DNA from: Flavobacterium petrolei
GTDB lineage: Bacteria > Bacteroidota > Bacteroidia > Flavobacteriales > Flavobacteriaceae
Direction: 5' to 3'
NCBI RefSeq assembly: GCF_003314435.2
Contig: NZ_QNVY02000001.1
Coordinates: 1,054,001 to 1,118,000 of the forward strand
Length of the DNA stretch: 64,000 nt
Shown here: positions 1 to 64,000 of the stretch, in pieces
Layout: each line of letters opens with the position of its first letter
Position numbering within the stretch: position 1 is the stretch's first letter
Translations under genes and position numbers: made by a program
Notes under the pieces: generated by a model
The model's database searches: none
Told to the model about the DNA's origin: nothing
Seen by the model: only the letters and a program-made list of their open reading frames with translations

Positions 1-227
1 GGCAATTCCTTTTGTGGGTTGTATAAAAGCAATGATTTTTCCTCTTTCAATTCCAAAGCATAATTCCCTTGATTGAAGATAAACTTCGCATTTCCTTTTA
101 ATCCAAAATGAAACTGAATCAATCCACTGCTCACTTCACGCTGGGCTTGAAAGGCAATGGTACTGTCATTCTGAAAGCGAATGAGCGTAAAGTCATCTTC
201 AATTTTTATAATTTCCTGAGAACCCAT
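1..227 (-). CDS. AraC-family transcriptional regulator, N-terminal part (cut by window edge)
   Basis: Reverse-strand reading frame of 75 codons starting with ATG at 227 (MGSQEIIKIEDDFTLIRF...) and open to the window edge, so only the N-terminal sensing part is visible. The pattern (polar N-terminus, beta-rich stretch with FQAQREVSSGLIQFHFGLKG) resembles the ligand-binding part of flavobacterial AraC regulators; the DNA-binding domain would lie outside the window. It is divergent from hemA and shares a 228-bp intergenic region that holds an 8-bp inverted repeat. Family call rests on similarity recalled from flavobacterial genomes, not on a visible HTH. Confidence 0.6.
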   Translation of the reverse strand, partial: MGSQEIIKIEDDFTLIRFQNDSTIAFQAQREVSSGLIQFHFGLKGNAKFIFNQGNYALELKEEKSLLLYNPQKEL

Positions 228-271
228 AGCGATGTTTTTTTAATATGAAAATCATAATTATCAAACCTTTT

Positions 272-292
272 TATTTAGAACAACTCTAAATA
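272..292. promoter_or_regulatory. Inverted repeat, candidate operator between araC-like gene and hemA
   Basis: Perfect 8-bp inverted repeat TATTTAGA - 5 nt - TCTAAATA. Its half-site and spacing match the TTTAGA-N5-TCTAGA repeat in front of the FecA-like receptor at 36 kb. It lies just upstream of AAGGTTTG (262-269 read on the minus strand), a weak -7 box for the araC-like gene. A role as an iron-type operator is inference. Confidence 0.45.
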
Positions 293-422
293 GTTTAATT
301 CAAACGACTTGATTTCACTACAAAAATAGATTTTTTTACCGTAAAATAAGCCATTAGAATTAAAAAATCACTAAGCGATACAAAAAGAACTTCTAGCGTT
401 ACTTTTATAAAAACTATAATGA

Positions 423-430
423 TAATTTTG
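423..430 (+). promoter_or_regulatory. Putative -7 promoter box of hemA
   Basis: TAATTTTG matches the Bacteroidota -7 consensus TAnnTTTG and ends 25 nt before the chosen hemA ATG. No convincing -33 TTG was found at the usual distance. Confidence 0.4.
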
Positions 431-455
431 TTCCACTTTCTTGAAAAGTGCAAAT

Positions 456-1712
456 ATGGAAAACAATAACACATCAAAGCATCACTATTTTTACGCAGTT
501 GGATTGAGCTATAAAAAAGCAGATGCTGAGATTAGAGGTAAGTTTAGTTTAGACGCTGCTGCAAAAACGCGTTTGCTGGAACAAGCTAAGAATGAAGGAA
601 TAGAGAGTTTAATAGTCACTTCTACCTGCAACCGTACTGAAATTTACGGTTATGCGGAACATCCCTTTCAATTAATCAAATTAATTTGCGAGAATAGTCA
701 AGGCTCTGTTGAAGCGTTTCAAAAGGTAGGTTTTGTCTATAAGAATCAGGAAGCCATCAGCCACATGTTTCGTGTAGGAACTGGTTTAGACAGTCAGATT
801 CTGGGTGATTTTGAAATTATCGCACAAATAAGAAATTCCTTTTCACAGTCAAAATCGTTGGGTTTAGCCAATGCTTTTATGGAAAGATTAGTGAATGCAG
901 TTATCCAAGCTAGTAAAAAAATAAAAACAGATACAGAAATTAGTTCTGGCGCTACTTCGGTTTCTTTTGCCGCAGTTCGCTATATTATCAACAATGTGCA
1001 AGACATTGGAAACAAAAACATCCTCTTGTTTGGTACCGGAAAAATTGGTAGAAATACGTGTGAAAATTTAGTAAAACATACTAAAAACGAACATATTACG
1101 CTAATCAACAGAACCAAAGAGAAAGCAGAGAAATTAGCCGGAAAGTTAAATTTAATCGTAAAAGATTATTCTGAACTGCATTTGGAACTACAAAAAGCAG
1201 ATGTTGTTGTGGTAGCGACCGGTGCACAAAACCCTACTATTGACAAAGCGATTCTGAATTTGAAAAAACCAATGTTGATTTTGGATTTATCGATTCCGAA
1301 AAACGTGGATGAAAATGTGGAAGAAATTGATGGTGTTACCTTGATTCACATGGATTATTTGTCACAACTAACAGACGAAACTTTAGAAAATAGAAAAAAA
1401 CACATTCCTGCTGCTGAGGCGATCATCGAAGAAATTAAAGAGGAGTTTATAACTTGGACCAAAGGCAGAAAATTTGCACCGACAATCAATGCTTTGAAAG
1501 CAAAATTGAATGCGATAAAAACATCTGAATTAGATTTCCAAAGTAGAAAGATTTCAAATTTCAATGAAGAGCAAGCGGAGATTATCAGCAACAGAATTAT
1601 CCAAAAAATAACGACTCATTTCGCTAATCATTTGAAAGATGATGATACTATGGTAGATGAAAGTATTGAATGGATTGAGAAAGTTTTCAAAATAGGAGCG
1701 ACTACAAGATAA
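456..1712 (+). CDS. hemA: Glutamyl-tRNA reductase
   Basis: 418 aa. Reduces glutamyl-tRNA to glutamate-1-semialdehyde with NADPH, the first committed step of the C5 tetrapyrrole pathway. The catalytic cysteine is Cys58 in STCNRTEIYG; the conserved GTGLDSQILGDFEI segment follows near residue 110-125, and a Rossmann nucleotide motif (NILLFGTGKIGRNT) lies near residue 190; the C-terminal helical dimerisation domain is complete. An in-frame TTG lies 15 nt upstream, but the ATG at 456 gives the usual N-terminus and is preferred. The stop overlaps the hemC start (TAATG), so hemA-hemC-hemD look translationally coupled. hemL is not in this window. Confidence 0.97.
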   Translation: MENNNTSKHHYFYAVGLSYKKADAEIRGKFSLDAAAKTRLLEQAKNEGIESLIVTSTCNRTEIYGYAEHPFQLIKLICENSQGSVEAFQKVGFVYKNQEAISHMFRVGTGLDSQILGDFEIIAQIRNSFSQSKSLGLANAFMERLVNAVIQASKKIKTDTEISSGATSVSFAAVRYIINNVQDIGNKNILLFGTGKIGRNTCENLVKHTKNEHITLINRTKEKAEKLAGKLNLIVKDYSELHLELQKADVVVVATGAQNPTIDKAILNLKKPMLILDLSIPKNVDENVEEIDGVTLIHMDYLSQLTDETLENRKKHIPAAEAIIEEIKEEFITWTKGRKFAPTINALKAKLNAIKTSELDFQSRKISNFNEEQAEIISNRIIQKITTHFANHLKDDDTMVDESIEWIEKVFKIGATTR

Positions 1713-2629
1713 TGAGCAAAACAATACGAATAGGAACTCGCGATAGCGAACTCGCGCTTTGGCAAGCCCATACCGTCGAAAAAAAACTAAATGATTTAGG
1801 CTATAAAACCGAAATTTTAGCGGTAAAATCACAAGGAGATATCATCCTTGACAAACCACTTTACGAATTAGGAATCACAGGAATTTTTACTAAAACGCTT
1901 GATATCGCCATGATAAATGGCGATGTTGATATTGCGGTGCATTCCATGAAAGATGTTCCTACGGCTTTGCCAATAGGAATTGTTCAGGCGGCTGTTCTGG
2001 AAAGAGCGAATACGTTGGATATTTTGGTACACAAAGGAAACCTTGATTTTCTTAATGGCGAAGGAACAATTGCCACAGGAAGTTTGCGTCGTCAAGCACA
2101 ATGGCTGAACAAATATCCCAATCACAAAGTAGTGGATTTGCGTGGAAACGTAAATACGAGAATGAAGAAATTGCAGGAAAGCGATTGGAACGGAGCGGTT
2201 TTCGCGGCAGCAGGATTAGAGAGAATCAACTTGAAACCTTCTAATTATATCGATTTGGATTGGATGATTCCAGCGCCGGCTCAAGGTGCTATGGTTGTTG
2301 TTGCAATGGCAAATGATGAATTTTGCAGACAAGCGCTAAACGAACTTAACGATATTGATACCGAAGTATGTACACATATCGAAAGACAGTTTTTAAAAAC
2401 ACTCGAAGGCGGTTGTACGGCACCAATAGGCGCTTTAGCAGTTTTTGTAGAAGATGATATTTTGTTTAAAGGCGTTCTGTTTTCTATCGATGGAAAGCAA
2501 AAAATCGAAATTGAAAAAACCGTTCCGATGCAAGAATGGAAGAAATTAGGCTTTTATTGTGCCAAAGAAATTTTAGAAAATGGCGGAGCAGAATTGATGA
2601 CAGCAATTAAAATTAATTTGAAAAAATAA
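1712..2629 (+). CDS. hemC: Hydroxymethylbilane synthase (porphobilinogen deaminase)
   Basis: 305 aa, normal length. Polymerises four porphobilinogens into hydroxymethylbilane in the cytosol. Visible hallmarks: the N-terminal IRIGTRDSELALWQA segment, the HSMKDVPT motif, GSLRRQAQ and RGNVNTR in the active-site region, and the dipyrromethane-cofactor cysteine in LEGGCTAPIGA near residue 235. It starts on the A of the hemA stop (TAATG) and ends in the same way on hemD, giving 1-nt overlaps at both ends. Expected partners are hemB upstream in the pathway and hemD downstream, both in this cluster. Confidence 0.98.
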   Translation: MSKTIRIGTRDSELALWQAHTVEKKLNDLGYKTEILAVKSQGDIILDKPLYELGITGIFTKTLDIAMINGDVDIAVHSMKDVPTALPIGIVQAAVLERANTLDILVHKGNLDFLNGEGTIATGSLRRQAQWLNKYPNHKVVDLRGNVNTRMKKLQESDWNGAVFAAAGLERINLKPSNYIDLDWMIPAPAQGAMVVVAMANDEFCRQALNELNDIDTEVCTHIERQFLKTLEGGCTAPIGALAVFVEDDILFKGVLFSIDGKQKIEIEKTVPMQEWKKLGFYCAKEILENGGAELMTAIKINLKK

Positions 2630-3312
2630 TGAGCCAAACAAGCATTTTATCCACCAAAACATTGTCGGCAGAACAAAGGCAATTATTTATTGATGCTAAT
2701 TTTGATCTTTTAGAACAAGATTTCATCGAAATCAAAAACAACCTTTTTGAATTGAAAACAATCAACAATAACTTGATTTTTAGTAGCCAAAATGCTGTTT
2801 TAAGTTTGATAGAACAAAACGGTTGGGAAGTTTTAAAGACGAAACCTGTTTTTTGCGTAGGTATTAAAACCAAGGAGTTACTGGAGTCGCATGGCTTTAC
2901 AGTCGATGTTTATTTGGATTACGCATCTGAATTAGCTGAAATAATCACTTTGATTTACAATAAGGAAAGCTATACTTTTTTGAGCGGAAATTTGCGTAAA
3001 GAAACGTTGCCAGAAGCATTAAAAAGCGCAGGAATAACTTTTAATGAAATCGAGGTGTATCAAACAGCGCTTGCGCCTTTTAAAATATCAGACCAGGAAA
3101 ATTTTGACGGAATTTTATTTTTTAGTCCATCTGGTGTTGAAAGTTATTTGACAAACAATAAAATCAAGAATGAAGTTTGTTTTTGCATAGGCACTACTAC
3201 TGCATCAGCATTAGAAACAAAGAAAATTAAAAACATAGTAATTGCCGAAACACCAACTATCGAAGAGGTGATTGAGGAAGTTATTGCATATTATAAAACG
3301 GAAAGCATCTAG
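2629..3312 (+). CDS. hemD: Uroporphyrinogen-III synthase
   Basis: 227 aa. Cyclises hydroxymethylbilane with inversion of ring D to uroporphyrinogen III. HemD sequences diverge strongly; support here is the two-lobe pattern, [15 protein letters not shown] and the IEVYQTAL segment, [16 protein letters not shown], and a final [13 protein letters not shown] segment, plus its place directly after hemC with a TAATG overlap and before hemE. Length is slightly short of the 245-250 aa typical of proteobacterial enzymes, usual for Bacteroidota. Confidence 0.93.
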
Positions 3313-3334
3313 CAATCTGCTAAAATTAAAATAC

Positions 3335-4360
3335 ATGATTAAGAACGACCTATTTTTAAGAGCACTAAAAGGAGAAACTGTACAACGTCCACCAGTTTGG
3401 ATGATGCGTCAAGCGGGAAGATATTTGCCGGAATTCATCGCTTTGCGTGATAAATATGATTTTTTCACGCGTTGTCAAACACCGGAATTAGCTGCTGAAA
3501 TCACGGTACAACCAATAAGAAGAATTGCTCCGGATGCTGCGATTTTGTTTTCGGATATTTTGGTAATTCCTCAAGCAATGGGAATCGAAGTAGAGATGAA
3601 ACCTAATTTTGGTCCGTATTTACCAAATCCAATTCGTACAATTCAAGATGTGGAGAAAGTCATCGTTCCAGATGTTCATGAAACATTAGGTTACGTTTTT
3701 GACGCTATCAAATTGACCAAAGAAATGTTGAATGATGAGGTGCCGTTAATTGGTTTCGCAGGTTCGCCTTGGACAATTATGTGTTATGCAGTGGAAGGGA
3801 AAGGTTCTAAAAGTTTTGATATGGCCAAGGGATTTTGTTTCCAACATCCAGAAGCAGCGCACGTTTTATTGCAAAAAATCACAGATACAACTATTTTATA
3901 CCTAAAAGAAAAAGTAAAAGCGGGAGTAAATGCCGTTCAAATTTTTGACTCTTGGGGCGGAATGTTATCTCCAGTGGATTATCAAGAATTCTCTTGGAAA
4001 TACATCAACCAAATCATTGAAGCTTTGGCAGATGATGCACCGGTAATTGTTTTTGGAAAAGGATGTTGGTTCGCATTAGGCGAAATGGGGAAAAGTAGAG
4101 CATCAGCATTAGGTGTTGACTGGACTTGTTCTCCAAGAAATGCAAGATACTTGTCTGGTGGAAACATCACGTTACAAGGAAATTTTGATCCTTCCAGATT
4201 GTTGTCTCCAATTCCGGTGATTAAGAAAATGGTACACGAAATGATCGATGAATTCGGAAAAGATAAATACATCGTGAATTTAGGTCACGGAATTTTACCA
4301 AATATTCCTGTGGATCACGCGAAAGCGTTTATTGATGCAGTGAAGGAATACAATCAGTAA
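3335..4360 (+). CDS. hemE: Uroporphyrinogen decarboxylase
   Basis: 341 aa. Removes four acetate carboxyls from uroporphyrinogen III to give coproporphyrinogen III. The two family signatures are visible: [15 protein letters not shown] near the N-terminus and [16 protein letters not shown] near residue 145; the catalytic aspartate sits in the segment [11 protein letters not shown]. The frame is open upstream into hemD (21 extra codons), but the ATG at 3335, giving [13 protein letters not shown], is the usual start and lies 22 nt after the hemD stop. Last gene before the REP/transposase insertion. Confidence 0.97.
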
Positions 4361-4379
4361 TATTTATTTTACTGTATTT

Positions 4380-4408
4380 CCTGCAAGGTTTTTTTTGAAC
4401 CTTGTAGG
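4380..4408 (+). repeat. REP-like hairpin 1 (upstream pair)
   Basis: 11-bp arms CCTGCAAGGTT / AACCTTGTAGG around a 7-nt T-rich loop, one mismatch. First element of an inverted pair; its partner starts 32 nt downstream on the other strand. Confidence 0.8.
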
Positions 4409-4440
4409 TGTTTTTTAAAATTTTGCTGACATGGTTTATA

Positions 4441-4466
4441 CCTACAAGGTTAAAAAACCTTGCAGG
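4441..4466 (-). repeat. REP-like hairpin 2 (upstream pair)
   Basis: Arms CCTACAAGGTT / AACCTTGCAGG with a 4-nt loop. Read on the minus strand it is a copy of hairpin 1 followed by TATAA, so hairpins 1 and 2 face each other in BIME-like fashion. It ends about 20 nt before the transposase start codon. Confidence 0.8.
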
Positions 4467-4486
4467 ATCAACTTAAAATGTATAAT

Positions 4487-5038
4487 ATGAAATTAGAAGT
4501 TTTAGAAAAAGATTGCTATTATCATATTTACAATAAAGGAATTAATGGTGCTCCTATTTTCGAAAATGATGAAAACAAAATTTTCTTTTTAAAACAACTT
4601 TCAAAATATTTATTGGGTAAAATCTCAATATTTGGATATTGCTTAATGGATAATCATTTTCATTTAATTATCCGATTAAATGAAGATGAGAAAATAGTGA
4701 CACAGGCATTTTCTAATTTTTTTAATTCTTATGCTAAAGCTTTTAATAAACATATAGACAGAACCGGAAGCTTATTTGAAAAACATTTTAAGAGGATAAA
4801 GCTAAACGATGAAAATTATTTGAAACAATTGATACTATATGTGCATTTGAATCCGAAGCATCATTTAGATTTAAAATTTCAGGATTATAAGTATTCTTCC
4901 TATCAAGCTTTTATTTCCATTAAAGAAACAAAAATAGAGAAAGAAGAAGTGTTGAAGCTGTTTGGAGGTATAGAAAATTTCGTTTTTTGTCACAATCAAA
5001 AAAATTATTTTTTAACTGAAAAACACACATTTGAGTAA
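4487..5038 (+). CDS. REP-associated tyrosine transposase (RAYT, Y1_Tnp/IS200-like)
   Basis: 183 aa single-domain Y1 transposase. The HUH metal site is YCLMDNHFHLIIRL (His57, His59) and the probable nucleophile is Tyr82 in FFNSYAKAFNK; the conserved RTGSLFEKHFKR and LILYVHLNPKHH blocks follow. RAYTs are domesticated IS200-like enzymes that act on REP hairpins. Two hairpins precede and two follow the gene, which matches that role. ATG at 4478 (three codons longer) is an alternative start; an in-frame TTG at 4460 lies inside hairpin 2 and is unlikely. It interrupts hemE and hemF, both intact. The frame is intact, so it may be active. Confidence 0.9.
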   Translation: MKLEVLEKDCYYHIYNKGINGAPIFENDENKIFFLKQLSKYLLGKISIFGYCLMDNHFHLIIRLNEDEKIVTQAFSNFFNSYAKAFNKHIDRTGSLFEKHFKRIKLNDENYLKQLILYVHLNPKHHLDLKFQDYKYSSYQAFISIKETKIEKEEVLKLFGGIENFVFCHNQKNYFLTEKHTFE

Positions 5039-5050
5039 TATTGTTTCAAT

Positions 5051-5076
5051 CTTGTAAGGTTTTTTTAACCTTACAG
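5051..5076 (+). repeat. REP-like hairpin 3 (downstream pair)
   Basis: CTTGTAAGGTT / AACCTTACAG arms with a T-rich loop, more diverged than hairpins 1, 2 and 4. Begins 12 nt after the transposase stop and may also work as its terminator. Confidence 0.7.
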
Positions 5077-5110
5077 CTAAGTTAGATTAGGAATATCATC
5101 ACTAGTTATA

Positions 5111-5137
5111 CCTACAAGGTTTTGGAAACCTTGCAGG
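5111..5137 (-). repeat. REP-like hairpin 4 (downstream pair)
   Basis: CCTACAAGGTT / AACCTTGCAGG around TTGGA-type loop. Preceded by TTATA exactly like hairpin 2, so the inverted-pair arrangement is repeated on the downstream side, with a 34-nt spacer. Confidence 0.8.
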
Positions 5138-5197
5138 AAAGCAAGATGTTTACGTTTGAAATATTTAATAAGTTAGTTGCTGCAAAGCAAATTTATA

Positions 5198-6106
5198 ATG
5201 AAAAATCAATTTTACACCTACATACAAAACCTTCAAGACCAAATCTGTAAAGGATTGGAAGCTGTTGAAGGTCAAGCCAAATTCCGAGAAGACCTTTGGG
5301 AACGTCCGGAAGGCGGAGGCGGAAGAACCCGCGTGATAGAAAACGGAAAGGTTTTCGAAAAAGGCGGAGTTAATATTTCGGCAGTTCACGGGAAATTGCC
5401 CGAAGCCATGCAGAAAATGTTCAATGTAGGCGAAGCTGATTTTTTTGCCTGTGGATTGAGTTTGGTATTACATCCGAAAAATCCAATGACACCAACCGTT
5501 CATGCCAATTGGCGTTATTTCGAAATGTACGATGAGAACGGAAATGTAATCCAGCAATGGTTTGGAGGCGGACAGGATTTAACCCCATATTATCTGTTTG
5601 AAGAAGATGCAATTCATTTTCATCAAACTTGTAAAACCGCTTGCGACAAACATAATCCGGAGTTTTATCCAAAATATAAGAAACAATGTGATGCCTATTT
5701 CTGGAACGTTCACCGCAATGAAGCACGAGGAATTGGTGGATTGTTTTTCGATTATTGCAAAGCAACAGATGACATGAGTATGCAAAATTGGTACAACTTT
5801 GTAACCGAAGTTGGAAATAGTTTCCTGCAAGCTTATGTTCCCATTGTTGAAAAACGAAAAAACTTACCGTATACTCCAGAACAAAGAACGTGGCAGGAAA
5901 TCCGTCGCGGTCGTTATGTCGAGTTTAATTTGGTTCATGACAAAGGCACTTTATTTGGTCTAAAAACTAACGGAAGAATCGAAAGTATCCTGATGAGTTT
6001 ACCACCACATGTGCAATGGGTATACGACCATCACGCTGAACCTGGAAGCGAAGAAGAAAAATTAGTAAACGTATTAGAAACCCCAAAAAGTTGGATTGCA
6101 GATTGA
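5198..6106 (+). CDS. hemF: Oxygen-dependent coproporphyrinogen-III oxidase
   Basis: 302 aa. Oxidatively decarboxylates two propionates of coproporphyrinogen III to give protoporphyrinogen IX, using O2. Strong family segments: FREDLWERPEGGGGRTRV, GGGQDLTPYYLFEEDA, FHQTCKTACD, RGIGGLFFDY and GRYVEFNLVHDKGT, followed by ESILMSLPP. The frame extends upstream to a TTG at 5177 but ATG at 5198 gives the expected start. An O2-dependent HemF instead of HemN fits an aerobic lifestyle. Separated from hemE by the RAYT/REP unit. Confidence 0.97.
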   Translation: MKNQFYTYIQNLQDQICKGLEAVEGQAKFREDLWERPEGGGGRTRVIENGKVFEKGGVNISAVHGKLPEAMQKMFNVGEADFFACGLSLVLHPKNPMTPTVHANWRYFEMYDENGNVIQQWFGGGQDLTPYYLFEEDAIHFHQTCKTACDKHNPEFYPKYKKQCDAYFWNVHRNEARGIGGLFFDYCKATDDMSMQNWYNFVTEVGNSFLQAYVPIVEKRKNLPYTPEQRTWQEIRRGRYVEFNLVHDKGTLFGLKTNGRIESILMSLPPHVQWVYDHHAEPGSEEEKLVNVLETPKSWIAD

Positions 6107-6197
6107 TGATTAACGATTTTTGATTTCAGATTTTCTGTCATCAACATTTCTTTTCAAATCATAAATCAGCAATCGCTAATCTAAAATCTAAAATCAT
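6107..6197. repeat. Degenerate 7-8 bp periodic AT-rich tract before hemB
   Basis: The hemF-hemB gap is built of loosely repeated AATC/AAATC units (for example AATCATAAATCAGCAATC, then CTAATCTAAAATC) at about 8-nt spacing. No promoter box was recognised. Similar periodic tracts occur at 8.86-8.98 kb and around the four-helix-bundle gene at 15.3 kb. Confidence 0.4.
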
Positions 6198-7190
6198 ATG
6201 TTCCCATTACACAGAGGCAGAAGATTAAGAACGAATGAATCTATCCGTAGTTTAGTTCGTGAAACCAGTTTGAGTCCAGCGGATTTCATGTTTCCTATGT
6301 TTATTGCTGAAGGTGAAAACTACAAAGTAGAAATCCCTTCCATGCCAGGAATATTTCGTCGTTCGATAGATTTAACGGTAGAAGAAGTGAAAGAAATATT
6401 TGCATTGGGAATTCGTGCGGTGAATATTTATGTAAAAGTAAGTGAGAATTTAAAAGATAACGAAGGAAATGAAGCTTGGAATCCAAACGGATTAATGCAA
6501 AATGCCATTCGTGCCATCAAAGCCGCTTGTCCGGAAATGATTGTAATGCCTGACGTAGCTTTGGATCCCTATTCTATTTATGGACATGACGGAATCATTG
6601 CAAACGGTGATGTAGAAAACGATTCGACGAACGCAGCCTTAGTAAAAATGGCCGTTTCTCACGCGCAAGCCGGTGCCGACTTTGTAGCGCCAAGTGATAT
6701 GATGGACGGGCGCGTATTGCGTTTGCGTGAAGGTCTTGATGCTGCAGGTTTTCATAACGTAGGAATCATGAGTTATTCAGCAAAATATGCTTCTGCATTT
6801 TACGGACCATTCCGTGATGCATTAGACAGCGCTCCTGTTGACGCCACTGAAATTCCAAAAGATAAAAAAACTTACCAAATGGATTATGCCAATCGCATCG
6901 AAGCTATCAAAGAAGCGTTGTGGGACGTGGAAGAAGGCGCTGATATGGTTATGGTAAAACCAGGGATTGCCTATTTAGACATCGTTCGCGAAGTTAAAAA
7001 CGCGGTAAATGTTCCAGTAACGGTTTACCACGTTTCGGGTGAATATGCAATGATCAAAGCCGCTGCCGAAAGAGGTTGGTTGGATCATGATCAGATAATG
7101 ATGGAACAATTAATGTGTATCAAACGCGCCGGAGCCAGTTTGATTTCGACTTATTTTGCCAAAGAAGCCGCAATACTTTTAAACAAATAA
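6198..7190 (+). CDS. hemB: Porphobilinogen synthase (delta-aminolevulinate dehydratase)
   Basis: 330 aa. Condenses two 5-aminolevulinates to porphobilinogen. The Schiff-base lysines lie in MSYSAKYASAFYGPF and in the C-terminal DMVMVKPGIAYLD segment; the N-terminal RGRRLRTNESIR block is typical. The metal-binding loop reads DVALDPYSIYGHDG, lacking the triple-cysteine zinc site, so this belongs to the Mg-dependent, zinc-free catalytic-site class. ATG at 6198 is directly preceded by the AT-rich tract. The next gene starts 2 nt after the stop. Confidence 0.97.
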   Translation: MFPLHRGRRLRTNESIRSLVRETSLSPADFMFPMFIAEGENYKVEIPSMPGIFRRSIDLTVEEVKEIFALGIRAVNIYVKVSENLKDNEGNEAWNPNGLMQNAIRAIKAACPEMIVMPDVALDPYSIYGHDGIIANGDVENDSTNAALVKMAVSHAQAGADFVAPSDMMDGRVLRLREGLDAAGFHNVGIMSYSAKYASAFYGPFRDALDSAPVDATEIPKDKKTYQMDYANRIEAIKEALWDVEEGADMVMVKPGIAYLDIVREVKNAVNVPVTVYHVSGEYAMIKAAAERGWLDHDQIMMEQLMCIKRAGASLISTYFAKEAAILLNK

Positions 7191-7192
7191 AC

Positions 7193-7702
7193 ATGAAAAA
7201 ATGTTTAATAATAGCGGTTTTACTGCTTTCCAATAGCATTTTTGCACAAGTTGAGGTAGTTGCTACTTTCATCGAGAAATGGGATAATTCCAAAGATTAT
7301 TTAATAGCCGTTGCAGTAGCTATGCCGGAGGATAAATATGATTACAAGCCTGCTGAACGTGAAATGTCATTTAGAGAACAATTATTTCACATACAAGACA
7401 ACATGAATTGGTTGGGTACAACACATTTTTCGGAAGAGAAATATGTGAAAAAAGAAGTGGTAAAAGGACTTTCAAAAGCGAAAATGATCCAAGAAATAAA
7501 AGCCTCTTTTGATAAAGCAAAAGCATTTGTACAAAAAACCAATGATGCTGAATTATCCCAAAAAGTAGATTTTTTTGCTGGTCCAAAATCAAAATTGCAA
7601 ATACTCAACTTGATGCAAGATCATGTTACCCATCACAGAGCACAAATTTTAGTATATTTGAATTTGAATCAAATTCAGCCGCCCAAATATATTGGTTGGT
7701 AA
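7193..7702 (+). CDS. Secreted DinB-superfamily protein
   Basis: 169 aa. N-terminal signal peptide (MKKCLIIAVLLLSNSIFAQ) followed by a DinB-like four-helix fold: metal-site histidines are expected in SFREQLFHIQDNMNW and DHVTHHRAQILVYL, the latter being the usual HxxxH(R)xQ pattern. Members of this superfamily bind a divalent metal and include thiol-dependent transferases, but the substrate of this one cannot be read. Start chosen at ATG 7193, 2 nt after hemB, since upstream codons in frame run inside hemB. It probably rides on the hemB transcript; no haem link is known. Confidence 0.8.
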   Translation: MKKCLIIAVLLLSNSIFAQVEVVATFIEKWDNSKDYLIAVAVAMPEDKYDYKPAEREMSFREQLFHIQDNMNWLGTTHFSEEKYVKKEVVKGLSKAKMIQEIKASFDKAKAFVQKTNDAELSQKVDFFAGPKSKLQILNLMQDHVTHHRAQILVYLNLNQIQPPKYIGW

Positions 7703-7741
7703 TTTTTAGTGATTTAGATTCTTAAAATTAAAAAGAATATT

Positions 7742-8128
7742 ATGAGAAAGACGTTGTTTTTATTTGCCGTTTTAGCCTTTGCTTCTTGTAAAAAAGAAGA
7801 AGTCAAAAAAGAACCTTTATACCCAACCACTACCGAAGAAGTTGCCCAAACTCCAGAGGAATTAGGAGAGGAAATTTTTAAAGGAAAAGGAAATTGTGTT
7901 GCCTGTCATCAAGTAGACAAGAAAGTGATAGGGCCAAGTCTGCAGGACATTGCTAAGATTTACAAAGATAAAAATGCAAGTATCGTAACGTTTTTAAAAG
8001 GCGAAGGTGAACCTATTGTTGACCCAAGCCAGTATGAAGTGATGAAAACAAACTTCGCGGTTACGAAAGCGATGTCTGATGATGAATTGAAAGCTTTAGA
8101 AGCTTACGTATATTCAAATTTGAAATAA
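7742..8128 (+). CDS. Cytochrome c-type lipoprotein (single haem)
   Basis: 128 aa. Lipoprotein signal with lipobox FASC (Cys16), then an acidic/lysine linker and a class-I cytochrome c domain with the haem motif CVACH (Cys52, Cys55, His56); the sixth ligand is probably the Met in YEVMKTNFAVTKAMSDDEL. Predicted periplasm-facing, membrane-anchored electron carrier, similar to small c-type cytochromes of Bacteroidota. Electron partner unknown. Downstream lies one copy of the dispersed structured repeat. Confidence 0.88.
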   Translation: MRKTLFLFAVLAFASCKKEEVKKEPLYPTTTEEVAQTPEELGEEIFKGKGNCVACHQVDKKVIGPSLQDIAKIYKDKNASIVTFLKGEGEPIVDPSQYEVMKTNFAVTKAMSDDELKALEAYVYSNLK

Positions 8129-8154
8129 TTTACACTGAACTTGTTTCAGTATCA

Positions 8155-8253
8155 GGAGCTAATCCCGCTATTCGCTGTATTCCCGATAAATAAAAACTAC
8201 GGCTAAAAAGCCTTATTTTTCTAAATCGGGAGATGTCGCTGCTATCGGGGCTA
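8155..8253 (-). repeat. Dispersed structured repeat, copy A
   Basis: Read on the minus strand it begins TAGCCCCGATAGCAGCG, contains a central hairpin (AAGGCTTTTTAGCC) and ends with AGCGGGATTAGCTCC. It shares conserved ends with four other copies in the window. Located between the cytochrome c gene and ogt. Confidence 0.75.
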
Positions 8254-8377
8254 AAATACAAGAACCATTCGTCTTTGCGAGTGGTTTTTTTATGTTCAAA
8301 ACGTTCTGATTTTTATTTCTTATTGAACTTTTTTACTTCTTTAGGAACAATGTGGTTAATTTTTTTATCTTTAAAAT

Positions 8378-8848
8378 ATGGAAACAGCTTACATCAAAAC
8401 GCCTTTAGGAATTGCCACAATCATTGGGGATGAAAATGGAATATCCGTAATTTCAGTTTCGGATAAAGGAGAAATTTCAACTGCAATTCCTGCTGTTTTG
8501 AAAGAAGCCGTAACGCAACTTAATGATTATTTCGAAGGAAAACGAACTGATTTTGACTTTACACTCAATCCAAAAGGAACTGAATTCCAACAAAAAGTCT
8601 GGCAAGGATTGCTCGAAATTCCATTTGGGAAAACCTGTAGTTATATGGATTTATCTAAAAAACTGGGCGATGTCAAAGCCATTCGAGCAGTTGCTTCTGC
8701 TAATGGGAAAAACCCGCTTTGGATTGTTGTTCCTTGTCACAGAGTCATTGGAACAGATGGTTCATTGACCGGTTATGCAGGTGGATTATGGCGAAAGAAA
8801 TGGTTATTAGAACATGAGAATCCAACGAACCAACAAAGTCTATTTTAA
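8378..8848 (+). CDS. ogt: Methylated-DNA--[protein]-cysteine S-methyltransferase
   Basis: 156 aa. Suicide repair protein that moves the alkyl group of O6-alkylguanine to its own cysteine. The active-site motif IVVPCHRVIGTDGSLTGYAGG near residue 120 is complete, as is the upstream helix-turn-helix region (GKTCSYMDLSKKLGDVKAIRAVASANGKNP). No Ada-type N-terminal AdaA domain, so it is the small Ogt/MGMT form. Single gene; copy A of the structured repeat lies upstream. Confidence 0.95.
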   Translation: METAYIKTPLGIATIIGDENGISVISVSDKGEISTAIPAVLKEAVTQLNDYFEGKRTDFDFTLNPKGTEFQQKVWQGLLEIPFGKTCSYMDLSKKLGDVKAIRAVASANGKNPLWIVVPCHRVIGTDGSLTGYAGGLWRKKWLLEHENPTNQQSLF

Positions 8849-8853
8849 AAACA

Positions 8854-8980
8854 GACTTCTTAGATTTTTAGAAGGTTAGACACATTAGATTTCTTTGATT
8901 GTTAGAAATTTAGATTGTCTCAGATTCAAAAAAATCGATCAATTTTACTAATTTAGGTTTTGTATTTAATCTAAGAAGTC
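8854..8980. repeat. 13-bp inverted repeat enclosing TTAGA-type 8-bp periodic tract
   Basis: GACTTCTTAGATT (8854-8866) is exactly complementary to AATCTAAGAAGTC (8968-8980). Inside, TTAGANNN units follow each other at about 8-nt intervals. No gene fits the 155-bp gap between ogt and the exonuclease. Possibly a small non-autonomous element or degenerate repeat. Confidence 0.5.
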
Positions 8981-9003
8981 AAAAAATCTAACAAATCTAG
9001 CTG

Positions 9004-9717
9004 ATGATAGAAAAAATAAACCTCAATAATATCCTGTTTCTCGACATAGAAACTGTTCCGGAAGCCGAAGATTTCAATGCATTAGATGCTGAAATGAAAG
9101 ACCTTTGGGAGCATAAAACCCAATACCAGCGCAAAGACGAATACACGCCGGAGGATTTTTATGATCGTGCGGGAATTTGGGCCGAGTTTGGTAAAATCGT
9201 TTGTATTTCGGTAGGTTATTTTACCATCAAAGGCGATATTCGGAATTTTAGAGTGACTTCTTTCTTTGGAGAAGAAAAGAAAATATTGTTGGATTTCAAT
9301 AATCTCCTGAACAATCATTTCAATCAGCCGCAACATGTTTTGTGTGGTCATAATGCTAAGGAATTTGATATTCCGTTCCTCGCCCGACGAATGATTATCA
9401 ATCAAATCGCCATTCCGAACAAGCTGAACTTATTTGGAAAAAAACCATGGGAAATCCCACATTTGGATACGTTGGAATTGTGGAAATTTGGCGATTACAA
9501 ACATTTTACTTCCTTAAAGTTAATGTGTAAAGTACTTGGAATCCCTTCGCCTAAAGGCGATATCGACGGCAGTCAAGTAGGACATGTTTTTTATGTAGAC
9601 AAGGATATTGATAGAATAGTAACCTATTGCGAGAAAGATACCATTGCCGTGGCACAAATTTTCCTGAGATTACGCAGGGAAGAATTGTTAATTGAGGACG
9701 AGATTATTCACGTGTAA
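9004..9717 (+). CDS. PolB-like predicted 3'-5' exonuclease (DEDD family)
   Basis: 237 aa, stand-alone exonuclease related to the proofreading domain of DNA polymerase B. DEDD motifs: ILFLDIETVPE (Asp14, Glu16), GHNAKEFDIPFLARR for Exo II, and VTYCEKDTIAVAQIFLR for Exo III (DEDDy-like Tyr/Asp). Predicted cytosolic, metal-dependent 3'-5' nuclease acting on DNA ends; its biological role is not established. Starts with ATG after an AT-rich tract, no operon partner visible. Confidence 0.85.
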   Translation: MIEKINLNNILFLDIETVPEAEDFNALDAEMKDLWEHKTQYQRKDEYTPEDFYDRAGIWAEFGKIVCISVGYFTIKGDIRNFRVTSFFGEEKKILLDFNNLLNNHFNQPQHVLCGHNAKEFDIPFLARRMIINQIAIPNKLNLFGKKPWEIPHLDTLELWKFGDYKHFTSLKLMCKVLGIPSPKGDIDGSQVGHVFYVDKDIDRIVTYCEKDTIAVAQIFLRLRREELLIEDEIIHV

Positions 9718-9778
9718 GCATTATATCATTGTTATTGCAATTGATATTGATTTATTACATTTACAAAAATTATAAATT

Positions 9779-11218
9779 ATGGTATTGAGTAGATTCTGGT
9801 TGGTTATTTTTATTTCAGCAATTGTATTTGTAGTGTTTGGTTTGTTTTCTGGAGACAGTTATACCATTGACCACGTTTTGAACGGAAAGAAAGATGATCC
9901 AATTCTGGTTTCGGAGAGATTTGCCGAAGAACTTCCTGCTTTTATAAAAGACAGCATTAAGAAAGCACCAGAAAAAACCATGATTATTAATCGTGATACA
10001 CTAAATGCGGATACAACTTATGTTTTTAAAAACAAAACCGTAAAAATTTACAGTGGTGTTCAAAAATCAGATGGTTTATTGCCAACGTGTAAAAGTACTT
10101 TACTGGATTTAGTCCTTCCACTGATGGCTTATTTGGCTTTTTTCTGTGGATTGATGGAGTTGTTAATTATTTCCGGAGCCTCTGGAAAATTGGCGAAAGC
10201 ATTAAGCCCTGTTTTTGTAAAAGTGTTTCCAAGTATTCCGAAAAACCATCCGTCTATTTCATACATGACCTTGAATTTTGCCGCTAATTTCTTAGGATTA
10301 GATTCTGCCGCAACTCCTTTTGGTCTTAAAGCCATGGAGAGTTTGCAAGAAATAAATCCAGAGAAAGACAAAGCCAGTGATGCGCAAATTATGTTTATGT
10401 GTTTGCATGCTTCAGGACTTACTTTAATCGCTACGTCTATTATAGGATATCGCGCTGCGGCAAATGCCAGCAATCCAGCGGATGTGATGTTGCCATGTAT
10501 TATCACTTCTTTTATTGGTACTATAGCCGCCTTTTTAATTGTAGGAATCAAACAAAGAATCAATTTCAAAAGTGCTTCTCTGGTTATTGTATTGATGGTT
10601 TTAATAGCTGCTATTGTTGGTTTGTTGATGTATGTCAATCATTTGGATTTAATTGGAAAAAACTATTTTACTTCTAATCTTTCGGCTTTAATATTAATCG
10701 GAATCATTGCTTTTACATTGATCTTTTCTTTTATTCATGAGAAAAAATTTACTGAAGCATCTACTACAGTTTTTGAAAGCTTTGTAGTGGGAGCCAATAA
10801 TGGTGTGAAAACGGGAGTGACTATTTTTCCTTATGTTTTGGGAATGCTGGTTGCTATTTCTTTATTTAGAAACAGTGGTTTATTTGAAATTATTAGCAAT
10901 TGGATCGCTTTCATTTTTTCTAATATGGGAGTAAGTAAGGAAATCACGGATGCTTTACCGGTTGCGTTACTTCGTCCTTTTAGTTCTGCCGGATCAAGAG
11001 GGTTTTTGATTGACTCGATGAATACTTTTGGAGCGGATTCCTTAACGGCAAGATTGAGCAGTATTTTTCAATGTAGTGCCGAAAGTACTTTTTATGTGAT
11101 AGCCGTTTATTTTGGTTCTGTAAATATTAAAAACACACGTTATGCACTAGGAACCATGCTTGTCGTAGATTTAATCTGTGTGATTACTGCGATTTTTGTG
11201 GCGACTTGGTTTTTTTAA
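9779..11218 (+). CDS. Nucleoside-recognition (Gate/SpmA-SpmB-like) membrane protein
   Basis: 479 aa multi-spanning inner-membrane protein. An N-terminal helix is followed by a ~75-residue periplasmic stretch, then two Gate-type halves: one around LGLDSAATPFGLKAMESLQ and one around PFSSAGSRGFLIDSM. This architecture is the fused SpmA+SpmB form found in Bacteroidota. The Gate domain is shared with nucleoside transporters and FeoB; in spore formers SpmA/SpmB affect spore dehydration, but no such function applies here and the substrate is unknown. Single gene; 403 bp of non-coding DNA follows. Confidence 0.8.
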   Translation: MVLSRFWLVIFISAIVFVVFGLFSGDSYTIDHVLNGKKDDPILVSERFAEELPAFIKDSIKKAPEKTMIINRDTLNADTTYVFKNKTVKIYSGVQKSDGLLPTCKSTLLDLVLPLMAYLAFFCGLMELLIISGASGKLAKALSPVFVKVFPSIPKNHPSISYMTLNFAANFLGLDSAATPFGLKAMESLQEINPEKDKASDAQIMFMCLHASGLTLIATSIIGYRAAANASNPADVMLPCIITSFIGTIAAFLIVGIKQRINFKSASLVIVLMVLIAAIVGLLMYVNHLDLIGKNYFTSNLSALILIGIIAFTLIFSFIHEKKFTEASTTVFESFVVGANNGVKTGVTIFPYVLGMLVAISLFRNSGLFEIISNWIAFIFSNMGVSKEITDALPVALLRPFSSAGSRGFLIDSMNTFGADSLTARLSSIFQCSAESTFYVIAVYFGSVNIKNTRYALGTMLVVDLICVITAIFVATWFF

Positions 11219-11621
11219 CATATTAGCTTGTGCTAATAATGATTAATGAAGTGCAATTTTCTAAGCTTTATGTTACTTCAGTCAATGATTCATTATTTTG
11301 GCATGAATATGTCAATAATTAAAGGAGAGGAATAAAATAAATTTTAGACCTATTAAGCTTTTTTTTAAATTTTTGAATCCCATAAATTTTTGGGATGGAC
11401 ATTTTCAAAGGGAACGAATAATTATTTTGATGAAAAGAAGTAAAATTGTAATACCCCGTTTGTTTGAGATGAATTTCAGGTCTTTCAAGTTATTTTAGCT
11501 TGTTTGTAAAAGAGATTTATCATTTAACTTTAAGTGGTTTATCAAAAAAATGCCTCCAATTAGTATCTAACTTTTGGAGGCATTACTTTTAAAAACATTT
11601 TGTTATTACTATAAATGAGAA
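11219..11621. other. Non-coding stretch between convergent genes
   Basis: 403 bp between two genes that converge. It holds a small ATTAGC/GCTAAT stem right after the upstream gene, an ATCCCA/TGGGAT hairpin around 11377-11396 without a T-tract, and the strong terminator of the M4 protease at its far end. No credible reading frame or RNA gene was seen. Confidence 0.6.
11544..11582 (-). terminator. Rho-independent terminator of the M4 protease gene
   Basis: 9-bp stem TGCCTCCAA / TTGGAGGCA (11551-11582) followed on the minus strand by seven T (11550-11544). Confidence 0.9.
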
Positions 11622-14369
11622 TTATTTTTTAAGGAATTTTTTAGTTACTGTTTTTTCCTCATCCTTTACTTCAAAAATATATACTCCAGATTTAAAATTA
11701 GAAACATTAATCTCATTTTCTGTAAGATTTCCAGTTTTTATTTCTTGTCCAATCATGTTGTAAATTCTGTAAGTTGCCTTATTTGTAACATTCATTGAAA
11801 CATTTAATACGCTTTCTACCGGGTTTGGATATAAATTTAATGATAGAACATCATTATCAATACTTAGTGCGGTTGTTTCAATAGTTGAAGATGCCGTGAT
11901 ATTGACGTTATAATCTTCAACTTGACCATAACTTAGAGTTTCGCAGGAAGTTGGAATTCCGTTATATTTCATAGAGACTCTCATTCTTGTTAGTCCCAAT
12001 GCCGCAGTAGCAGGAATAGTTATTGTACCCGTTGCTGGTGTCACTTTCGATGCTGCTTTTGAAAACACCAATTCTCCAGCATCTGTAAATAATCCGTTTT
12101 TGTTGTAATCTATCCACACAGCATAACCTTCAGAATAAACTGTTGATGTCCAGGATGGTGTAATCGTGATAGCTTGTGAAGAACCTCTAGACAAATTTGT
12201 AGAAAGCGAAGTGAAATTTTCGTATCCCGCCGTACCAGTTGAGGTGTTGTTTATAGTTCCTAAAACTAGTTTGGCAATTTTTTCACCAGAAGTGTTATTG
12301 CTTGTGGAATTACAGTAAGTTATTGTGGATGCACTGGTTGTTACAGCAACGGCATTACTTGCAACAGATAAGTTTCCGGCAGCATCTTTTGCTTTTACGG
12401 TGAAAGTATAAGCAGTGCTGGCCGATAATCCTGTTGCAGAATAAGTTAATCCTGTTACGGTTGTCACCAAAGTTGCTCCGTTATAAATTGAATATCCGGT
12501 AACGGCAACATTATCTGTAGCAGCAGTCCATGATAAATTTGTAGAAGATGAAGTTGTTGCTGCAGCTGTTAAGTTAGCCGGTGCTGTTGGTGCAACTGTA
12601 TCGGTGGAGCCGGAATAAGCGGCCCCAACACCTACTGCGTAAAATGCATTTGTAGTGGCAATTACTTCGGCAGAACCTGCTCCATAGAGCTCTATTGCTG
12701 ATTGAATTCCAAATGTTCTTGCATTCGCAAAAGTGGAGTTGGCCGATAGGTAAACGCTTTCTAGTCTGTAAGCAATTTTTGCTGCTTTATCGATAGTAAT
12801 TCCGATAACATTGTATGAACTTCCAATGTCATTTGTTCCTGTTTTCCCAACAGATAAAATATAAAACCAATGGTTTAAAACACCGCTATTGGTATGAACA
12901 CCACAATAATCATTTGTTTGAGTTGGTGTGCCACAATTAATGACTTTCCAGTTTGTTCCTCCATAGGTGTCAGGTTGACCTTCTAATTTTGGATTACTCA
13001 TCGAACGCAAAGCTGTTTTACCAGATCTTCTTTCAATATCCTCACCAATTAACCAGGTAGATTTTGCAGGTGCTGCAAAATATTCAACACAAGCTCCCCA
13101 AATATCAGAAAACCCTTCGTTCATGGCTCCTGATTCTCTCTGATAGGCCAGATTTGCTGTTTTTTCACATACTGCATGTCCTATTTCATGTGCTGCTACG
13201 TCCAGAGAAGTTAGAATGTCAAAGTACGTTCCGCTTCCGTCACCATACGTCATTACACTTCCATTCCAGTATGCATTGTCATATGCATTATCAAAGTGAA
13301 CATAACTTTTTATGATGGCGCCAGCATTGTCATAACTGTTTCTGGCATGTTTGGCTGAAAAGTAGTCGTATGTTTTTTCTGCACCCCAATGCGCATCAAG
13401 AGCACCGTTATCTTTGTTTGTATTGTCAAATTCAGCTGCAGTCCAGTTATTATCAACATCTGTAAAGTTAACCGCTGCTGTGTAGCTGGTTCCTTTTTTC
13501 ATGTTGAAAGTGTTTATTCCGTTACCACGCGTATTGTCAGATAGAATATAAGACGAACCGCTCAATGCCGTTTGAATGGTTTGTGCGCTGCTATAACGAG
13601 TTGCTGCATTTGCGGCAACAAATAGTGACTTTTCTATTCTTCCATCTGATTTTTCAGCAAGGTTATGGTTTCCATGGCTGTATTCGCCTAAGTGCTTTAT
13701 GGTTGCATTATAGAATACTATTTCTCCAGTTAAAGCGTCAACATATACATCACCTCGACTTACCGGATTAGTGGCGTAAATGTCAAATTTATAGACTAAT
13801 CGAATGTCGTTGTTTTTTTTGCTAGACTTGTCGTCATCCATCATTGGAAGTAAAACCAATTCACCAGCAGGTTTTGTGTAATCAATAGCAGCCGCTTCTA
13901 ATGGTTTTTCCCAAAGATATTCTTTTGCTCCAATTTGAGAAATTGCTTTAGTAAGAGCTTGTTCATAGGTCAGACCTGGATTGGTGTTAACGTCTTCCAG
14001 TTGGTAAAACTCTCCATTCATCGATTCTAATTTTGACTTTTTCGAATGCAATGAATACGTTGAAAATTCTACTTTTAATCCTTTATGGAATAGTTGAAAT
14101 TTTTCATGCAGAAAACCCAAGTCGTCTGTTTCAGTTTTAACTTTTGAAAAATTTGAATTTTCTTTCAGTCCTAATTGCTCTTTTAGTACTTTTTGAGAAT
14201 CTGAAGTCTTGTAGATAGACTTTTCGCTAAAAAGGATTAAAGTAGGTTCTCCTTTTTCATCTGTGATTTTCTGCTTTACATTTTTGTCAATTTCTTGGGC
14301 ATTTGTTTCCAATGCGAGAAAAGAAACGGAAGCGAAGAGCACAATCTTTCCGAGTAATTTTGTTTTCAT
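11622..14369 (-). CDS. Secreted M4-family (thermolysin-like) metalloprotease with T9SS sorting domain
   Basis: 915 aa. Signal peptide (about 1-24), FTP/PepSY inhibitory propeptide, then the M4 catalytic domain with HEIGH at 394-398 and the third zinc ligand Glu418 in MNEGFSD. After it come a fibronectin type III domain (TAPANLTAAATTSSSTNLSW onwards), a GEVED-type domain (WIDYNKNGLFTDAGE), and a C-terminal type-A T9SS sorting domain (LSLNLYPNPVES ... KFLKK). Predicted to be exported by Sec, then across the outer membrane by the type IX system, with the tail cleaved. Likely an extracellular protein-degrading enzyme. Followed by a clear terminator, so a single-gene unit. Confidence 0.95.
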   Translation of the reverse strand: MKTKLLGKIVLFASVSFLALETNAQEIDKNVKQKITDEKGEPTLILFSEKSIYKTSDSQKVLKEQLGLKENSNFSKVKTETDDLGFLHEKFQLFHKGLKVEFSTYSLHSKKSKLESMNGEFYQLEDVNTNPGLTYEQALTKAISQIGAKEYLWEKPLEAAAIDYTKPAGELVLLPMMDDDKSSKKNNDIRLVYKFDIYATNPVSRGDVYVDALTGEIVFYNATIKHLGEYSHGNHNLAEKSDGRIEKSLFVAANAATRYSSAQTIQTALSGSSYILSDNTRGNGINTFNMKKGTSYTAAVNFTDVDNNWTAAEFDNTNKDNGALDAHWGAEKTYDYFSAKHARNSYDNAGAIIKSYVHFDNAYDNAYWNGSVMTYGDGSGTYFDILTSLDVAAHEIGHAVCEKTANLAYQRESGAMNEGFSDIWGACVEYFAAPAKSTWLIGEDIERRSGKTALRSMSNPKLEGQPDTYGGTNWKVINCGTPTQTNDYCGVHTNSGVLNHWFYILSVGKTGTNDIGSSYNVIGITIDKAAKIAYRLESVYLSANSTFANARTFGIQSAIELYGAGSAEVIATTNAFYAVGVGAAYSGSTDTVAPTAPANLTAAATTSSSTNLSWTAATDNVAVTGYSIYNGATLVTTVTGLTYSATGLSASTAYTFTVKAKDAAGNLSVASNAVAVTTSASTITYCNSTSNNTSGEKIAKLVLGTINNTSTGTAGYENFTSLSTNLSRGSSQAITITPSWTSTVYSEGYAVWIDYNKNGLFTDAGELVFSKAASKVTPATGTITIPATAALGLTRMRVSMKYNGIPTSCETLSYGQVEDYNVNITASSTIETTALSIDNDVLSLNLYPNPVESVLNVSMNVTNKATYRIYNMIGQEIKTGNLTENEINVSNFKSGVYIFEVKDEEKTVTKKFLKK

Positions 14370-14513
14370 GTGGTATAGTTTTGGTTAATTTCAGATTGTA
14401 AAATTATTTATTTATTGGAGTTTAATTTTACGGTTTTACCACACTTTTTTTAAAAATGTTCATTTTTTTTGTTAAAATAGATTACTATATTCTTTCTTAT
14501 TATTAAAATAAAC

Positions 14514-14540
14514 AAAAAAAGGCAACTCTTTTGAGTTGCC
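14514..14540 (-). terminator. Rho-independent terminator of scoB
   Basis: GGCAACTC / GAGTTGCC stem at 14521-14540 followed on the minus strand by seven T (14520-14514). Confidence 0.9.
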
Positions 14541-14561
14541 TTTACTATTGATATATGATTT

Positions 14562-15221
14562 TTAATCAATAACCATCTCCGGAATCTCGCCTTCAATAAT
14601 TAAATCAGCTTCAGTAGAAGCGATGATATGTTCAACGGTTACACCTGGAGCACGTTCCAATAATTTGAAACCTTGCGGTGTTATTTCTAAAACGGCTAAT
14701 TCTGTTACTACTTTTTTAACGCAACCCACGCCGGTCAATGGTAGCGTACATTTTTTAAGTATCTTAGATTCTCCGGCTTTGTTAACGTGCATCATGGCTA
14801 CAATAATATTCTCGGCAGAAGCCACTAAGTCCATTGCGCCTCCCATTCCTTTTACCATTTTACCAGGGATTTTCCAGTTGGCAATATCACCGTTTTCGGC
14901 AACTTCCATCGCGCCAAGGATTGTTAAGTCAACATGTTGTCCGCGAATCATTCCAAAACTGAATGCCGAGTCAAAGAAACTTGCTCCGGGCAAAGTGGTG
15001 ATGGTTTGTTTTCCTGCGTTGATTAAATCAGCATCTTCATCGCCTTCAAAAGGGAATGGACCCATACCGAGAATTCCGTTTTCGCTCTGAAATTCAACGT
15101 CAATTCCTTCTGGAATATAATTAGCTACTAATGTTGGAATTCCGATTCCGAGATTCACATAATAGTTGTGTTTTAACTCTTTCGCAATACGTTTTGCAAT
15201 TTGATTTTTATCTAAAGCCAT
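14562..15221 (-). CDS. scoB: 3-oxoacid (acetoacetate) CoA-transferase subunit B
   Basis: 219 aa. With ScoA forms the enzyme that moves CoA from succinyl-CoA to acetoacetate, in ketone-body, short-chain acid and branched amino acid catabolism. The catalytic glutamate is Glu47 in EFQSENGILGMGP; KMVKGMGGAMDLV and CTLPLTGVGCVKKVVTELAV are further family blocks. Usual length. Normally directly adjacent to scoA, but here a four-helix-bundle gene sits between them. Has its own terminator. Confidence 0.95.
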   Translation of the reverse strand: MALDKNQIAKRIAKELKHNYYVNLGIGIPTLVANYIPEGIDVEFQSENGILGMGPFPFEGDEDADLINAGKQTITTLPGASFFDSAFSFGMIRGQHVDLTILGAMEVAENGDIANWKIPGKMVKGMGGAMDLVASAENIIVAMMHVNKAGESKILKKCTLPLTGVGCVKKVVTELAVLEITPQGFKLLERAPGVTVEHIIASTEADLIIEGEIPEMVID

Positions 15222-15272
15222 TTCTTAATGTATCAATTTATGAATGTAACAATATATCAATTTTGAAAATTG

Positions 15273-15620
15273 TTACTTATTATTTTTACTAGTGCTTAGG
15301 ATTTTGTAAACTATTAATCCTAATTCATTAATTTGAATTTTTAAGCTTTCATCAAAAGGATATGAGGATGCTTTTTCACAAAGCAAAAGCCAGTATTTTG
15401 TTTCCTCTAGTTCTTTGGCTGCAATCTTAATTTTATGAATAAAATCCGCTCTGCTTTCGGCATTTTGTGCTTCATGAATATTAGCGCCTATACTTGTTCC
15501 TGACTTTAATAGTTGATTAGCAATAATAAATTTGCGTTTATTTTCTAATATTTCACAAAAAGCTATAATATCTAATGCAAAATCAATGGATTTAGTGACA
15601 ACAATATTCTCTTTATCCAT
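15273..15620 (-). CDS. Four-helix-bundle protein (23S rRNA intervening-sequence / S23 family)
   Basis: 115 aa, small helical protein with the family signature LLKSGTSIGANIHEAQNAES and a C-terminal EETKYWLLLCEKA helix. The family was first seen in intervening sequences of 23S rRNA genes, and a relative (Avd) works in diversity-generating retroelements; most copies, like this one, are stand-alone and of unknown function. No reverse transcriptase or variable repeat is nearby. It lies between scoA and scoB on the same strand and is flanked on both sides by an AT-rich tract with about 8-nt CAATnTA periodicity, suggesting insertion into the scoAB operon. Confidence 0.85.
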   Translation of the reverse strand: MDKENIVVTKSIDFALDIIAFCEILENKRKFIIANQLLKSGTSIGANIHEAQNAESRADFIHKIKIAAKELEETKYWLLLCEKASSYPFDESLKIQINELGLIVYKILSTSKNNK

Positions 15621-15658
15621 TTTTTATTAATTGTTATATTGGAAAATTGCTAAATTGT

Positions 15659-16360
15659 TTAATTTTTTGCACGAACCGTTCTTTGTTCAATTCTTTTCTC
15701 ATATTTCACACCTTGAAAAATTCTATTTACAAGTATTCCGGGAATATGAATTTCGTTTGGATCTAAACTTCCTGCAGGCAATAATTCTTCTACTTCGGCG
15801 ATGGTTATTTTTGCTGCTCCGGCCATGCAAGGGTTGAAGTTTCTTGCAGTTCCTTTGAAAACTAGGTTTCCGGCTTCGTCACCTTTCCATGCTTTTACGA
15901 TGGCAAAATCAGCGTTAAAAGCGTGTTCCATAACATGCATTTTTCCATTGAATTCGCGGACTTCTTTCCCTTCGGCTACTTCAGTGCCGTAACCGGCTGG
16001 AGTGAAAAAAGCGGGAATTCCTGCTTGTGCCGCACGACAACGTTCTGCTAAAGTTCCTTGAGGAATAAGATCCACTTCGAGTTCTCCTGAAAGCATTTGG
16101 CGTTCAAATTCGGCATTTTCGCCTACATAAGAAGAAATCATTTTTTTGATTTGGCGCTTTTGCAAAAGCAGTCCAAGACCAAAATCATCAACACCTGCAT
16201 TGTTTGAAATACACGTTAAATTCGTAGTTTCTTTATTTACTAATTCAGCGATGGAATTTTCTGGAATACCACATAATCCGAAACCGCCAAGCATAATAGT
16301 CATCCCGTTTTCAATTCCTTGAAGGGCTTCCTGAACGTTATTTACTTTTTTGTTAATCAT
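15659..16360 (-). CDS. scoA: 3-oxoacid (acetoacetate) CoA-transferase subunit A
   Basis: 233 aa alpha subunit of succinyl-CoA:acetoacetate CoA-transferase. Family blocks: [16 protein letters not shown] near the N-terminus (the glycine-rich CoA-transferase signature), [15 protein letters not shown], and [14 protein letters not shown]. The partner subunit ScoB lies 438 nt downstream past the inserted gene. Start ATG at 16360 is well supported. Upstream is copy B of the structured repeat and the 3' end of the PBP1A gene. Confidence 0.95.
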
Positions 16361-16457
16361 AAAAATGAGTTGCTATTTGTCGAATTTTATTTAAAGAAGA
16401 AGTAAGTCTGTTTGTAATACTATGAACAACAGAATTTGAATTTGAGAACCAAAGCCC

Positions 16458-16538
16458 TAGCCCAGATAAAAGCGACATCCTTTCTGGTCCTGATTTTTTC
16501 AGGATCAGAAAGATATAGCGGTTAGCTGGATTAGCTCC
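16458..16538 (+). repeat. Dispersed structured repeat, copy B
   Basis: Begins TAGCCCAGATAAAAGCGACA, contains a strong internal hairpin (TTTCTGGTCCTGA / TCAGGATCAGAAA) and ends with AGCTGGATTAGCTCC. Lies just after the end of the PBP1A gene, on the opposite strand. Confidence 0.8.
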
Positions 16539-16549
16539 AGATGAAAATT

Positions 16550-18859
16550 TTACAACTCAAACTCTTCGGTATCTTGCTCTACGGCTGTCGTGTCTATTAC
16601 CTTTTTAGGAACGTAACAGTCTACTTTTATAGAAAGATTTGCTGGTCTTTCAAAGCCTTCCTTAGAAACTTTAAGGGCTGGATCAGCATAACACAATTTC
16701 ATGAAATAACCCCAAACCGGTAAAGCGGCTGTGGCTCCCTGACCATAAGTAATGCTTTTGAAACGGGCTGAACGATCCTCGCAACCTACCCAAACTCCAG
16801 TTACCAGATTAGGAACCATTCCCATAAACCAACCATCAGATTGGTTTTGAGTAGTACCTGTTTTTCCCGCAATAGGATTTTTAAATGAATACGGATAACC
16901 CGTCCAGCGGTTGTCACCGTTACCGCCACCAGTAGTACGCAAGCGGTCTCCAGAACCACCTTCGGTTACACCTTCCAGTAATTTGATGACTGCATAAGCA
17001 ATGTCTTTATTTAAAACATCGTGCGATTCAGGTATTGGTTCGTAGATGATAACACCACTTTTATCTTCAATTTTAGATATAAATTGAGGTTTCATATAAA
17101 CACCTTGATTGGCAAAAGTACTGTAGGCTGCAACCATATCTTCAACGGTTATTTCTACAGCTCCTAACGCAATGGAAGGTTGGTTTACAATTTCGGATTT
17201 TACGCCTAATTTATGGGTTAAATCGATTACGGCTTCCGGTCCAACTTTATCAATTAATTTTGCAGATATTGTATTTATGGAATTTGCCAAACCTCTTTTC
17301 AAGGTAACCATTCCTCTGTATTTGTTGTCTGAATTTCTAGGTTCCCAATCTTCGGTAACATGATGGCGTCCTTTTCTGATTACGAATGGTCCGTCAATAA
17401 TAGAGTCACATGGAGACATATTCAATTGCTCAATAGCAGTTGCGTAAACAAATGGTTTGAAAGTCGAACCTACTTGTCTGGCACCTTGCCCTACGTGATC
17501 GTATTGAAAATATTTGTAGTTGATACCACCAACCCAAGCTTTTATATTACCGGTTTGTGGTTCCATTGCCATTAAACCAGATTGTAAAAAGTGTTTGTAA
17601 TACCGAATAGAATCCAACGGTGTCATGATGGTATCTTTTTCTCCTTTCCAAGAAAAGACGGTCATTTTTGCTTTTTCGCTGAACGATTTTATAATTTCTT
17701 CCTCGCTTTTATCCATTGATTTCATTACAGCCCATCGGTTAGATGATTTCATTGCCTGATTCAGAATGCGTTGTGTTTCTACAGAAGAAATATTGACAAA
17801 AGGAGCGTTTTTATTATCCTTAGATTGACTAAAAAACTCTTCTTGAAGGTTTGCCATGTGGGCAGTAACTGCTTCTTCAGCGTGCAATTGCATTCTGGAA
17901 TCAATCGTGGTATAAATTTTTAGACCGTCTTTATAAATATCATAATCAGAACCGTCCGGTTTTTTATTTTCTTCAGCCCATTTTTTCATGTAATCACGTA
18001 GATATTCTCTGAAATACGTAGCCGTTCCGTCTTTATGTGTTTCTAATTTGAAATTTAATTTAATTGGTAAACTTTGCAATCTTTCTTTCTCTTCTTTTGA
18101 AATGATTTTCCCTTTTTCCATTTGCAAAAGCACGACGTTTCTACGGTTTTTTACACCTTGCGGGTTCCTGATAGGATTGTATAAACCGGAATTTTTAAAC
18201 ATTCCCACTAATATTGCCGATTCGCTGATAGTTAAATCCTTTGGTTCTTTGGAGAAATAAGTTTTTGCCGCTGAACTTACGCCAACAGAATTATTTCCAA
18301 AATCATATACGTTACAATACATTGCAATGATTTCATTTTTAGTGTATTGTCTTTCTAATCGAATGGCAATAATCCATTCTTTTATTTTTTGTACAATTCT
18401 AAAAGGCAGGAATTTAGACCCTTCTCCGTGGAATAATTGCTTGGCCAATTGTTGTGTCAAAGTACTCGCTCCACCGCTTGTTCCTAAACTGGAAATGGCT
18501 CTTAAAGTTCCTCTGCCGTCAATACCAGAATGCTCATAAAAACGAGCGTCTTCAGTAGCAATTAAAGCTTGAACTAAATTTTTAGGTAAATCGGAATACT
18601 TTAATTGAGATCTGTTTTTTTCAAAATACTTACCCAAAACTACTCCGTCAGCCGAAATAATTTCGGTAGCTAAATTAGAATCAGGATTTTCTAAGTCTTC
18701 AAAGGAGGGCATTGAACCGAAGATTCCCCAGGAAGCAAATAAGAAAAACAAACCGATGCCTCCCAAGCCTATAAAGAAGATTTTCCAAAATTTCCTTTGA
18801 TAATGTGCAACATCTTTGACATTACCTTTTGCTTGATTATTATTTTTTTTGATAGCCAT
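16550..18859 (-). CDS. Bifunctional penicillin-binding protein 1A (GT51 + transpeptidase)
   Basis: 769 aa class A PBP that polymerises lipid II into glycan strands and cross-links peptides at the outer face of the inner membrane. One N-terminal membrane helix (about 30-48), GT51 domain with EDARFYEHSG and GGASTLTQQLAKQLFHG, then the transpeptidase domain with the serine nucleophile Ser465 in GSTFK, the SxN motif ANSINTIS and KTG in AGKTGTTQNQSDGW. Complete and of normal length. gldH starts upstream with only 9 nt between, so PSP1-gldH-pbp1A form one unit. Confidence 0.95.
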   Translation of the reverse strand: MAIKKNNNQAKGNVKDVAHYQRKFWKIFFIGLGGIGLFFLFASWGIFGSMPSFEDLENPDSNLATEIISADGVVLGKYFEKNRSQLKYSDLPKNLVQALIATEDARFYEHSGIDGRGTLRAISSLGTSGGASTLTQQLAKQLFHGEGSKFLPFRIVQKIKEWIIAIRLERQYTKNEIIAMYCNVYDFGNNSVGVSSAAKTYFSKEPKDLTISESAILVGMFKNSGLYNPIRNPQGVKNRRNVVLLQMEKGKIISKEEKERLQSLPIKLNFKLETHKDGTATYFREYLRDYMKKWAEENKKPDGSDYDIYKDGLKIYTTIDSRMQLHAEEAVTAHMANLQEEFFSQSKDNKNAPFVNISSVETQRILNQAMKSSNRWAVMKSMDKSEEEIIKSFSEKAKMTVFSWKGEKDTIMTPLDSIRYYKHFLQSGLMAMEPQTGNIKAWVGGINYKYFQYDHVGQGARQVGSTFKPFVYATAIEQLNMSPCDSIIDGPFVIRKGRHHVTEDWEPRNSDNKYRGMVTLKRGLANSINTISAKLIDKVGPEAVIDLTHKLGVKSEIVNQPSIALGAVEITVEDMVAAYSTFANQGVYMKPQFISKIEDKSGVIIYEPIPESHDVLNKDIAYAVIKLLEGVTEGGSGDRLRTTGGGNGDNRWTGYPYSFKNPIAGKTGTTQNQSDGWFMGMVPNLVTGVWVGCEDRSARFKSITYGQGATAALPVWGYFMKLCYADPALKVSKEGFERPANLSIKVDCYVPKKVIDTTAVEQDTEEFEL

Positions 18860-18868
18860 AATACTATT

Positions 18869-19348
18869 TTATTCTTTTTTTTCTATTCTAAAACCTACCT
18901 CTGTAATTCCATCTAAAGCTGTTACACCCGGAATTTTACCGTTTTCTCTAACCGCTTGTTTGATATGGACTTTGTATTTTGATTTGAATCTTACATTTTC
19001 TTTGTAAAAGAGCTTGCTTTCTTTTAAATCTGAGAAACCATTTCCTAAAAGTGTTCCGTCCGTTTCGGCCATTTGGTATTCAAGGGTGTCCACTTTTGTA
19101 AAACCATTTGGTAATTCTAATGCCACAATTAAAAACAGATTATTGAACTGATAATTGTTATTGGCTCTCAAATTCACAAATAGATTATATCGTTTTGTGG
19201 AATCTAATTCTGGTAAATTAAACGTTACAATACTGTCTTTGTGCCACGCACTACCAACTGATTTATATTCATCAAAAACCCTTTTTTTATCACATGAAAT
19301 AAAAAGGGTTACAACCAAAAGCAGTAAAGCGCTATTTTTTATCCACAT
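18869..19348 (-). CDS. gldH: Gliding motility lipoprotein
   Basis: 159 aa. Lipoprotein signal peptide with lipobox FISC (Cys19), followed by a beta-rich domain (VFDEYKSVGSAWHKDSIVTF..., KYKVHIKQAVRENGKIPGVTAL). GldH is one of the lipoproteins needed for flavobacterial gliding, closely tied to type IX secretion; its exact molecular job is unknown. The gene order PSP1 - gldH - pbp1A is the usual flavobacterial one and supports the call. Its start overlaps the end of the PSP1 gene by 17 nt. Confidence 0.9.
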   Translation of the reverse strand: MWIKNSALLLLVVTLFISCDKKRVFDEYKSVGSAWHKDSIVTFNLPELDSTKRYNLFVNLRANNNYQFNNLFLIVALELPNGFTKVDTLEYQMAETDGTLLGNGFSDLKESKLFYKENVRFKSKYKVHIKQAVRENGKIPGVTALDGITEVGFRIEKKE

Positions 19349-20630
19349 TTTTAGTAATAATTATTGGTTTTCTCGGCTCTGCAGGTTTTTTATCAGCAGG
19401 AGCTTGGCGGTTATTGTTTGCAGGTTTGTTGTTGTTATTGTTTGCAAGTTTATTGTTATTTGCAGGCTTATTATTGTTAGCCACAATTACATTTTCTCCC
19501 GCAGGTTTGCGTTTTTTGTTTGGTTTTTTCTTTGCCTTGGGTTGGTCAAAACGTGTTAGACTTTCTTGCCCCATAGCATTATTGAAGTTTTTCTCAGGCT
19601 CAACAATTAACTCAATAGCATAATCTTCTAACGAAGAAACTTTATTTTTTAGTTTGTTTTCAGCAACAATTTCTTTGACCTGATCAATTTTCAATACATG
19701 CCAATTTGCGAAGTTATTGGTATAAGCAAACCACATTAAACCTTTGAAAATATCTTGTTTCTGGCAAATAGCATCTCCTTTTTCGGTAACTAATTTTGTT
19801 TCGAAATCAGGGAAATGTTTCAAAGCATCCATGTACGTATCCAACTCATAGTTCAAGCAGCATTTTAACTTTCCGCATTGTCCAGCCAGTTTTTGCGGGT
19901 TCAAAGACAGTTGTTGGTAACGTGCCGCAGAGGTGTTTACACTTCTAAAATCCGTCAGCCAAGTAGAACAACACAATTCTCTTCCGCAAGAACCAATTCC
20001 GCCTAAACGAGCTGCTTCCTGACGGAAACCTACTTGTTTCATCTCAATTCGAGTACTGAATTCTTTAGCGAAATCTTTTATTAAGGCACGAAAGTCAATA
20101 CGGTCATTTGCTGTGTAATAAAACGTAGCTTTAGATCCATCACCTTGAAATTCAATATCCGAAATTTTCATTTCCAGTTTTTGAGCAATCGCCAGTTCAC
20201 GTGCGCGAACCTTCATCGGTTCTTCACGATCTCTTGCTGCGGACCAAATATCAATATCTTTTTGGGATGCTTTTCTATATATTTTCGGAATTTCATTGCT
20301 TGCAGGATTGGCTCCTTTTTTCTTCATTTGAATTTTAACTAATTCTCCTGTCAAAGTAACAATTCCAATATCATGACCCGGAGAAGCAACAGTAGCAACG
20401 ATGTCGCCCATGCTTAACGTTAATTTCTCTGTATTGCGGTAAAACTCTTTTCTTCCGTTCTTGAAACGTACTTCAACACAGTCAAAAGGGGCGTCGCCAT
20501 TAGGCAAACTCATATTAGAAAGCCAATCGAAAACCGTTAATTTATTGCAGCTATCGGTGCCGCAAGTCCCATTATTTTTACAACCCTTAGGTGCGCCACC
20601 ATCAGAAGTTGAACAACTTGTACATGCCAT
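19332..20630 (-). CDS. ricT: PSP1/RicT-like domain protein with low-complexity C-terminal tail
   Basis: 432 aa. The PSP1 domain carries cysteine clusters CGRELCCSTW and GQCGKLKCCLNYE, as in RicT (YaaT), a component of an iron-sulphur-binding complex that affects RNA processing in Firmicutes. A second cysteine group sits at the N-terminus (Cys3, Cys6, Cys17, Cys23, Cys28). The last ~65 residues are lysine-, proline- and asparagine-rich (KPANNNKLANNNNNKP), probably unstructured. Role in Bacteroidota is not established; adjacency to gldH is conserved. The ricT symbol is by family only. Confidence 0.8.
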   Translation of the reverse strand: MACTSCSTSDGGAPKGCKNNGTCGTDSCNKLTVFDWLSNMSLPNGDAPFDCVEVRFKNGRKEFYRNTEKLTLSMGDIVATVASPGHDIGIVTLTGELVKIQMKKKGANPASNEIPKIYRKASQKDIDIWSAARDREEPMKVRARELAIAQKLEMKISDIEFQGDGSKATFYYTANDRIDFRALIKDFAKEFSTRIEMKQVGFRQEAARLGGIGSCGRELCCSTWLTDFRSVNTSAARYQQLSLNPQKLAGQCGKLKCCLNYELDTYMDALKHFPDFETKLVTEKGDAICQKQDIFKGLMWFAYTNNFANWHVLKIDQVKEIVAENKLKNKVSSLEDYAIELIVEPEKNFNNAMGQESLTRFDQPKAKKKPNKKRKPAGENVIVANNNKPANNNKLANNNNNKPANNNRQAPADKKPAEPRKPIIITKNVDKK

Positions 20631-20754
20631 AATCTTATATGTAGTGTTGCGACTAGCACAACTTAAGTTCTTAAAACGTTTAATGTGTAAAGATAGTATT
20701 TTTTAATTTTACAGAACAACGCCTATTTGTGTCAATAAATCATAAATTTTTAAT

Positions 20755-20790
20755 AAAAAAACCCACTACAAATCAAATTGTAATGGGTTG
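20755..20790 (-). terminator. Terminator of the trhO-trhP-ferredoxin operon
   Basis: Stem AACCCATTACA / TGTAGTGGGTT (minus strand) followed by a run of T, 28 nt past the ferredoxin stop. Confidence 0.85.
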
Positions 20791-20817
20791 GATATAAATC
20801 TATATTTAATTAAAAGC

Positions 20818-21048
20818 TTAAGTTTCTTTCACCGAAATTATTTTCACCGGACAGGCTTTTGCTGCCAATTCGCAACTTTCAACAATGGAGTGGTCGTGTG
20901 ATTTTAAAGTAAAAAAACCTTTGGCATTTTGCGAATGAATCAAAACTGATTTTCCGTCTTTCTTAGACATTTGAAATTGAACCGGCGCCATTTCAACGCA
21001 ATAATTACATCCAATACATTTATCTCTTTGTAAAGTAACAATAACCAT
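20818..21048 (-). CDS. Single-cluster [4Fe-4S] ferredoxin
   Basis: 76 aa. CIGCNYC (Cys11, Cys14, Cys17) plus CELAAKACPVKI (Cys59, Cys66) give the ligand set of a single-cluster ferredoxin; no second cluster motif. Soluble electron carrier. Its ATG overlaps the U32/trhP stop by 1 nt, so it is almost certainly co-translated with that iron-sulphur enzyme and may be its electron donor or cluster partner; this link is inference. Last gene of the operon, with a terminator behind it. Confidence 0.93.
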   Translation of the reverse strand: MVIVTLQRDKCIGCNYCVEMAPVQFQMSKKDGKSVLIHSQNAKGFFTLKSHDHSIVESCELAAKACPVKIISVKET

Positions 21049-22289
21049 TAGGCTTCCACAATTTTATATAATTTGTCCGACATCCGGATTCTGAAAGGTA
21101 ATTTTAAAGTACAATCATCGCCTTTGGTGGCTTTGTCAGCCGTAACATCATTGACAAACATTTCGTCGATAATCATTTCCTGCGCTCCGGTGCTTGGTCC
21201 TGTTACCAGAATTTTATCTCCAATTTTGATGTCGTACGCTTCAATTTTGAATTGACCAATGTTGGCTTTCGGGAAATAATGGGTTCCTTTTCCCACATAG
21301 ACTTTCTTCTGTGTTGCCATCGATCCGGAAACATCACTCCATTCTCCCAATTCTTGTCCGAGATAATAACCGGACCAAAAACCGCGATTGTAAACTGTAT
21401 TTAGCTCTTCTATCCAATCCACTACTTTTTCTTTAGAAAACGAACCTTCATAATAACTGTCAATCGCTTCCCGATACGTTTTGATCACGGTGGCAACATA
21501 TTCAGGAGCACGGCCACGGCCTTCAATTTTCAACACCTGAATACCGGAATCAATGACTTGGTCCAGAAAATCTAAAGTGCATAAATCTTTTGGAGACATT
21601 AAATATTCGTTATCGACTTCGATTTCAAAACCAGTTTCCTGGTCAATTACCGTGTATTTTTTGCGGCAATTTTGTTTGCACGCACCACGATTTGCCGAGG
21701 AATTATTAGAATGTAAACTCAAATAGCATTTTCCTGAAACTGCCATACACAAAGCGCCATGACCAAAGATTTCAATCTCCACTAAGTTTCCGTTTGGACC
21801 TTTAATTTGTTCTTTTTCGATTTGAGCGGTGATGCTTTTTACTTGGCGTAAACTCAATTCCCGACTTAAAACCATCGTGTCTGCAAATAAACTGTAGAAT
21901 TTTATGGTTTCAATGTTGGTCACATTCAGTTGAGTCGAAATATGGACTTCCATCCCAATGCCTCTAGCCATAGCGATAACCGCTTGATCAGAAGCGATAA
22001 CTGCAGTGATATTCGCTTCTTTGGCTTTGTTTAATAGTGTTTTTACGACGGATAAATCGTGGTCGTAAATTATGGTGTTCAAGGTCAAATAACTTCGAAC
22101 ATTTTTAGTTTCGCAACGTTTGGCAATTTCCGGTAAATCGTCCATGGTGAAATTCACGGTGGCTCTAGCGCGCATGTTCAATTGCTCTACGCCAAAGTAA
22201 ATAGAATCTGCACCATTATCTAATCCGGCTTGAAGCGACTCAAAGTTCCCGGCGGGAGCCATAAGTTCTATTTTGTTATTCGAGGTCAT
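21048..22289 (-). CDS. trhP: Peptidase U32-family protein, probable tRNA ho5U34 hydroxylase TrhP
   Basis: 413 aa. U32 fold with the family signature GHGALCMAVSGKCYLS and NRGACKQNCRKKY, supplying the cysteines of an iron-sulphur site. Despite the peptidase name, the YegQ/TrhP branch hydroxylates U34 of tRNAs to 5-hydroxyuridine, an O2-independent route that uses prephenate. Residues 328-413 form a C-terminal beta module (KKVYVGKGTHYFPK ... RIRMSDKLYKI) that is about 62% identical to the end of the neighbouring TrhO. trhO ends 6 nt upstream; ferredoxin follows with 1-nt overlap. Assignment to TrhP rather than RlhA/UbiU-type relatives rests on the neighbour and is moderate. Confidence 0.82.
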   Translation of the reverse strand: MTSNNKIELMAPAGNFESLQAGLDNGADSIYFGVEQLNMRARATVNFTMDDLPEIAKRCETKNVRSYLTLNTIIYDHDLSVVKTLLNKAKEANITAVIASDQAVIAMARGIGMEVHISTQLNVTNIETIKFYSLFADTMVLSRELSLRQVKSITAQIEKEQIKGPNGNLVEIEIFGHGALCMAVSGKCYLSLHSNNSSANRGACKQNCRKKYTVIDQETGFEIEVDNEYLMSPKDLCTLDFLDQVIDSGIQVLKIEGRGRAPEYVATVIKTYREAIDSYYEGSFSKEKVVDWIEELNTVYNRGFWSGYYLGQELGEWSDVSGSMATQKKVYVGKGTHYFPKANIGQFKIEAYDIKIGDKILVTGPSTGAQEMIIDEMFVNDVTADKATKGDDCTLKLPFRIRMSDKLYKIVEA

Positions 22290-22295
22290 GATAAA

Positions 22296-23663
22296 TTAGT
22301 CTAAAACTTTATATAATTTATCAGATAGTCGAATTCGGAATGGCAATTTGAAGGTACAAGTATCTCCAGAAACTGCTTTTTCTTGTGCTAAATCGTTCAC
22401 CAGCATTTGTTCGATTACTACTTTTTGTTCTCCGGTTGTGGAACCTTTGATTAGAATCGTATCGCCAATTTTGATTTCGTTTTCTTCAATTAGAAATTGA
22501 CCAATACTTGGTTTTGGAAAAAAATGCGTTCCTTTTCCGATATAGACTTTCTTAACTTTTGGTTCTTTTTTAACGGCAGTCCCGGCGCTTCGGGATGGTT
22601 TTTCAGCAACAAAAACACTATGCGTTTCTTCGTTGTTTTTGAAAGTCAAAACGTCTGATTTTCCTTTTTTGAAAATCTTATTTCCGTTTTTAATTCCTCT
22701 GCGAATGGCTTTTTGCTCTTCTTCCGGCAAGTGAATCACGCTCACACATTCTGTTGAACAGCAACCTTCCATTTTTTCCTTGCATGAGTCACATTGGATA
22801 AAAAGCAAATGACAACCTTCATTCACGCAATTCGTATGCACGTCACAAGGTTCCCCACATTGATGGCATTGCGAAACAATATCGTCTGTGATTCTTTCGC
22901 CCAAGCGGTGATCAAATACGAAGTTTTTTCCAATGAATTTACTTTCTAATCCTTCAGCTTTTACTTGGCGCGTGTATTCAATAATTCCGCCTTCCAGTTG
23001 GTATACGTTTTCAAAACCTTTGTGTTTGAAATAAGCGCTGGCTTTCTCACAACGGATTCCTCCGGTGCAATACATCAATAGTTTTTTGTCTTGTTTGTGT
23101 TCAGCAAGTTGTTCTTCTATGATTGGTAAACTTTCACGAAAAGTATCAACATCTGGTTTTATAGCTTTGGTAAAATGTCCAATTTCACTTTCGTAATGAT
23201 TTCGCATATCGACCACAATCGTATTTGGATCTTCTAGAAGTTCATTGAATTCCTTGGCTTTTAAGTGAATTCCAATATTGGTCACATCAAAAGTTTCGTC
23301 AACCAAACCATCCGCCACAATCTTGTCGCGTACTTTTACCGTCAGTTTCAGGAACGAGTGATCGTCTTGTTCTACGGCTATATTCAATCGGATTCCTTTC
23401 ATGAAATCATAGACTTCAATAGAATCTTTGAACGCATAGAAATTATCAGCAGGCAATGATAGCTGGGCGTTGATTCCCTCACTGGCTACATAAATTCGAC
23501 CCAAAACTTCAAGTGAGTTCCACGCCAGAAATAATTCGTTACGAAATTGTGTTGGATTTGAGATTTGCGCATAAGCATAGAAAGACAGCGTAAGACGTTG
23601 TTTTCCGGCATCATCAATCATGATGGCTCTTTCCTCTGCGCTTAATGTGTTATACAGTTGCAT
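22296..23663 (-). CDS. trhO: Oxygen-dependent tRNA uridine(34) hydroxylase TrhO with extra C-terminal module
   Basis: 455 aa. Rhodanese-like UPF0176 protein: N-terminal ferredoxin-like domain, rhodanese domain with the active loop MYCTGGIRCEKA (Cys199), then the cysteine-rich zinc-type region CHQCGEPCDVHTNC ... CDSCKEKMEGCCSTEC. TrhO (E. coli YceA, about 350 aa) hydroxylates U34 of tRNA with O2. The extra ~100 residues are a flexible linker (about 345-370) and an 85-residue module (371-455) matching the C-terminus of the adjacent U32 protein at 53 of 85 positions by hand alignment. First gene of the operon; copy C of the structured repeat lies upstream. Confidence 0.9.
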   Translation of the reverse strand: MQLYNTLSAEERAIMIDDAGKQRLTLSFYAYAQISNPTQFRNELFLAWNSLEVLGRIYVASEGINAQLSLPADNFYAFKDSIEVYDFMKGIRLNIAVEQDDHSFLKLTVKVRDKIVADGLVDETFDVTNIGIHLKAKEFNELLEDPNTIVVDMRNHYESEIGHFTKAIKPDVDTFRESLPIIEEQLAEHKQDKKLLMYCTGGIRCEKASAYFKHKGFENVYQLEGGIIEYTRQVKAEGLESKFIGKNFVFDHRLGERITDDIVSQCHQCGEPCDVHTNCVNEGCHLLFIQCDSCKEKMEGCCSTECVSVIHLPEEEQKAIRRGIKNGNKIFKKGKSDVLTFKNNEETHSVFVAEKPSRSAGTAVKKEPKVKKVYIGKGTHFFPKPSIGQFLIEENEIKIGDTILIKGSTTGEQKVVIEQMLVNDLAQEKAVSGDTCTFKLPFRIRLSDKLYKVLD

Positions 23664-24001
23664 GCTATAAACAGTTTTAAGTTGAGAAATATATTTTTTG
23701 CAAAAGTATGGAAAAAGGTTCAGAGGAGCAAAGTTTTGAAGGAAGTAAGGTTCGTAATCATTACAATAGACGCTTAATTTTCCTTAATCCCTTAATGGTT
23801 TCATTTTCTTGGAGCTTTTCCAGCTTTCCGCTATATCTCTTGTTGCAGCGATAGCGGAAACAAGAGGATGCCGCTGCAATCTGGGCTAGGGTAGTTGCGG
23901 TAAATAGAAGGTATTAGTTCTCTAAAATCGTATTTACTGCTTAGAGACACACGAAAGGATTCGTTCGGGAGCAGGGAGAAATAGTTTTTCTTAACAATTG
24001 A
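23664..24001. other. Non-coding stretch upstream of trhO
   Basis: 338 bp. Close to trhO, GCAAAAGTA read on the minus strand gives TACTTTTG (about 23700-23707), a good -7 box 37 nt before the start codon. Further up lies copy C of the structured repeat (23811-23888). The remaining 110 bp to the next gene shows nothing recognisable. Confidence 0.5.
23811..23888 (-). repeat. Dispersed structured repeat, copy C
   Basis: Minus strand: begins TAGCCCAGATTGCAGCGGCA, has an internal stem (CTCTTGTTTCCGC with partial complement GCAACAAGAG) and ends AGCGGAAAGCTGG, AAAAGCTCC. Inverted relative to copy D; the two bracket the membrane protein gene at 24.0-24.6 kb. Confidence 0.8.
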
Positions 24002-24610
24002 TTATTTATTTAGCACTTTATTCGTAGTTATCTCTACGGATTTGATTGCGCCTACCGGAGATATTTTTACATTTTTATTTCCTTTTTCCACATAAAAATA
24101 ATTAGAACTGTTTGAGCCAATTAAATATATTTCTTTAGTTTGACCATCGCCAAAAGTTATTTCATAATCATACTTCAATTCATTGTTAGAAATTTTACTC
24201 GCAACTTTGCTTCCGCTTCCTAGCCCTAATCCTAAAAAAAAGCACAACAAACCAAATGCAAACATTGAGATAAAATACTTACCAAAATATGCTCTTACTT
24301 CCTCTTCAGTTATATCTGATAGAGGTTTTTTGGAACCAATTTTTTTCTTTAACCAATCCTTATTGAAGTTTTTGGAAATTAGAAAACTTGCTGAGTATAA
24401 TACAAGAATAAAAATAGTAAAACCCAAAAGAATTATAGGTGTCGAAGTTAAGTCAGCAATTGGACTAATTAAGACATCCATGATATTAGAATATTTCAAG
24501 ATATTTATTCCTACTTGATAATAATAAATACTTTCTTTTATTATCCCAAGAGCAACTAAGAATATGTATCCAAATGGTAGTGTTTTTTGTATAATTTCGC
24601 TGAGTTTCAT
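24002..24610 (-). CDS. Hypothetical membrane protein
   Basis: 202 aa, not recognised. Three probable membrane helices: residues about 10-28, 55-75 (PIILLGFTIFILVLYSASFL) and 112-130 (FISMFAFGLLCFFLGLGLG), with a charged loop KKKIGSKKPLSDITEEEVR between the last two and a C-terminal beta-rich extracytoplasmic part (residues ~135-202). It is a lone gene and looks more AT-rich than its neighbours. Inverted copies of the structured repeat lie on both sides, which suggests it is an accessory gene acquired in this lineage. No function can be proposed. Confidence 0.7.
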   Translation of the reverse strand: MKLSEIIQKTLPFGYIFLVALGIIKESIYYYQVGINILKYSNIMDVLISPIADLTSTPIILLGFTIFILVLYSASFLISKNFNKDWLKKKIGSKKPLSDITEEEVRAYFGKYFISMFAFGLLCFFLGLGLGSGSKVASKISNNELKYDYEITFGDGQTKEIYLIGSNSSNYFYVEKGNKNVKISPVGAIKSVEITTNKVLNK

Positions 24611-24716
24611 TAGTGTTTTTTATGGTATTGCAGTTATTTAAATAGAATGGTGTAAGTTATTTAAATCAAATATATACAAATTATCGAATTGATTTTATTT
24701 GTTTTTCTGTAATAAT

Positions 24717-24810
24717 TAGCCCAGATAGTCCCGAAGCTTCGGGAGAAATCCTTTTTTATCCGCTTTTTTAGCGGGAAAAAAGATTGAAACGAATAGCTGG
24801 AAGTGGCTCC
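24717..24810 (+). repeat. Dispersed structured repeat, copy D
   Basis: Begins TAGCCCAGATAGTCCCGAAG, has two internal hairpins (CCCGAAGCTTCGGG and CCGCTTTTTTAGCGG) and ends ATAGCTGGAAGTGGCTCC. Longer than copies B and C because of the extra first hairpin. Confidence 0.8.
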
Positions 24811-24813
24811 AAA

Positions 24814-24840
24814 TAAAAAAACCACGCCGAGACGTGGTTT
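24814..24840 (-). terminator. Terminator of the bacilliredoxin gene
   Basis: AACCACG / CGTGGTT stem (24819-24838) followed by a T run on the minus strand; it starts 4 nt after copy D of the structured repeat. Confidence 0.85.
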
Positions 24841-24863
24841 TAAATTTTATGCTTTGGGATGTA

Positions 24864-25274
24864 TTAGCAATATTCGTTGAAAGCGTCTTTCAAGTTCTCA
24901 GCAATTAATTCTGCTGGGCGACCTTCAATGTGGTGACGCTCTAGCATGTGTACTAATTCTCCATTTTTGAACAAAGCCATACTTGGCGATGATGGAGGAA
25001 AAGGGAACATGTGTTGTCTTGCAGCATCAACTGCGTCTTTGTCAACTCCTGCAAAAACAGTGATTAAATGGTCTGGTTTTTTAGCGCCATCTAAACTCAT
25101 TTTTGCTCCTGGACGTGCGTTTCTAGCAGCACAACCACAAACCGAATTCACAACTACAAGTGTTGTTCCTTCTAATTTCATTGCGTTTTCTACTGCTTCA
25201 GCACTATGTAAATCTTGAAAACCTGCAGCTGTTAATTCCGCTTGCATTGGTTTTACCATTTCTTCTGGATACAT
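24864..25274 (-). CDS. BrxA/BrxB-family bacilliredoxin (YphP/YqiW-like)
   Basis: 136 aa thioredoxin-fold protein of the DUF1094 family with the CGC active-site motif VVNSVCGCAARNARPG. In Bacillus the family reduces mixed disulphides formed between bacillithiol and proteins; Flavobacteria also use bacillithiol-type low-molecular thiols, so the same role is plausible. Complete, start ATG at 25274 follows a TAACTTTG box about 37 nt upstream. Stand-alone gene with its own terminator. Confidence 0.9.
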   Translation of the reverse strand: MYPEEMVKPMQAELTAAGFQDLHSAEAVENAMKLEGTTLVVVNSVCGCAARNARPGAKMSLDGAKKPDHLITVFAGVDKDAVDAARQHMFPFPPSSPSMALFKNGELVHMLERHHIEGRPAELIAENLKDAFNEYC

Positions 25275-25310
25275 ATCTTTTTATTTTAAATCAATATTAA
25301 TTTTGAGTTG

Positions 25311-25318
25311 CAAAGTTA
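25311..25318 (-). promoter_or_regulatory. Putative -7 box of the bacilliredoxin gene
   Basis: TAACTTTG on the minus strand matches TAnnTTTG exactly; no clear -33 TTG at canonical distance. Confidence 0.45.
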
Positions 25319-25375
25319 CAAAGTTTACAATCAAGAATAGAAGTTCAATTATAAAGTTTTGTTATAGTTTGATTG

Positions 25376-26527
25376 TTATTTCATTGCTTTTAAAGCCACG
25401 TGAAAAATAGCTTTTATAAATAGCATTTTTGGACATTTTAAAATCACTTGAATATCTTCGTATAAAGTAGTTTCCTCGTCCAGAAATTTAAAAATCAAGG
25501 TTGGATTTCCTTTTTTGAACATCGAAGAAAAAATGTGGGAACCCAATTCGTTTTTTCGGTCCAAAATGTCTAACAAAAGTAAATCGTAAAACCAGAATTT
25601 TGTCTTTCTATGAAATTTTGTGAAGTCAGTTTCCCTTTGCAGAAAGGCAACCAATTCACTTGATTTTTTATCGGAATTTTTGAAAGTATAACCCGTACTG
25701 GCTTTTGTCCAACCGCCGGAAGTTCCTATATTGAGTACGTTTTTAGTATTTGCTTTCCAAAAAGGATAACACGTCATAGGAATACTGCCTTGCTCTTTTT
25801 CGACGATTTCATAGTTCGTAATCCCAAGGTTTTTGAGGTACTTTTTGATTTCGTTTTCGTATTCTTCCTTTTTTAAATGCTGGTGCGAAAACAAGGTGTA
25901 TTCCAGTAAAGCTTCGGTTTTTGATGTGGGTAACACATACATAAAACGGGTGTTTCCTTTTTGTTCCACCGAAAAATCCATGAAAGTAGCTTGTTCTTGA
26001 TTGAAAATAGGCTTTTCGCTTTTGATAAACCAACCAATAAAATGCTGTTGTAAAAGGGGGTATTTTGTCTGGCTTTCTGCTTTGTATTTGTTGTAAATGC
26101 TATTGAAAAGTTTGGAACAGGAAAAACTCTCTTTTTCAGTTTGTACCAGAATTATAGTTTCAGATTCTTCGATTTCTAAGACTTTTTCATTTATAAAAGT
26201 GATATTTTCTTGTTTCGAAAGCAAGTCAAATACCTGGTTGTAAAAATCCAGTCCTTTGACCATATTGTAGTGATACGGTTGCAAGTCTAAATCCCTGCGA
26301 AAATCTTCATTGGCAAACAAAGCCGAATCCCATTTCTTGGAAATAGATTGTTCCCAAACCGAATCGGTTGTTTTCCAAAAACACCAGGTTCTGTCGTTGG
26401 TTTTTTTAGTGTTTTCATCCAATAACAAAATACTCTTGTCCTTAAATTTACCGGATTGTACCAATTTATATACGGTCATCAAAGCCGATAATCCAGCGCC
26501 GGTAAAAATATAATCGTAGTGTTTCAT
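25376..26527 (-). CDS. crtY: Lycopene beta-cyclase (CrtY-type)
   Basis: 383 aa flavin-dependent cyclase that forms beta-ionone rings on lycopene to give beta-carotene, a step towards zeaxanthin-type yellow pigment. N-terminal dinucleotide-binding segment YDYIFTGAGLSALMTVYKL, the family block DRTWCFWK near residue 45, and GTSGGWTKASTGYTFKNS near residue 275. The frame is open upstream, but ATG at 26527 gives the expected N-terminus. It is not next to other crt genes; instead it follows a TonB receptor and a thioredoxin-like gene with a 35-nt gap, so it is probably in their operon. Confidence 0.92.
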   Translation of the reverse strand: MKHYDYIFTGAGLSALMTVYKLVQSGKFKDKSILLLDENTKKTNDRTWCFWKTTDSVWEQSISKKWDSALFANEDFRRDLDLQPYHYNMVKGLDFYNQVFDLLSKQENITFINEKVLEIEESETIILVQTEKESFSCSKLFNSIYNKYKAESQTKYPLLQQHFIGWFIKSEKPIFNQEQATFMDFSVEQKGNTRFMYVLPTSKTEALLEYTLFSHQHLKKEEYENEIKKYLKNLGITNYEIVEKEQGSIPMTCYPFWKANTKNVLNIGTSGGWTKASTGYTFKNSDKKSSELVAFLQRETDFTKFHRKTKFWFYDLLLLDILDRKNELGSHIFSSMFKKGNPTLIFKFLDEETTLYEDIQVILKCPKMLFIKAIFHVALKAMK

Positions 26528-26562
26528 TTGAGAATTTGACATTTCCCCAAAAATAGACAATT

Positions 26563-27030
26563 TTATTCTTTTAGTTTGGCTAAAATCAGCTTTAATTCTT
26601 TTGGTTTTAAGTACCCGCTGTGCTGAAAAATAATCTCGTTTCCACTGTTCAAAACACACAAAACAGGAAAGTTCAATTGCTTATTTATTGTTCCGAGTGC
26701 GATTGCCAGTTCATGTGTTCCGAAGTTGTTTCCTGTGGGTTTGAATTGAAAAGTGGTTTTATTGAAAACTACCGTTCGTTTTTCTTCGGCATTGAAATCA
26801 ACAAAATAAAAAGTGTTGTTAAGCTCCATGATGATTTCCTCATTTTTGAAAGTGGTGTTTTTCATCGCATGACAAAATTGGCACCAATCGGTTTGAATGA
26901 AAACAATCGTTTTTCTCTTTTCGATTGTTTGTATACTGTCTATTTGTTCGAAGGAAACCGAATGCAACTGCGCAAATCCAGCCGGAATCGCACAGCATAA
27001 TAACAATAGTAAATAAAGATTCTTTTTCAT
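26563..27030 (-). CDS. Periplasmic thioredoxin-family protein
   Basis: 155 aa. Signal peptide (about 1-20, LLLLCCAIPAGFAQ) and a thioredoxin-like domain with the redox motif TDWCQFCHAM (Cys50, Cys53), of the DsbD-gamma/thioredoxin_7 type. Predicted periplasmic disulphide reductase or metal-reducing factor. Its ATG overlaps the TonB receptor stop (TAATG), so the two are translationally coupled; the receptor plug carries a CxxC that would be a natural substrate (inference). Confidence 0.85.
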   Translation of the reverse strand: MKKNLYLLLLLCCAIPAGFAQLHSVSFEQIDSIQTIEKRKTIVFIQTDWCQFCHAMKNTTFKNEEIIMELNNTFYFVDFNAEEKRTVVFNKTTFQFKPTGNNFGTHELAIALGTINKQLNFPVLCVLNSGNEIIFQHSGYLKPKELKLILAKLKE

Positions 27031-29306
27031 TATTTTAAAGTATAGCGAAGGCCGAAAAAGCTTCTGATTCCTTGGTTCGGCCCATAGACATAAGTCGTGT
27101 CAAACGTTAATCCATAAGGGTTTTCGGGTGTTGCTAACACTTGACCGTTTGTATCATAAGTTACATTTTTTTCAAAAGGATCATTGGTTCTTGCAATCAA
27201 AAATGGATTGTTTTGTTTAGGCAAAAAGTTCAGTAGGTTTTTAATTCCGGCATAGAATTCAAAGTTTTTCAAACCAGAATACGTGAATTGGATGTTTTGC
27301 AAACTGTACCAAGGCGATTCCGCAGCGCGAGGATCTAAAGCACTTAAAAGAGGCAATTGCATCGGACTGTATACATTTCCAGTATAGTCTACATTCAAAT
27401 CAATTGCTTGAATTTTATACGAAACACTCCAGGTTGCCGTAAATTTTTCGGTTAGAAAAGGTGTTTCTTTTCGGCCATTTTCAACGTTTTTGTTGTCAAG
27501 AAAAGAAGCGCCTGTGATAATCTTTAATCCATTTGGAAAATTGAAATCAATATTGGTACTGATTCCTTGGTTTATCGCATAACCATTGATGTTGTCATAA
27601 ATAATTTGGTTGGGATTCGTATCGTAGTCCGACACAATTTTATTACTGAATCGCGTATGGAAAAAGGAAGTTTCAATTCCAATAAAAGTTCCGTTGTCGA
27701 GATTTATCTTCTTGATATAAATCAAATTGGCATTTATGGATTGTTCCGGTTTCAGGTTATTGGCAATTACAATTTCACGAGCGCCAGTCAAAGCAGCATG
27801 GTCTTCGGTAAATAGATTGACTACTCTAAAACCCGTTCCTGCATTCAAACGTATGATATTATTGTCGTTCAATTTCCATTTATAAGCAATTCTTGGTGTT
27901 AAGATGCTTCCGTGAAACGAGTTGTAATCATAACGCATTCCCAGTAATAGCTTGTGTTTTTCTGTAAACGTGATTTCGTCTTGAACAAAAATTCCCGGTA
28001 ACCAGGTCTTTTCCGGGTTGTTGTCCCCCAGTTTTGAAGTTGCCGGTGTATTGTCATCGTAATAATTATAACGGGTGGCAATTCCGGTAAGTAAATCATG
28101 GTTTCCTATTTTTTTGTCCCAAGTCAATTGTAGAAAACCAATCTTTTGATTCGCAATATAACTCGTCGTGCCGTATCGGCTGTCTTGAAAATGTACATTT
28201 CCTGAAAAGGAAAGCATCAGTTTTTCCTGAAATGGCAATTGGTAACTTCCAATCAATTCCGCTCGTTTGGTATAAATGCTTTCGCCATAGATTTCGTCAC
28301 CGCCACGGTGTTTTTTCTCCCAACGCACATCGCCGCCAAAACGGTCTTCATAAACGCCCCGCGCCGCAATGGTGAACAATCGATTTTCTTTTCTGTCGAA
28401 AGTCCATTTTTGAAAAAGGGAAACTCTGTCCGAAAGGGAAACATCGGTAAAACCGTCGTTATCGTTGTCAATTTTTTGATTGTAGCTGAAATAATTTAAA
28501 CCTAAAATTGCCGTGGCTTTCTTCCCAACATTGAGCTTTACTCCTAAATCAACATTGGTTTCCAACCAAGAAGTAGAAAACACATCAGCAGAGAATAGGG
28601 GAGCGTTTATCGGATTTTTGGTAATGATATTGATCAAACCGCCCACGGCTTCACTGCCGTATAAAGAAGAAGCGGGACCTTTTACAATTTCTATTCGTTC
28701 CACCAGTGAATTTGGAATTCCGGATAATCCATACACCGTAGATAAACTGCTCACGATGGGCATTCCGTCGATTAAAACCAAAGTATACGGACCTTCCAAC
28801 CCATTAATGTGGATGTCGCCCGTGTTGCAAACCCCACAATTCAGTTGCGGTCGTACGCCATTTACATTTTGTAAGGCTTCATAAATACTGGCCGTTGGGT
28901 TTTTCTTGAAGAATATTGGAGAATAAACTTCTACTGGAACGGCGCTTTCTAATCTTTTTACCGCCTTCAATGTTCCCGAAACCACGACTTCGTTAAGTTG
29001 GTTTTCGGTATTTGAAAGTTCAAAATCCAGAATGTTGTTTTCATTACTTTTGACGGTTATGTTCTTTTTTAAAGTTTGAAAACCTTCTGCAACAATTTGT
29101 ATTTTATAATTTCCCTCAGCAATATTCTCGATGCTGTATTTTCCTAAACTATCCGTTTGGGTGGCGTATTTTGTTCCAATTAAAAAAATATGAGCCTTCA
29201 AAACTCCTTTTTTTTCTGATGAAACAAATCCCGAAAGACTCGTTTTTTCTTGGCTGTAGCCAAAGTGAAACATCAGAAAAATAAATAACACACATAATTT
29301 TTTCAT
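27030..29306 (-). CDS. TonB-dependent outer-membrane receptor with carboxypeptidase-like N-terminal domain
   Basis: 758 aa. Signal peptide (1-19), CarboxypepD_reg-like beta domain (about 22-105, SGFVSSEKKGVLKAHIFL), plug with NCGVCNTGDIHINGLEGPY and IEIVKGPASSLYGSEAVGG, then a 22-strand barrel ending FFGLRYTLK. Cys157 and Cys160 form a CxxC in the plug. ATG at 29306 chosen over one 24 nt upstream because it gives a clean signal peptide. It starts an operon with the thioredoxin-like gene and crtY. The promoter has a TAGTTTTG -7 box directly followed by a sequence shared with feoA and the FecA-like receptor, so an iron or haem/siderophore substrate is likely but unproven. Confidence 0.9.
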   Translation of the reverse strand: MKKLCVLFIFLMFHFGYSQEKTSLSGFVSSEKKGVLKAHIFLIGTKYATQTDSLGKYSIENIAEGNYKIQIVAEGFQTLKKNITVKSNENNILDFELSNTENQLNEVVVSGTLKAVKRLESAVPVEVYSPIFFKKNPTASIYEALQNVNGVRPQLNCGVCNTGDIHINGLEGPYTLVLIDGMPIVSSLSTVYGLSGIPNSLVERIEIVKGPASSLYGSEAVGGLINIITKNPINAPLFSADVFSTSWLETNVDLGVKLNVGKKATAILGLNYFSYNQKIDNDNDGFTDVSLSDRVSLFQKWTFDRKENRLFTIAARGVYEDRFGGDVRWEKKHRGGDEIYGESIYTKRAELIGSYQLPFQEKLMLSFSGNVHFQDSRYGTTSYIANQKIGFLQLTWDKKIGNHDLLTGIATRYNYYDDNTPATSKLGDNNPEKTWLPGIFVQDEITFTEKHKLLLGMRYDYNSFHGSILTPRIAYKWKLNDNNIIRLNAGTGFRVVNLFTEDHAALTGAREIVIANNLKPEQSINANLIYIKKINLDNGTFIGIETSFFHTRFSNKIVSDYDTNPNQIIYDNINGYAINQGISTNIDFNFPNGLKIITGASFLDNKNVENGRKETPFLTEKFTATWSVSYKIQAIDLNVDYTGNVYSPMQLPLLSALDPRAAESPWYSLQNIQFTYSGLKNFEFYAGIKNLLNFLPKQNNPFLIARTNDPFEKNVTYDTNGQVLATPENPYGLTFDTTYVYGPNQGIRSFFGLRYTLK

Positions 29307-29310
29307 TATA

Positions 29311-29335
29311 CTTAAATTAAATTTAGACAAAACTA
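29311..29335 (-). promoter_or_regulatory. -7 box and candidate iron operator of the TonB receptor operon
   Basis: Minus strand: TAGTTTTG (29335-29328) followed at once by TCTAAATTTAATTTAAG (29327-29311), 14 of 17 positions matching the corresponding sequence before the FecA-like receptor. Confidence 0.6.
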
Positions 29336-29378
29336 AAAATTATTATTTGATTTATGTAAAATAATTTTGGTTTATGAT

Positions 29379-29411
29379 TAAAAAAAAGCGGTTCATCATG
29401 ACAATGAACCA
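29379..29411 (-). terminator. Terminator of merC-cobW
   Basis: GGTTCAT / ATGAACC stem (29390-29410) followed on the minus strand by GC and eight T. Confidence 0.88.
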
Positions 29412-29456
29412 CTTGATTACCCAATAATTAACCAAAACGATCAGGATTTATAACTA

Positions 29457-30698
29457 TTATATTTTATTTAAAACGGCTATTTCTTTGTCGTTTTGATATG
29501 CTCTAGCAATAGGAAAAGCATCTTTGCTGGAGAAAAAACCATCTTGCAAATCCATAATTTCATCGGCGGTGCAAAGGCAATTTTCTAGTTGTTTCCGAAT
29601 CAAATTTTCCTCCATTTGCAGGCCTATGAATACGATTTCGTTTAAGCGGTCCCCAAAATTAGCGGTCCATCGTTCCTCAATAATGTCTTGGTTTTCGACA
29701 AAATTGTTAAAAGTCATGCGTTCTCCCAGCGACATGCTGGCCCACCATACGCCTGCGCCTTCAGCCTTCATAGATCCTCCGGCCTGACTCCAGTTGATGG
29801 CTTGCTCCGGTCTGGAAGCAATCCAGCAAAGTCCTTTACTTCTGATGATGTTTTGGGGAAAATACTTTGTCAGGAATTGCCAAAAACGTTGTGGGTGCAA
29901 GGGGCGTTCGTCTCGAAAAACAAAAGATGAAATTCCATATTCTTCGGTTTCAGGCGTATGAATTCCTTCGAGTTCCTGCATCCATCCGGCTGATGATTCG
30001 GCTTCTTCGTAGTTGAATAATCCGGTGTTTAAAATGGCGCTTGGTGGTACTTTTCCTAGAACGGAAGTGATTAGTGTTGCAACAGGATTTAATTTTTGAA
30101 TGGAGGCTTTTAGAATTTCCAGTTCTTTTTGGGTAACCAAATCGGTTTTGTTCAGAATAATAACGTTGGCAAACTCTACTTGATCGACCAGCAGGTTTAC
30201 AATTGTTCGATTATCGTTTTCAATATCTGATGCTTTTCGGTCTTGAAGGGTTTGGGCTGAGCCAAAATCTTTAAAGAAATTAAAGGCATCGACCACGGTG
30301 ACCATTGTATCAATAAAACTAAATTGAGATAAATCAATGTTTTCCTCTTCATTTACAAATGAAAAAGTTTGCGCTACCGGAATCGGTTCGCTGATTCCGG
30401 AGCTTTCAATCAGCAGATAATCAAAACGGTTTTCTTTGGCTAATTTCTCAACCTCAATCATTAAATCTTCCCGCAGCGTGCAGCAAATACAGCCGTTGCT
30501 CATTTCGATTAACCGCTCTTCAGTGCGAGACAATGTGTTTTCTGCTTTTACTAAATTGGCATCAATGTTAACCTCACTCATATCGTTTACGATTACAGCT
30601 ACTTTTAAACCTTCTTTATTGTGTAGGATATGATTGAGCAAAGTAGTTTTTCCGGCTCCTAAGAAACCGGATAAAACGGTTACGGGTAATTTTTTCAT
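29457..30698 (-). CDS. CobW/COG0523-family GTP-binding metallochaperone
   Basis: 413 aa G3E GTPase. Walker [12 protein letters not shown] (11-21), metal motif [12 protein letters not shown] (Cys70, Cys72, Cys73), NKTD near residue 178, and a C-terminal CobW_C domain ([12 protein letters not shown]). COG0523 proteins such as ZNG1/ZagA deliver zinc to client enzymes under zinc limitation and are often Zur-controlled. Start overlaps the merC stop by 1 nt, and the pair diverges from a Fur-family gene with palindromes in between, which supports zinc over cobalt. A strong terminator follows. Confidence 0.9.
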
Positions 30699-31048
30699 TA
30701 GTGCGTGTTTTTATGATTGCTGTAGTTTATCAAATGCCCGAGAATCATTCCAATGCCACCAACGATTAATAAATTAGTATGATAATCCAAAAAAATATCA
30801 ATAAACGCACTCAGGAGGATTAGGGTGATTGAAGTTAAAAGCAATACTACAACGATTAAACTTGCTTTCTTTATAATGTTTAAAACCGCCCATAATCCAA
30901 CAGTAGCAAAAGCTAAATCGATATACGGATTGTGAGACAGTCCTAAAGGGAGTATTGACAGTAAAGGGAAAATTAAACAATGGAGCAAGCATAATCCGGC
31001 ACTCGAAATCCCTAAAATATCCATTTTTAATGATGTAGTTTTCTTCAT
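30698..31048 (-). CDS. MerC-domain membrane protein
   Basis: 116 aa with four predicted helices. Near the N-terminus [17 protein letters not shown] carries the conserved Cys-Cys/His pair of MerC, and the C-terminus ends in the histidine-containing NYSNHKNTH. MerC was named as a mercury importer, but flavobacterial relatives sit next to cobW genes and Fur/Zur regulators; here there is no merA or merR, so a role in metal (zinc) uptake or sensing is more likely. First gene of the merC-cobW unit, divergent from the Fur-family gene. Confidence 0.8.
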
Positions 31049-31068
31049 TTTCTTTTATATTTGCTTAA

Positions 31069-31083
31069 TGCAATTGTGTTGCA
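31069..31083. promoter_or_regulatory. Candidate Zur box 1
   Basis: TGCAATTGTGTTGCA: 5-bp arms TGCAA/TTGCA around 5 nt, 21 nt upstream of the merC start. Shares GCAA...TGTTGC with box 2. Confidence 0.55.
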
Positions 31084-31103
31084 AATATAGAAATATAATT
31101 TAT

Positions 31104-31122
31104 AACGCAACAATGTTGCGTT
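31104..31122. promoter_or_regulatory. Candidate Zur box 2
   Basis: AACGCAACAATGTTGCGTT is a perfect 9-bp inverted repeat with a 1-nt centre, 16 nt before the Fur-family start codon. Placement suggests autoregulation together with control of merC-cobW. Confidence 0.65.
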
Positions 31123-31137
31123 TAATTTTATTTGATT

Positions 31138-31521
31138 ATGAAAACAACTCGAAATACAACCGCCAAAACAACCATTTTAGAAATTATAAAAAATTCTGAA
31201 GTTGCTTTATCGCATACTGAAATTCAGGCGTTAAGCCAAAATGTTTGTGATCGAGTTACGATTTATAGGGTTTTAGATCGCTTGGTTGCTGAGGATGTGA
31301 TTCATAAAACAGTAAATTTAGACGGAACCATCAAGTATGCGAGTTGCCATCACCTGCATGATGATGTTATACACACCCATAATCACATTCATTTTAGTTG
31401 CGAGAAATGTCACTTGGTTACATGCCTTGAAAATGTAGAACCAACCTTTAAATTGCCACCCAACTACTCAGTAAGAGAAGTCAATTTTACGCTTTCCGGA
31501 TTGTGTCCTAACTGTTTATAG
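31138..31521 (+). CDS. Fur-family metal-responsive repressor, probably Zur
   Basis: 127 aa. Winged helix (LSHTEIQALSQNVCDRVTIYRVLDRLV), hinge with a histidine-rich metal site (CHHLHDDVIHTHNHIH) and two structural-zinc CxxC pairs (Cys88/Cys91 and Cys123/Cys126). ATG at 31138 is preferred over the TTG two codons earlier. Zur rather than Fur is suggested by divergence from merC-cobW with two GCAA..TTGC palindromes between, and by the iron genes having a different operator. In vitro metal preference cannot be read from the sequence. Confidence 0.85.
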   Translation: MKTTRNTTAKTTILEIIKNSEVALSHTEIQALSQNVCDRVTIYRVLDRLVAEDVIHKTVNLDGTIKYASCHHLHDDVIHTHNHIHFSCEKCHLVTCLENVEPTFKLPPNYSVREVNFTLSGLCPNCL

Positions 31522-31534
31522 TTTGCTAATTTAT

Positions 31535-31550
31535 TTTAGACTTGGCTAAA
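31535..31550. promoter_or_regulatory. Inverted repeat upstream of the DtxR-family gene
   Basis: TTTAG - ACTTGG - CTAAA, located before two possible -7 boxes (TATTTTTG about 31554-31561 and TATATTTG about 31577-31584). Half-sites resemble the iron operator but the spacer is 6 nt rather than 7. Possible autoregulatory site. Confidence 0.4.
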
Positions 31551-31659
31551 AATATATTTTTGGTATTCTTTTTTGTTTATATTTGTTGTTGTAATTGGTT
31601 TCCAATCACTCTTTTCTGCATGATATGTTATGTGGAAAAAATATTCAAAAAAACAGAAC

Positions 31660-32307
31660 ATGACCTTTTCAGAAGAAAATTATCTCAAGACCATTTACCA
31701 CCTTACTTCCGTTTCGGATGCAGATATTAGCACTAATGCTATTGCTGAAAAAATGGAAACCAAAGCATCATCCGTTACCGATATGCTCAAGAAACTCTCC
31801 GAAAAAGACTTAGTCAATTACGTAAAATATCAAGGCGTTTCCCTTACTGACAAAGGAAAATTAGCGGCGAAGATGATTGTTAGAAAACACCGACTTTGGG
31901 AATGTTTTCTGGTAGAGAAACTAGATTTTTCTTGGGATGAGGTACACGATATTGCGGAACAATTGGAACACATCAAATCCGAAAAACTGATCAATAAATT
32001 GGATGATTTTTTGGGAAATCCTACCGAAGATCCACATGGAGATCCTATTCCGGATGCTAATGGACGAATTATAAAAGTTGAAAAGCAACTGCTTTCTGAA
32101 TTCGAGAAAAACCAAATCGGGATTTGTGTCGGTGTTAAAGATACATCTTCTGATTTTTTAAAATATTTAGACAAACAGGAAATTGCTTTGGGTTCCCAAA
32201 TTGAAATTATCGAAAAGGAAAGTTTTGATTCCTCTTTCAGAATTCGGGTTGGAACCAAAGAAATAACCATTTCAAATAAAATAGCCAGTAATTTATATAT
32301 CAAATAA
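31660..32307 (+). CDS. DtxR/MntR-family metal-dependent transcriptional regulator
   Basis: 215 aa. N-terminal winged helix (YLKTIYHLTSV..., ASSVTDMLKKLSEKDLV), metal-binding dimerisation domain and a C-terminal SH3/FeoA-like domain, the three-domain DtxR layout. Predicted metal ligands: Asn7 (Met10 in DtxR, Asp8 in MntR), His77, Glu81, His96, Glu100, Glu103, His104. Glu100 replaces the DtxR cysteine, as in MntR. ATG at 31660 preferred over 31630. Two nt upstream of a ZIP transporter gene, hence co-transcribed; probably controls iron and/or manganese uptake, including the nearby feo genes. Confidence 0.9.
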   Translation: MTFSEENYLKTIYHLTSVSDADISTNAIAEKMETKASSVTDMLKKLSEKDLVNYVKYQGVSLTDKGKLAAKMIVRKHRLWECFLVEKLDFSWDEVHDIAEQLEHIKSEKLINKLDDFLGNPTEDPHGDPIPDANGRIIKVEKQLLSEFEKNQIGICVGVKDTSSDFLKYLDKQEIALGSQIEIIEKESFDSSFRIRVGTKEITISNKIASNLYIK

Positions 32308-32309
32308 TT

Positions 32310-33128
32310 ATGTTTCAATCTATAGTAGATTATTTCACGAGTATCGACCCAATATTAGCCGCTTTGTATGCGAGTTTGTTTACTTGGTTCCTAACGGCTT
32401 TAGGGGCTTCGTTTGTTTTTATGTTTAAAACCATGAATCGGACGGTTCTTGACGGAATGCTCGGGTTTACGGGAGGTGTTATGGTTGCGGCCAGTTTTTG
32501 GAGTTTATTGGCTCCAGCCATAGAGATGACGGGCGGGGAAGGATTTGCAAAAGTGATTCCTGCAGCTTTTGGTTTTTTCCTTGGTGCGCTTTTCATTTTC
32601 GGAATTGATAAAGTGTTGCCGCATTTGCACATCAATTTTAAAGTTACCGAAGGAATCAAATCGCCTTGGCAACGCACCACATTATTGGTTTCGGCAATTA
32701 CACTACACAATATTCCGGAAGGATTGGCGGTTGGAGTTCTGTTTGGTGGTGTTGCTGCTGGTATTCCGGAAGCTTCCATCGCGGGCGCTGTTACGTTAGC
32801 AATTGGTATTGGAATTCAGAATTTTCCGGAAGGAATCGCTGTTGCCATGCCGTTGCGCAGAATGGGAATGAGCCGATGGAAAAGTTTTATGTACGGACAA
32901 TCTTCTGCATTAGTTGAGCCGGTTGCCGCTGTTTTAGGCGCTTTTGCAGTCACATTTTTCACTCCAATTTTACCATACGCTTTGGCTTTTGCCGCAGGCG
33001 CGATGATTTTTGTGGTGGTCGAAGAAGTAATTCCGGAAACACAACAGGATAAAAATACGGATATTGCCACGCTCGGTTTCGTTGGAGGATTTATTGTGAT
33101 GATGGTCTTGGATGTGGCTTTAAGTTAG
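32310..33128 (+). CDS. ZIP-family metal transporter (GufA/ZupT type)
   Basis: 272 aa with eight predicted helices. The paired metal motifs of the family are TLHNIPEGLAVG (His133, Glu137) in helix 4 and IQNFPEGIAVAMPL (Asn171, Glu174) in helix 5. The histidine-rich cytosolic loop of zinc-specific ZIPs is short here (HLHINF). Imports Zn, Fe or Mn; the operon with a DtxR-type regulator (2-nt gap) suggests Fe or Mn. Complete and in frame. Confidence 0.9.
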   Translation: MFQSIVDYFTSIDPILAALYASLFTWFLTALGASFVFMFKTMNRTVLDGMLGFTGGVMVAASFWSLLAPAIEMTGGEGFAKVIPAAFGFFLGALFIFGIDKVLPHLHINFKVTEGIKSPWQRTTLLVSAITLHNIPEGLAVGVLFGGVAAGIPEASIAGAVTLAIGIGIQNFPEGIAVAMPLRRMGMSRWKSFMYGQSSALVEPVAAVLGAFAVTFFTPILPYALAFAAGAMIFVVVEEVIPETQQDKNTDIATLGFVGGFIVMMVLDVALS

Positions 33129-33175
33129 GAACTTAGTGTTTTTAAAAGAATATAGTAATCTTGTAAACATAATGT

Positions 33176-33598
33176 ATGAAAAAGTCAATTCTATTCCTTT
33201 TTATGATGATCAGCAGTGTAGCTTTGGCGCAAAGCCCAGAATCACAAAAAGTTAAATACACAACTATAAAGCAGAAAGTCTGTCCCAATCAAAAAGGATT
33301 TCAATTGGTTTTAAAAGCAATTGTTTCTGATTCTCGTTGCCCTGAAGGTGTGACTTGTATTTGGGCGGGAGAAGCTAGTGCTGTTGTTTCGGTGTACAAA
33401 GATTCAAAATGGATTGAAGATACGACTTTGGTGTTTTCGATGAAAAACGAAGAAGACAATAAAAAGTGGTTCTCTAAATATCTGCCTGAAAAACAAAAGA
33501 AGATAAAAAACATTGGTGTGGTGCCGTATCCAAAAGAAGGAAGCAAGATTGATCCGGAAGAGTATTACCTGAAAATTGGTTACTTAAAACAAGATTAG
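33176..33598 (+). CDS. Small secreted hypothetical protein with CPEGVTCIWAGEA motif
   Basis: 140 aa, signal peptide MKKSILFLFMMISSVALAQ, then a small beta domain containing SRCPEGVTCIWAGEASAVVSV. This cysteine/tryptophan segment recurs in secreted hypothetical proteins of Bacteroidota, but no function is known to me. One further cysteine sits in KVCPNQKGFQL. Its 3' end overlaps the convergent small feo gene by 4 nt. Location among metal-uptake genes hints at a periplasmic accessory role, without proof. Confidence 0.75.
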   Translation: MKKSILFLFMMISSVALAQSPESQKVKYTTIKQKVCPNQKGFQLVLKAIVSDSRCPEGVTCIWAGEASAVVSVYKDSKWIEDTTLVFSMKNEEDNKKWFSKYLPEKQKKIKNIGVVPYPKEGSKIDPEEYYLKIGYLKQD

Positions 33599-33723
33599 CT
33601 ACAACCACAATCACCGCTGCCACAGTTTTTATCGGATTTTTTCTTTTTGAAAAAGAATTTTTTAATCAAAAAAGCCAGTGCTATTCCGAGTGCTAAAAAA
33701 GCTAAAATTTCTTGAATATCCAT
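33595..33723 (-). CDS. FeoB-associated Cys-rich membrane protein
   Basis: 42 aa: short N-terminal segment MDIQEILAFLALGIALAF forming one membrane helix, a run of lysines, and a cysteine tail NCGSGDCGCS. This is the layout of the FeoB-associated small protein family, thought to help FeoB handle ferrous iron. It is usually right behind feoB; here the FecA-like receptor gene lies between. Below the common 60-codon cut-off, so easily missed. Overlaps the convergent gene at 33598 by 4 nt. Confidence 0.85.
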   Translation of the reverse strand: MDIQEILAFLALGIALAFLIKKFFFKKKKSDKNCGSGDCGCS

Positions 33724-33736
33724 ATTGTAAATATAA

Positions 33737-33763
33737 GAAAAAGCAACCCGTAAAGGTTGCTTT
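33737..33763 (-). terminator. Terminator of the FecA-like receptor gene
   Basis: GCAACC / GGTTGC stem with AA/TT extensions (33741-33762), followed by five T on the minus strand; T run on the other side too, so it could act in both directions. Confidence 0.8.
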
Positions 33764-33862
33764 TTTGCGTTAAACTAAAGACAAAGTTTTACAACTGCGC
33801 CATGATTCCAAAGTAAATTCTAAAGTTTTACTTCAGATTAAGAAACAGCTTTCTACATCTAT

Positions 33863-36094
33863 TTAAAATTTGGCTCCCACCGAAATGTAAAATGTTCTTC
33901 CTTCACTTGGTAAGATACCTGGTCCTGGATATCCGGAAGCACGTCTTGTAGCGTAAGCATCGTCAAGAACATTATTTATTCCTGCTCGAATGTTGTATTT
34001 TTCTAAGAATTTATACTCTGATGAAAAGTCAAATACATTGTATTTATCTAGCAATCCTGTAACTCCATTGGCAGAAGGTGTTGTAGTATTGTTCGCATCT
34101 GTAAATATTTTTCCTGTTAAGCGGTATTGCAGGGTAGTTGATATGTTGTTTTTTCCCCATGAAAGACCAAAGTTATGAATGTAACGCGGAGCATTTTCTA
34201 CTCTTTTTCCGTCAAGGTTTGAGCTTGTAATAACTGTATTTGGGGTAGATCCTGCTGTTGTAAAAGTCTCAAAATCGGTGTAGCGACTATCAATAAAACT
34301 CATCGATGCAAAAAAGTCTACATTCCCTATTTGCTTATCAACTTCTAGAAAACGTGTAATATTGATGTTAAAAAAGCTCTCGATCCCCTTGTTTACTGTA
34401 GTTCCTAAATTTGTTCTGTATAAAAAAGTCCCTTGTGATGGATCATTATTTGTAAACTGTCTCACTCCACCAATACGATTGTTGTATTCAAGGTAAAATA
34501 AACCAATGTCAAAATTGATGTAATTGTTTATATTTCCTCTATATCCTAAATCAGCATTATATCCGCTTGCATCCTTTAAGTTTGGATCAATCACATCAGT
34601 AACTGCAGGTGGTGTCAAATCAGAGAAAAGTATCGGTCTGTAGGCCTGAGATACATTAGCATACACATTTGTGCTTGCAAATTTATATTCTAAACCTAAT
34701 CCAAATAAAGCTTTGTTTCGTACGATAGGATCGGCGTCAAAATTTACAGTAACTCCATTGTTTACTGCAAATAAGCCTGCACCACTAGAGGTTATATGTT
34801 CAAAACGCACACCTGGTGTTGCACTAAATTTTTCCGTAATTCTAAACTGATTTTCAGCAAAAAAAGCAATGTTTTCAGTTTTGAATTTTATGTTTCTAGG
34901 GTAATCATTACTTACAGATAAGTCAAAATCACTTCCTGTGGTACCATTTCCGCTTTGTTTACGAATAGTTGTTGCTTGGTAAGCACGTGCTCCAAAAGCC
35001 AAGTTGTGTGAGGTTGAACCCAATTTATATTTTAAAATATTTCTATTTTCTGCCCCAAAGTTTTTGTAAAAATCTCGATCTACTCGTCGGTTTGCATAGT
35101 TATCCGTTGTTGGGTTTATGGCGTCTGGAACGTTTGGAGTGGCAGTAAACCCAACGCTATTGCGCTCTCCAATAAGACCAAATAATTTGGTGTTGGACGT
35201 TAAATTTTCATTGATCTTGGTGTCTAATTGAATCGAGAAAACGTTCCAAGGTGTTCCAAACCAATTTCGATTGCGCGAGGATTGCTGTGGGTCTTGTTCA
35301 TATTGCACATCCGTCAAACCTCCTGATTGTTTCATCTCGTAATCCATATTGGTATACTCTGCAGAGATTTTTGTGTTTGTATTAAAACGATACTCTAAGA
35401 AAGCATGCGTATTACGGACGGTATATTCTCCGTTTTGTCTCCATCCATCAGCACTTCTGGAATGGTTGTATACATAATATGAAAAGTTTTTTAGTGTTCC
35501 ACCTATTGCGTTGTATGAACTCATTAATCCATAACTACCTACGCTGTTTTGGGTTTCAAACGTAAATTTTTTCTTTGTCTCTCTTTTTAATACATAGTTT
35601 AACATTCCTCCAAATTGAGGTCCAAATTGTAGTGAAGCTCCTCCGCGTATCAATTCGATCGTTTCTACTGCCTCAAGTGGTGGATTGTAGTATGCTTCTG
35701 GATACCCAAAAACGTCTGATGAAATATCATAACCATTTTGTCTTGTATTCAATTCCCAACTTCTGTTGGGACTCAACCCTCTTACACCTACATTTATTTG
35801 TATCCCTGACCCTTCGTTTTCCCAAATATTCACTCCAGGAACTCTAGAAAAAGTTTCGCGAGAATTATTTGTAGTGAAGTTTCCGTTAATATTTGAAAGT
35901 TTTAGAACCTCGTTTTTTTTACCAGAAAACAAGACGTTCTCTCTTACTTCAGGCATTCTTTCTGGACTTTGAATTTTTGTTGTGATAATCACAGGCAATA
36001 AAGTCTTGACAGTGTCATTTAAATTTTTATCAATTTCTTGTGCAAATAAGGTTGTCGTAAGAAAGAATATTCCAAGCGAAAAGGCATTTTTCAT
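33863..36094 (-). CDS. TonB-dependent receptor, FecA/siderophore type
   Basis: 743 aa. Signal peptide (1-18), TonB-box/plug region with GVNIWENEGSGIQINVGVRG and IELIRGGASLQFGPQFGG, then a barrel ending in EGRTFYISVGAKF. No carboxypeptidase-like N-terminal domain, unlike the other receptor here. Most similar in pattern to receptors for ferric dicitrate and siderophores. Located downstream of feoAB on the same strand but with its own promoter: a TACCTTTG -7 box with TTG 21 nt further up, and an operator shared with feoA. Iron uptake is therefore well supported; the exact ligand is unknown. Confidence 0.9.
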   Translation of the reverse strand: MKNAFSLGIFFLTTTLFAQEIDKNLNDTVKTLLPVIITTKIQSPERMPEVRENVLFSGKKNEVLKLSNINGNFTTNNSRETFSRVPGVNIWENEGSGIQINVGVRGLSPNRSWELNTRQNGYDISSDVFGYPEAYYNPPLEAVETIELIRGGASLQFGPQFGGMLNYVLKRETKKKFTFETQNSVGSYGLMSSYNAIGGTLKNFSYYVYNHSRSADGWRQNGEYTVRNTHAFLEYRFNTNTKISAEYTNMDYEMKQSGGLTDVQYEQDPQQSSRNRNWFGTPWNVFSIQLDTKINENLTSNTKLFGLIGERNSVGFTATPNVPDAINPTTDNYANRRVDRDFYKNFGAENRNILKYKLGSTSHNLAFGARAYQATTIRKQSGNGTTGSDFDLSVSNDYPRNIKFKTENIAFFAENQFRITEKFSATPGVRFEHITSSGAGLFAVNNGVTVNFDADPIVRNKALFGLGLEYKFASTNVYANVSQAYRPILFSDLTPPAVTDVIDPNLKDASGYNADLGYRGNINNYINFDIGLFYLEYNNRIGGVRQFTNNDPSQGTFLYRTNLGTTVNKGIESFFNINITRFLEVDKQIGNVDFFASMSFIDSRYTDFETFTTAGSTPNTVITSSNLDGKRVENAPRYIHNFGLSWGKNNISTTLQYRLTGKIFTDANNTTTPSANGVTGLLDKYNVFDFSSEYKFLEKYNIRAGINNVLDDAYATRRASGYPGPGILPSEGRTFYISVGAKF

Positions 36095-36103
36095 TTATCT
36101 TTA

Positions 36104-36131
36104 TTTAGATTAAATCTAGAATGCAAAGGTA
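36104..36131 (-). promoter_or_regulatory. Promoter and candidate iron operator of the FecA-like receptor
   Basis: Minus strand -7 box TACCTTTG (36131-36124), TTG 21 nt further upstream, and 3 nt downstream the inverted repeat TCTAGA-N5-TCTAAA (36120-36104). The repeat covers the expected transcription start, a typical repressor position. Confidence 0.7.
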
Positions 36132-36209
36132 AAATCGAAATCTTATTTAGACAAATTAAAAATAAAAAAATTGTAAAATTTAACGTTTGTTGATTTAATA
36201 AACGACGTT

Positions 36210-38312
36210 TTATTTCAAGATTTGGTATGCAATTAAAGCTACAACATAAGCAAATCCAGACATGAAGATCAATTGTCCTGCTGGCCATTTCCAGGAATTG
36301 GTTTCTTTTTTAGTAACCGCTAACGTACTGGCGCATTGCATGGCAAAAGCATAAAACAACAGTAATGATATTCCAGAGGCAAAGTTGAAAATCTTTTCTC
36401 CGGTAACGGGATTGATTTCGGCAGCCATTTTGTTTTTGATGGTAACTTCATTATCGCTTCCTCCAACGCTGTAAATCGTAGCTAATGTTCCGACAAAAAC
36501 TTCTCTGGCAGCAAAAGAACTGATAATGGCAATTCCAATTTTCCAGTCGTAACCCAATGGTGAAATGGCAGGTTCAATGGCTTTTCCCATGATTCCAATA
36601 TAGGAGTTTTCCAGTTTTTGCGATGCGACAGCATTTTCAAATTCGGTTTCTGGCAACGGATTGTTTATCGTATTCTCAATGACAATTTTTTCGGCATTAT
36701 TGAATTTTTCTCCGGGTCCGTAAGAAGCTAAGAACCATAAAACGATAGAAATAGCCAGAATGATTTTTCCGGCTCCAAAAATAAAAGCCTTTGTTTTTTC
36801 GATCACATTGATTCCCACATTCTTGAAAAGCGGTAATTTATAATTAGGCATTTCTACTACAAAGTATGTTTTTCCTTTGATTTTAAGAATTTTATTCAAA
36901 ATGTAAGCGGAGAAAATAGCCATTCCAAAACCTAAAAGGTACAACAACATCAAAGTCATTCCTTGCATGTTCAGAAATCCAAAAACACGATTGTCCGGAA
37001 TTACAAGTGCAATAATGATAGCGTAAACAGGTAATCTGGCAGAACATGTTGTGAATGGAGTTACCAAAATCGTAATTAATCTTTCTTTCCAGTTTTCGAT
37101 ATTTCGGGTAGCCATAATTGCCGGAATCGCACAAGCGGTACCAGAAATAAGTGGCACCACACTTTTGCCCGATAAACCAAATTTACGCATGATTTTGTCC
37201 ATCAGGAAAACCACTCGGCTCATATATCCGCTTTCTTCCAGTATCGAAATAAACATAAACAGGAAGGCAATTTGGGGTATAAAAATCAAAATTCCGCCAA
37301 TTCCCGGGATGATTCCCTGCGAAATTAAATTGGTTAAAACTCCGGCTGGCAGTTCTTCGGCAGCATGTGTGCTCAAAGACGCAAAAGAAGCATCGATGAA
37401 GTCCATTGGAATTTTAGACCATTCAAAAATAGATTGGAAAATAACAAACAAAATCAAAAAGAAAATGACATATCCCCAAACTTTATGAGTTAGCACGCGG
37501 TCGAGTTTGCTACGGTAGTCTCTTGCAACTGAGGAATCAATTTTTAGTCCCACTTTCAAAACATCATTGATGAATTGGTAGCGTTTTATAGTTTCTTTTT
37601 GTTGCAGACGTTTTAAATCTGAGTGCGATTTTGTGAACGAGCTTCGGACTTCATTACGTTCTAAATTCAGGAAATTTACGTCTTGAGTAATCACCAACCA
37701 TAATTTATAAAGCAATTGATTGGGGAATGCTTTGCGCAAACTGTTGAAATATTCCGGATCAATTACAGAGGCATTCAGGCAAGGTTCACTTGAAATAGTT
37801 CGGTAGCTGACAATCAACTTTTTCAACTCATCAATTCCATACCCTTTTCTGGAACTGATTAATGCAATTTTAGTTTTTAAGTGCTCTTCAAGATACGGAA
37901 TATCCAGCGTAATCCCTTTAAATTTCATTCTGTCAGCCATATTGATGACCAATATAGTTGGAATTTCTAAATCTTTTATTTGGGTAAAAAGAAGTAAGTT
38001 TCGTTTTAAATTTTCCACATCGGTAACAACAAGGGCTACGTCAGGATATAATTTATCGTTTTTGTTTAGCAATAATTCAATGACTACATTTTCATCAATG
38101 GAACTGGCATTCAGGCTGTATGTTCCGGGTAAATCCAGAATATTTGCCTTTATATTATTGGGTAATTTGCAGAAACCAATTTTTTTTTCAACGGTAATTC
38201 CGGGATAATTCCCCACTTGTTGGTTCAAACCCGTAAGCTGATTGAAAACAGAAGTTTTACCCACATTTGGATTCCCGATCAAAGCGACATTGATGTTTTG
38301 TTTGCTTACCAT
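36210..38312 (-). CDS. feoB: Ferrous iron transport protein B
   Basis: 700 aa. N-terminal G domain: G1 GNPNVGKTS (13-21), G3 DLPGTYSLNASS, G4 NMAD, then a GDI helical region and the polytopic Gate/Core part with SGTACAIPAIMATRN and TPFTTCSARLPVYAII repeats. Imports Fe2+ across the inner membrane in a GTP-dependent manner. Complete. Start overlaps feoA by 7 nt. Slightly shorter than E. coli FeoB (773 aa), normal for Bacteroidota. Confidence 0.97.
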   Translation of the reverse strand: MVSKQNINVALIGNPNVGKTSVFNQLTGLNQQVGNYPGITVEKKIGFCKLPNNIKANILDLPGTYSLNASSIDENVVIELLLNKNDKLYPDVALVVTDVENLKRNLLLFTQIKDLEIPTILVINMADRMKFKGITLDIPYLEEHLKTKIALISSRKGYGIDELKKLIVSYRTISSEPCLNASVIDPEYFNSLRKAFPNQLLYKLWLVITQDVNFLNLERNEVRSSFTKSHSDLKRLQQKETIKRYQFINDVLKVGLKIDSSVARDYRSKLDRVLTHKVWGYVIFFLILFVIFQSIFEWSKIPMDFIDASFASLSTHAAEELPAGVLTNLISQGIIPGIGGILIFIPQIAFLFMFISILEESGYMSRVVFLMDKIMRKFGLSGKSVVPLISGTACAIPAIMATRNIENWKERLITILVTPFTTCSARLPVYAIIIALVIPDNRVFGFLNMQGMTLMLLYLLGFGMAIFSAYILNKILKIKGKTYFVVEMPNYKLPLFKNVGINVIEKTKAFIFGAGKIILAISIVLWFLASYGPGEKFNNAEKIVIENTINNPLPETEFENAVASQKLENSYIGIMGKAIEPAISPLGYDWKIGIAIISSFAAREVFVGTLATIYSVGGSDNEVTIKNKMAAEINPVTGEKIFNFASGISLLLFYAFAMQCASTLAVTKKETNSWKWPAGQLIFMSGFAYVVALIAYQILK

Positions 38313-38548
38313 AAGTTGGTTTTTATAATGTCAACCTCAATTTCTTTTGCAGTTTCCACCCGAATTGCAACATGTGAACCATTAATATTCAAATATAAAG
38401 GATCTCCAAAAGGAGCAATTTGAAGTAATTCAACCATATTGCCGGGCAAGCAACCCATTTCCAATAATTTTAATGGAACGGTGTCGATGTCAAAGTCTTT
38501 TATGATGGCTTTTTCGCCTTTTTTGAGAGAATGTATCGTTGTTTGCAA
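38306..38548 (-). CDS. feoA: Ferrous iron transport protein A
   Basis: 80 aa SH3-fold cytosolic partner of FeoB (LKKGEKAIIKDFDIDTVPLKLLEMGCLPGN, APFGDPLYLNINGSHVAIR). No ATG is available in frame: the frame begins with TTG at 38548, and the only nearby upstream ATG leads to a stop after 11 codons. The TTG start gives the normal family length and sits 6 nt after the operator. Overlaps feoB by 7 nt. Confidence 0.92.
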   Translation of the reverse strand: MQTTIHSLKKGEKAIIKDFDIDTVPLKLLEMGCLPGNMVELLQIAPFGDPLYLNINGSHVAIRVETAKEIEVDIIKTNLW

Positions 38549-38554
38549 ACCTTA

Positions 38555-38582
38555 TTTAGATTGAATTAAGATTGCAAAAATA
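38555..38582 (-). promoter_or_regulatory. Promoter and candidate iron operator of feoAB
   Basis: Minus strand -7 box TATTTTTG (38582-38575), then TCTTAATTCAATCTAAA (38571-38555) and TAAGG. Same offset from the -7 box as at the FecA-like receptor; 17 of 22 positions agree. Confidence 0.65.
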
Positions 38583-38701
38583 CACATTTTAATACAAACA
38601 CAAATGATAATTATCACATTTATACGGTAATTAAAACAAATCAATCCAACAGATAATACAGCGAATATCTTTATAAAAACTGGGGTTCGTTTAAATGCTT
38701 C

Positions 38702-39367
38702 TTATTCGTTACTCAAAAAAGTGATGTCTTCAATTAATCGTTTCATGTCCTCTTTGTTGGTGCCGTCATAAAAGCCACGAACTCTTTTTTTGGTGTCGAC
38801 CAAAACAAAATTTTCGGTGTGAACCATGTCATAAAGTTCACTTGGTTTTCCAAGTTTCACGGCCAAATAGGATTTTCTGGCCATTGTATAAATTTCTTTT
38901 TTATCTCCCGTCACTAAGTTCCATTTGTTATCATCAACATGGTGTTTTTTTGCGTAAGCTTTTAAAACAGGAACGCTGTCTGTTTCCGGAAAAACAGTGT
39001 GAGAGAGTAATTTTACCTTTGGATTATTGGCGAAAGCTTTTTGGATATCGGATAAGTTGGTGGTCATTTTTGGACAAATGGAACCGCAAGTGGTAAAGAA
39101 AAAATCAGCCACATATATTTTGCCTTCGTAATCTTTTTGGGTGATGGTTTTTCCGTTTTGGTTGATGAATGAAAAATCAGCAATCGTATGGTATTTGCTT
39201 TTATACTGAACCGTGCTATCCACTAATTCCGGATTTACATCTGCGGGATTAAAAATGGGAAGTGTTTTTTTTGGCTTTAAAGCCGAATAAAATAAAGATA
39301 AAATGATTGCCGAAAGAACAATGAAAACCCCAAAAAAGAGACGGTATTTTTTAAAAAACTCTGACAT
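38702..39367 (-). CDS. SCO1/SenC-family copper chaperone
   Basis: 221 aa. One N-terminal membrane anchor (about 12-28) and a thioredoxin-like domain with the copper-binding CGSIC pair (Cys94, Cys98) and the distal histidine in DMVHTENFVLVD. Needed for assembly of the CuA centre of cytochrome c oxidase. ATG at 39367 preferred over 39385. Stand-alone gene; upstream lies the MITE-like element. Confidence 0.9.
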   Translation of the reverse strand: MSEFFKKYRLFFGVFIVLSAIILSLFYSALKPKKTLPIFNPADVNPELVDSTVQYKSKYHTIADFSFINQNGKTITQKDYEGKIYVADFFFTTCGSICPKMTTNLSDIQKAFANNPKVKLLSHTVFPETDSVPVLKAYAKKHHVDDNKWNLVTGDKKEIYTMARKSYLAVKLGKPSELYDMVHTENFVLVDTKKRVRGFYDGTNKEDMKRLIEDITFLSNE

Positions 39368-39385
39368 AGTGCTATTTTGATGCAA

Positions 39386-39825
39386 AAATACGAAAACGAG
39401 ATTTGTTTTTAATTCAAATTAACACAATACTCACGTCAAACGCATTATAATTAAAGTTTAAACCACATAGAAACATAGTGTTTATTCCTGTAAAAATAAA
39501 TTTTGAAGGAGATAAGAGTTTACAATAGAAAAAAGCATTGGCTTTTTTTCTATGTCACCTAAATTTCGAATGTTCGGAACAGATTTAAATCAAAAATTAA
39601 ATTCTATGTTTCTATGTGGTTCAATTTTTAATGCGTTTGACCTAACACAATACTTAGTTTAGATAGATTCCTTCGAAATATAAGGATATGAAATTAATGC
39701 CTTTTATGATTAAACCTTTTAGAAGTTTTTGCGTCAAATAAAGATGTATTCGTAAATAATAGATTTTAACTAAAAATCAAATTATTTATTAATAGCTTTG
39801 TTAAACTAACTAATAACTAAAAAAA
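39386..39825. other. Non-coding stretch holding a MITE-like element
   Basis: 440 bp between divergent genes. 205 bp of it is an element with terminal inverted repeats (39436-39640) and 12-bp direct repeats outside it. The remaining 185 bp up to the M13 peptidase carries no recognised gene or promoter box. Confidence 0.6.
39436..39640. mobile_element. MITE-like element with ~37-43 bp terminal inverted repeats and 12-bp direct repeats
   Basis: Left end TCAAACGCATTA...AACCACATAGAAACATAG (39436-39478) and right end CTATGTTTCTATGTGGTT...TAATGCGTTTGA (39604-39640) are near-complementary. TAACACAATACT occurs at 39420-39431 and again at 39643-39654, just outside both ends, like a target duplication. 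The centre has a small hairpin (AAAAAGC/GCTTTTT near 39530-39548). No reading frame, so it would depend on a transposase elsewhere. Confidence 0.65.
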
Positions 39826-41889
39826 ATGAAGAAAAACAGCAATAAGCAATTGCTTTTTGTGATTCCCGCAATTATGGGCTTTGCGGTGAGTCAAGCGCAA
39901 ACCGCTCCTGCAGCTAAGGAACCGGGAATCAATGTGAATTACATGGATAAAAACGTGAAACCAAGTAATGATTTCTTTCGCTATGTGAATGGAACTTGGT
40001 TGAACAATACGGAGATTCCAGCTGACAGAACCCGTTGGGGTAGTTTTGACGAATTGCGTCAAAGAACAGATGCTGATGCTTTGGCAATTTTAAAAGACGC
40101 CACAACAAACCCAATCTATAAATCGAATACAGATCAAGGAAAAGCGATTAATCTTTATAAATCTATTCTTGATACTGTAGGAAGAAACAAGTTAGGAATA
40201 GCGCCTTTGAAACCGTACTTGAAAAAAATTGATGCGGTTAAAAATGCCAAAGATTTAGAGGCTTTATTGATTGAAATGGAACCTATCGGTGGTATTGGAT
40301 TCATGGGTGCTGGTGTAGGAACTGATGCAAAAAACAGTAGTAGAAACGTGATTAACTTAGGCCCTGGAGGTGTAGGTTTGCCAGACAGAGATTATTATGT
40401 TTCTGAAGATGCCGATTCTAAAGAGAAACGTGCTAAATATGTTTTACACGTTGCCAAAATGTTGCAGTACTTGGGCGATAAGCCTGCTGTTGCAAAAGCT
40501 AATGCTGATAAAATCCTGGCTCTTGAAATTGCCATGTCTAAACCAAGATTAGACAGAGTAGAACGCAGAGACCGTCGTAAGTCCTACAACCCAATGACAT
40601 TGGCTGAATTGAGTAAATTGACTCCATCCATCAACTGGAATAATTATTTCACAAAAATTGGATTGACAAAAGTGGATACCGTAATCGTATCACAACCTAA
40701 ATACATGACCGCTCTAGAAACTATTTTCAAACAAAATAAAGTGGAAGATTGGAAAGCATACATGCGTTGGAGTTTGTTGAACAGAGCTTCAAGCCAATTG
40801 TCTACTGAAATTGAAAACGCAAACTTTGAGTTTTACGGAAAAACGTTAACAGGTGCTGTAAGCCAGAGACCACGTGACGAAAGAGCACTTCAAACAATCA
40901 ATGGAACTGTTGGAGAAGCGTTAGGAAAATTATATGTTGAGAAAAAATTTCCGGCTGAAGCCAAAGTAAAAGCGGAGAAAATGATTAAAAACATCTTCTT
41001 GGCTTTCGAAAACAGAATCAACAATTTATCTTGGATGTCTGCAGAAACAAAAGTAAGCGCGCTTGCTAAATTGCATAAATCAAGAATTAAAATTGGATAT
41101 CCTGACAAATGGAAAGACTATTCAGCCTTGACGATTAAAAGTCCGGAAGAAGGTGGGACCTATTTTGAAAACTCAAAAAACATGGCGAAATGGCGTTTTG
41201 AGGAAAACTTAGCCGAGTTGAATAAACCAGTGGATAAAGAAAAATGGGGAATGTCACCACAAACGGTAAATGCCTATTACAATCCTTCAAATAACGAAAT
41301 TGTATTCCCGGCAGCGATTTTGCAACCGCCTTTTTATAATTATCAAGCGGATGAAGCGGTAAATTATGGTGGAATCGGTGGGGTTATCGGTCACGAAATT
41401 TCACATGGTTTTGATGATTCAGGTTCCCGTTATAATGCTGATGGAAACCTAGTAGACTGGTGGACGGCTGAAGATTTGAAACAATTCTCTGCTTTAACTG
41501 GTGCACTTGCGGCTCAATACAGCGCTTTGGAACCAATTCCAGGAACTTTTGTAGATGGTAAGTTTACATTGGGAGAGAACATTGGAGATTTAGGTGGAGT
41601 AAATGCCGCTTATGATGGTTTACAATTGTATTTAAAAGAAAATGGAAATCCGGGATTAATTGACGGATATACTCCAGAACAACGTTTCTTTATTTCTTGG
41701 TCGACGATCTGGCGTTCAAAAATGCGTGATGAAGCCTTGAAAAACCAAGTGAAAACAGACCCGCATTCTCCAGGAATGTACCGTGCTTATGTTCCTTTGC
41801 AAAACATAGATACGTTCTATAAAGCATTTGATATTCAAGCAACTGACGGCATGTATATTGCACCTGAAAAACGTGTGAGAATCTGGTAA
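39826..41889 (+). CDS. Secreted M13-family (neprilysin-like) metallopeptidase
   Basis: 687 aa. Signal peptide (1-25, ending AVSQAQT), the M13 N-terminal domain (KPSNDFFRYVNGTWLNNTEIP), then the gluzincin domain with VIGHEISHGFDDSG (His523, His527) and the third ligand Glu584 in GENIGDLGGV; the C-terminus ends CxxW-less as KRVRIW. Likely a periplasmic or surface endopeptidase cleaving oligopeptides. Single gene with a strong terminator behind it. Confidence 0.95.
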   Translation: MKKNSNKQLLFVIPAIMGFAVSQAQTAPAAKEPGINVNYMDKNVKPSNDFFRYVNGTWLNNTEIPADRTRWGSFDELRQRTDADALAILKDATTNPIYKSNTDQGKAINLYKSILDTVGRNKLGIAPLKPYLKKIDAVKNAKDLEALLIEMEPIGGIGFMGAGVGTDAKNSSRNVINLGPGGVGLPDRDYYVSEDADSKEKRAKYVLHVAKMLQYLGDKPAVAKANADKILALEIAMSKPRLDRVERRDRRKSYNPMTLAELSKLTPSINWNNYFTKIGLTKVDTVIVSQPKYMTALETIFKQNKVEDWKAYMRWSLLNRASSQLSTEIENANFEFYGKTLTGAVSQRPRDERALQTINGTVGEALGKLYVEKKFPAEAKVKAEKMIKNIFLAFENRINNLSWMSAETKVSALAKLHKSRIKIGYPDKWKDYSALTIKSPEEGGTYFENSKNMAKWRFEENLAELNKPVDKEKWGMSPQTVNAYYNPSNNEIVFPAAILQPPFYNYQADEAVNYGGIGGVIGHEISHGFDDSGSRYNADGNLVDWWTAEDLKQFSALTGALAAQYSALEPIPGTFVDGKFTLGENIGDLGGVNAAYDGLQLYLKENGNPGLIDGYTPEQRFFISWSTIWRSKMRDEALKNQVKTDPHSPGMYRAYVPLQNIDTFYKAFDIQATDGMYIAPEKRVRIW

Positions 41890-41910
41890 TCATTTTAAAA
41901 AAAAACTAAA

Positions 41911-41948
41911 AATATCCCATTCGTTCAGTCGAATGGGATATTTTTTTT
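41911..41948 (+). terminator. Bidirectional terminator between convergent genes
   Basis: TATCCCATTCG / CGAATGGGATA stem followed by eight T on the plus strand; a run of A precedes it, so it can also end the response-regulator transcript. Confidence 0.9.
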
Positions 41949-41985
41949 ACAATCTAAAGACTAAATTGTTTTGGAAAAAGATTCT

Positions 41986-42642
41986 TTAAACAAATCCTAT
42001 TTCTTTGGCTTTCCTAATAATAGCGTCGTCGCTTCCTTTTTCTACACCAAAATATATTTTTATTTTTGCTTTTCTTTTTTCAATAGCACTCAAGCTCAAG
42101 TTCAATAGCTCAGGTATATTTACCGTTTTGGTGTTTTGACTGATAAGAATTATAATCTGTCTGTCAATAGTATCTAAAAACATTTCTTTGGTTGAAAAAT
42201 CTTCAATTGTTTTTTTTACTCTTTCACTCTTATATATTTCTCCAGCAATAATTTTATTACAAATAATACTGATTGAACTAAAATCAAGATCTGATTTTTC
42301 AATCAAACCTTCTGGATTTATATCATGTATAATGCTATTTAATCTTATAATGTTGCAATAACCTGTGATAAAAATAATTTTAGTTTTAGGATGTCTTACT
42401 CGAATTAATTTTGCTAAATCTTCTCCATTTTCTATGTTTTTTTCGGGGTATTCAGGCATGCTTAAATCTAGTATTACTAAATCGATGCGTACATCTGGAC
42501 CATTATCAAAAATGAATTTATAGGCATTTTCTAGCGAATTAGCAGATGTAATTCGTGTGCTTATTTCTAAATCTGTTAAAGCCATTTTGTAACAGTCAGT
42601 TATCATAATGTGGTCATCTACCAATAAAATTTCTAGAGACAT
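41986..42642 (-). CDS. Orphan response regulator
   Basis: 218 aa. Receiver domain with acidic pair Asp9/Asp10, phospho-acceptor Asp59 in DLVILDLSMPEY, and a conserved Thr in IIFITGY; the C-terminal part (150-218) is a LuxR/NarL-like helix-turn-helix with weak match (TVNIPELLNLSLSAIEKRKAKIK). The loop EYPEKNIENGED after the phospho-site is longer than usual. No histidine kinase is next to it, so input is unknown. Confidence 0.85.
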   Translation of the reverse strand: MSLEILLVDDHIMITDCYKMALTDLEISTRITSANSLENAYKFIFDNGPDVRIDLVILDLSMPEYPEKNIENGEDLAKLIRVRHPKTKIIFITGYCNIIRLNSIIHDINPEGLIEKSDLDFSSISIICNKIIAGEIYKSERVKKTIEDFSTKEMFLDTIDRQIIILISQNTKTVNIPELLNLSLSAIEKRKAKIKIYFGVEKGSDDAIIRKAKEIGFV

Positions 42643-42737
42643 ATAATTTGATTTAGGGGGCTAAAATTTGGTGCTATCTATTTGTAAAAATGAATTTTAG
42701 TTTTTTATTTGTTGCTATCAGTTCTGAGAGAATTGTC

Positions 42738-43661
42738 TCATTTTCGTGTTTTTCTCAATGAATAATTCACTAAGTACAATCCAAACAATGTAACGCTTCC
42801 GCCTATTGCAATGGCTGCATTAAGCACTTCGCCAAAAATAACAGCACCCAGAAGCACAGCAATAATGGGATTAATATAGGAATAAACACTGCTAATTTCA
42901 GCAGGAAGATTTTGAAGTGCATAGATAAAGGCGATGAAAGTAAGGATGGAACCAAAAACAACTAAATACCCAATAGACCACCACGAAATCGCAGGTATTT
43001 CACTTAAACTTACAGATATTCCAGTTGCGCCGGTATAGGCAAAAACTAAAATACTGGACAAGAACATTTGTATTCCTAAGCTAAAATAAGGATTAAAAGT
43101 TGCCGCTTTCTTCTTCGTGTACAACGTTCCAAAAGCCCATGTCAATGTAGAAATTATGGAAATAATTATTCCGAATCTGAAATTTGGAATCAAAAAATCA
43201 CTCAAATGGTCGTAAAAAATAACGCAAACGCCACTAAAACTGATAATCAAACCCGTAACTGATAATCTGGACAATCGTTCGCCTCTGAAAAAAGTAATGA
43301 TCACAATCCATAAAGGGACGCACGCGCCAATTATTGCTCCTAAACCACTACTAATATACTTTACTCCCCAAGTGCTTAATCCGTTGCTTAGAACAAAATT
43401 AAGAATGCTTAGAATGATAATTGTTTTCCATTGTTTTCCCTTAGGCCAAGGCGCTTTTTTATATAAAAAATAGGAAATATAAAGGAATCCTCCCAAAAAT
43501 TGCCTGATAGCGACAAGCTGTAAAGCAGGCATGTGTTTTACGCCTTCTTTTGAAGCAATCCAAGTGGTTCCCCAAAAAAAACTGACCCAGCACAATGCCA
43601 AAATAGGTAATCCAATGGCGCTAACTTTCGACGAAACAGCATTCTTAATTTTAGTTCTCAC
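42738..43661 (-). CDS. EamA-family drug/metabolite transporter
   Basis: 307 aa, ten predicted membrane helices in two EamA repeats; first repeat has WVSFFWGTTWIASKEGV, second has WAFGTLYTKKK and SVYSYINPIIAVLLGAVIFGE, the common EamA end motif. Exporter of small metabolites or amino acids, substrate not predictable. Starts 1 nt after the epimerase-like gene, so co-transcribed with it. Confidence 0.88.
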   Translation of the reverse strand: MRTKIKNAVSSKVSAIGLPILALCWVSFFWGTTWIASKEGVKHMPALQLVAIRQFLGGFLYISYFLYKKAPWPKGKQWKTIIILSILNFVLSNGLSTWGVKYISSGLGAIIGACVPLWIVIITFFRGERLSRLSVTGLIISFSGVCVIFYDHLSDFLIPNFRFGIIISIISTLTWAFGTLYTKKKAATFNPYFSLGIQMFLSSILVFAYTGATGISVSLSEIPAISWWSIGYLVVFGSILTFIAFIYALQNLPAEISSVYSYINPIIAVLLGAVIFGEVLNAAIAIGGSVTLFGLYLVNYSLRKTRK

Positions 43662-43662
43662 G

Positions 43663-44466
43663 TTACAAATTTGGTTTCGTAAAAGTATACTTTAAAACGT
43701 TTTCAATACGAGCACTTAAAATTATTTTTCCACCAGAATTTTGTTCAGAATTAAACTTTGGTAAAGCCAAATTCAAATCCATAGCCTTTTGAGTATAGTA
43801 TAGTTCTCGCGAAGGATGTGATGGAGCCACCGCATTGAAGGTTTCATTCCAATAATCCGCTTCAATAATTTTTAGAATTATTCCAATACAATCGTCTTGA
43901 TGAATTAAGTTAATGGGTGCATCAGGATTGTCTAAATTCTCACGGCCAGCTAAGAATTTTATTGGATGACGGTCTTCGCCAATTAAGCCGCCAAAACGTA
44001 AAATCGTTGTTTTGAAATGGCTGTTGTTTTGCAAAAGCTGTTCGGTTTCCAGTAATTGTTTGCCGCTTTCCGTATCCGGTTTTGGGATTGTTTCTTCAGT
44101 AACAAAAATCTCGTCGTCATTATAAACCGATGTTGAGCTAATGAAAAGCACTTTTTCGACAGATGATTTTTCTATAAACGGAATTACATTTCTAATTTTG
44201 GAAACAAAATTTTCGGTCCCCGAGCCGCGAAGTTTTGGAGGAACATCGATAATCAGAATTTTAGAATTTTCCAGAAATTCAGTTAGGTTTCCAGTGGTTT
44301 TATTTTCTGAAAGCGCAATTAAGAAAGGTGTAATTTCTGCATTTTTTAATATTGCTATTTTCTCATCAGAAGTTGTCGAACCTTTCACGGAAAATCCTTT
44401 TGAAAGTAAGGCTTTCGCCAAAGGAAAACCCAACCAACCGCAACCTAGAATACTAATTTTTGTCAT
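43663..44466 (-). CDS. NAD(P)-binding SDR/epimerase-like protein (YeeZ type)
   Basis: 267 aa. Rossmann motif ISILGCGWLGFPLA at the N-terminus, then LFISSTSVYNDD carrying the Ser of the SDR active site and a later LRFGGLIGEDRHP typical of extended SDRs. Similar in layout to YeeZ and dTDP-sugar epimerase relatives, substrate unknown. Upstream M28 gene ends only 11 nt before its start. Confidence 0.85.
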   Translation of the reverse strand: MTKISILGCGWLGFPLAKALLSKGFSVKGSTTSDEKIAILKNAEITPFLIALSENKTTGNLTEFLENSKILIIDVPPKLRGSGTENFVSKIRNVIPFIEKSSVEKVLFISSTSVYNDDEIFVTEETIPKPDTESGKQLLETEQLLQNNSHFKTTILRFGGLIGEDRHPIKFLAGRENLDNPDAPINLIHQDDCIGIILKIIEADYWNETFNAVAPSHPSRELYYTQKAMDLNLALPKFNSEQNSGGKIILSARIENVLKYTFTKPNL

Positions 44467-44477
44467 TTTTTGAAAAA

Positions 44478-46868
44478 TTAATTGACTTTCAAACTGTCTT
44501 TAGCAACTGTTAAACTATCTTTTACAATAGGATTTGTTACAGCAGTATCAAAAGTATTCACAACAACCGGACTCACTTTTATTTTTTGTCTAATGACCAC
44601 TGCATCGTTCAGAACAAACGGGGTTGGCATCATCCAGTTTTCTCTTTTTGTGATTTTAAATAATGGGTTTGACAACAAATCAAATGAACTTTCTAACAGT
44701 TCCATATCTAAAACTGTTGAAACATTCATGCTGAACTGCATTTCTAAAGGTGCATTTCCTACCACATAATAACTCAATATCTTTTTGCCTTTTCGCTGAT
44801 AAAGTGAATTTTTTTGGCCTAATGTTGTCACGCCATTAGCTTTGAAATTGTGAAGAGCCATTTTTTCATTGGCAAAAATATCATAGCGATTAACATTTCG
44901 ATTTGGGGAAATTTTTATTTTCAAATACCGTTGATTGCCTACGATTCGGTCTTCCAGAAATTCAATACTTGGTTTCTGAAGGTATTTTTTAGGTGCATTC
45001 GCCGCGTACGTAAAACCAGAATTGTATTTGCTGAACAAAGGAATTTCGTTCAAATTGGTTGCGTTTTTCGGGTTTTCACCCAAATAGCCTTTGGTCCAGG
45101 AATCAAGATTGGTGTCATACGTTGCCCAACTTGCTTGATCCGTATCGGCATTGTAGATATACAATAAACTGTTTGATTTTGCTTTGCCAGCTTCGTAACC
45201 GGATTCGGAGTGTGCTTTCGCAAAAAAGCCAATGGAAAGCAAAAGTAGCAGTATGGACCAGATTCCCTTTTTGGCGAAAGCCCCAAAAACCGGCAATAAT
45301 AGGCCAAAAGTTAGCACCGTAAGGATAGCACTTCCAAACAGGACTTTCAATCCTAAACCTATTGGGAACATTTGGATAAAAGGTGCTATGATCATCAAAG
45401 CGGGAATGCTTAAAAAAAGATTTAAAATTTTATTTGATTTTTGAGTTACAATGAAAACACCAAAAATAATCAGACCAAAGTATACTGGAATAATCAAAAA
45501 TCCGGCTCCTTGTAAACTAAAAGCAAGAGCTCCATTAATCACAATCCAAATAAATAATGGTGCTACAAAATGATTGATAGTTACTTTTCGTTCTGAAAAC
45601 AAATGATAAAACAGCATGCTTATCGCCAAAGCCAAAAGCACAAAAGCGGCAATATAAGCATGTCCGTTATAGGTAAATCCGTTGAGCAAATCATTGTATT
45701 GTGGATACAGTTTTAGCAATGCTTTCCAACCAAAAAAAGAAATTAATCCAGTAACAATCAGCGAACCAAAAAACGGAATAAATCCTCTTGTAATTTCTCG
45801 GAATGATAAAATCCTCTTGGCTTTTCCTAAAAATAATAAGAAAATAAAGAGTGCTAATGCTATTATCACCATTAGTAAAACCCAACTGAAAGGATAACTT
45901 ATAAAGGTGTAGGGAATGGTAAAATAGACGTAATCTTCACCGGCTTGTGTTGTGTTTAAATCTGTGTTTGAGAAATATTTTAGCAACGGCATCAAATAAG
46001 AACCTTGATGTGCTAATGTGTTTTTGTTTAAATGATGGATGTCATCTTGGGAAGTGTGATAGTTAAAATGGTCATCTATAAAAGCAAAATTATAACCTTG
46101 AATGTTGCCTTGTTCCCTGAAAACGGTCAAATCAGTGTCGTTGGGTAACATTTTATAGATGCTGTACATTAAGGAATTAGAAACTGGAAAAGTCGCTTTT
46201 GCGGAAGCGAACTCTTTTACTAATCCCGCATTTCCTTTGTTGGTTTCCATCAACATATAGCTGGGACCGGATGAGCCGCGTGCTTCAAAATTTAAAACTA
46301 AGCCGATTTCTTTAGCCCACTGATGTTGGGTTACAAAAAGTGCAGCACCATTCAGTCCTAATTCCTCAGCATCTGAAAACAGAATAATAATATCGTTTTT
46401 ATGCGGCGTTTTATTGTATAAAAAAGCACGGACACTTTCCAATATTGTTGCTACACCAGAACCCGCATCGCTGGCACCCGGAGAGTAGGAGTGAGGTGCA
46501 CTGTCATAATGGGAAAGCAATAACAATGCTTTGGAACTATTGGAACCTTTTATTCGGGTCAAGATATTTTTGGACTGAACTAGATTTCCCCAATCGCTGA
46601 GCGTATACCCTTCCTGAATAGAAGTTTGTAATCCTAACTTATTTAGCTCCTTTACGAGATAATTTGCAACTACTTCATGATTTGCAGAACCTACAAAATG
46701 AGGTTGTTTCGAAATTGCTTCTACTTGGTTTAAGGCTCTTTTAGTTGAAAAATCAGAAAGAGAACCTTCATCATCCGAAGTCCATTGCGGCATCATCGTA
46801 ATATAAATTATCCCCAGAATTGTTAGGATGAATAAGCCGGCAAAAATTGAAAAATAATCTTTTTTCAT
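44478..46868 (-). CDS. M28-family membrane metallopeptidase
   Basis: 796 aa. Membrane helix near the N-terminus (10-28), extracytoplasmic M28 zinc aminopeptidase domain with LSHYDSAPHSYSPGASDAGSG and LFSDAEELGLNGA carrying the two-zinc ligands, then a block of about nine membrane helices (from ~320 to 560) and a C-terminal beta-rich domain. The architecture matches vacuolar/Fxna-like M28 proteins of Bacteroidota. Probably processes periplasmic peptides. Clustered with the epimerase and EamA genes on the minus strand. Confidence 0.9.
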   Translation of the reverse strand: MKKDYFSIFAGLFILTILGIIYITMMPQWTSDDEGSLSDFSTKRALNQVEAISKQPHFVGSANHEVVANYLVKELNKLGLQTSIQEGYTLSDWGNLVQSKNILTRIKGSNSSKALLLLSHYDSAPHSYSPGASDAGSGVATILESVRAFLYNKTPHKNDIIILFSDAEELGLNGAALFVTQHQWAKEIGLVLNFEARGSSGPSYMLMETNKGNAGLVKEFASAKATFPVSNSLMYSIYKMLPNDTDLTVFREQGNIQGYNFAFIDDHFNYHTSQDDIHHLNKNTLAHQGSYLMPLLKYFSNTDLNTTQAGEDYVYFTIPYTFISYPFSWVLLMVIIALALFIFLLFLGKAKRILSFREITRGFIPFFGSLIVTGLISFFGWKALLKLYPQYNDLLNGFTYNGHAYIAAFVLLALAISMLFYHLFSERKVTINHFVAPLFIWIVINGALAFSLQGAGFLIIPVYFGLIIFGVFIVTQKSNKILNLFLSIPALMIIAPFIQMFPIGLGLKVLFGSAILTVLTFGLLLPVFGAFAKKGIWSILLLLLSIGFFAKAHSESGYEAGKAKSNSLLYIYNADTDQASWATYDTNLDSWTKGYLGENPKNATNLNEIPLFSKYNSGFTYAANAPKKYLQKPSIEFLEDRIVGNQRYLKIKISPNRNVNRYDIFANEKMALHNFKANGVTTLGQKNSLYQRKGKKILSYYVVGNAPLEMQFSMNVSTVLDMELLESSFDLLSNPLFKITKRENWMMPTPFVLNDAVVIRQKIKVSPVVVNTFDTAVTNPIVKDSLTVAKDSLKVN

Positions 46869-46900
46869 GATAGGTTATATAGATTTGGGGATTTGCGTTA

Positions 46901-47251
46901 TTAAATGTCTTTTTTGACCAACATATAAAAATCATTTTCTAAAACCATATAGCCTTGGTCGTAGAGGAAATAGTAGGTGTTTCCTGTTTTAGTCTGGAGG
47001 ATATTGGTAAAAAATTCAAAATCAAAACCTTTACTTAACAATTTTGCTCGTGTGGCTTTTGATTTCCCGTCGGTGTTTAGCTCAGATAGAATGCGGTAAT
47101 TTTTACGCAACTTGTTGTTGATGTTGCGCATAAAATTAGTACTGTCCTTGTTGATTTTATTGTTGAAAGCGTTACGACAACCGTCGCTGCAAAACTTTTT
47201 GTCTTCCCGGCCCACAATCTTTTCTCCACACTCTAAGCAGGTTTTGTTCAT
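46901..47251 (-). CDS. Small zinc-ribbon protein
   Basis: 116 aa. N-terminal CLECGEKIVGREDKKFCSDGC gives a four-cysteine zinc ribbon (Cys5, Cys8, Cys22, Cys26) of the DUF2116/ZnF-TRAF-like kind; the remaining 90 residues are helical then beta, ending YDQGYMVLENDFYMLVKKD. Function unknown. Its ATG overlaps the GNAT-nitrilase stop by 4 nt (ATGA), so the two are coupled. Confidence 0.8.
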   Translation of the reverse strand: MNKTCLECGEKIVGREDKKFCSDGCRNAFNNKINKDSTNFMRNINNKLRKNYRILSELNTDGKSKATRAKLLSKGFDFEFFTNILQTKTGNTYYFLYDQGYMVLENDFYMLVKKDI

Positions 47252-48777
47252 GGATTTATTTTTTTGATGTCGTATAAGTCAGTTCTGCGGTCTTTTAGAA
47301 TTCGAACACTTCCATGCTCGTGAAGTTCTTTCAGTAAGTCTAAATCTACATCGACTATCAGTGTCATTTCCGTATTTGGAGTTGCTTCGGCTTTAATTCC
47401 GTTACTTGGAAAAGCAAAATCAGAAGGTGTAAACACTGCTGATTGTGCATATTGAATATCCATGTTGTTCACCTTTGGAAGATTACCTACACAACCAGCA
47501 ATGGCTACGTAGCACTCGTTTTCTATCGCTCTAGCTTGTGCGCAGTGTTTGACTCGGGTATACGCATTTTGAGTATCTGTTAAGAAAGGAACAAATAAAA
47601 TGTTCATTCCTTCATCTGCCATTAATCTGGAAAGTTCTGGAAATTCAACATCATAACAAATCATGATGCCAATTTTTCCGCAATCGGTGTCAAATGTCTT
47701 AATTTGTGAGCCGCCCGTCATTCCCCAATGCTGAACTTCGTTTGGAGTAACATGAATTTTGGCATACATCTCAGAAGTTCCGTCTCTTTTGCAGAGAAAA
47801 CCAACATTGTATAAGGTGCCGTTTTCTAAATACGGCATGCTTCCTGTAATGATATTGATATTGTAAGAAATAGCTAGCTCCTGGAAACGTTTGTGGATAG
47901 GTTCCGTATGTTTTGCTAACTCTCGTATGGCTTCGGCCTCAGATAAATGGTTGTAATCTGCCATCAAGGGAGCGGTGAATAGTTCCGGAAATAAAGCAAA
48001 ATCACTGCCGTATCCTGAAACAACATCAACAAAAAATTCGCATTGTTCGAATAAAGCTTCCAGATTATTCAATTGACGCATTTGCCATTGAACGAGACCT
48101 AATCGTATGACACTTTTTGCGAGGTTTATTAGTTTGGGACTTTCATCGTAATAAATATTATTCCATTCCAGTAAAACGGCAAATTCTTTGGAATCTGAAT
48201 CGCCTTCCAAATAGTTTTTCATTACCCGAATTACGTGAAAATCATTACTCAACTGAAAAGAAAGCACAGGGTCATGCAACTCTTTTCTTTTTACTTTTTC
48301 GATGTAATTTTTTGGAGTCAATGTTTCTGCATGTTGTCCATAATTAGGAATTCTTCCTGCAAAAACAATAGCTTTCAAATTCAATTGTTCACACAATTCT
48401 TTTCTTGCGTCGTACAATCGTCTTCCAAGGCGCAGTCCTCTATAATTTGGATGAATAAAAACATCTATTCCGTATAACACATCTCCTTTTGGGTTGTGGG
48501 TAGAGAAGGTATATTTTCCGGTTATGTCAGAGTAATTGTGGTTTTTGTCTACTAAACTTTCGTCAACAATTAGAGACAAAGCAGAGCCAACTACTTTTCC
48601 ATCTACCAAAATTACCAGTTGACCTTCTGGAAAAATGCTTAATAATTTTTCAATATGATGTTCTCTCCAGTAGGAACCTACCATTTCCGGATACGATTCT
48701 ACCATTGAGTTTTTTAACTCTTTATAGTCATCAAATTTCAGATTTCGTAACTCTACTTTGTTAATTTTGGCCTGCAT
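47248..48777 (-). CDS. Bifunctional GNAT acetyltransferase / carbon-nitrogen hydrolase
   Basis: 509 aa fusion. Residues ~5-165 form a GNAT domain (LYGIDVFIHPNYRGLRLGRRLYDARKEL is the acetyl-CoA loop); ~215-505 form a nitrilase-superfamily amidase with the Glu-Lys-Cys triad in ALFPELFTAPL, EMYAKIHVTP and GIMICYDVEFPE (Cys374). Such fusions are common in Bacteroidota but the substrate is unsettled; a polyamine- or amine-related amide is often proposed. Co-transcribed with the small zinc-ribbon gene. Confidence 0.92.
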   Translation of the reverse strand: MQAKINKVELRNLKFDDYKELKNSMVESYPEMVGSYWREHHIEKLLSIFPEGQLVILVDGKVVGSALSLIVDESLVDKNHNYSDITGKYTFSTHNPKGDVLYGIDVFIHPNYRGLRLGRRLYDARKELCEQLNLKAIVFAGRIPNYGQHAETLTPKNYIEKVKRKELHDPVLSFQLSNDFHVIRVMKNYLEGDSDSKEFAVLLEWNNIYYDESPKLINLAKSVIRLGLVQWQMRQLNNLEALFEQCEFFVDVVSGYGSDFALFPELFTAPLMADYNHLSEAEAIRELAKHTEPIHKRFQELAISYNINIITGSMPYLENGTLYNVGFLCKRDGTSEMYAKIHVTPNEVQHWGMTGGSQIKTFDTDCGKIGIMICYDVEFPELSRLMADEGMNILFVPFLTDTQNAYTRVKHCAQARAIENECYVAIAGCVGNLPKVNNMDIQYAQSAVFTPSDFAFPSNGIKAEATPNTEMTLIVDVDLDLLKELHEHGSVRILKDRRTDLYDIKKINP

Positions 48778-48831
48778 AAAAATTTTATTTTTATCAAATA
48801 TAACGATTTTTTCCCATTTACAAACGCTTAC

Positions 48832-48869
48832 AAATAGTTACAACCGAAAGTAAATAGTTAGTAACCGAA
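48832..48869. repeat. 20-bp-period direct repeat before ssb
   Basis: AAATAGTTACAACCGAA (48832-48848) is repeated as AAATAGTTAGTAACCGAA (48852-48869). It lies ~90 nt before the ssb start in a gap between divergent genes; possible operator for either gene. Confidence 0.45.
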
Positions 48870-48957
48870 TAGTTTTTGATTGTCATCGCATCTTTGCAGT
48901 GTTGATTTGAAATAGCAATTCAACAAAACATATACTAACATTTAAATATTATACGCC

Positions 48958-49290
48958 ATGAGTACATTAAGAAACAAAGTACAGTTAATCGGACACGTTG
49001 GGAATGATCCAGAAATCAAATCATTTGACGGTGGGAAAAAACTAGCCAATTTCACATTAGCAACAAATGAAAGTTACAAAAACGACAAAGGAGAAAAAGT
49101 AGAAGAAACCCAATGGCATAAATTGGTGGCTTGGGGAAAAACTGCTGAAATCATTGAAAAGTATGTTACCAAAGGAAAGGAAGTTGCAATTGAAGGAAAA
49201 CTGACACATAGAAGTTATGATGATAAAAACGGAGAAAAGCGGTATATCACGGAAGTAGTGGTAAACGAAATAATGCTTTTAGGAAAGTAA
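48958..49290 (+). CDS. ssb: Short single-stranded DNA-binding protein
   Basis: 110 aa: one OB-fold (RNKVQLIGHVGNDPEIKSFD..., WHKLVAWGKTAEIIEKYV, GEKRYITEVVVNEIMLLGK). It stops right after the fold: the acidic tip (DDDIPF-like) that recruits replication proteins is absent, so this is the short second SSB found in many Bacteroidota and in plasmid or repair contexts rather than the replication SSB. Strong terminator follows. Confidence 0.93.
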   Translation: MSTLRNKVQLIGHVGNDPEIKSFDGGKKLANFTLATNESYKNDKGEKVEETQWHKLVAWGKTAEIIEKYVTKGKEVAIEGKLTHRSYDDKNGEKRYITEVVVNEIMLLGK

Positions 49291-49308
49291 AAATAGTTTC
49301 TAATTGTT

Positions 49309-49356
49309 AAGTCCCGGTTTGCAGTATAATTAAACTGCAAACCGGGACTTTTTTTT
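49309..49356 (+). terminator. Terminator of ssb
   Basis: 17-bp stem AAGTCCCGGTTTGCAGT / ACTGCAAACCGGGACTT with an AT-rich loop and eight T; effective in the other direction too, for the convergent CAT-like gene. Confidence 0.92.
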
Positions 49357-49375
49357 AAACAAAAATTGGATGCCT

Positions 49376-50005
49376 TTATTGGTTCATCAATTCTTGGAAA
49401 CAATCCACAAATTGTCCGAGATGAAAACCATCCATTAATCCGTGATGCACATGTACAGACATTGCAATGGTTCTTTTTCCATTGTCAGCAATTTTCATTT
49501 TTCCAAACGAAATCTTCGGACAGCTATCTGGAAAAGTATAACTTCTGGCATGCGATAATGAGGTGAAGTCGAGCCACGGAATCGCCGAAAAGTGAATGAC
49601 ATTGTCGTCATTAAATGTTCGGGTAAAAAGTCCGGTTGTGGACTGAATACGTTCAATTTCATTTGAAGTATTTGTTGCAAAAACAGTAAAATCTGGATTG
49701 TATTCAATCAAAGAAAAACCAAATGTACCATCTTCCCGACCAATAGTTGCCGAGGCATTTACTTGGTCACAAATATATATTTGGTCATCAGAAATTCGAT
49801 AGCGAAACGATTCAATCGTATTCACTGCTACTAATGTTTTATGTAAATAATAACTAAAAAAAGAAGCGTTCAGTGTTTTTGCATTTGCGTAAGCTTTGGT
49901 ACAATCTATATCTACGGTCGCACCAAAGAATGGTTCTTCAAATTGTCTGAAAAAATGGAAATGTTCTTTTCTAGGCCAATTTTCTATATCTAAAAGGGTT
50001 TTCAA
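49376..50005 (-). CDS. CatA-like (chloramphenicol acetyltransferase family) acyltransferase
   Basis: 209 aa, single domain with the catalytic motif SVHVHHGLMDGFHLGQF (His188 and Asp192) and the upstream YRISDDQIYIC and FGFSLIEYNPDF blocks of the type-A CAT fold. Family members acetylate chloramphenicol or unrelated amines; chromosomal Bacteroidota copies are mostly not proven resistance genes. Complete, no mobile context. Confidence 0.85.
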   Translation of the reverse strand: MKTLLDIENWPRKEHFHFFRQFEEPFFGATVDIDCTKAYANAKTLNASFFSYYLHKTLVAVNTIESFRYRISDDQIYICDQVNASATIGREDGTFGFSLIEYNPDFTVFATNTSNEIERIQSTTGLFTRTFNDDNVIHFSAIPWLDFTSLSHARSYTFPDSCPKISFGKMKIADNGKRTIAMSVHVHHGLMDGFHLGQFVDCFQELMNQ

Positions 50006-50127
50006 AATGCGTAATTTTATTTGTTTTTCAAAAGTACTGCTAATCTTCTTAATCAGAAATTCATTCTTGAGGAACTTTTATTTTTATTGATTTCTGAAAA
50101 ATGTTTTTCGACGGGATAAGAAGGCAT

Positions 50128-50161
50128 AAAAAAACCCTAAAAGAAATTTCCTTTAGGGTTT
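50128..50161 (-). terminator. Terminator of the OmpA-family gene
   Basis: ACCCTAAA / TTTAGGGT stem, then TTTTTTT on the minus strand, 21 nt behind the stop codon. Confidence 0.9.
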
Positions 50162-50181
50162 TTGAGAATATTAAGGGAGAA

Positions 50182-51438
50182 TTATTTTACTCTGAAAGTA
50201 ACTCTTCTAACTAATTTTCTTGCTGCATCTGAATCTTTTTCAACTGAAGAATCTTCACCTGCTGCAACTACATTTAATCTTGAAGCGTCAACGTTAGCTT
50301 TCACTAATACATTTTTAACGCTGTTTGCTCTAGCAGTAGACAATTTATCATTGTATTCTGATCTTCCTAATTCGTCAGCATGACCAATAATATCAACTGA
50401 AGCAGTAGGATTATTTCTTAAATACGTTAAGATAAAATCAGTACCTTCAGTAGAAACATTTGTTGGAGTTGATTTGTTGAAATCAAAATAAGTAGCAACA
50501 TAACCACCATTGATTAAGTTTCTAATCAATTCATTGTTACTTAAGATAGCAGATTTATCAGTATTACTTCCGTAAGTTTTCAATAAATAACTTTCTAATT
50601 CGTCAGGAACATTATTGTTGTTTAAATCAATTGATTTTCCTTTAGTATCAACCATTACACCAGAAATAGTGTTTGGTTCTTGATCTAAATAATCAGCAAC
50701 GCCATCTTTATCAGTATCTAACATTGAAGTTTCGATATCAGCGATTTGTTTTTTCATCGCATCGATTTCGTTTCCATTATCAATTACCCAGTCAGCATGT
50801 TTTTCGTTTTTACCTAAGTAAACAGTTACACCTACAGTACCATTAAAAAGAATTCCAGAAAAACCTCTTGCACCAGGAGTACTTGCAGCATCAAAAGCAG
50901 CATCTTGAGATGCATTTAAGATTGTTGTAAAATCTCCAGTTAAAGCAATTCTGTTAGATAATTTAATTTGACCAGTTACACCCGCCATGAAATTACCCAT
51001 TCTGTCTTTCAAAGCAGAATTTTGATCTTCTAGTTGAGCTAAACCAAAACCAGCATGACCTAATAAACCTAGTGTGTTTGTCCAAGTTTCAAAATTCATG
51101 ATTCTTCCTAAGTTAGCCACAGCTTGAATGTCTGCTCTGTAATATTTAGTGTCAAAATCAACTGAATTGTTTTTTCCTTCAAAACTGTTGTAACCAAAAT
51201 CCGCTTTCAAACCGAATTTATTATTAAACATGTATCTTACTCCTAGATCAGCCACATAAGGACTTGGTGTAGATGTAAAGTAACCAGCAGTCATAGGTCT
51301 TTGTGTTTTGTTAACACCACCTGCTAATTCAATAGACCATTTGTTATAGTCGTTTTCTGTGGTTTTTTCAGTCTCAGTTTGAGCACTTAAAGTTGTCATT
51401 GCAGAAGCAAAAACTAACGTAAGTATGATTTTTTTCAT
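50182..51438 (-). CDS. OmpA-family outer-membrane protein with calcium-binding repeats
   Basis: 418 aa. Signal peptide (MKKIILTLVFASAMTTLSAQ), an eight-stranded OmpA-like barrel (~30-225), a linker with two Asp-rich thrombospondin-3-like segments (DTDKDGVADYLDQEPN, DLNNNNVPDELES), and a peptidoglycan-binding OmpA_C domain (DIIGHADELGRSEYNDKLS). Anchors the outer membrane to the wall. The frame is open further upstream; ATG at 51438 (or 51441) is chosen because it gives the signal peptide and follows a TACTTTTG -7 box. Likely highly expressed. Confidence 0.95.
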   Translation of the reverse strand: MKKIILTLVFASAMTTLSAQTETEKTTENDYNKWSIELAGGVNKTQRPMTAGYFTSTPSPYVADLGVRYMFNNKFGLKADFGYNSFEGKNNSVDFDTKYYRADIQAVANLGRIMNFETWTNTLGLLGHAGFGLAQLEDQNSALKDRMGNFMAGVTGQIKLSNRIALTGDFTTILNASQDAAFDAASTPGARGFSGILFNGTVGVTVYLGKNEKHADWVIDNGNEIDAMKKQIADIETSMLDTDKDGVADYLDQEPNTISGVMVDTKGKSIDLNNNNVPDELESYLLKTYGSNTDKSAILSNNELIRNLINGGYVATYFDFNKSTPTNVSTEGTDFILTYLRNNPTASVDIIGHADELGRSEYNDKLSTARANSVKNVLVKANVDASRLNVVAAGEDSSVEKDSDAARKLVRRVTFRVK

Positions 51439-51462
51439 CATTATTTTTTTTAAAATTTTATG

Positions 51463-51470
51463 CAAAAGTA
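51463..51470 (-). promoter_or_regulatory. Putative -7 box of the OmpA-family gene
   Basis: TACTTTTG on the minus strand, exact TAnnTTTG, 25 nt upstream of the start codon. Confidence 0.6.
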
Positions 51471-51669
51471 CAACATAATCAAGGATATGAAAACTTAAAC
51501 CGTTAATTATGTAAGAATTAGTTTTAATTCTATAAATTAGCTGCGAATCAATGCTATTGGCAACATTTAGCAATTTATTTTATAGATTGTATAAAAATAT
51601 TAACGTTAAAATTGTGGTTATTTCATTGTTAATACTAGCGATATTAATTAAAGAGGTTAGAAATAGGCT

Positions 51670-52359
51670 TTAATATTTTAGTTTTTGTAGCACTTCAGTG
51701 ATTTTTTCAAAAGCGCTGAAGTTTTCGTGCTCTACTTTATGATCAATCTTTTCGTGTGCCCAAGTCGTATGAAACGGAATATGAACGGCATGTCCGCCAA
51801 TTGCTAAAACGGGTAAAACATCCGATTTTAATGAATTACCAATCATAAAAAATTCGGAAGGTTGTATTTCCAATCGTTTTATTAAATCAGAATAATCAAT
51901 TTCCTGTTTGTCTGACATCACTTCGATATGGTGAAAATAATGACCTAAACCTGAATTGTGTAATTTACGTCGCTGGTCTAATAAATCGCCTTTGGTGGCA
52001 ACCACTAATTTGTATTTTCCATGTAAAGCTTCTAAAGTTTCTTCGACACCTTCCAGTAAAACAATAGGTTTCTCCAGCAATTCTTTCCCGTATTGAATGA
52101 TTTTTTCGATGATTTCTATAGGAAGAGTATTGTTCGAAATAGTCATAGCCGCTTCAATCATCGATAGAATGTAGCCTTTGATTCCGTAACCGTATAATTT
52201 TAAATTATCGATTTCGACTTTAAAAAGTTCTTTAGAAATTCCCTGATGTGACAAATAATCTTCCATTAAACCACAGAATTTCTTCTCGGTTTCATCAAAA
52301 TACGTTTCGTTAATCCATAAGGTATCATCGGCGTCAAAAGCAATTACTTTAAGTTCCAT
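51670..52359 (-). CDS. HAD-family hydrolase
   Basis: 229 aa haloacid-dehalogenase-type phosphatase: nucleophile motif FDADDTLW (Asp9, Asp11), motif II VVATKGD, motif III around KLHNSGLG, motif IV MIGNSLKSDVLP. Similar to YjjG/pyrimidine-nucleotidase-like members; substrate not predictable. Own transcription unit, 45 nt from the next EamA gene. Confidence 0.9.
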   Translation of the reverse strand: MELKVIAFDADDTLWINETYFDETEKKFCGLMEDYLSHQGISKELFKVEIDNLKLYGYGIKGYILSMIEAAMTISNNTLPIEIIEKIIQYGKELLEKPIVLLEGVEETLEALHGKYKLVVATKGDLLDQRRKLHNSGLGHYFHHIEVMSDKQEIDYSDLIKRLEIQPSEFFMIGNSLKSDVLPVLAIGGHAVHIPFHTTWAHEKIDHKVEHENFSAFEKITEVLQKLKY

Positions 52360-52403
52360 TTTTATTTTATTTTGATAATAATTGAGGTTTTTATTTTAAC
52401 CTT

Positions 52404-53291
52404 TTACTGTTTTTGAAAAATTTTTTTCATTGAAATTGTTTTTGAATAAAAGGTAATTCGGATTCCCAAAAGTAAAATAATTCCTCCGATAATCATTTGC
52501 AGTGTAATTATTTCATCTAAAAATAACCAAGCTAAAATAGCAGTCAAAACGGCTTGACCGAGCAAACTCAAAGATACTCTTGTAGCTCGCATGTGTTGTG
52601 TGGCATAACTGAGCGATAACCATGCTAAAAGTTGGCAAACTACTGCCTGGATCAACAAGACCAGCCAACCAGCATCAGAAAATCCGGAAAAAGGTTCTTC
52701 TAGTATTAAGCAGAGAATTCCTAAATATAGACTTGAAGAGATTAGGCTGATGGTCATAAATGAAAGCACGTCTACTTTAGAAAGCACTTTTTTACTGATT
52801 AATAAGTAAATGGCATATAAAATACCCGATAACACGGCTAACAGGAATGCAGTGTCAAAATTAAGTTCGATGAAAAACTGAAAACCAACCAGCATAATCA
52901 TTCCGAATAATGAGATTAGAGTTCCAATCCAAAAATTAGTGGCGGGTTTTGTTTTTAAAAATAAAAATGAACCAATGCCCACCCAAAGCGGTGATAAATT
53001 AGTAAGCAGTGAAGCCTGAGTAGCGCTAGATTCTTGAATGGCAATATTCCAAACGGCAACATCTGAGGCAAATAAAATTCCGCAAATTATAGCAGGAATT
53101 AATACTTTGAAAGTTGGAAGCTTGAATTTTTTTGTAATAATGACATACGGCAATAGCAAGGTTACTGCAATTGCCATTCTATAAAAAGCCGAAATTAGTC
53201 CGGGAGTTAACCGAAGTTTAATTAATATTGGAAAAATCGAAATGCAGAGTATCCCAACAATTAAAGCTAATTGCGGTTTTTTTATTTTCAT
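52404..53291 (-). CDS. EamA-family transporter
   Basis: 295 aa with ten helices in two EamA repeats (SIFPILIKLRLTPGLISAFYRM at the start of repeat 1; SLLGQAVLTAILAWLFLDE at the end of repeat 2). Drug/metabolite exporter of unknown substrate; not closely similar to the other EamA protein at 42.7 kb. Starts 12 nt after metG, so probably its operon partner. Confidence 0.88.
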   Translation of the reverse strand: MKIKKPQLALIVGILCISIFPILIKLRLTPGLISAFYRMAIAVTLLLPYVIITKKFKLPTFKVLIPAIICGILFASDVAVWNIAIQESSATQASLLTNLSPLWVGIGSFLFLKTKPATNFWIGTLISLFGMIMLVGFQFFIELNFDTAFLLAVLSGILYAIYLLISKKVLSKVDVLSFMTISLISSSLYLGILCLILEEPFSGFSDAGWLVLLIQAVVCQLLAWLSLSYATQHMRATRVSLSLLGQAVLTAILAWLFLDEIITLQMIIGGIILLLGIRITFYSKTISMKKIFQKQ

Positions 53292-53303
53292 TTTATAATT
53301 TTC

Positions 53304-55364
53304 TTAATTGATTGTCTCTCCATTTGCAACACCATCGGTATCTGGATTTACAAAAACCAGTTTCCCTTCAGCATTGGTAGTCATCAAAATCATTCCTTGA
53401 CTTTCTACGCCACGAAGGTTTCTTGGAGCCAAATTCACTAAAACAGTAACTTTTTTACCAATAATATCTTCTGGTTTAAAACTTTCGGCAATACCAGAAA
53501 CTATGGTGCGAACATCAATTCCGGTATCTACTTTCAAAATCAAAAGCTTGTTGGCTTTCGGCATTTTTTCGGCTTCCAGTATTGTTCCTACGCGAATATC
53601 CATTTTGGCAAAATCCTCAAATTGAATCGCTTCTTTCTGTGGCTCAGCTACTTTATTCTCCGCTTTATTGGCAGTTTTGGTCGCTTCCAGTTTGTCTATT
53701 TGTTTTTGGATTTCCTCGTCTTCAATTTTAGCAAACAATAATTCTGCTTCACCAATTTGGTGTCCAGCCGGAATCAAATCAGAATTTTGAGCAATAGTAT
53801 TCCAGTTCAACGGACTTTCTATTTTTAGAATTCTTGATAATTTTTTTGCTGTAAACGGTAAGAATGGTTCGCAAAGTGAACTCAACGCAGCAGCAATTTG
53901 CAACGCCACATACATTTGCGTTTGCACGCGTTCTGGATTGTCTTTGATTACTTTCCAAGGCTCTTCGTCAGCCAAATATTTATTTCCTAAACGAGCCACA
54001 TTCATCAATTCGCTCAATGCTTCGCGAAATCTGTAACGCTCTACGGAACTTGAAATCACAGCTGGATAGGCTTTCAATTCGGTTAAAGTCGCTTCGTCCA
54101 CTTCTGAAAGTTCGTTCGGTTGTGGTACAATTCCGTTGTAATATTTATTGGTTAAAACCACGACACGATTAATGAAATTCCCGTAAATCGCTACTAATTC
54201 ATTGTTATTTCTCGCCTGAAAATCTTTCCAGGTAAAATCATTATCCTTCGTTTCCGGTGCATTCGATGTCAACGCATAACGCAAAACATCTTGCTGATTC
54301 GGAAACTCTTCTAAATATTCGTGCAGCCAAACCGCCCAGTTTTTAGACGTAGACAATTTATTTCCTTCTAAGTTCAAGAACTCATTTGCAGGAACATTGT
54401 CCGGCAAAATATAACTTCCTTCGGCTTTCAACATCGCAGGGAAAATGATGCAATGGAAAACAATATTGTCTTTCCCAATGAAGTGAACTAGTTTCGTGTC
54501 CTGATCTTTCCAATACGGTTCCCAATCTTTTCCTTCGCGCAAGGCCCATTCTTTGGTGGAAGAAATGTAGCCAATCGGCGCATCAAACCACACGTATAAT
54601 TTTTTTCCTTCGGCACCTTCAACAGGTACATCAATACCCCAATCCAAGTCACGAGTTACCGCACGAGGCTCTAATCCGCCATCAATCCACGATTTTACTT
54701 GTCCGTAAACATTCGGTTTCCAGTCGTTTTTATGTCCAACGAGAATCCATTCTTTCAAGAAATCTTCATAACGGTCCAAAGGCAAAAACCAGTGTTTTGT
54801 TGATTTCATGATTGGAGTTTCTCCGGTGATTGTCGATTTTGGATTAATCAAATCCGTAGCATTCAGCGTTGAACCACATTTTTCACATTGATCACCGTAA
54901 GCTTCTTCGTTGCCGCATTTTGGGCAAGTTCCCACCACAAAACGATCTGCGAGGAACTGATCTGCTTTTGCATCATACAATTGTTCCGTCACTTCCTCAA
55001 TAAAATCCCCTTGTTCATACAGTTTTCTGAAAAATTCCGAAGCCGTATCATGATGAATTTTAGCTGAAGTTCTGGAATAATTATCAAACGAAATTCCAAA
55101 ATCAGAGAACGATTTACGAATGATTCCATCATATTTATCGATTACTTCCTGTGGCGTAATGCCTTCTTTTTTGGCTTTCATCGAAATCGCCACGCCGTGT
55201 TCGTCACTTCCGCAAACAAACAAAACGTCTCTTCCCTGCAATCTTAAATATCTGGAATAAATGTCCGAAGGCACATAAACACCCGCCAAATGACCAATGT
55301 GAATCGGTCCGTTCGTATACGGCAATGCCGCTGTAATCGTATATCTTTTTGGATTCTGTATCAT
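53304..55364 (-). CDS. metG: Methionyl-tRNA synthetase
   Basis: 686 aa class-I synthetase with HIGH as HIGH22-25, zinc knuckle [18 protein letters not shown] (about 148-165), KMSKS variant NKLSTSKNW near residue 343, anticodon-binding helical domain and a C-terminal tRNA-binding OB domain ([19 protein letters not shown]). Charges tRNA-Met. Copy E of the structured repeat lies upstream of the start. Confidence 0.97.
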
Positions 55365-55410
55365 GATTCAATTTTATTGAGTGCAAAAATAAGCATTCCA
55401 ATTTTTATTT

Positions 55411-55490
55411 GAAGCTATTTCCCGCTATACGTTACAATCTTATTGTTTTTAAAGAAAAAACAATAAGGATTTTCACTGCTATCGGGGCTA
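55411..55490 (-). repeat. Dispersed structured repeat, copy E
   Basis: Minus strand: begins TAGCCCCGATAGCAGTGAA, contains CTTATTGTTTTT / AAAAACAATAAG as an internal hairpin and ends TATAGCGGGAAATAGCTTC. Lies between metG and the HNH nuclease gene. Confidence 0.8.
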
Positions 55491-55627
55491 GGGAATCCTA
55501 CATTATAACAATATTTCATTTCAAAATTAGTACTATTGGGTGTTTTGTAAGATTAATTTTTATATTTGAAAAAAGTTGTTTGGCAGGCTGTCTGCTTTAA
55601 TAAAGACTTAAAATAATATCTGCCAAA

Positions 55628-56740
55628 ATGAGTAAAACTACATTTAATAATATAACGAGAAGCGCAATTTGGACAGCATATAGAAGTAATTGTTTTTATT
55701 GCAGTCAATCATTAGATTGGGGAGATTTACATATTGATCATATTATCCCTGAATCTCTTTTACAAAAAGATGAAGAATTTGAAAAAATCAAAGAAGACTT
55801 TGGTTTAGAGAAAAATTTCAATTTAAATGAACTATATAATTTGGTGCCATCGCACAGTAAATGTAATCATAGAAAAAGTGATAATCTTTTTTCAAAGGCA
55901 ACAACACTGTTTTACCTTTCAATTACTCATGAAGCAGAATTAAAAATTAAGGTTGAAATTGAAAAGTTAAAAAGAAATAAAAACAAAGGTCTAATTCTAT
56001 CAAAATTACAATCTGCGCTTTCTTTAAATACTGTTAGTGAAAAAGATATAAAAAAAATCTTAATTGAAGCTGAAAAACAAAATTGGAATATTAAAGAAAT
56101 TAAATTACCATTTGGGATAGAGTTCATAGATAAAATTTATGATATTTTTTATCTTGATACCGATTTTTCAACATTATTAGATAATAAATTATTAATGCAA
56201 AATGATGAAAACTCCTTAGAGTTAGTAAATTATAGTAATGAAAAAATAAATGTTTCTACTCTAAATGAATGGAAAAAAGCGTTAAATGAAGGGTTTTATC
56301 CTTATTCAACATATGCAATAAAATCAGCTTCAACATTTACATTCTTTGAAGAGTTAATCGAAGCTTTAAAGAAAGCGAAAATGCCAAAAGTGTCATTTAT
56401 TAGTGAGCCCTGGTTAGAAATAGATATGTTAGATCATTTATCACCTAGCATTCTTATGGATGTTGAGAGAGAATTGTCACAATATATTCAAAATAGACTA
56501 TCTATTGGAGATTTAGTTAGACAAGGTGTCGTTAAAATTAACAATCCCTATCCTTATAAAATATCTTTGGAGTTTGGAGGTTTTGAAACTTCATTTATTG
56601 AACAATTTAGAGCTGATTTTAATGACGATGGTATTGAAGATATATTTGTCAGAGGTTGGACAAGAGCAGTTGGAGGAACTATGGGATTTGGGTTCACTTC
56701 AATTTTAACTAAATTATCAGAAAAGCATTTAATTGAATAA
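55628..56740 (+). CDS. HNH-endonuclease-like protein with C-terminal Asp-rich loop domain
   Basis: 370 aa. N-terminal HNH domain: CFYC (Cys22, Cys25), LHIDHIIPESL (His35, Asp37, His38), HSKCNHRKSDN (Cys79, Asn80, His81). A long lysine-rich helical region follows (about 95-260), and the end holds RADFNDDGIEDIFVRGWTR, a calcium-loop pattern like FG-GAP/EF-hand repeats. No partner gene (no methylase, helicase or immunity protein) is visible, and codon use looks more AT-rich than around it, so it is a likely acquired accessory or defence gene. Target unknown. Confidence 0.75.
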   Translation: MSKTTFNNITRSAIWTAYRSNCFYCSQSLDWGDLHIDHIIPESLLQKDEEFEKIKEDFGLEKNFNLNELYNLVPSHSKCNHRKSDNLFSKATTLFYLSITHEAELKIKVEIEKLKRNKNKGLILSKLQSALSLNTVSEKDIKKILIEAEKQNWNIKEIKLPFGIEFIDKIYDIFYLDTDFSTLLDNKLLMQNDENSLELVNYSNEKINVSTLNEWKKALNEGFYPYSTYAIKSASTFTFFEELIEALKKAKMPKVSFISEPWLEIDMLDHLSPSILMDVERELSQYIQNRLSIGDLVRQGVVKINNPYPYKISLEFGGFETSFIEQFRADFNDDGIEDIFVRGWTRAVGGTMGFGFTSILTKLSEKHLIE

Positions 56741-56836
56741 GATAATATGAGTAAAAGGTATGTAGTTAAATTGTATAACCCATCTTTACGAAGTCTCTTG
56801 ATTTTATACTTCTTCATTGAAAAATCTACTTTTTTA

Positions 56837-56844
56837 TATCTTTG
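56837..56844 (+). promoter_or_regulatory. Putative -7 box of the 56-residue protein gene
   Basis: TATCTTTG, exact TAnnTTTG, 27 nt before the ATG at 56872. Confidence 0.5.
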
Positions 56845-56871
56845 CAAAACAAACTAAAGAAGATTGTAATC

Positions 56872-57042
56872 ATGGCAAAAGGACCCGAAAAAAACACTAA
56901 AAATAAGGCTTTACATACCAAACTGCTAAATCGGAAAAAGGCTAAACTTCAGGAGGAAAAAAAAGAAAAAGCAGCACGTTTAAAAGCTTTGGTTACAAAA
57001 ATGAATCAGAATAAGATTAGTAACGAATCTGATATCAGTTAA
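56872..57042 (+). CDS. Small lysine-rich cytosolic protein
   Basis: 56 aa (MAKGPEKNTKNKALHTKLL...), almost entirely charged and helical (RKKAKLQEEKKEKAARLKAL) with a short polar tail. Too short and simple for a family call; such small basic proteins in Bacteroidota are often ribosome- or RNA-associated, but nothing here proves it. Start chosen at the ATG 27 nt after the -7 box; the frame also opens ten codons upstream. Confidence 0.65.
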   Translation: MAKGPEKNTKNKALHTKLLNRKKAKLQEEKKEKAARLKALVTKMNQNKISNESDIS

Positions 57043-57222
57043 ATGTTGTCATTTATTAATCTCTATTCTATTTGACATGAGCGATGGCGAATTGCGAAAG
57101 TAAATCCGTGGATAAAAATGACTTTGCAATTCTTCCCTGTTTCACACTAAATTTGCAGTAGATCTTCAAAATACAATTCGAAGCCTATTTACAATCCATT
57201 CACATAATTTTGAGCAGAAAAA

Positions 57223-57747
57223 ATGAAATCGTATCCAGAACACTTACAAATCGTCAATACTTTTCATGAACTTGGAGAAACCATTGCTGCTGCCCAATTT
57301 TTAATTGAAGAATATGGTTTAGAAAACGCCAATTTCAAAGGGTTTGAATTAAGAGAAAAAGCCAAACCAGAATTTATCCTGATGACCACTGAAGGCGCTC
57401 TCGGCGAACCTCAAATCATCCGCATCCCTGAAAACACTTTTGAATATCCACTCCATTTAATGCTCAATTTGCTGATGCATGAAATGATTCACGTGAGTCA
57501 AAAAACAAAAGAAAACTTGGTTGAAGATAAAAATGAAAGGGAATGGCAAGCGTATTTTGAAATGCTTTTTCATGTAAAATTTCCTCAAGTTCCTGAACTT
57601 CCAGATTTTCACAAACGCTTCTTTGCAAAAAAAGCGTTGGAGTATTACAATAGAATGGGCGAAGGTTCTGAACTCCAATTAAAATACGCCAATCAAAAAC
57701 TGGAAACAGACAATTTGTTGTCATTTCTGGAGGCAAAAATACAATAG
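57223..57747 (+). CDS. Hypothetical protein with HExxH zincin-like motif
   Basis: 174 aa. Central HEMIH (in LMHEMIHVSQKTKENL) with acidic residues 18-20 positions later (EDKNEREWQAYFEML), the spacing of a minimal zincin active site; no signal peptide, so cytosolic. N-terminal half is helical and the C-terminus (ELQLKYANQKLETDN) is a coiled region. Conserved in Flavobacteriaceae by my recollection, with unknown function. Possible small metalloprotease or inactive relative. Confidence 0.65.
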   Translation: MKSYPEHLQIVNTFHELGETIAAAQFLIEEYGLENANFKGFELREKAKPEFILMTTEGALGEPQIIRIPENTFEYPLHLMLNLLMHEMIHVSQKTKENLVEDKNEREWQAYFEMLFHVKFPQVPELPDFHKRFFAKKALEYYNRMGEGSELQLKYANQKLETDNLLSFLEAKIQ

Positions 57748-57851
57748 CTCTTTTCTTGTTTCCAAGATTCTACTGATGTGTTTCTTATTTTAAATAAAAA
57801 ACAATAAATCAAGAAAGAGATTCATTATTTTTCGTAACTTTATGTTTAACA

Positions 57852-58274
57852 ATGTCTTACGAAAATAAAATGAAATCCTCTCACCAAACTATGACTCATT
57901 TATACGAACACTTAGGCAAAGTGTTCTATTCTATTGCGGCTATAGACAAAACCATTCGTAAAGAAGAAATCGAGAAACTGAAACAAATCATAAAAACGGA
58001 ATGGCTTCCGCTGGAAAATAGTTCAAATGAATTTGGGGATGATGCTGCTTATGAAATCGAAATCGTTTTTGACTGGCTTGTTGCCAATGAATGGGAATTG
58101 GAACAAGTCATGCCCGACTTTAAAATTTTCAGGGAAGAACATCTACACTTATTCACTCCAGAAATTAATGCCCTAATTCTAAAAACTGCTAACGCCATAG
58201 CTTCTTCATTCTCAGGAAAAAATAAATCGGAACACGTTTTAATAAGTCAACTAAGCGCGATTCTATTGCAATAA
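57852..58274 (+). CDS. Hypothetical helical protein, TerB-like
   Basis: 140 aa, all-helical prediction. The segment LGKVFYSIAAIDKTIRKEEIEKLKQII resembles the first helical pair of TerB/DjlA-like domains (acidic metal-binding family), followed by FDWLVANEWELEQVMPDF. No signal peptide or membrane helix. Assignment is tentative; no neighbour gives a clear role. Confidence 0.55.
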   Translation: MSYENKMKSSHQTMTHLYEHLGKVFYSIAAIDKTIRKEEIEKLKQIIKTEWLPLENSSNEFGDDAAYEIEIVFDWLVANEWELEQVMPDFKIFREEHLHLFTPEINALILKTANAIASSFSGKNKSEHVLISQLSAILLQ

Positions 58275-58315
58275 AACAGGAAAAAACAATCTACTTTAAC
58301 TTAAAAAGCAAAGAC

Positions 58316-58756
58316 ATGAAAAGACAAACTGGCATTTGGATAGATTCCTCAAAAGCAATAATTGTTGCTCTTGATGGTGAAACAGAAAAAATTACCGAAA
58401 TAGATTCCGAGGTTGAAAATAGTGTACATCATAATGACGAAGGTAATAAAGGAACTTTCTCAGGAGTTCATCATGGCAATAGCGACAAAAAATTTGAGAA
58501 CAGAAAAGAACAAGAACTGGATTATTTTATAAAATCTGTTCTTTCGTATGTGAAAAAATCAGATGAACTTATTGTTTTTGGCCCGGCGCAAACCAAAACA
58601 AAACTGGAACAAAAATTAATGAAAGATCATTTAATTGAACCCGGAAAACTAAAAGCCGTAGAAACCGCAGACAAAATGACGTTAAATCAAATTGTGGAGA
58701 AAGTGCGTAGGTTCTACAATCCTTATGAATACAAAGAACCAAAGCCAAAAAGCTAA
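58316..58756 (+). CDS. Hypothetical protein, possible eRF1/host-attachment-like domain
   Basis: 146 aa. Starts RQTGIWIDSSKAIIVALDGE and ends with SVLSYVKKSDELIVFGPAQTKTKLEQKL, an alternating beta-alpha pattern that recalls baeRF/host-attachment proteins (an RNase-H-like/eRF1-like fold). The middle (residues 40-65) is histidine- and serine-rich and probably disordered. Weak call. Comes 41 nt after the TerB-like gene on the same strand, so the two may be co-transcribed. Confidence 0.45.
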   Translation: MKRQTGIWIDSSKAIIVALDGETEKITEIDSEVENSVHHNDEGNKGTFSGVHHGNSDKKFENRKEQELDYFIKSVLSYVKKSDELIVFGPAQTKTKLEQKLMKDHLIEPGKLKAVETADKMTLNQIVEKVRRFYNPYEYKEPKPKS

Positions 58757-58959
58757 TTGACCACAACAAAACAATTTAGAAACTACAGCACTATTTAAGT
58801 TGTAGTTTTTTTATGTTTATATTCGAACGAAATTATATTATTCATCAAAATTCTAAAGAAAACTATAAAAAACTTTCCTTTGGTATTTTTTTGCTTTTCT
58901 TTATACACGAGATTCTAAACTCCATTTATTTTAGATTTTATCAAGTATCCAAATCATTT

Positions 58960-60927
58960 ATGAGAACCGGAAAACAAAAAATAATCCTTGCTGTGAAAAT
59001 ACTTTTTGTATTATTTGCCATCATGATTATTGCTTTTTACATATTTCGTGATGCCGTTTTACAACAAACCATCGCTAAGGTATCACATGAAATGGAGGTG
59101 GATTACAACAGCACTTTTTCAATAAAAAAAGCGTCTTTTGACGGATTATCGGGCTTGAATCTTACCGAAATAATTCTGGTTCCAAAAAATGCAGACACTC
59201 TTTTTAAAATTCAAAAACTAAAAACCAGTGTCAATTTATGGAAATTAATCACCGGCGACTTGCAACTTGGAACTCTAGAAATGCAAAATGGTTTTGTCCA
59301 GTTAGTAAAAAAAGGAAAGTCGGGAAATTATGATGCATTTCTAAAAAAAGACAATCAAACAGAAATACGCGACGAGAAAAGAAATTACGCTCAGTTTGCC
59401 TACAGAATAATCTCAAAAGCGCTGAATTTAGTCCCAACGGATATGATTCTAGACAATCTTTCTTTCCGACTCGATGATAACGGAAAAAAGGCAACCATCA
59501 ATTTCCAAAAACTGCGATTGGTCAATAAACAGCTCGAAACTTCGATAAAAGTTCAAACCAATACGATTTCACAACGATGGAAAATTAAAGGATTTGCCGA
59601 TCCAAGAAACAAAAAAGTCGATATTCGTTTCGTAAATATTGATACCGGCGCCATCCAAATGCCATATTTAGACGAGCGTTTCAACCTGAAGTCAAGCTTT
59701 GACTCGATTCGATTGAACATTCAAAACATTGATAAAGACGGTGATGAACTGCATATTGATGGATTTATAGCTATTGCCAATTTAAAAATCAATCATCCAA
59801 AAATTGCCAGTAAAGATGTACTACTAAAAAGTGCCAAATTTGATTACCGATTCTTATTGGGTTCTGATTTTATTTCGATAGACAGCAGCTCAACGGTTCA
59901 ATTGAATAAAATTAAATTTCACCCTTACTTGGCGTACGAAAATGAAAAAGACACGATTTATAAACTAAAAGTAACTATTCCAAAAATGAAAGCACAGGAT
60001 TTTATCACTTCGCTTCCTGATGGTTTATTTACGCACTTTCAGGGAATGGAAGCCACAGGTACTTTCGACTACAAACTGGATTTTGCTTTTAACCAAAACA
60101 AAACCAATCAGCTGGTTTTTGACAGTAAATTGAAGAAAGAAAATCTAAAAATTACAAAATACGGCGAAGCGAATCTGAATAAACTCAATGGAGAATTTGT
60201 ATATCGTGCACTTATCAAAAATGTATTGCAGCGACCGGTTTTAGTTGGTTCAGCCAATCCAAATTATACGCCTTTAGACCAAATTTCACCGTATTTAAGA
60301 AAGTCGGTTTTAACAACAGAAGATCCTTCTTTCTTTTCGCACCGTGGTTTTATCAGCGAAGCATTCAAACAATCCATCGTGAAAAACATCAGAACCAAAA
60401 AGTTCTCCCGTGGTGCTAGTACCATCAGCATGCAATTAGTAAAAAATGCTTTTCTAAGTCGGGAGAAAACCGTATCCCGTAAACTAGAGGAAATATTATT
60501 GGTTTACATTCTGGAAAATAACCGGATTGTAAGCAAGGAACGCATGCTCGAAGTGTATTTTAATATTATCGAATGGGGTCCAAATGTATATGGAATTGGT
60601 GAAGCAAGTCAGTTTTATTTCCAAAAAACACCTTTAGAATTATCGCTCAACGAATGCTTGTATCTCGCCCGAATTATTCCAAGTCCTAAGAAATTCATGT
60701 ATCAGTTTAACGATCAGGGAATGTTGAAAGATTTTGCTGTAAAACAAGAATCGTTCTTGACCAATATCATGTTTCGAAGAGGACTTTTGACTCCTGAAGA
60801 CACTATTTACAAGTCATTACCCATACTGATTTCAGGACCTGCAAAATCTTTTATCAAATTCAAAGTACAAGATTCAACGCTAATAAAAGTAGATTCTTTA
60901 TCAATTGAAGAGGAATTTGATCTTTAA
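58960..60927 (+). CDS. GT51 peptidoglycan glycosyltransferase with AsmA-like N-terminal region
   Basis: 655 aa. One N-terminal membrane helix (about 8-28, ILAVKILFVLFAIMIIAFYI), then ~400 residues of AsmA/DUF3971-like beta structure (LKTSVNLWKLITGDLQLGTLEM, TINFQKLRLVNKQLE), then a GT51 domain from about residue 445: LTTEDPSFFSHRG with the catalytic Glu, GASTISMQLVKNAFL, ERMLEVYFNIIEWG. No penicillin-binding transpeptidase domain. Predicted periplasmic monofunctional glycan polymerase fused to a lipid-transfer-like module. ATG at 58960 chosen: it places the helix at the N-terminus; the frame is open 49 codons further up. Confidence 0.85.
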   Translation: MRTGKQKIILAVKILFVLFAIMIIAFYIFRDAVLQQTIAKVSHEMEVDYNSTFSIKKASFDGLSGLNLTEIILVPKNADTLFKIQKLKTSVNLWKLITGDLQLGTLEMQNGFVQLVKKGKSGNYDAFLKKDNQTEIRDEKRNYAQFAYRIISKALNLVPTDMILDNLSFRLDDNGKKATINFQKLRLVNKQLETSIKVQTNTISQRWKIKGFADPRNKKVDIRFVNIDTGAIQMPYLDERFNLKSSFDSIRLNIQNIDKDGDELHIDGFIAIANLKINHPKIASKDVLLKSAKFDYRFLLGSDFISIDSSSTVQLNKIKFHPYLAYENEKDTIYKLKVTIPKMKAQDFITSLPDGLFTHFQGMEATGTFDYKLDFAFNQNKTNQLVFDSKLKKENLKITKYGEANLNKLNGEFVYRALIKNVLQRPVLVGSANPNYTPLDQISPYLRKSVLTTEDPSFFSHRGFISEAFKQSIVKNIRTKKFSRGASTISMQLVKNAFLSREKTVSRKLEEILLVYILENNRIVSKERMLEVYFNIIEWGPNVYGIGEASQFYFQKTPLELSLNECLYLARIIPSPKKFMYQFNDQGMLKDFAVKQESFLTNIMFRRGLLTPEDTIYKSLPILISGPAKSFIKFKVQDSTLIKVDSLSIEEEFDL

Positions 60928-60950
60928 TAATTGGGAATTATAAATAGAAA

Positions 60951-61011
60951 TTGTCATTCCTACAAAGGAGGAATCTCACATAGTGGGATTCCTCCTTTGT
61001 AGGAATGACAA
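60951..61011. repeat. 25-bp perfect hairpin between convergent genes
   Basis: Stem 60951-60975 pairs with 60987-61011 without a mismatch, 11-nt loop TCACATAGTGG. Stem core CATTCCTACAAAGGAGGAAT. Ends in AAAAAA on one side. Sits between the convergent GT51 and aldo/keto reductase genes and may act as a terminator for both; such TCATTCC...GGAATGA elements also occur as dispersed repeats in Flavobacteria. Confidence 0.75.
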
Positions 61012-61026
61012 AAAATGGATTTTTAT

Positions 61027-62064
61027 TTACGGTGCCGGATCTGGAATCACGGCTTGTACTTCATCAATCGCTTTTAGAATTTCATCCGAAAGTGTAACTT
61101 GAATCGTATCAATATTTTCTTTTAATTGTTCCAATGTTGTTGCGCCAATAATTGTGCTAGTTACAAACGGCTGTTGTGCAATAAATGCCAAAGACAATTC
61201 CGTTAAAGTCAGTCCGTTTTTTTTTGCTATCTCCTGATACAATCGTGTAGCTTCAGTACTTTGTGCGCTGTTGTATCGAGAATACTGCGGAAACAATTTG
61301 ATTCTGGCATTTGGATGCGCTTCACCAGTTAGGAATTTTCCAGACAAAACCCCAAAAGCCATCGGCGAATACGCCAATAAACCTACATTTTCTCTCAGGC
61401 AAACTTCAGCAGAACCGTTTTCAAAAAGTCTGTTTAACAATGAATATGGGTTTTGAATCGTTTTTACTCTTGGCAAATTATTGTATTTACTCTCTTCCAG
61501 AAAACGCATGATTCCCCAAGGATTTTCATTTGAAAGTCCAATATGTTTGATTTTTCCTTCTTTGACAAAACCGTCTAATGTTTCAAGAACATTATGAATG
61601 TTATCTTCCCAATCATCATCCTGTACTTTGAAACCGCGTTGTCCAAAATAATTGGTTTTGCGTTCTGGCCAATGCAATTGGTACAAATCGATATAATCTG
61701 TTTGTAAGCGCTGTAAACTATTATCCAATGCAAACTTGATACTGGCTGGTGAGAAATCTAACTTTTCTCTCATGTAGCCAAAATTTGGATTAGGTCCGGC
61801 AATTTTGGATGCCAAAACTACTTCTTCTCTTTTTCCTGTTTTTTTGAACCAAGTCCCAAGAATTTTCTCGGTACTTCCGTAGGTTTCCTCGCGCCCGGGA
61901 ACCGAATACATTTCGGCAGTATCAAAGAAATTAACCCCATTTTCTAAAGCATAATCCATTTGGGCATGACCATCAGCTTCGGTGTTTTGCTCTCCAAAAG
62001 TCATCGTTCCAAGGCAAATCTTGCTGACTTTTACATCAGTATTCGGTAAAGTTGTGTATTTCAT
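61027..62064 (-). CDS. Aldo/keto reductase (Tas-like)
   Basis: 345 aa NADPH-dependent oxidoreductase of TIM-barrel fold. Catalytic residues by pattern: Asp and Tyr in NFFDTAEMYSVPGREETYGS, Lys in VVLASKIAG, His in LYQLHWPE. C-terminal cofactor segment TSTIIGATTLEQLKENID. The long form with an added loop (GKREEVVLASK, KTNYFGQRGFKVQDDDWEDN) belongs with the Tas/YajO-type subgroup. Substrate unknown. Confidence 0.93.
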   Translation of the reverse strand: MKYTTLPNTDVKVSKICLGTMTFGEQNTEADGHAQMDYALENGVNFFDTAEMYSVPGREETYGSTEKILGTWFKKTGKREEVVLASKIAGPNPNFGYMREKLDFSPASIKFALDNSLQRLQTDYIDLYQLHWPERKTNYFGQRGFKVQDDDWEDNIHNVLETLDGFVKEGKIKHIGLSNENPWGIMRFLEESKYNNLPRVKTIQNPYSLLNRLFENGSAEVCLRENVGLLAYSPMAFGVLSGKFLTGEAHPNARIKLFPQYSRYNSAQSTEATRLYQEIAKKNGLTLTELSLAFIAQQPFVTSTIIGATTLEQLKENIDTIQVTLSDEILKAIDEVQAVIPDPAP

Positions 62065-62189
62065 AATTAAGAAAGTTGCTTTGTATTTTTAGTAAACAAA
62101 GATAAAATTAGTTTGTCGTTAGCATTTGCTGTTAACAGAAAATTGAGAAACGTTTATTTAGAACTAAACCGAATATTTAAAAAAATAAA

Positions 62190-62247
62190 CCGCTAATTTG
62201 CGAATTTAAAATCCTTCGATCAAAAGATAAAATTAGCGAATTTGCGG
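62190..62247. repeat. Imperfect inverted repeat upstream of the aldo/keto reductase gene
   Basis: CCGCTAATTTGCGAATTT (62190-62207) and AAATTAGCGAATTTGCGG (62230-62247): 18-nt arms, a few mismatches. A motif of this type is frequent in intergenic flavobacterial DNA. Function unknown. Confidence 0.5.
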
Positions 62248-62252
62248 TAAAA

Positions 62253-62285
62253 GAAAAAAGGTCCAAAGCATACACTCTGAACCTT
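62253..62285 (-). terminator. Terminator of the OmpA-type lipoprotein gene
   Basis: Minus strand: AAAGGTTCAGAG / CTTTGGACCTTT stem with wobble pairs, followed by six T, 26 nt past the stop. Confidence 0.75.
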
Positions 62286-62311
62286 TCTCGATTTGAAACT
62301 TTAATTGTTTT

Positions 62312-63253
62312 TTAATTTATCTCATTCAGCATTTCGGCAATTTCGTCTAATCTTGGCGTTAATATGATTTCGATTCTACGGTTTTTAGCTTTCCCATCTG
62401 CAGTTGAATTGCTAGTTAATGGCGAAAATTCTCCTCTTCCTGCCGCAGTAAGATTTTGCTTATTGATTTTTTTGTTCTCACTCAAAATAGCAACTATTGC
62501 TGTCGCTCTTTTGGTTGATAAATCCCAGTTATCCGCAATTGGACCTGAAGCTGTAAACGCATCATCATCCGTATGACCTTCTATAAGCACCGAAATATCT
62601 GGGTTGTCACCCAATACCTTTGCTAATTCTACAACTGCTTTTTTCCCTTCGGAACCTACAGCCCAACTTCCCGAATTGAAAAGTAGTTTGTTCTCCATAG
62701 AAACATACACTTTCCCGTTTTTTTGTTCTACCGTCAACCCTTTTCCTTCAAAACTGTTCAAGGCTTTAGACAAGGTTTCTTTTAGTTTTTTCATACTAGC
62801 TTCTTTGGCAGCAATCAAATCTTCCAATTCTTGCAGACGTTGTGCGCTTTTGCTTAATCGGTCTTGTTCTAAAGCCAATGCTTTTCCTTTTTCGTCTAAT
62901 TGCTCCAGCAAATCACGATTTTTCTTCATGTTGCTTTGCAAAGCATCACCGCTATTTTTTTCTAAAGCGGCGTACGAATCCTGCAAGACTTTAAATTTAT
63001 TTTGCGCTGCGGCGTAATCTGCTTTCAATTTATCCAATTCCGCTTTGGATTTACTCAAATCATTTTTCAAACCGTCGCGGTCTAATTCTAATTGGTTTTT
63101 AGCTTTTAGCAAATCAGCATTTTCATCTGCTAAACTTCGGTTTTCTTTTTTGGAATCGGCATATTTACTTTCTAAATCATTGTATATTTTCTTGGACACG
63201 CAAGAAGTTGAAAGCGCCAATACTAATAATCCTATGGAAACTCTTTTAATCAT
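62312..63253 (-). CDS. OmpA-family lipoprotein with long coiled coil
   Basis: 313 aa. Lipobox STSC (Cys18), coiled coil across residues ~25-165 (ENADLLKAKNQLELDRDGLK...), then an OmpA_C/MotB-like peptidoglycan-binding domain with ISVLIEGHTDDDAF, DNWDLSTKRATAIV and GRGEFSPL, ending KAKNRRIEIILTP. Probably links the outer membrane to the cell wall. Single gene with a terminator. Confidence 0.93.
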   Translation of the reverse strand: MIKRVSIGLLVLALSTSCVSKKIYNDLESKYADSKKENRSLADENADLLKAKNQLELDRDGLKNDLSKSKAELDKLKADYAAAQNKFKVLQDSYAALEKNSGDALQSNMKKNRDLLEQLDEKGKALALEQDRLSKSAQRLQELEDLIAAKEASMKKLKETLSKALNSFEGKGLTVEQKNGKVYVSMENKLLFNSGSWAVGSEGKKAVVELAKVLGDNPDISVLIEGHTDDDAFTASGPIADNWDLSTKRATAIVAILSENKKINKQNLTAAGRGEFSPLTSNSTADGKAKNRRIEIILTPRLDEIAEMLNEIN

Positions 63254-63422
63254 TTGGTTGGTATTTATGTTGTTTCTAATGTTGTTTTGAACCCAAAAAT
63301 TTAAATTGTAGTCAAATACTCTAGCGCCGATAAAAGGAAAAATCCTTTTCTAATTTTGTTTAACGAGAGAAAAAAATGTAATCTCGTCTTTAGGATGAGA
63401 GGTGAAACAGCACCTGAAAACG

Positions 63423-64000
63423 TTATTCTATTTCCACTAAAATTGGGCAATGATCTGAATGCACGGCATCTGATAAAATAACGGCTCTTTTCAATTTATG
63501 TTTTAAAGAATCGCTGACTAAATTGTAATCGATTCGCCAACCCTTGTTGTTCCCTCTTGCTCCGGCGCGGTAGCTCCACCATGTATATTGGTGAGGCTCA
63601 CTGTTGAAATGGCGAAAACTATCCACAAATCCGGACTTCATAAATCCGTCAAGCCAAGTTCTTTCCTGTGGTAAAAAACCGGAGACATTTTTGTTTCGGA
63701 TGGGATCATGAATGTCGATTGCCTCGTGGCAAATGTTGTAATCCCCGCAGATAATCAGGTTTGGCGTTTCTTTTTTGAGTTCGTCAATATAATTCTGAAA
63801 ATCGTCCATGAACGTGAATTTATGGTCTAAACGATCAATATTTGTGCCTGATGGCAGGTACAAACTCATCACTGAAAATCCATCAAAATCGGCTCGAAGA
63901 TTTCTTCCTTCGAAATCCATGTGGTGAATTCCGGTTCCGTGAACGACATTGTTAGGTTTAATTTTAGAGAGAATCGCCACGCCGCTGTACCCTTTTTTGG
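63423..64000 (-). CDS. xth: Exodeoxyribonuclease III, C-terminal part (cut by window edge)
   Basis: Frame open to the window edge, 192 codons visible including the KKGYSGVAILSK segment. Exonuclease-endonuclease-phosphatase fold with ICGDYNICHEAIDI, WRIDYNLVS and the catalytic SDHCPILVE end. Hydrolyses DNA 3' ends and AP sites in base-excision repair. N-terminus lies outside the window. No terminator was found in the 169-bp gap after it. Confidence 0.9.
   Translation of the reverse strand, partial: KKGYSGVAILSKIKPNNVVHGTGIHHMDFEGRNLRADFDGFSVMSLYLPSGTNIDRLDHKFTFMDDFQNYIDELKKETPNLIICGDYNICHEAIDIHDPIRNKNVSGFLPQERTWLDGFMKSGFVDSFRHFNSEPHQYTWWSYRAGARGNNKGWRIDYNLVSDSLKHKLKRAVILSDAVHSDHCPILVEIE

Follow-up and report, generated by a model that had tools for sequence, protein, structure and literature searches.

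Two palindromic sites in the intergenic region between the divergent merC-cobW and zur genes very probably form the paired operator of the adjacent Zur-like protein, serving a zinc-starvation regulon in which the sites are embedded in the promoter. The sites, their pairing, their conservation, their gene company and their overlap with a promoter were established by computation. The analysis covered the window, the entire 64,000-nucleotide stretch presented above, which lies at C1:1054001-1118000 of a 3.74-Mb genome (G000), and related genomes; at the zur locus the nearest named relatives are Flavobacterium.

Organization of the divergent region

The gap between the start of merC (31048, minus strand) and the ATG of the Fur-family gene (31138, plus strand) measures exactly 89 bp (31049-31137). 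The original prediction had placed a perfect 9-bp inverted repeat and a related repeat in this gap, and the coordinates and arms of both were verified. The repeats, here termed site B and site A, and the features surrounding them are as follows.

27030..29306, minus strand: TonB-dependent receptor (PF00593, PF07715), of uncertain membership in the regulon here
29386..29414, minus strand: terminator-like hairpin and T-run 3' of cobW (terminator scan)
29457..30698, minus strand: CobW/COG0523 GTPase, ZigA-like (PF02492 and PF07683; NF038288)
30698..31048, minus strand: MerC-family membrane protein with a CxxHC motif (PF03203; alignment)
31069..31083, no strand: site A, TGCAATTGTGTTGCA (TGCAATT-G-TGTTGCA), proposed second Zur operator over the merC -7 box and start
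31082..31089, minus strand: predicted merC promoter, -7 box TATATTTG, which overlaps site A (consensus from PMC9723704)
31104..31122, no strand: site B, perfect 9-1-9 palindrome AACGCAACA-A-TGTTGCGTT (sequence)
31106-31120: core of site B, CGCAACAATGTTGCG, proposed Zur operator; 15 bp separate the end of site B from zur
31108..31110, minus strand: predicted merC promoter, -33 TTG, located within site B (TTG-N18-TAnnTTTG in the window)
31138..31521, plus strand: zur, putative Zur-like Fur-family repressor of 127 aa (best solved relative E. coli Zur; conserved ligands)
31535..31550, no strand: DtxR/MntR-type box TTTAGACTTGGCTAAA, one mismatch, between zur and the dtxR-ZIP genes
31660..32307, plus strand: DtxR/MntR-type metal regulator (PF02742, PF01325, FeoA domain)
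32310..33128, plus strand: ZIP metal transporter (PF02535), a candidate alternative zinc importer

Site A pairs at the five outer of its seven arm positions around a 1-nt centre, and in this respect is a weaker relative of site B. The hairpin at 29386-29414 may split the TonB receptor off the merC-cobW transcript; with two terminator-like hairpins in the region against 1.4 in shuffled sequences, it is weak on its own. The receptor was rejected as a sure regulon member given this hairpin and the lack of a site before its gene, where the best match has three mismatches.

Conservation of the paired sites

The palindrome by itself is no rarer than chance, and the reality of the sites was decided by conservation. 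Two perfect 9-1-9 repeats were found in the window against 0.85 (sd 0.85) expected from 20 Markov sequences, which is unremarkable, while the pair pattern GCAAYNNNRTTGC-N19-30-GCAAYNNNRTTGC was found once in the window and in none of 150 Markov sequences of 64 kb. Of the 120 other genus genomes examined, 36 have a zur relative at 54-83% identity. Both sites were exact in 29 of 30 fetched regions upstream of zur (own included), and the remaining one, L025, has a single mismatch in site A.

A set drawn from the named collection comprised the best 80 of 199 zur relatives; it overlaps the 30 upstream regions and is rich in near relatives, and among its entries two or three are labelled otherwise (Sphingobacterium; one bin as Klebsiella). 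Within this set of partly redundant loci both sites were exact before the zur orthologue at 74 of the 80, a single mismatch in site A was present at five (L111, L138, L156, L165, L167), and one locus (L094) retains site B only, site A being lost. The core of site B was exact before zur at all 80. The start-to-start spacing in the 75 recognised pairs was 36 (55 loci), 37 (18) or 38 (2). When 29 non-redundant upstream regions were compared with the window, the footprint of both cores stood out; the upstream comparisons show a variable centre in the palindromes, with the arms kept and the spacing to the second site fixed.

The palindromes could instead be the target of another dimeric regulator, a terminator or a chance repeat, given that 9-1-9 repeats are not rare and that the terminator scan flags 31104-31122. 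We consider this extremely improbable: the region sits before the starts of both divergent genes, the centre varies between arms that are conserved at a fixed spacing to the second site, and divergent members of one regulator family are repeatedly accompanied by these sites. A chance palindrome or hairpin was set aside given the arm conservation and the fixed pairing before orthologous genes.

Overlap with the predicted merC promoter

The motif TAnnTTTG at -12 to -5 corresponds to the sigma-A box mapped in F. psychrophilum, as described in the available text of PMC9723704. From the position of this box the merC start is predicted near 31077, inside site A. On the merC strand the TTG is supplied by site B and the last G of TAnnTTTG is the first base of site A. 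This strict fusion of promoter and operator was present toward merC at 73 of the 80 named loci and toward zur at none, with spacers of 17 (54 loci), 18 (17, the spacer of the window) or 19 (2). A looser form, TTG-N14-22-TAnnTTTG, was found on the merC strand at 79 of the 80 loci, compared with 152 of 12,772 other 140-bp stretches, and the fusion was also found in 20 of 26 two-site loci examined (own included). Judged from its position, site A is no lesser copy of site B, since it overlaps the -7 box and the predicted start of merC.

The Zur-like regulator

The regulator lies out of reach of the Pfam FUR model and scored 30.3 bits against the Zur equivalog NF008646, under the cut-off of 167; we take NF008646 to be a model for proteobacterial Zur. 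With a single-sequence phmmer search E. coli Zur (4mtd, 1.6e-5) was the sole solved relative under 0.001. A 12-row profile brought six solved structures under 0.01, with Bacillus cereus Fur on top, followed by the Zurs of E. coli, Xanthomonas, M. tuberculosis and S. coelicolor (two chains). In the five alignments C70 stands opposite a Cys in all four Zurs but not in Fur. A structure model gave Foldseek E values down to 7e-7 and TM scores to Zur (4mtd/3mwm/7dh8) of up to 0.66-0.69; its mean pLDDT is 72 and falls below 50 at residues 72-82, the metal loop, so the ligands cannot be placed in it.

The original prediction described a Fur-type protein with a His-rich site and two CxxC pairs, and this description held: the CxxC pairs are at 88/91 and 123/126, and residues 71-85 form the His-rich loop. 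C88, C91, C123 and C126 are invariant in 12 sequences and align with the structural Cys4 of E. coli Zur. The sensor ligands of the latter are His77, Cys88, His96 and Glu111 in the numbering of PMC4219657. Opposite H77, C88 and H96 stand H56, C70 and H81, all invariant; Glu111 falls in a 2-residue insertion and has no clear partner, with C96 close by. A second subclade (L196 type) aligns an Asp at the H81 position. Tyr45, which is specific to Gram-negative Zur, is not conserved, the aligned position holding Thr, Ala or Ser, which fits the different operator. The operator GCAAY-NNN-RTTGC satisfies the RNNNYxxxRNNNY rule, which describes the element of one E. coli Zur dimer (PMC4219657). Two more Fur-family genes were found in this genome, one (L224) without the sensor Cys and the CxxC pairs and one (L225/L089) with both.

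At L089 12103-12129 (G000 C17), just behind this second Zur-like paralog, lies a perfect palindrome with 13-bp arms around TGCAATCGGATTGCA, its half-site being the same as that of zur. The genes that follow it encode a small Cys/His protein, an RND pump resembling CzcA and a P-type ATPase; it may be an operator or a terminator.

Genes accompanying the paired site

A single-site scan of 61 genus genomes gave mixed matches, several of them inside genes, and therefore the two-site pattern was used. This pattern was present in 28 of 397 family genomes and absent from 369, and the reversed pattern was found in none of the 397; a stricter two-site form was present in 22 of 395 phylum genomes, with none for the reversed control. 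The 28 two-site loci fetched, which fall short of all places, were reduced to 27 by exclusion of L213 (G218) as a tandem repeat: from position 1500 a tandem array with a 32-bp period, containing GCAACACCGTTGC, imitates the two-site pattern and is unrelated.

Gene company at the 27 loci was counted by tblastn and comprised a Fur-family gene at 20, MerC at 15, FolE at 8, an ABC ATPase at 7 and CobW at 3; only L203, L205 and L222 had neither Fur nor MerC. Family models confirmed FolE, MerC and FUR in L196, the ABC protein in L206 and an M1 peptidase in L203. Outside the family, the strict pair adjoins a Fur-type gene (L256, by eye), genes for an AztD-like protein (L257) and a DUF1826 protein (L258), and those for ZigA-like GTPases (L273, by model; L274, by eye). 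No nameable zinc-linked gene lies by the pair at L271 and L272, and L205 and L222 likewise have site pairs without a zinc-linked neighbour.

A second site pair was found near the zur locus at L093, L097, L098 and L105, and at the first three it precedes genes for a lipoprotein and an AztD-like protein. The protein from L093 matched the AztD structure 6cmk at 3.8e-19; the relatives' proteins gave 93 and 82 bits (82 for L093) against the AztD model NF038015, whose cut-off is 400, and are called AztD-like. At L094 (labelled F. micromati) a same-strand island divergent from zur (298-5913) has a content like that of zinc starvation, in the order CobW, threonyl-tRNA ligase (ThrS), dCTP deaminase (Dcd), FolE, Fur paralog, QueD relative (PTPS/QueD, 76 bits, under the cut-off) and merC. 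Here merC lies 5.3 kb from zur, behind one full site and one degenerate site with two mismatches.

The original prediction of a zinc regulon thus finds support in the Zur-like protein and in the zinc-linked genes at the paired site in relatives, with zinc the probable signal. The zinc reading rests on the linked ZigA-like, FolE, QueD-like, ThrS and AztD-like genes in relatives; FolE2, QueD, ThrRS and COG0523 have been linked to Zur (PMC2770081).

Two further arrangements were observed. In L203 and L087, at about 1070-1620, a site pair is flanked on one side by a gene for a small exported protein that contains His and on the other by one for an M1 aminopeptidase (matched by model in L203), perhaps a peptide or zinc scavenging pair. 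In L059 and L067, at about 1501-1516, TGCAAC-N3-GTTGCA directly precedes a heavy-metal P-type ATPase gene (L059 by model; L067 by eye). The corresponding genomes, G020 and G018, have only distant Zur relatives, and a Fur paralog may run metal efflux through the same box.

Other sites within the genome

Further copies of the motif had been anticipated elsewhere in this genome, before znuA and rpmE-like genes among others, and were not borne out: the strict motif has a single occurrence. Other exact single sites found there lie inside ORFs or behind a Fur paralog, and single-site scans of this genome were rejected as proof, the matches being mostly inside ORFs. ZnuA is absent from this genome and present in one of 61 genus genomes, by a search that was also positive in 11 of 14 genomes serving as controls. 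In that one genus genome (L275) the 3.8 kb fetched contain no site at up to one mismatch. A single L31 gene was found in the present genome (L276, G000 C16:357775-358011); it is of the Cys-free type, at a locus without a Zur-like site. A palindrome confined to this place would have counted against the original prediction: the exact pair is indeed confined to a single place in the 3.74-Mb genome, but across relatives it recurs.

The MerC and CobW proteins

MerC matched PF03203 with 36.2 bits (gathering score 27.6) over nearly the whole domain, and CxxHC is common to all 15 aligned MerC proteins. MerC is present in 36 of 149 family genomes. Among 30 MerC loci fetched, a strict site lies within 400 bp in 14 and none in 12, with four unparsed, so that 12 of 26 parsed genes are without a strict site at this distance. 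The CobW/COG0523 GTPase scored 555.8 bits over the full length of the ZigA model NF038288, narrowly missing the cut-off of 600, and is called ZigA-like.

The mercury-resistance name carried by PF03203 would suit a merC operon that confers resistance to mercury or heavy metals and is switched on by toxic metal. This is very improbable, as the neighbours of the site are a Fur-family regulator, COG0523, FolE and AztD-like genes, and neither mercury reductase nor MerR was found among the window proteins scanned. MerC is rather a candidate zinc membrane protein.

The neighbouring DtxR-type circuit and the sensed metal

Allowing no more than one mismatch to TTTAGACNNGTCTAAA, a box was present within 1.8 kb after zur at 70 of the 80 named loci and in one of 77 control stretches; the DtxR-type motif is at chance level when counted with up to three mismatches in the window alone. 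The suggestion of two metal circuits side by side is upheld by this recurrence. Zinc import by a ZIP protein is known from Riemerella anatipestifer (PMC11960050), and the ZIP protein encoded here is therefore a rival importer to MerC.

We regard it as unlikely that the same regulator and sites respond to Mn, Fe, Co or Ni in place of zinc. An NRAMP transporter adjoins zur at 65 of the 80 loci and a DtxR-type regulator at 72, the top profile match among solved structures is a Fur, and the structure model is unable to place the metal ligands. However, the NRAMP and DtxR neighbours are under a different box directly after zur, the sensor Cys is common to the Zurs and missing from the Fur match, and the gene company is typical of zinc starvation.

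A model for zinc-dependent control

With zinc as the metal and repression as the sign, we infer that one regulator dimer would occupy each GCAAY-N3-RTTGC site when zinc is present. In the divergent merC-cobW promoter the -33 element would be covered by site B, and the -7 box together with the start by site A, so that both core elements would be blocked at once. Site B lies directly before zur, and autoregulation through it is possible. When zinc is short the dimers would depart, allowing production of the membrane protein of the MerC type and of the ZigA-like GTPase. The genes under these sites in relatives would include those for FolE, AztD-like chaperones and ABC ATPases, among others.

An extension of this model is put forward tentatively, as less likely than not. 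The Zur half-sites (GTTGC, TTTGCAAC) would double as the unusual promoter elements of the phylum, the -33 TTG and the -7 TAnnTTTG, making operator pair and promoter one object, and the CxxHC MerC-type protein most often guarded by it would be a hitherto unnoticed inner-membrane zinc importer replacing the absent ZnuABC, a zinc-starvation design of the Bacteroidota's own.

Comparison with known systems

Among the matches listed from the open-access literature there was no paper on a Bacteroidota Zur regulon. The available text of two Zur reviews (PMC6103462, PMC8000910) has no word starting with 'Bacteroid' or 'Flavobacter', and in that of the two reviews and one COG0523 survey the searched Bacteroidota terms are absent except for one Cytophaga entry, on urease genes. 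Because of this scope, a Zur-like regulon in Bacteroidota whose operator pair is built into the promoter is provisionally considered new.

Zur regulons of other phyla (PMC6103462, PMC8000910) resemble it in their Fur-family protein with a sensor Cys and Cys4, their palindromic operator, and COG0523 and FolE as companions. Unlike these, the present system has a TTGCAAC-type motif, an operator pair fused to the Bacteroidota -33/-7 elements and a MerC gene as usual partner, and most of the genus is without ZnuABC. Zur box pairs over -35 and -10 are known elsewhere (PMC6103462), and the double boxes of B. subtilis yciC and S. coelicolor znuA (same source) likewise lie on upstream and downstream core promoter elements; here, in contrast, the pair has a near-fixed spacing, recurs across genera and is shared with the divergent regulator gene. 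ZIP/ZupT of R. anatipestifer (PMC11960050), an experimental zinc importer from the same order, has its counterpart in the ZIP gene next door, which here stands outside the merC operon and behind the DtxR-type box.

The mercury-transport MerC (PF03203) and the protein described here share a Pfam match across nearly the whole domain. The motif of mercury MerC is CxxC, whereas here CxxHC is found in all 15 aligned proteins, in zinc-type gene company. Several phyla have known Zur regulons; for the Bacteroidota, the motif with its two-site rule makes zinc regulons predictable from sequence, and it suggests a zinc role for proteins that owe their name to mercury.
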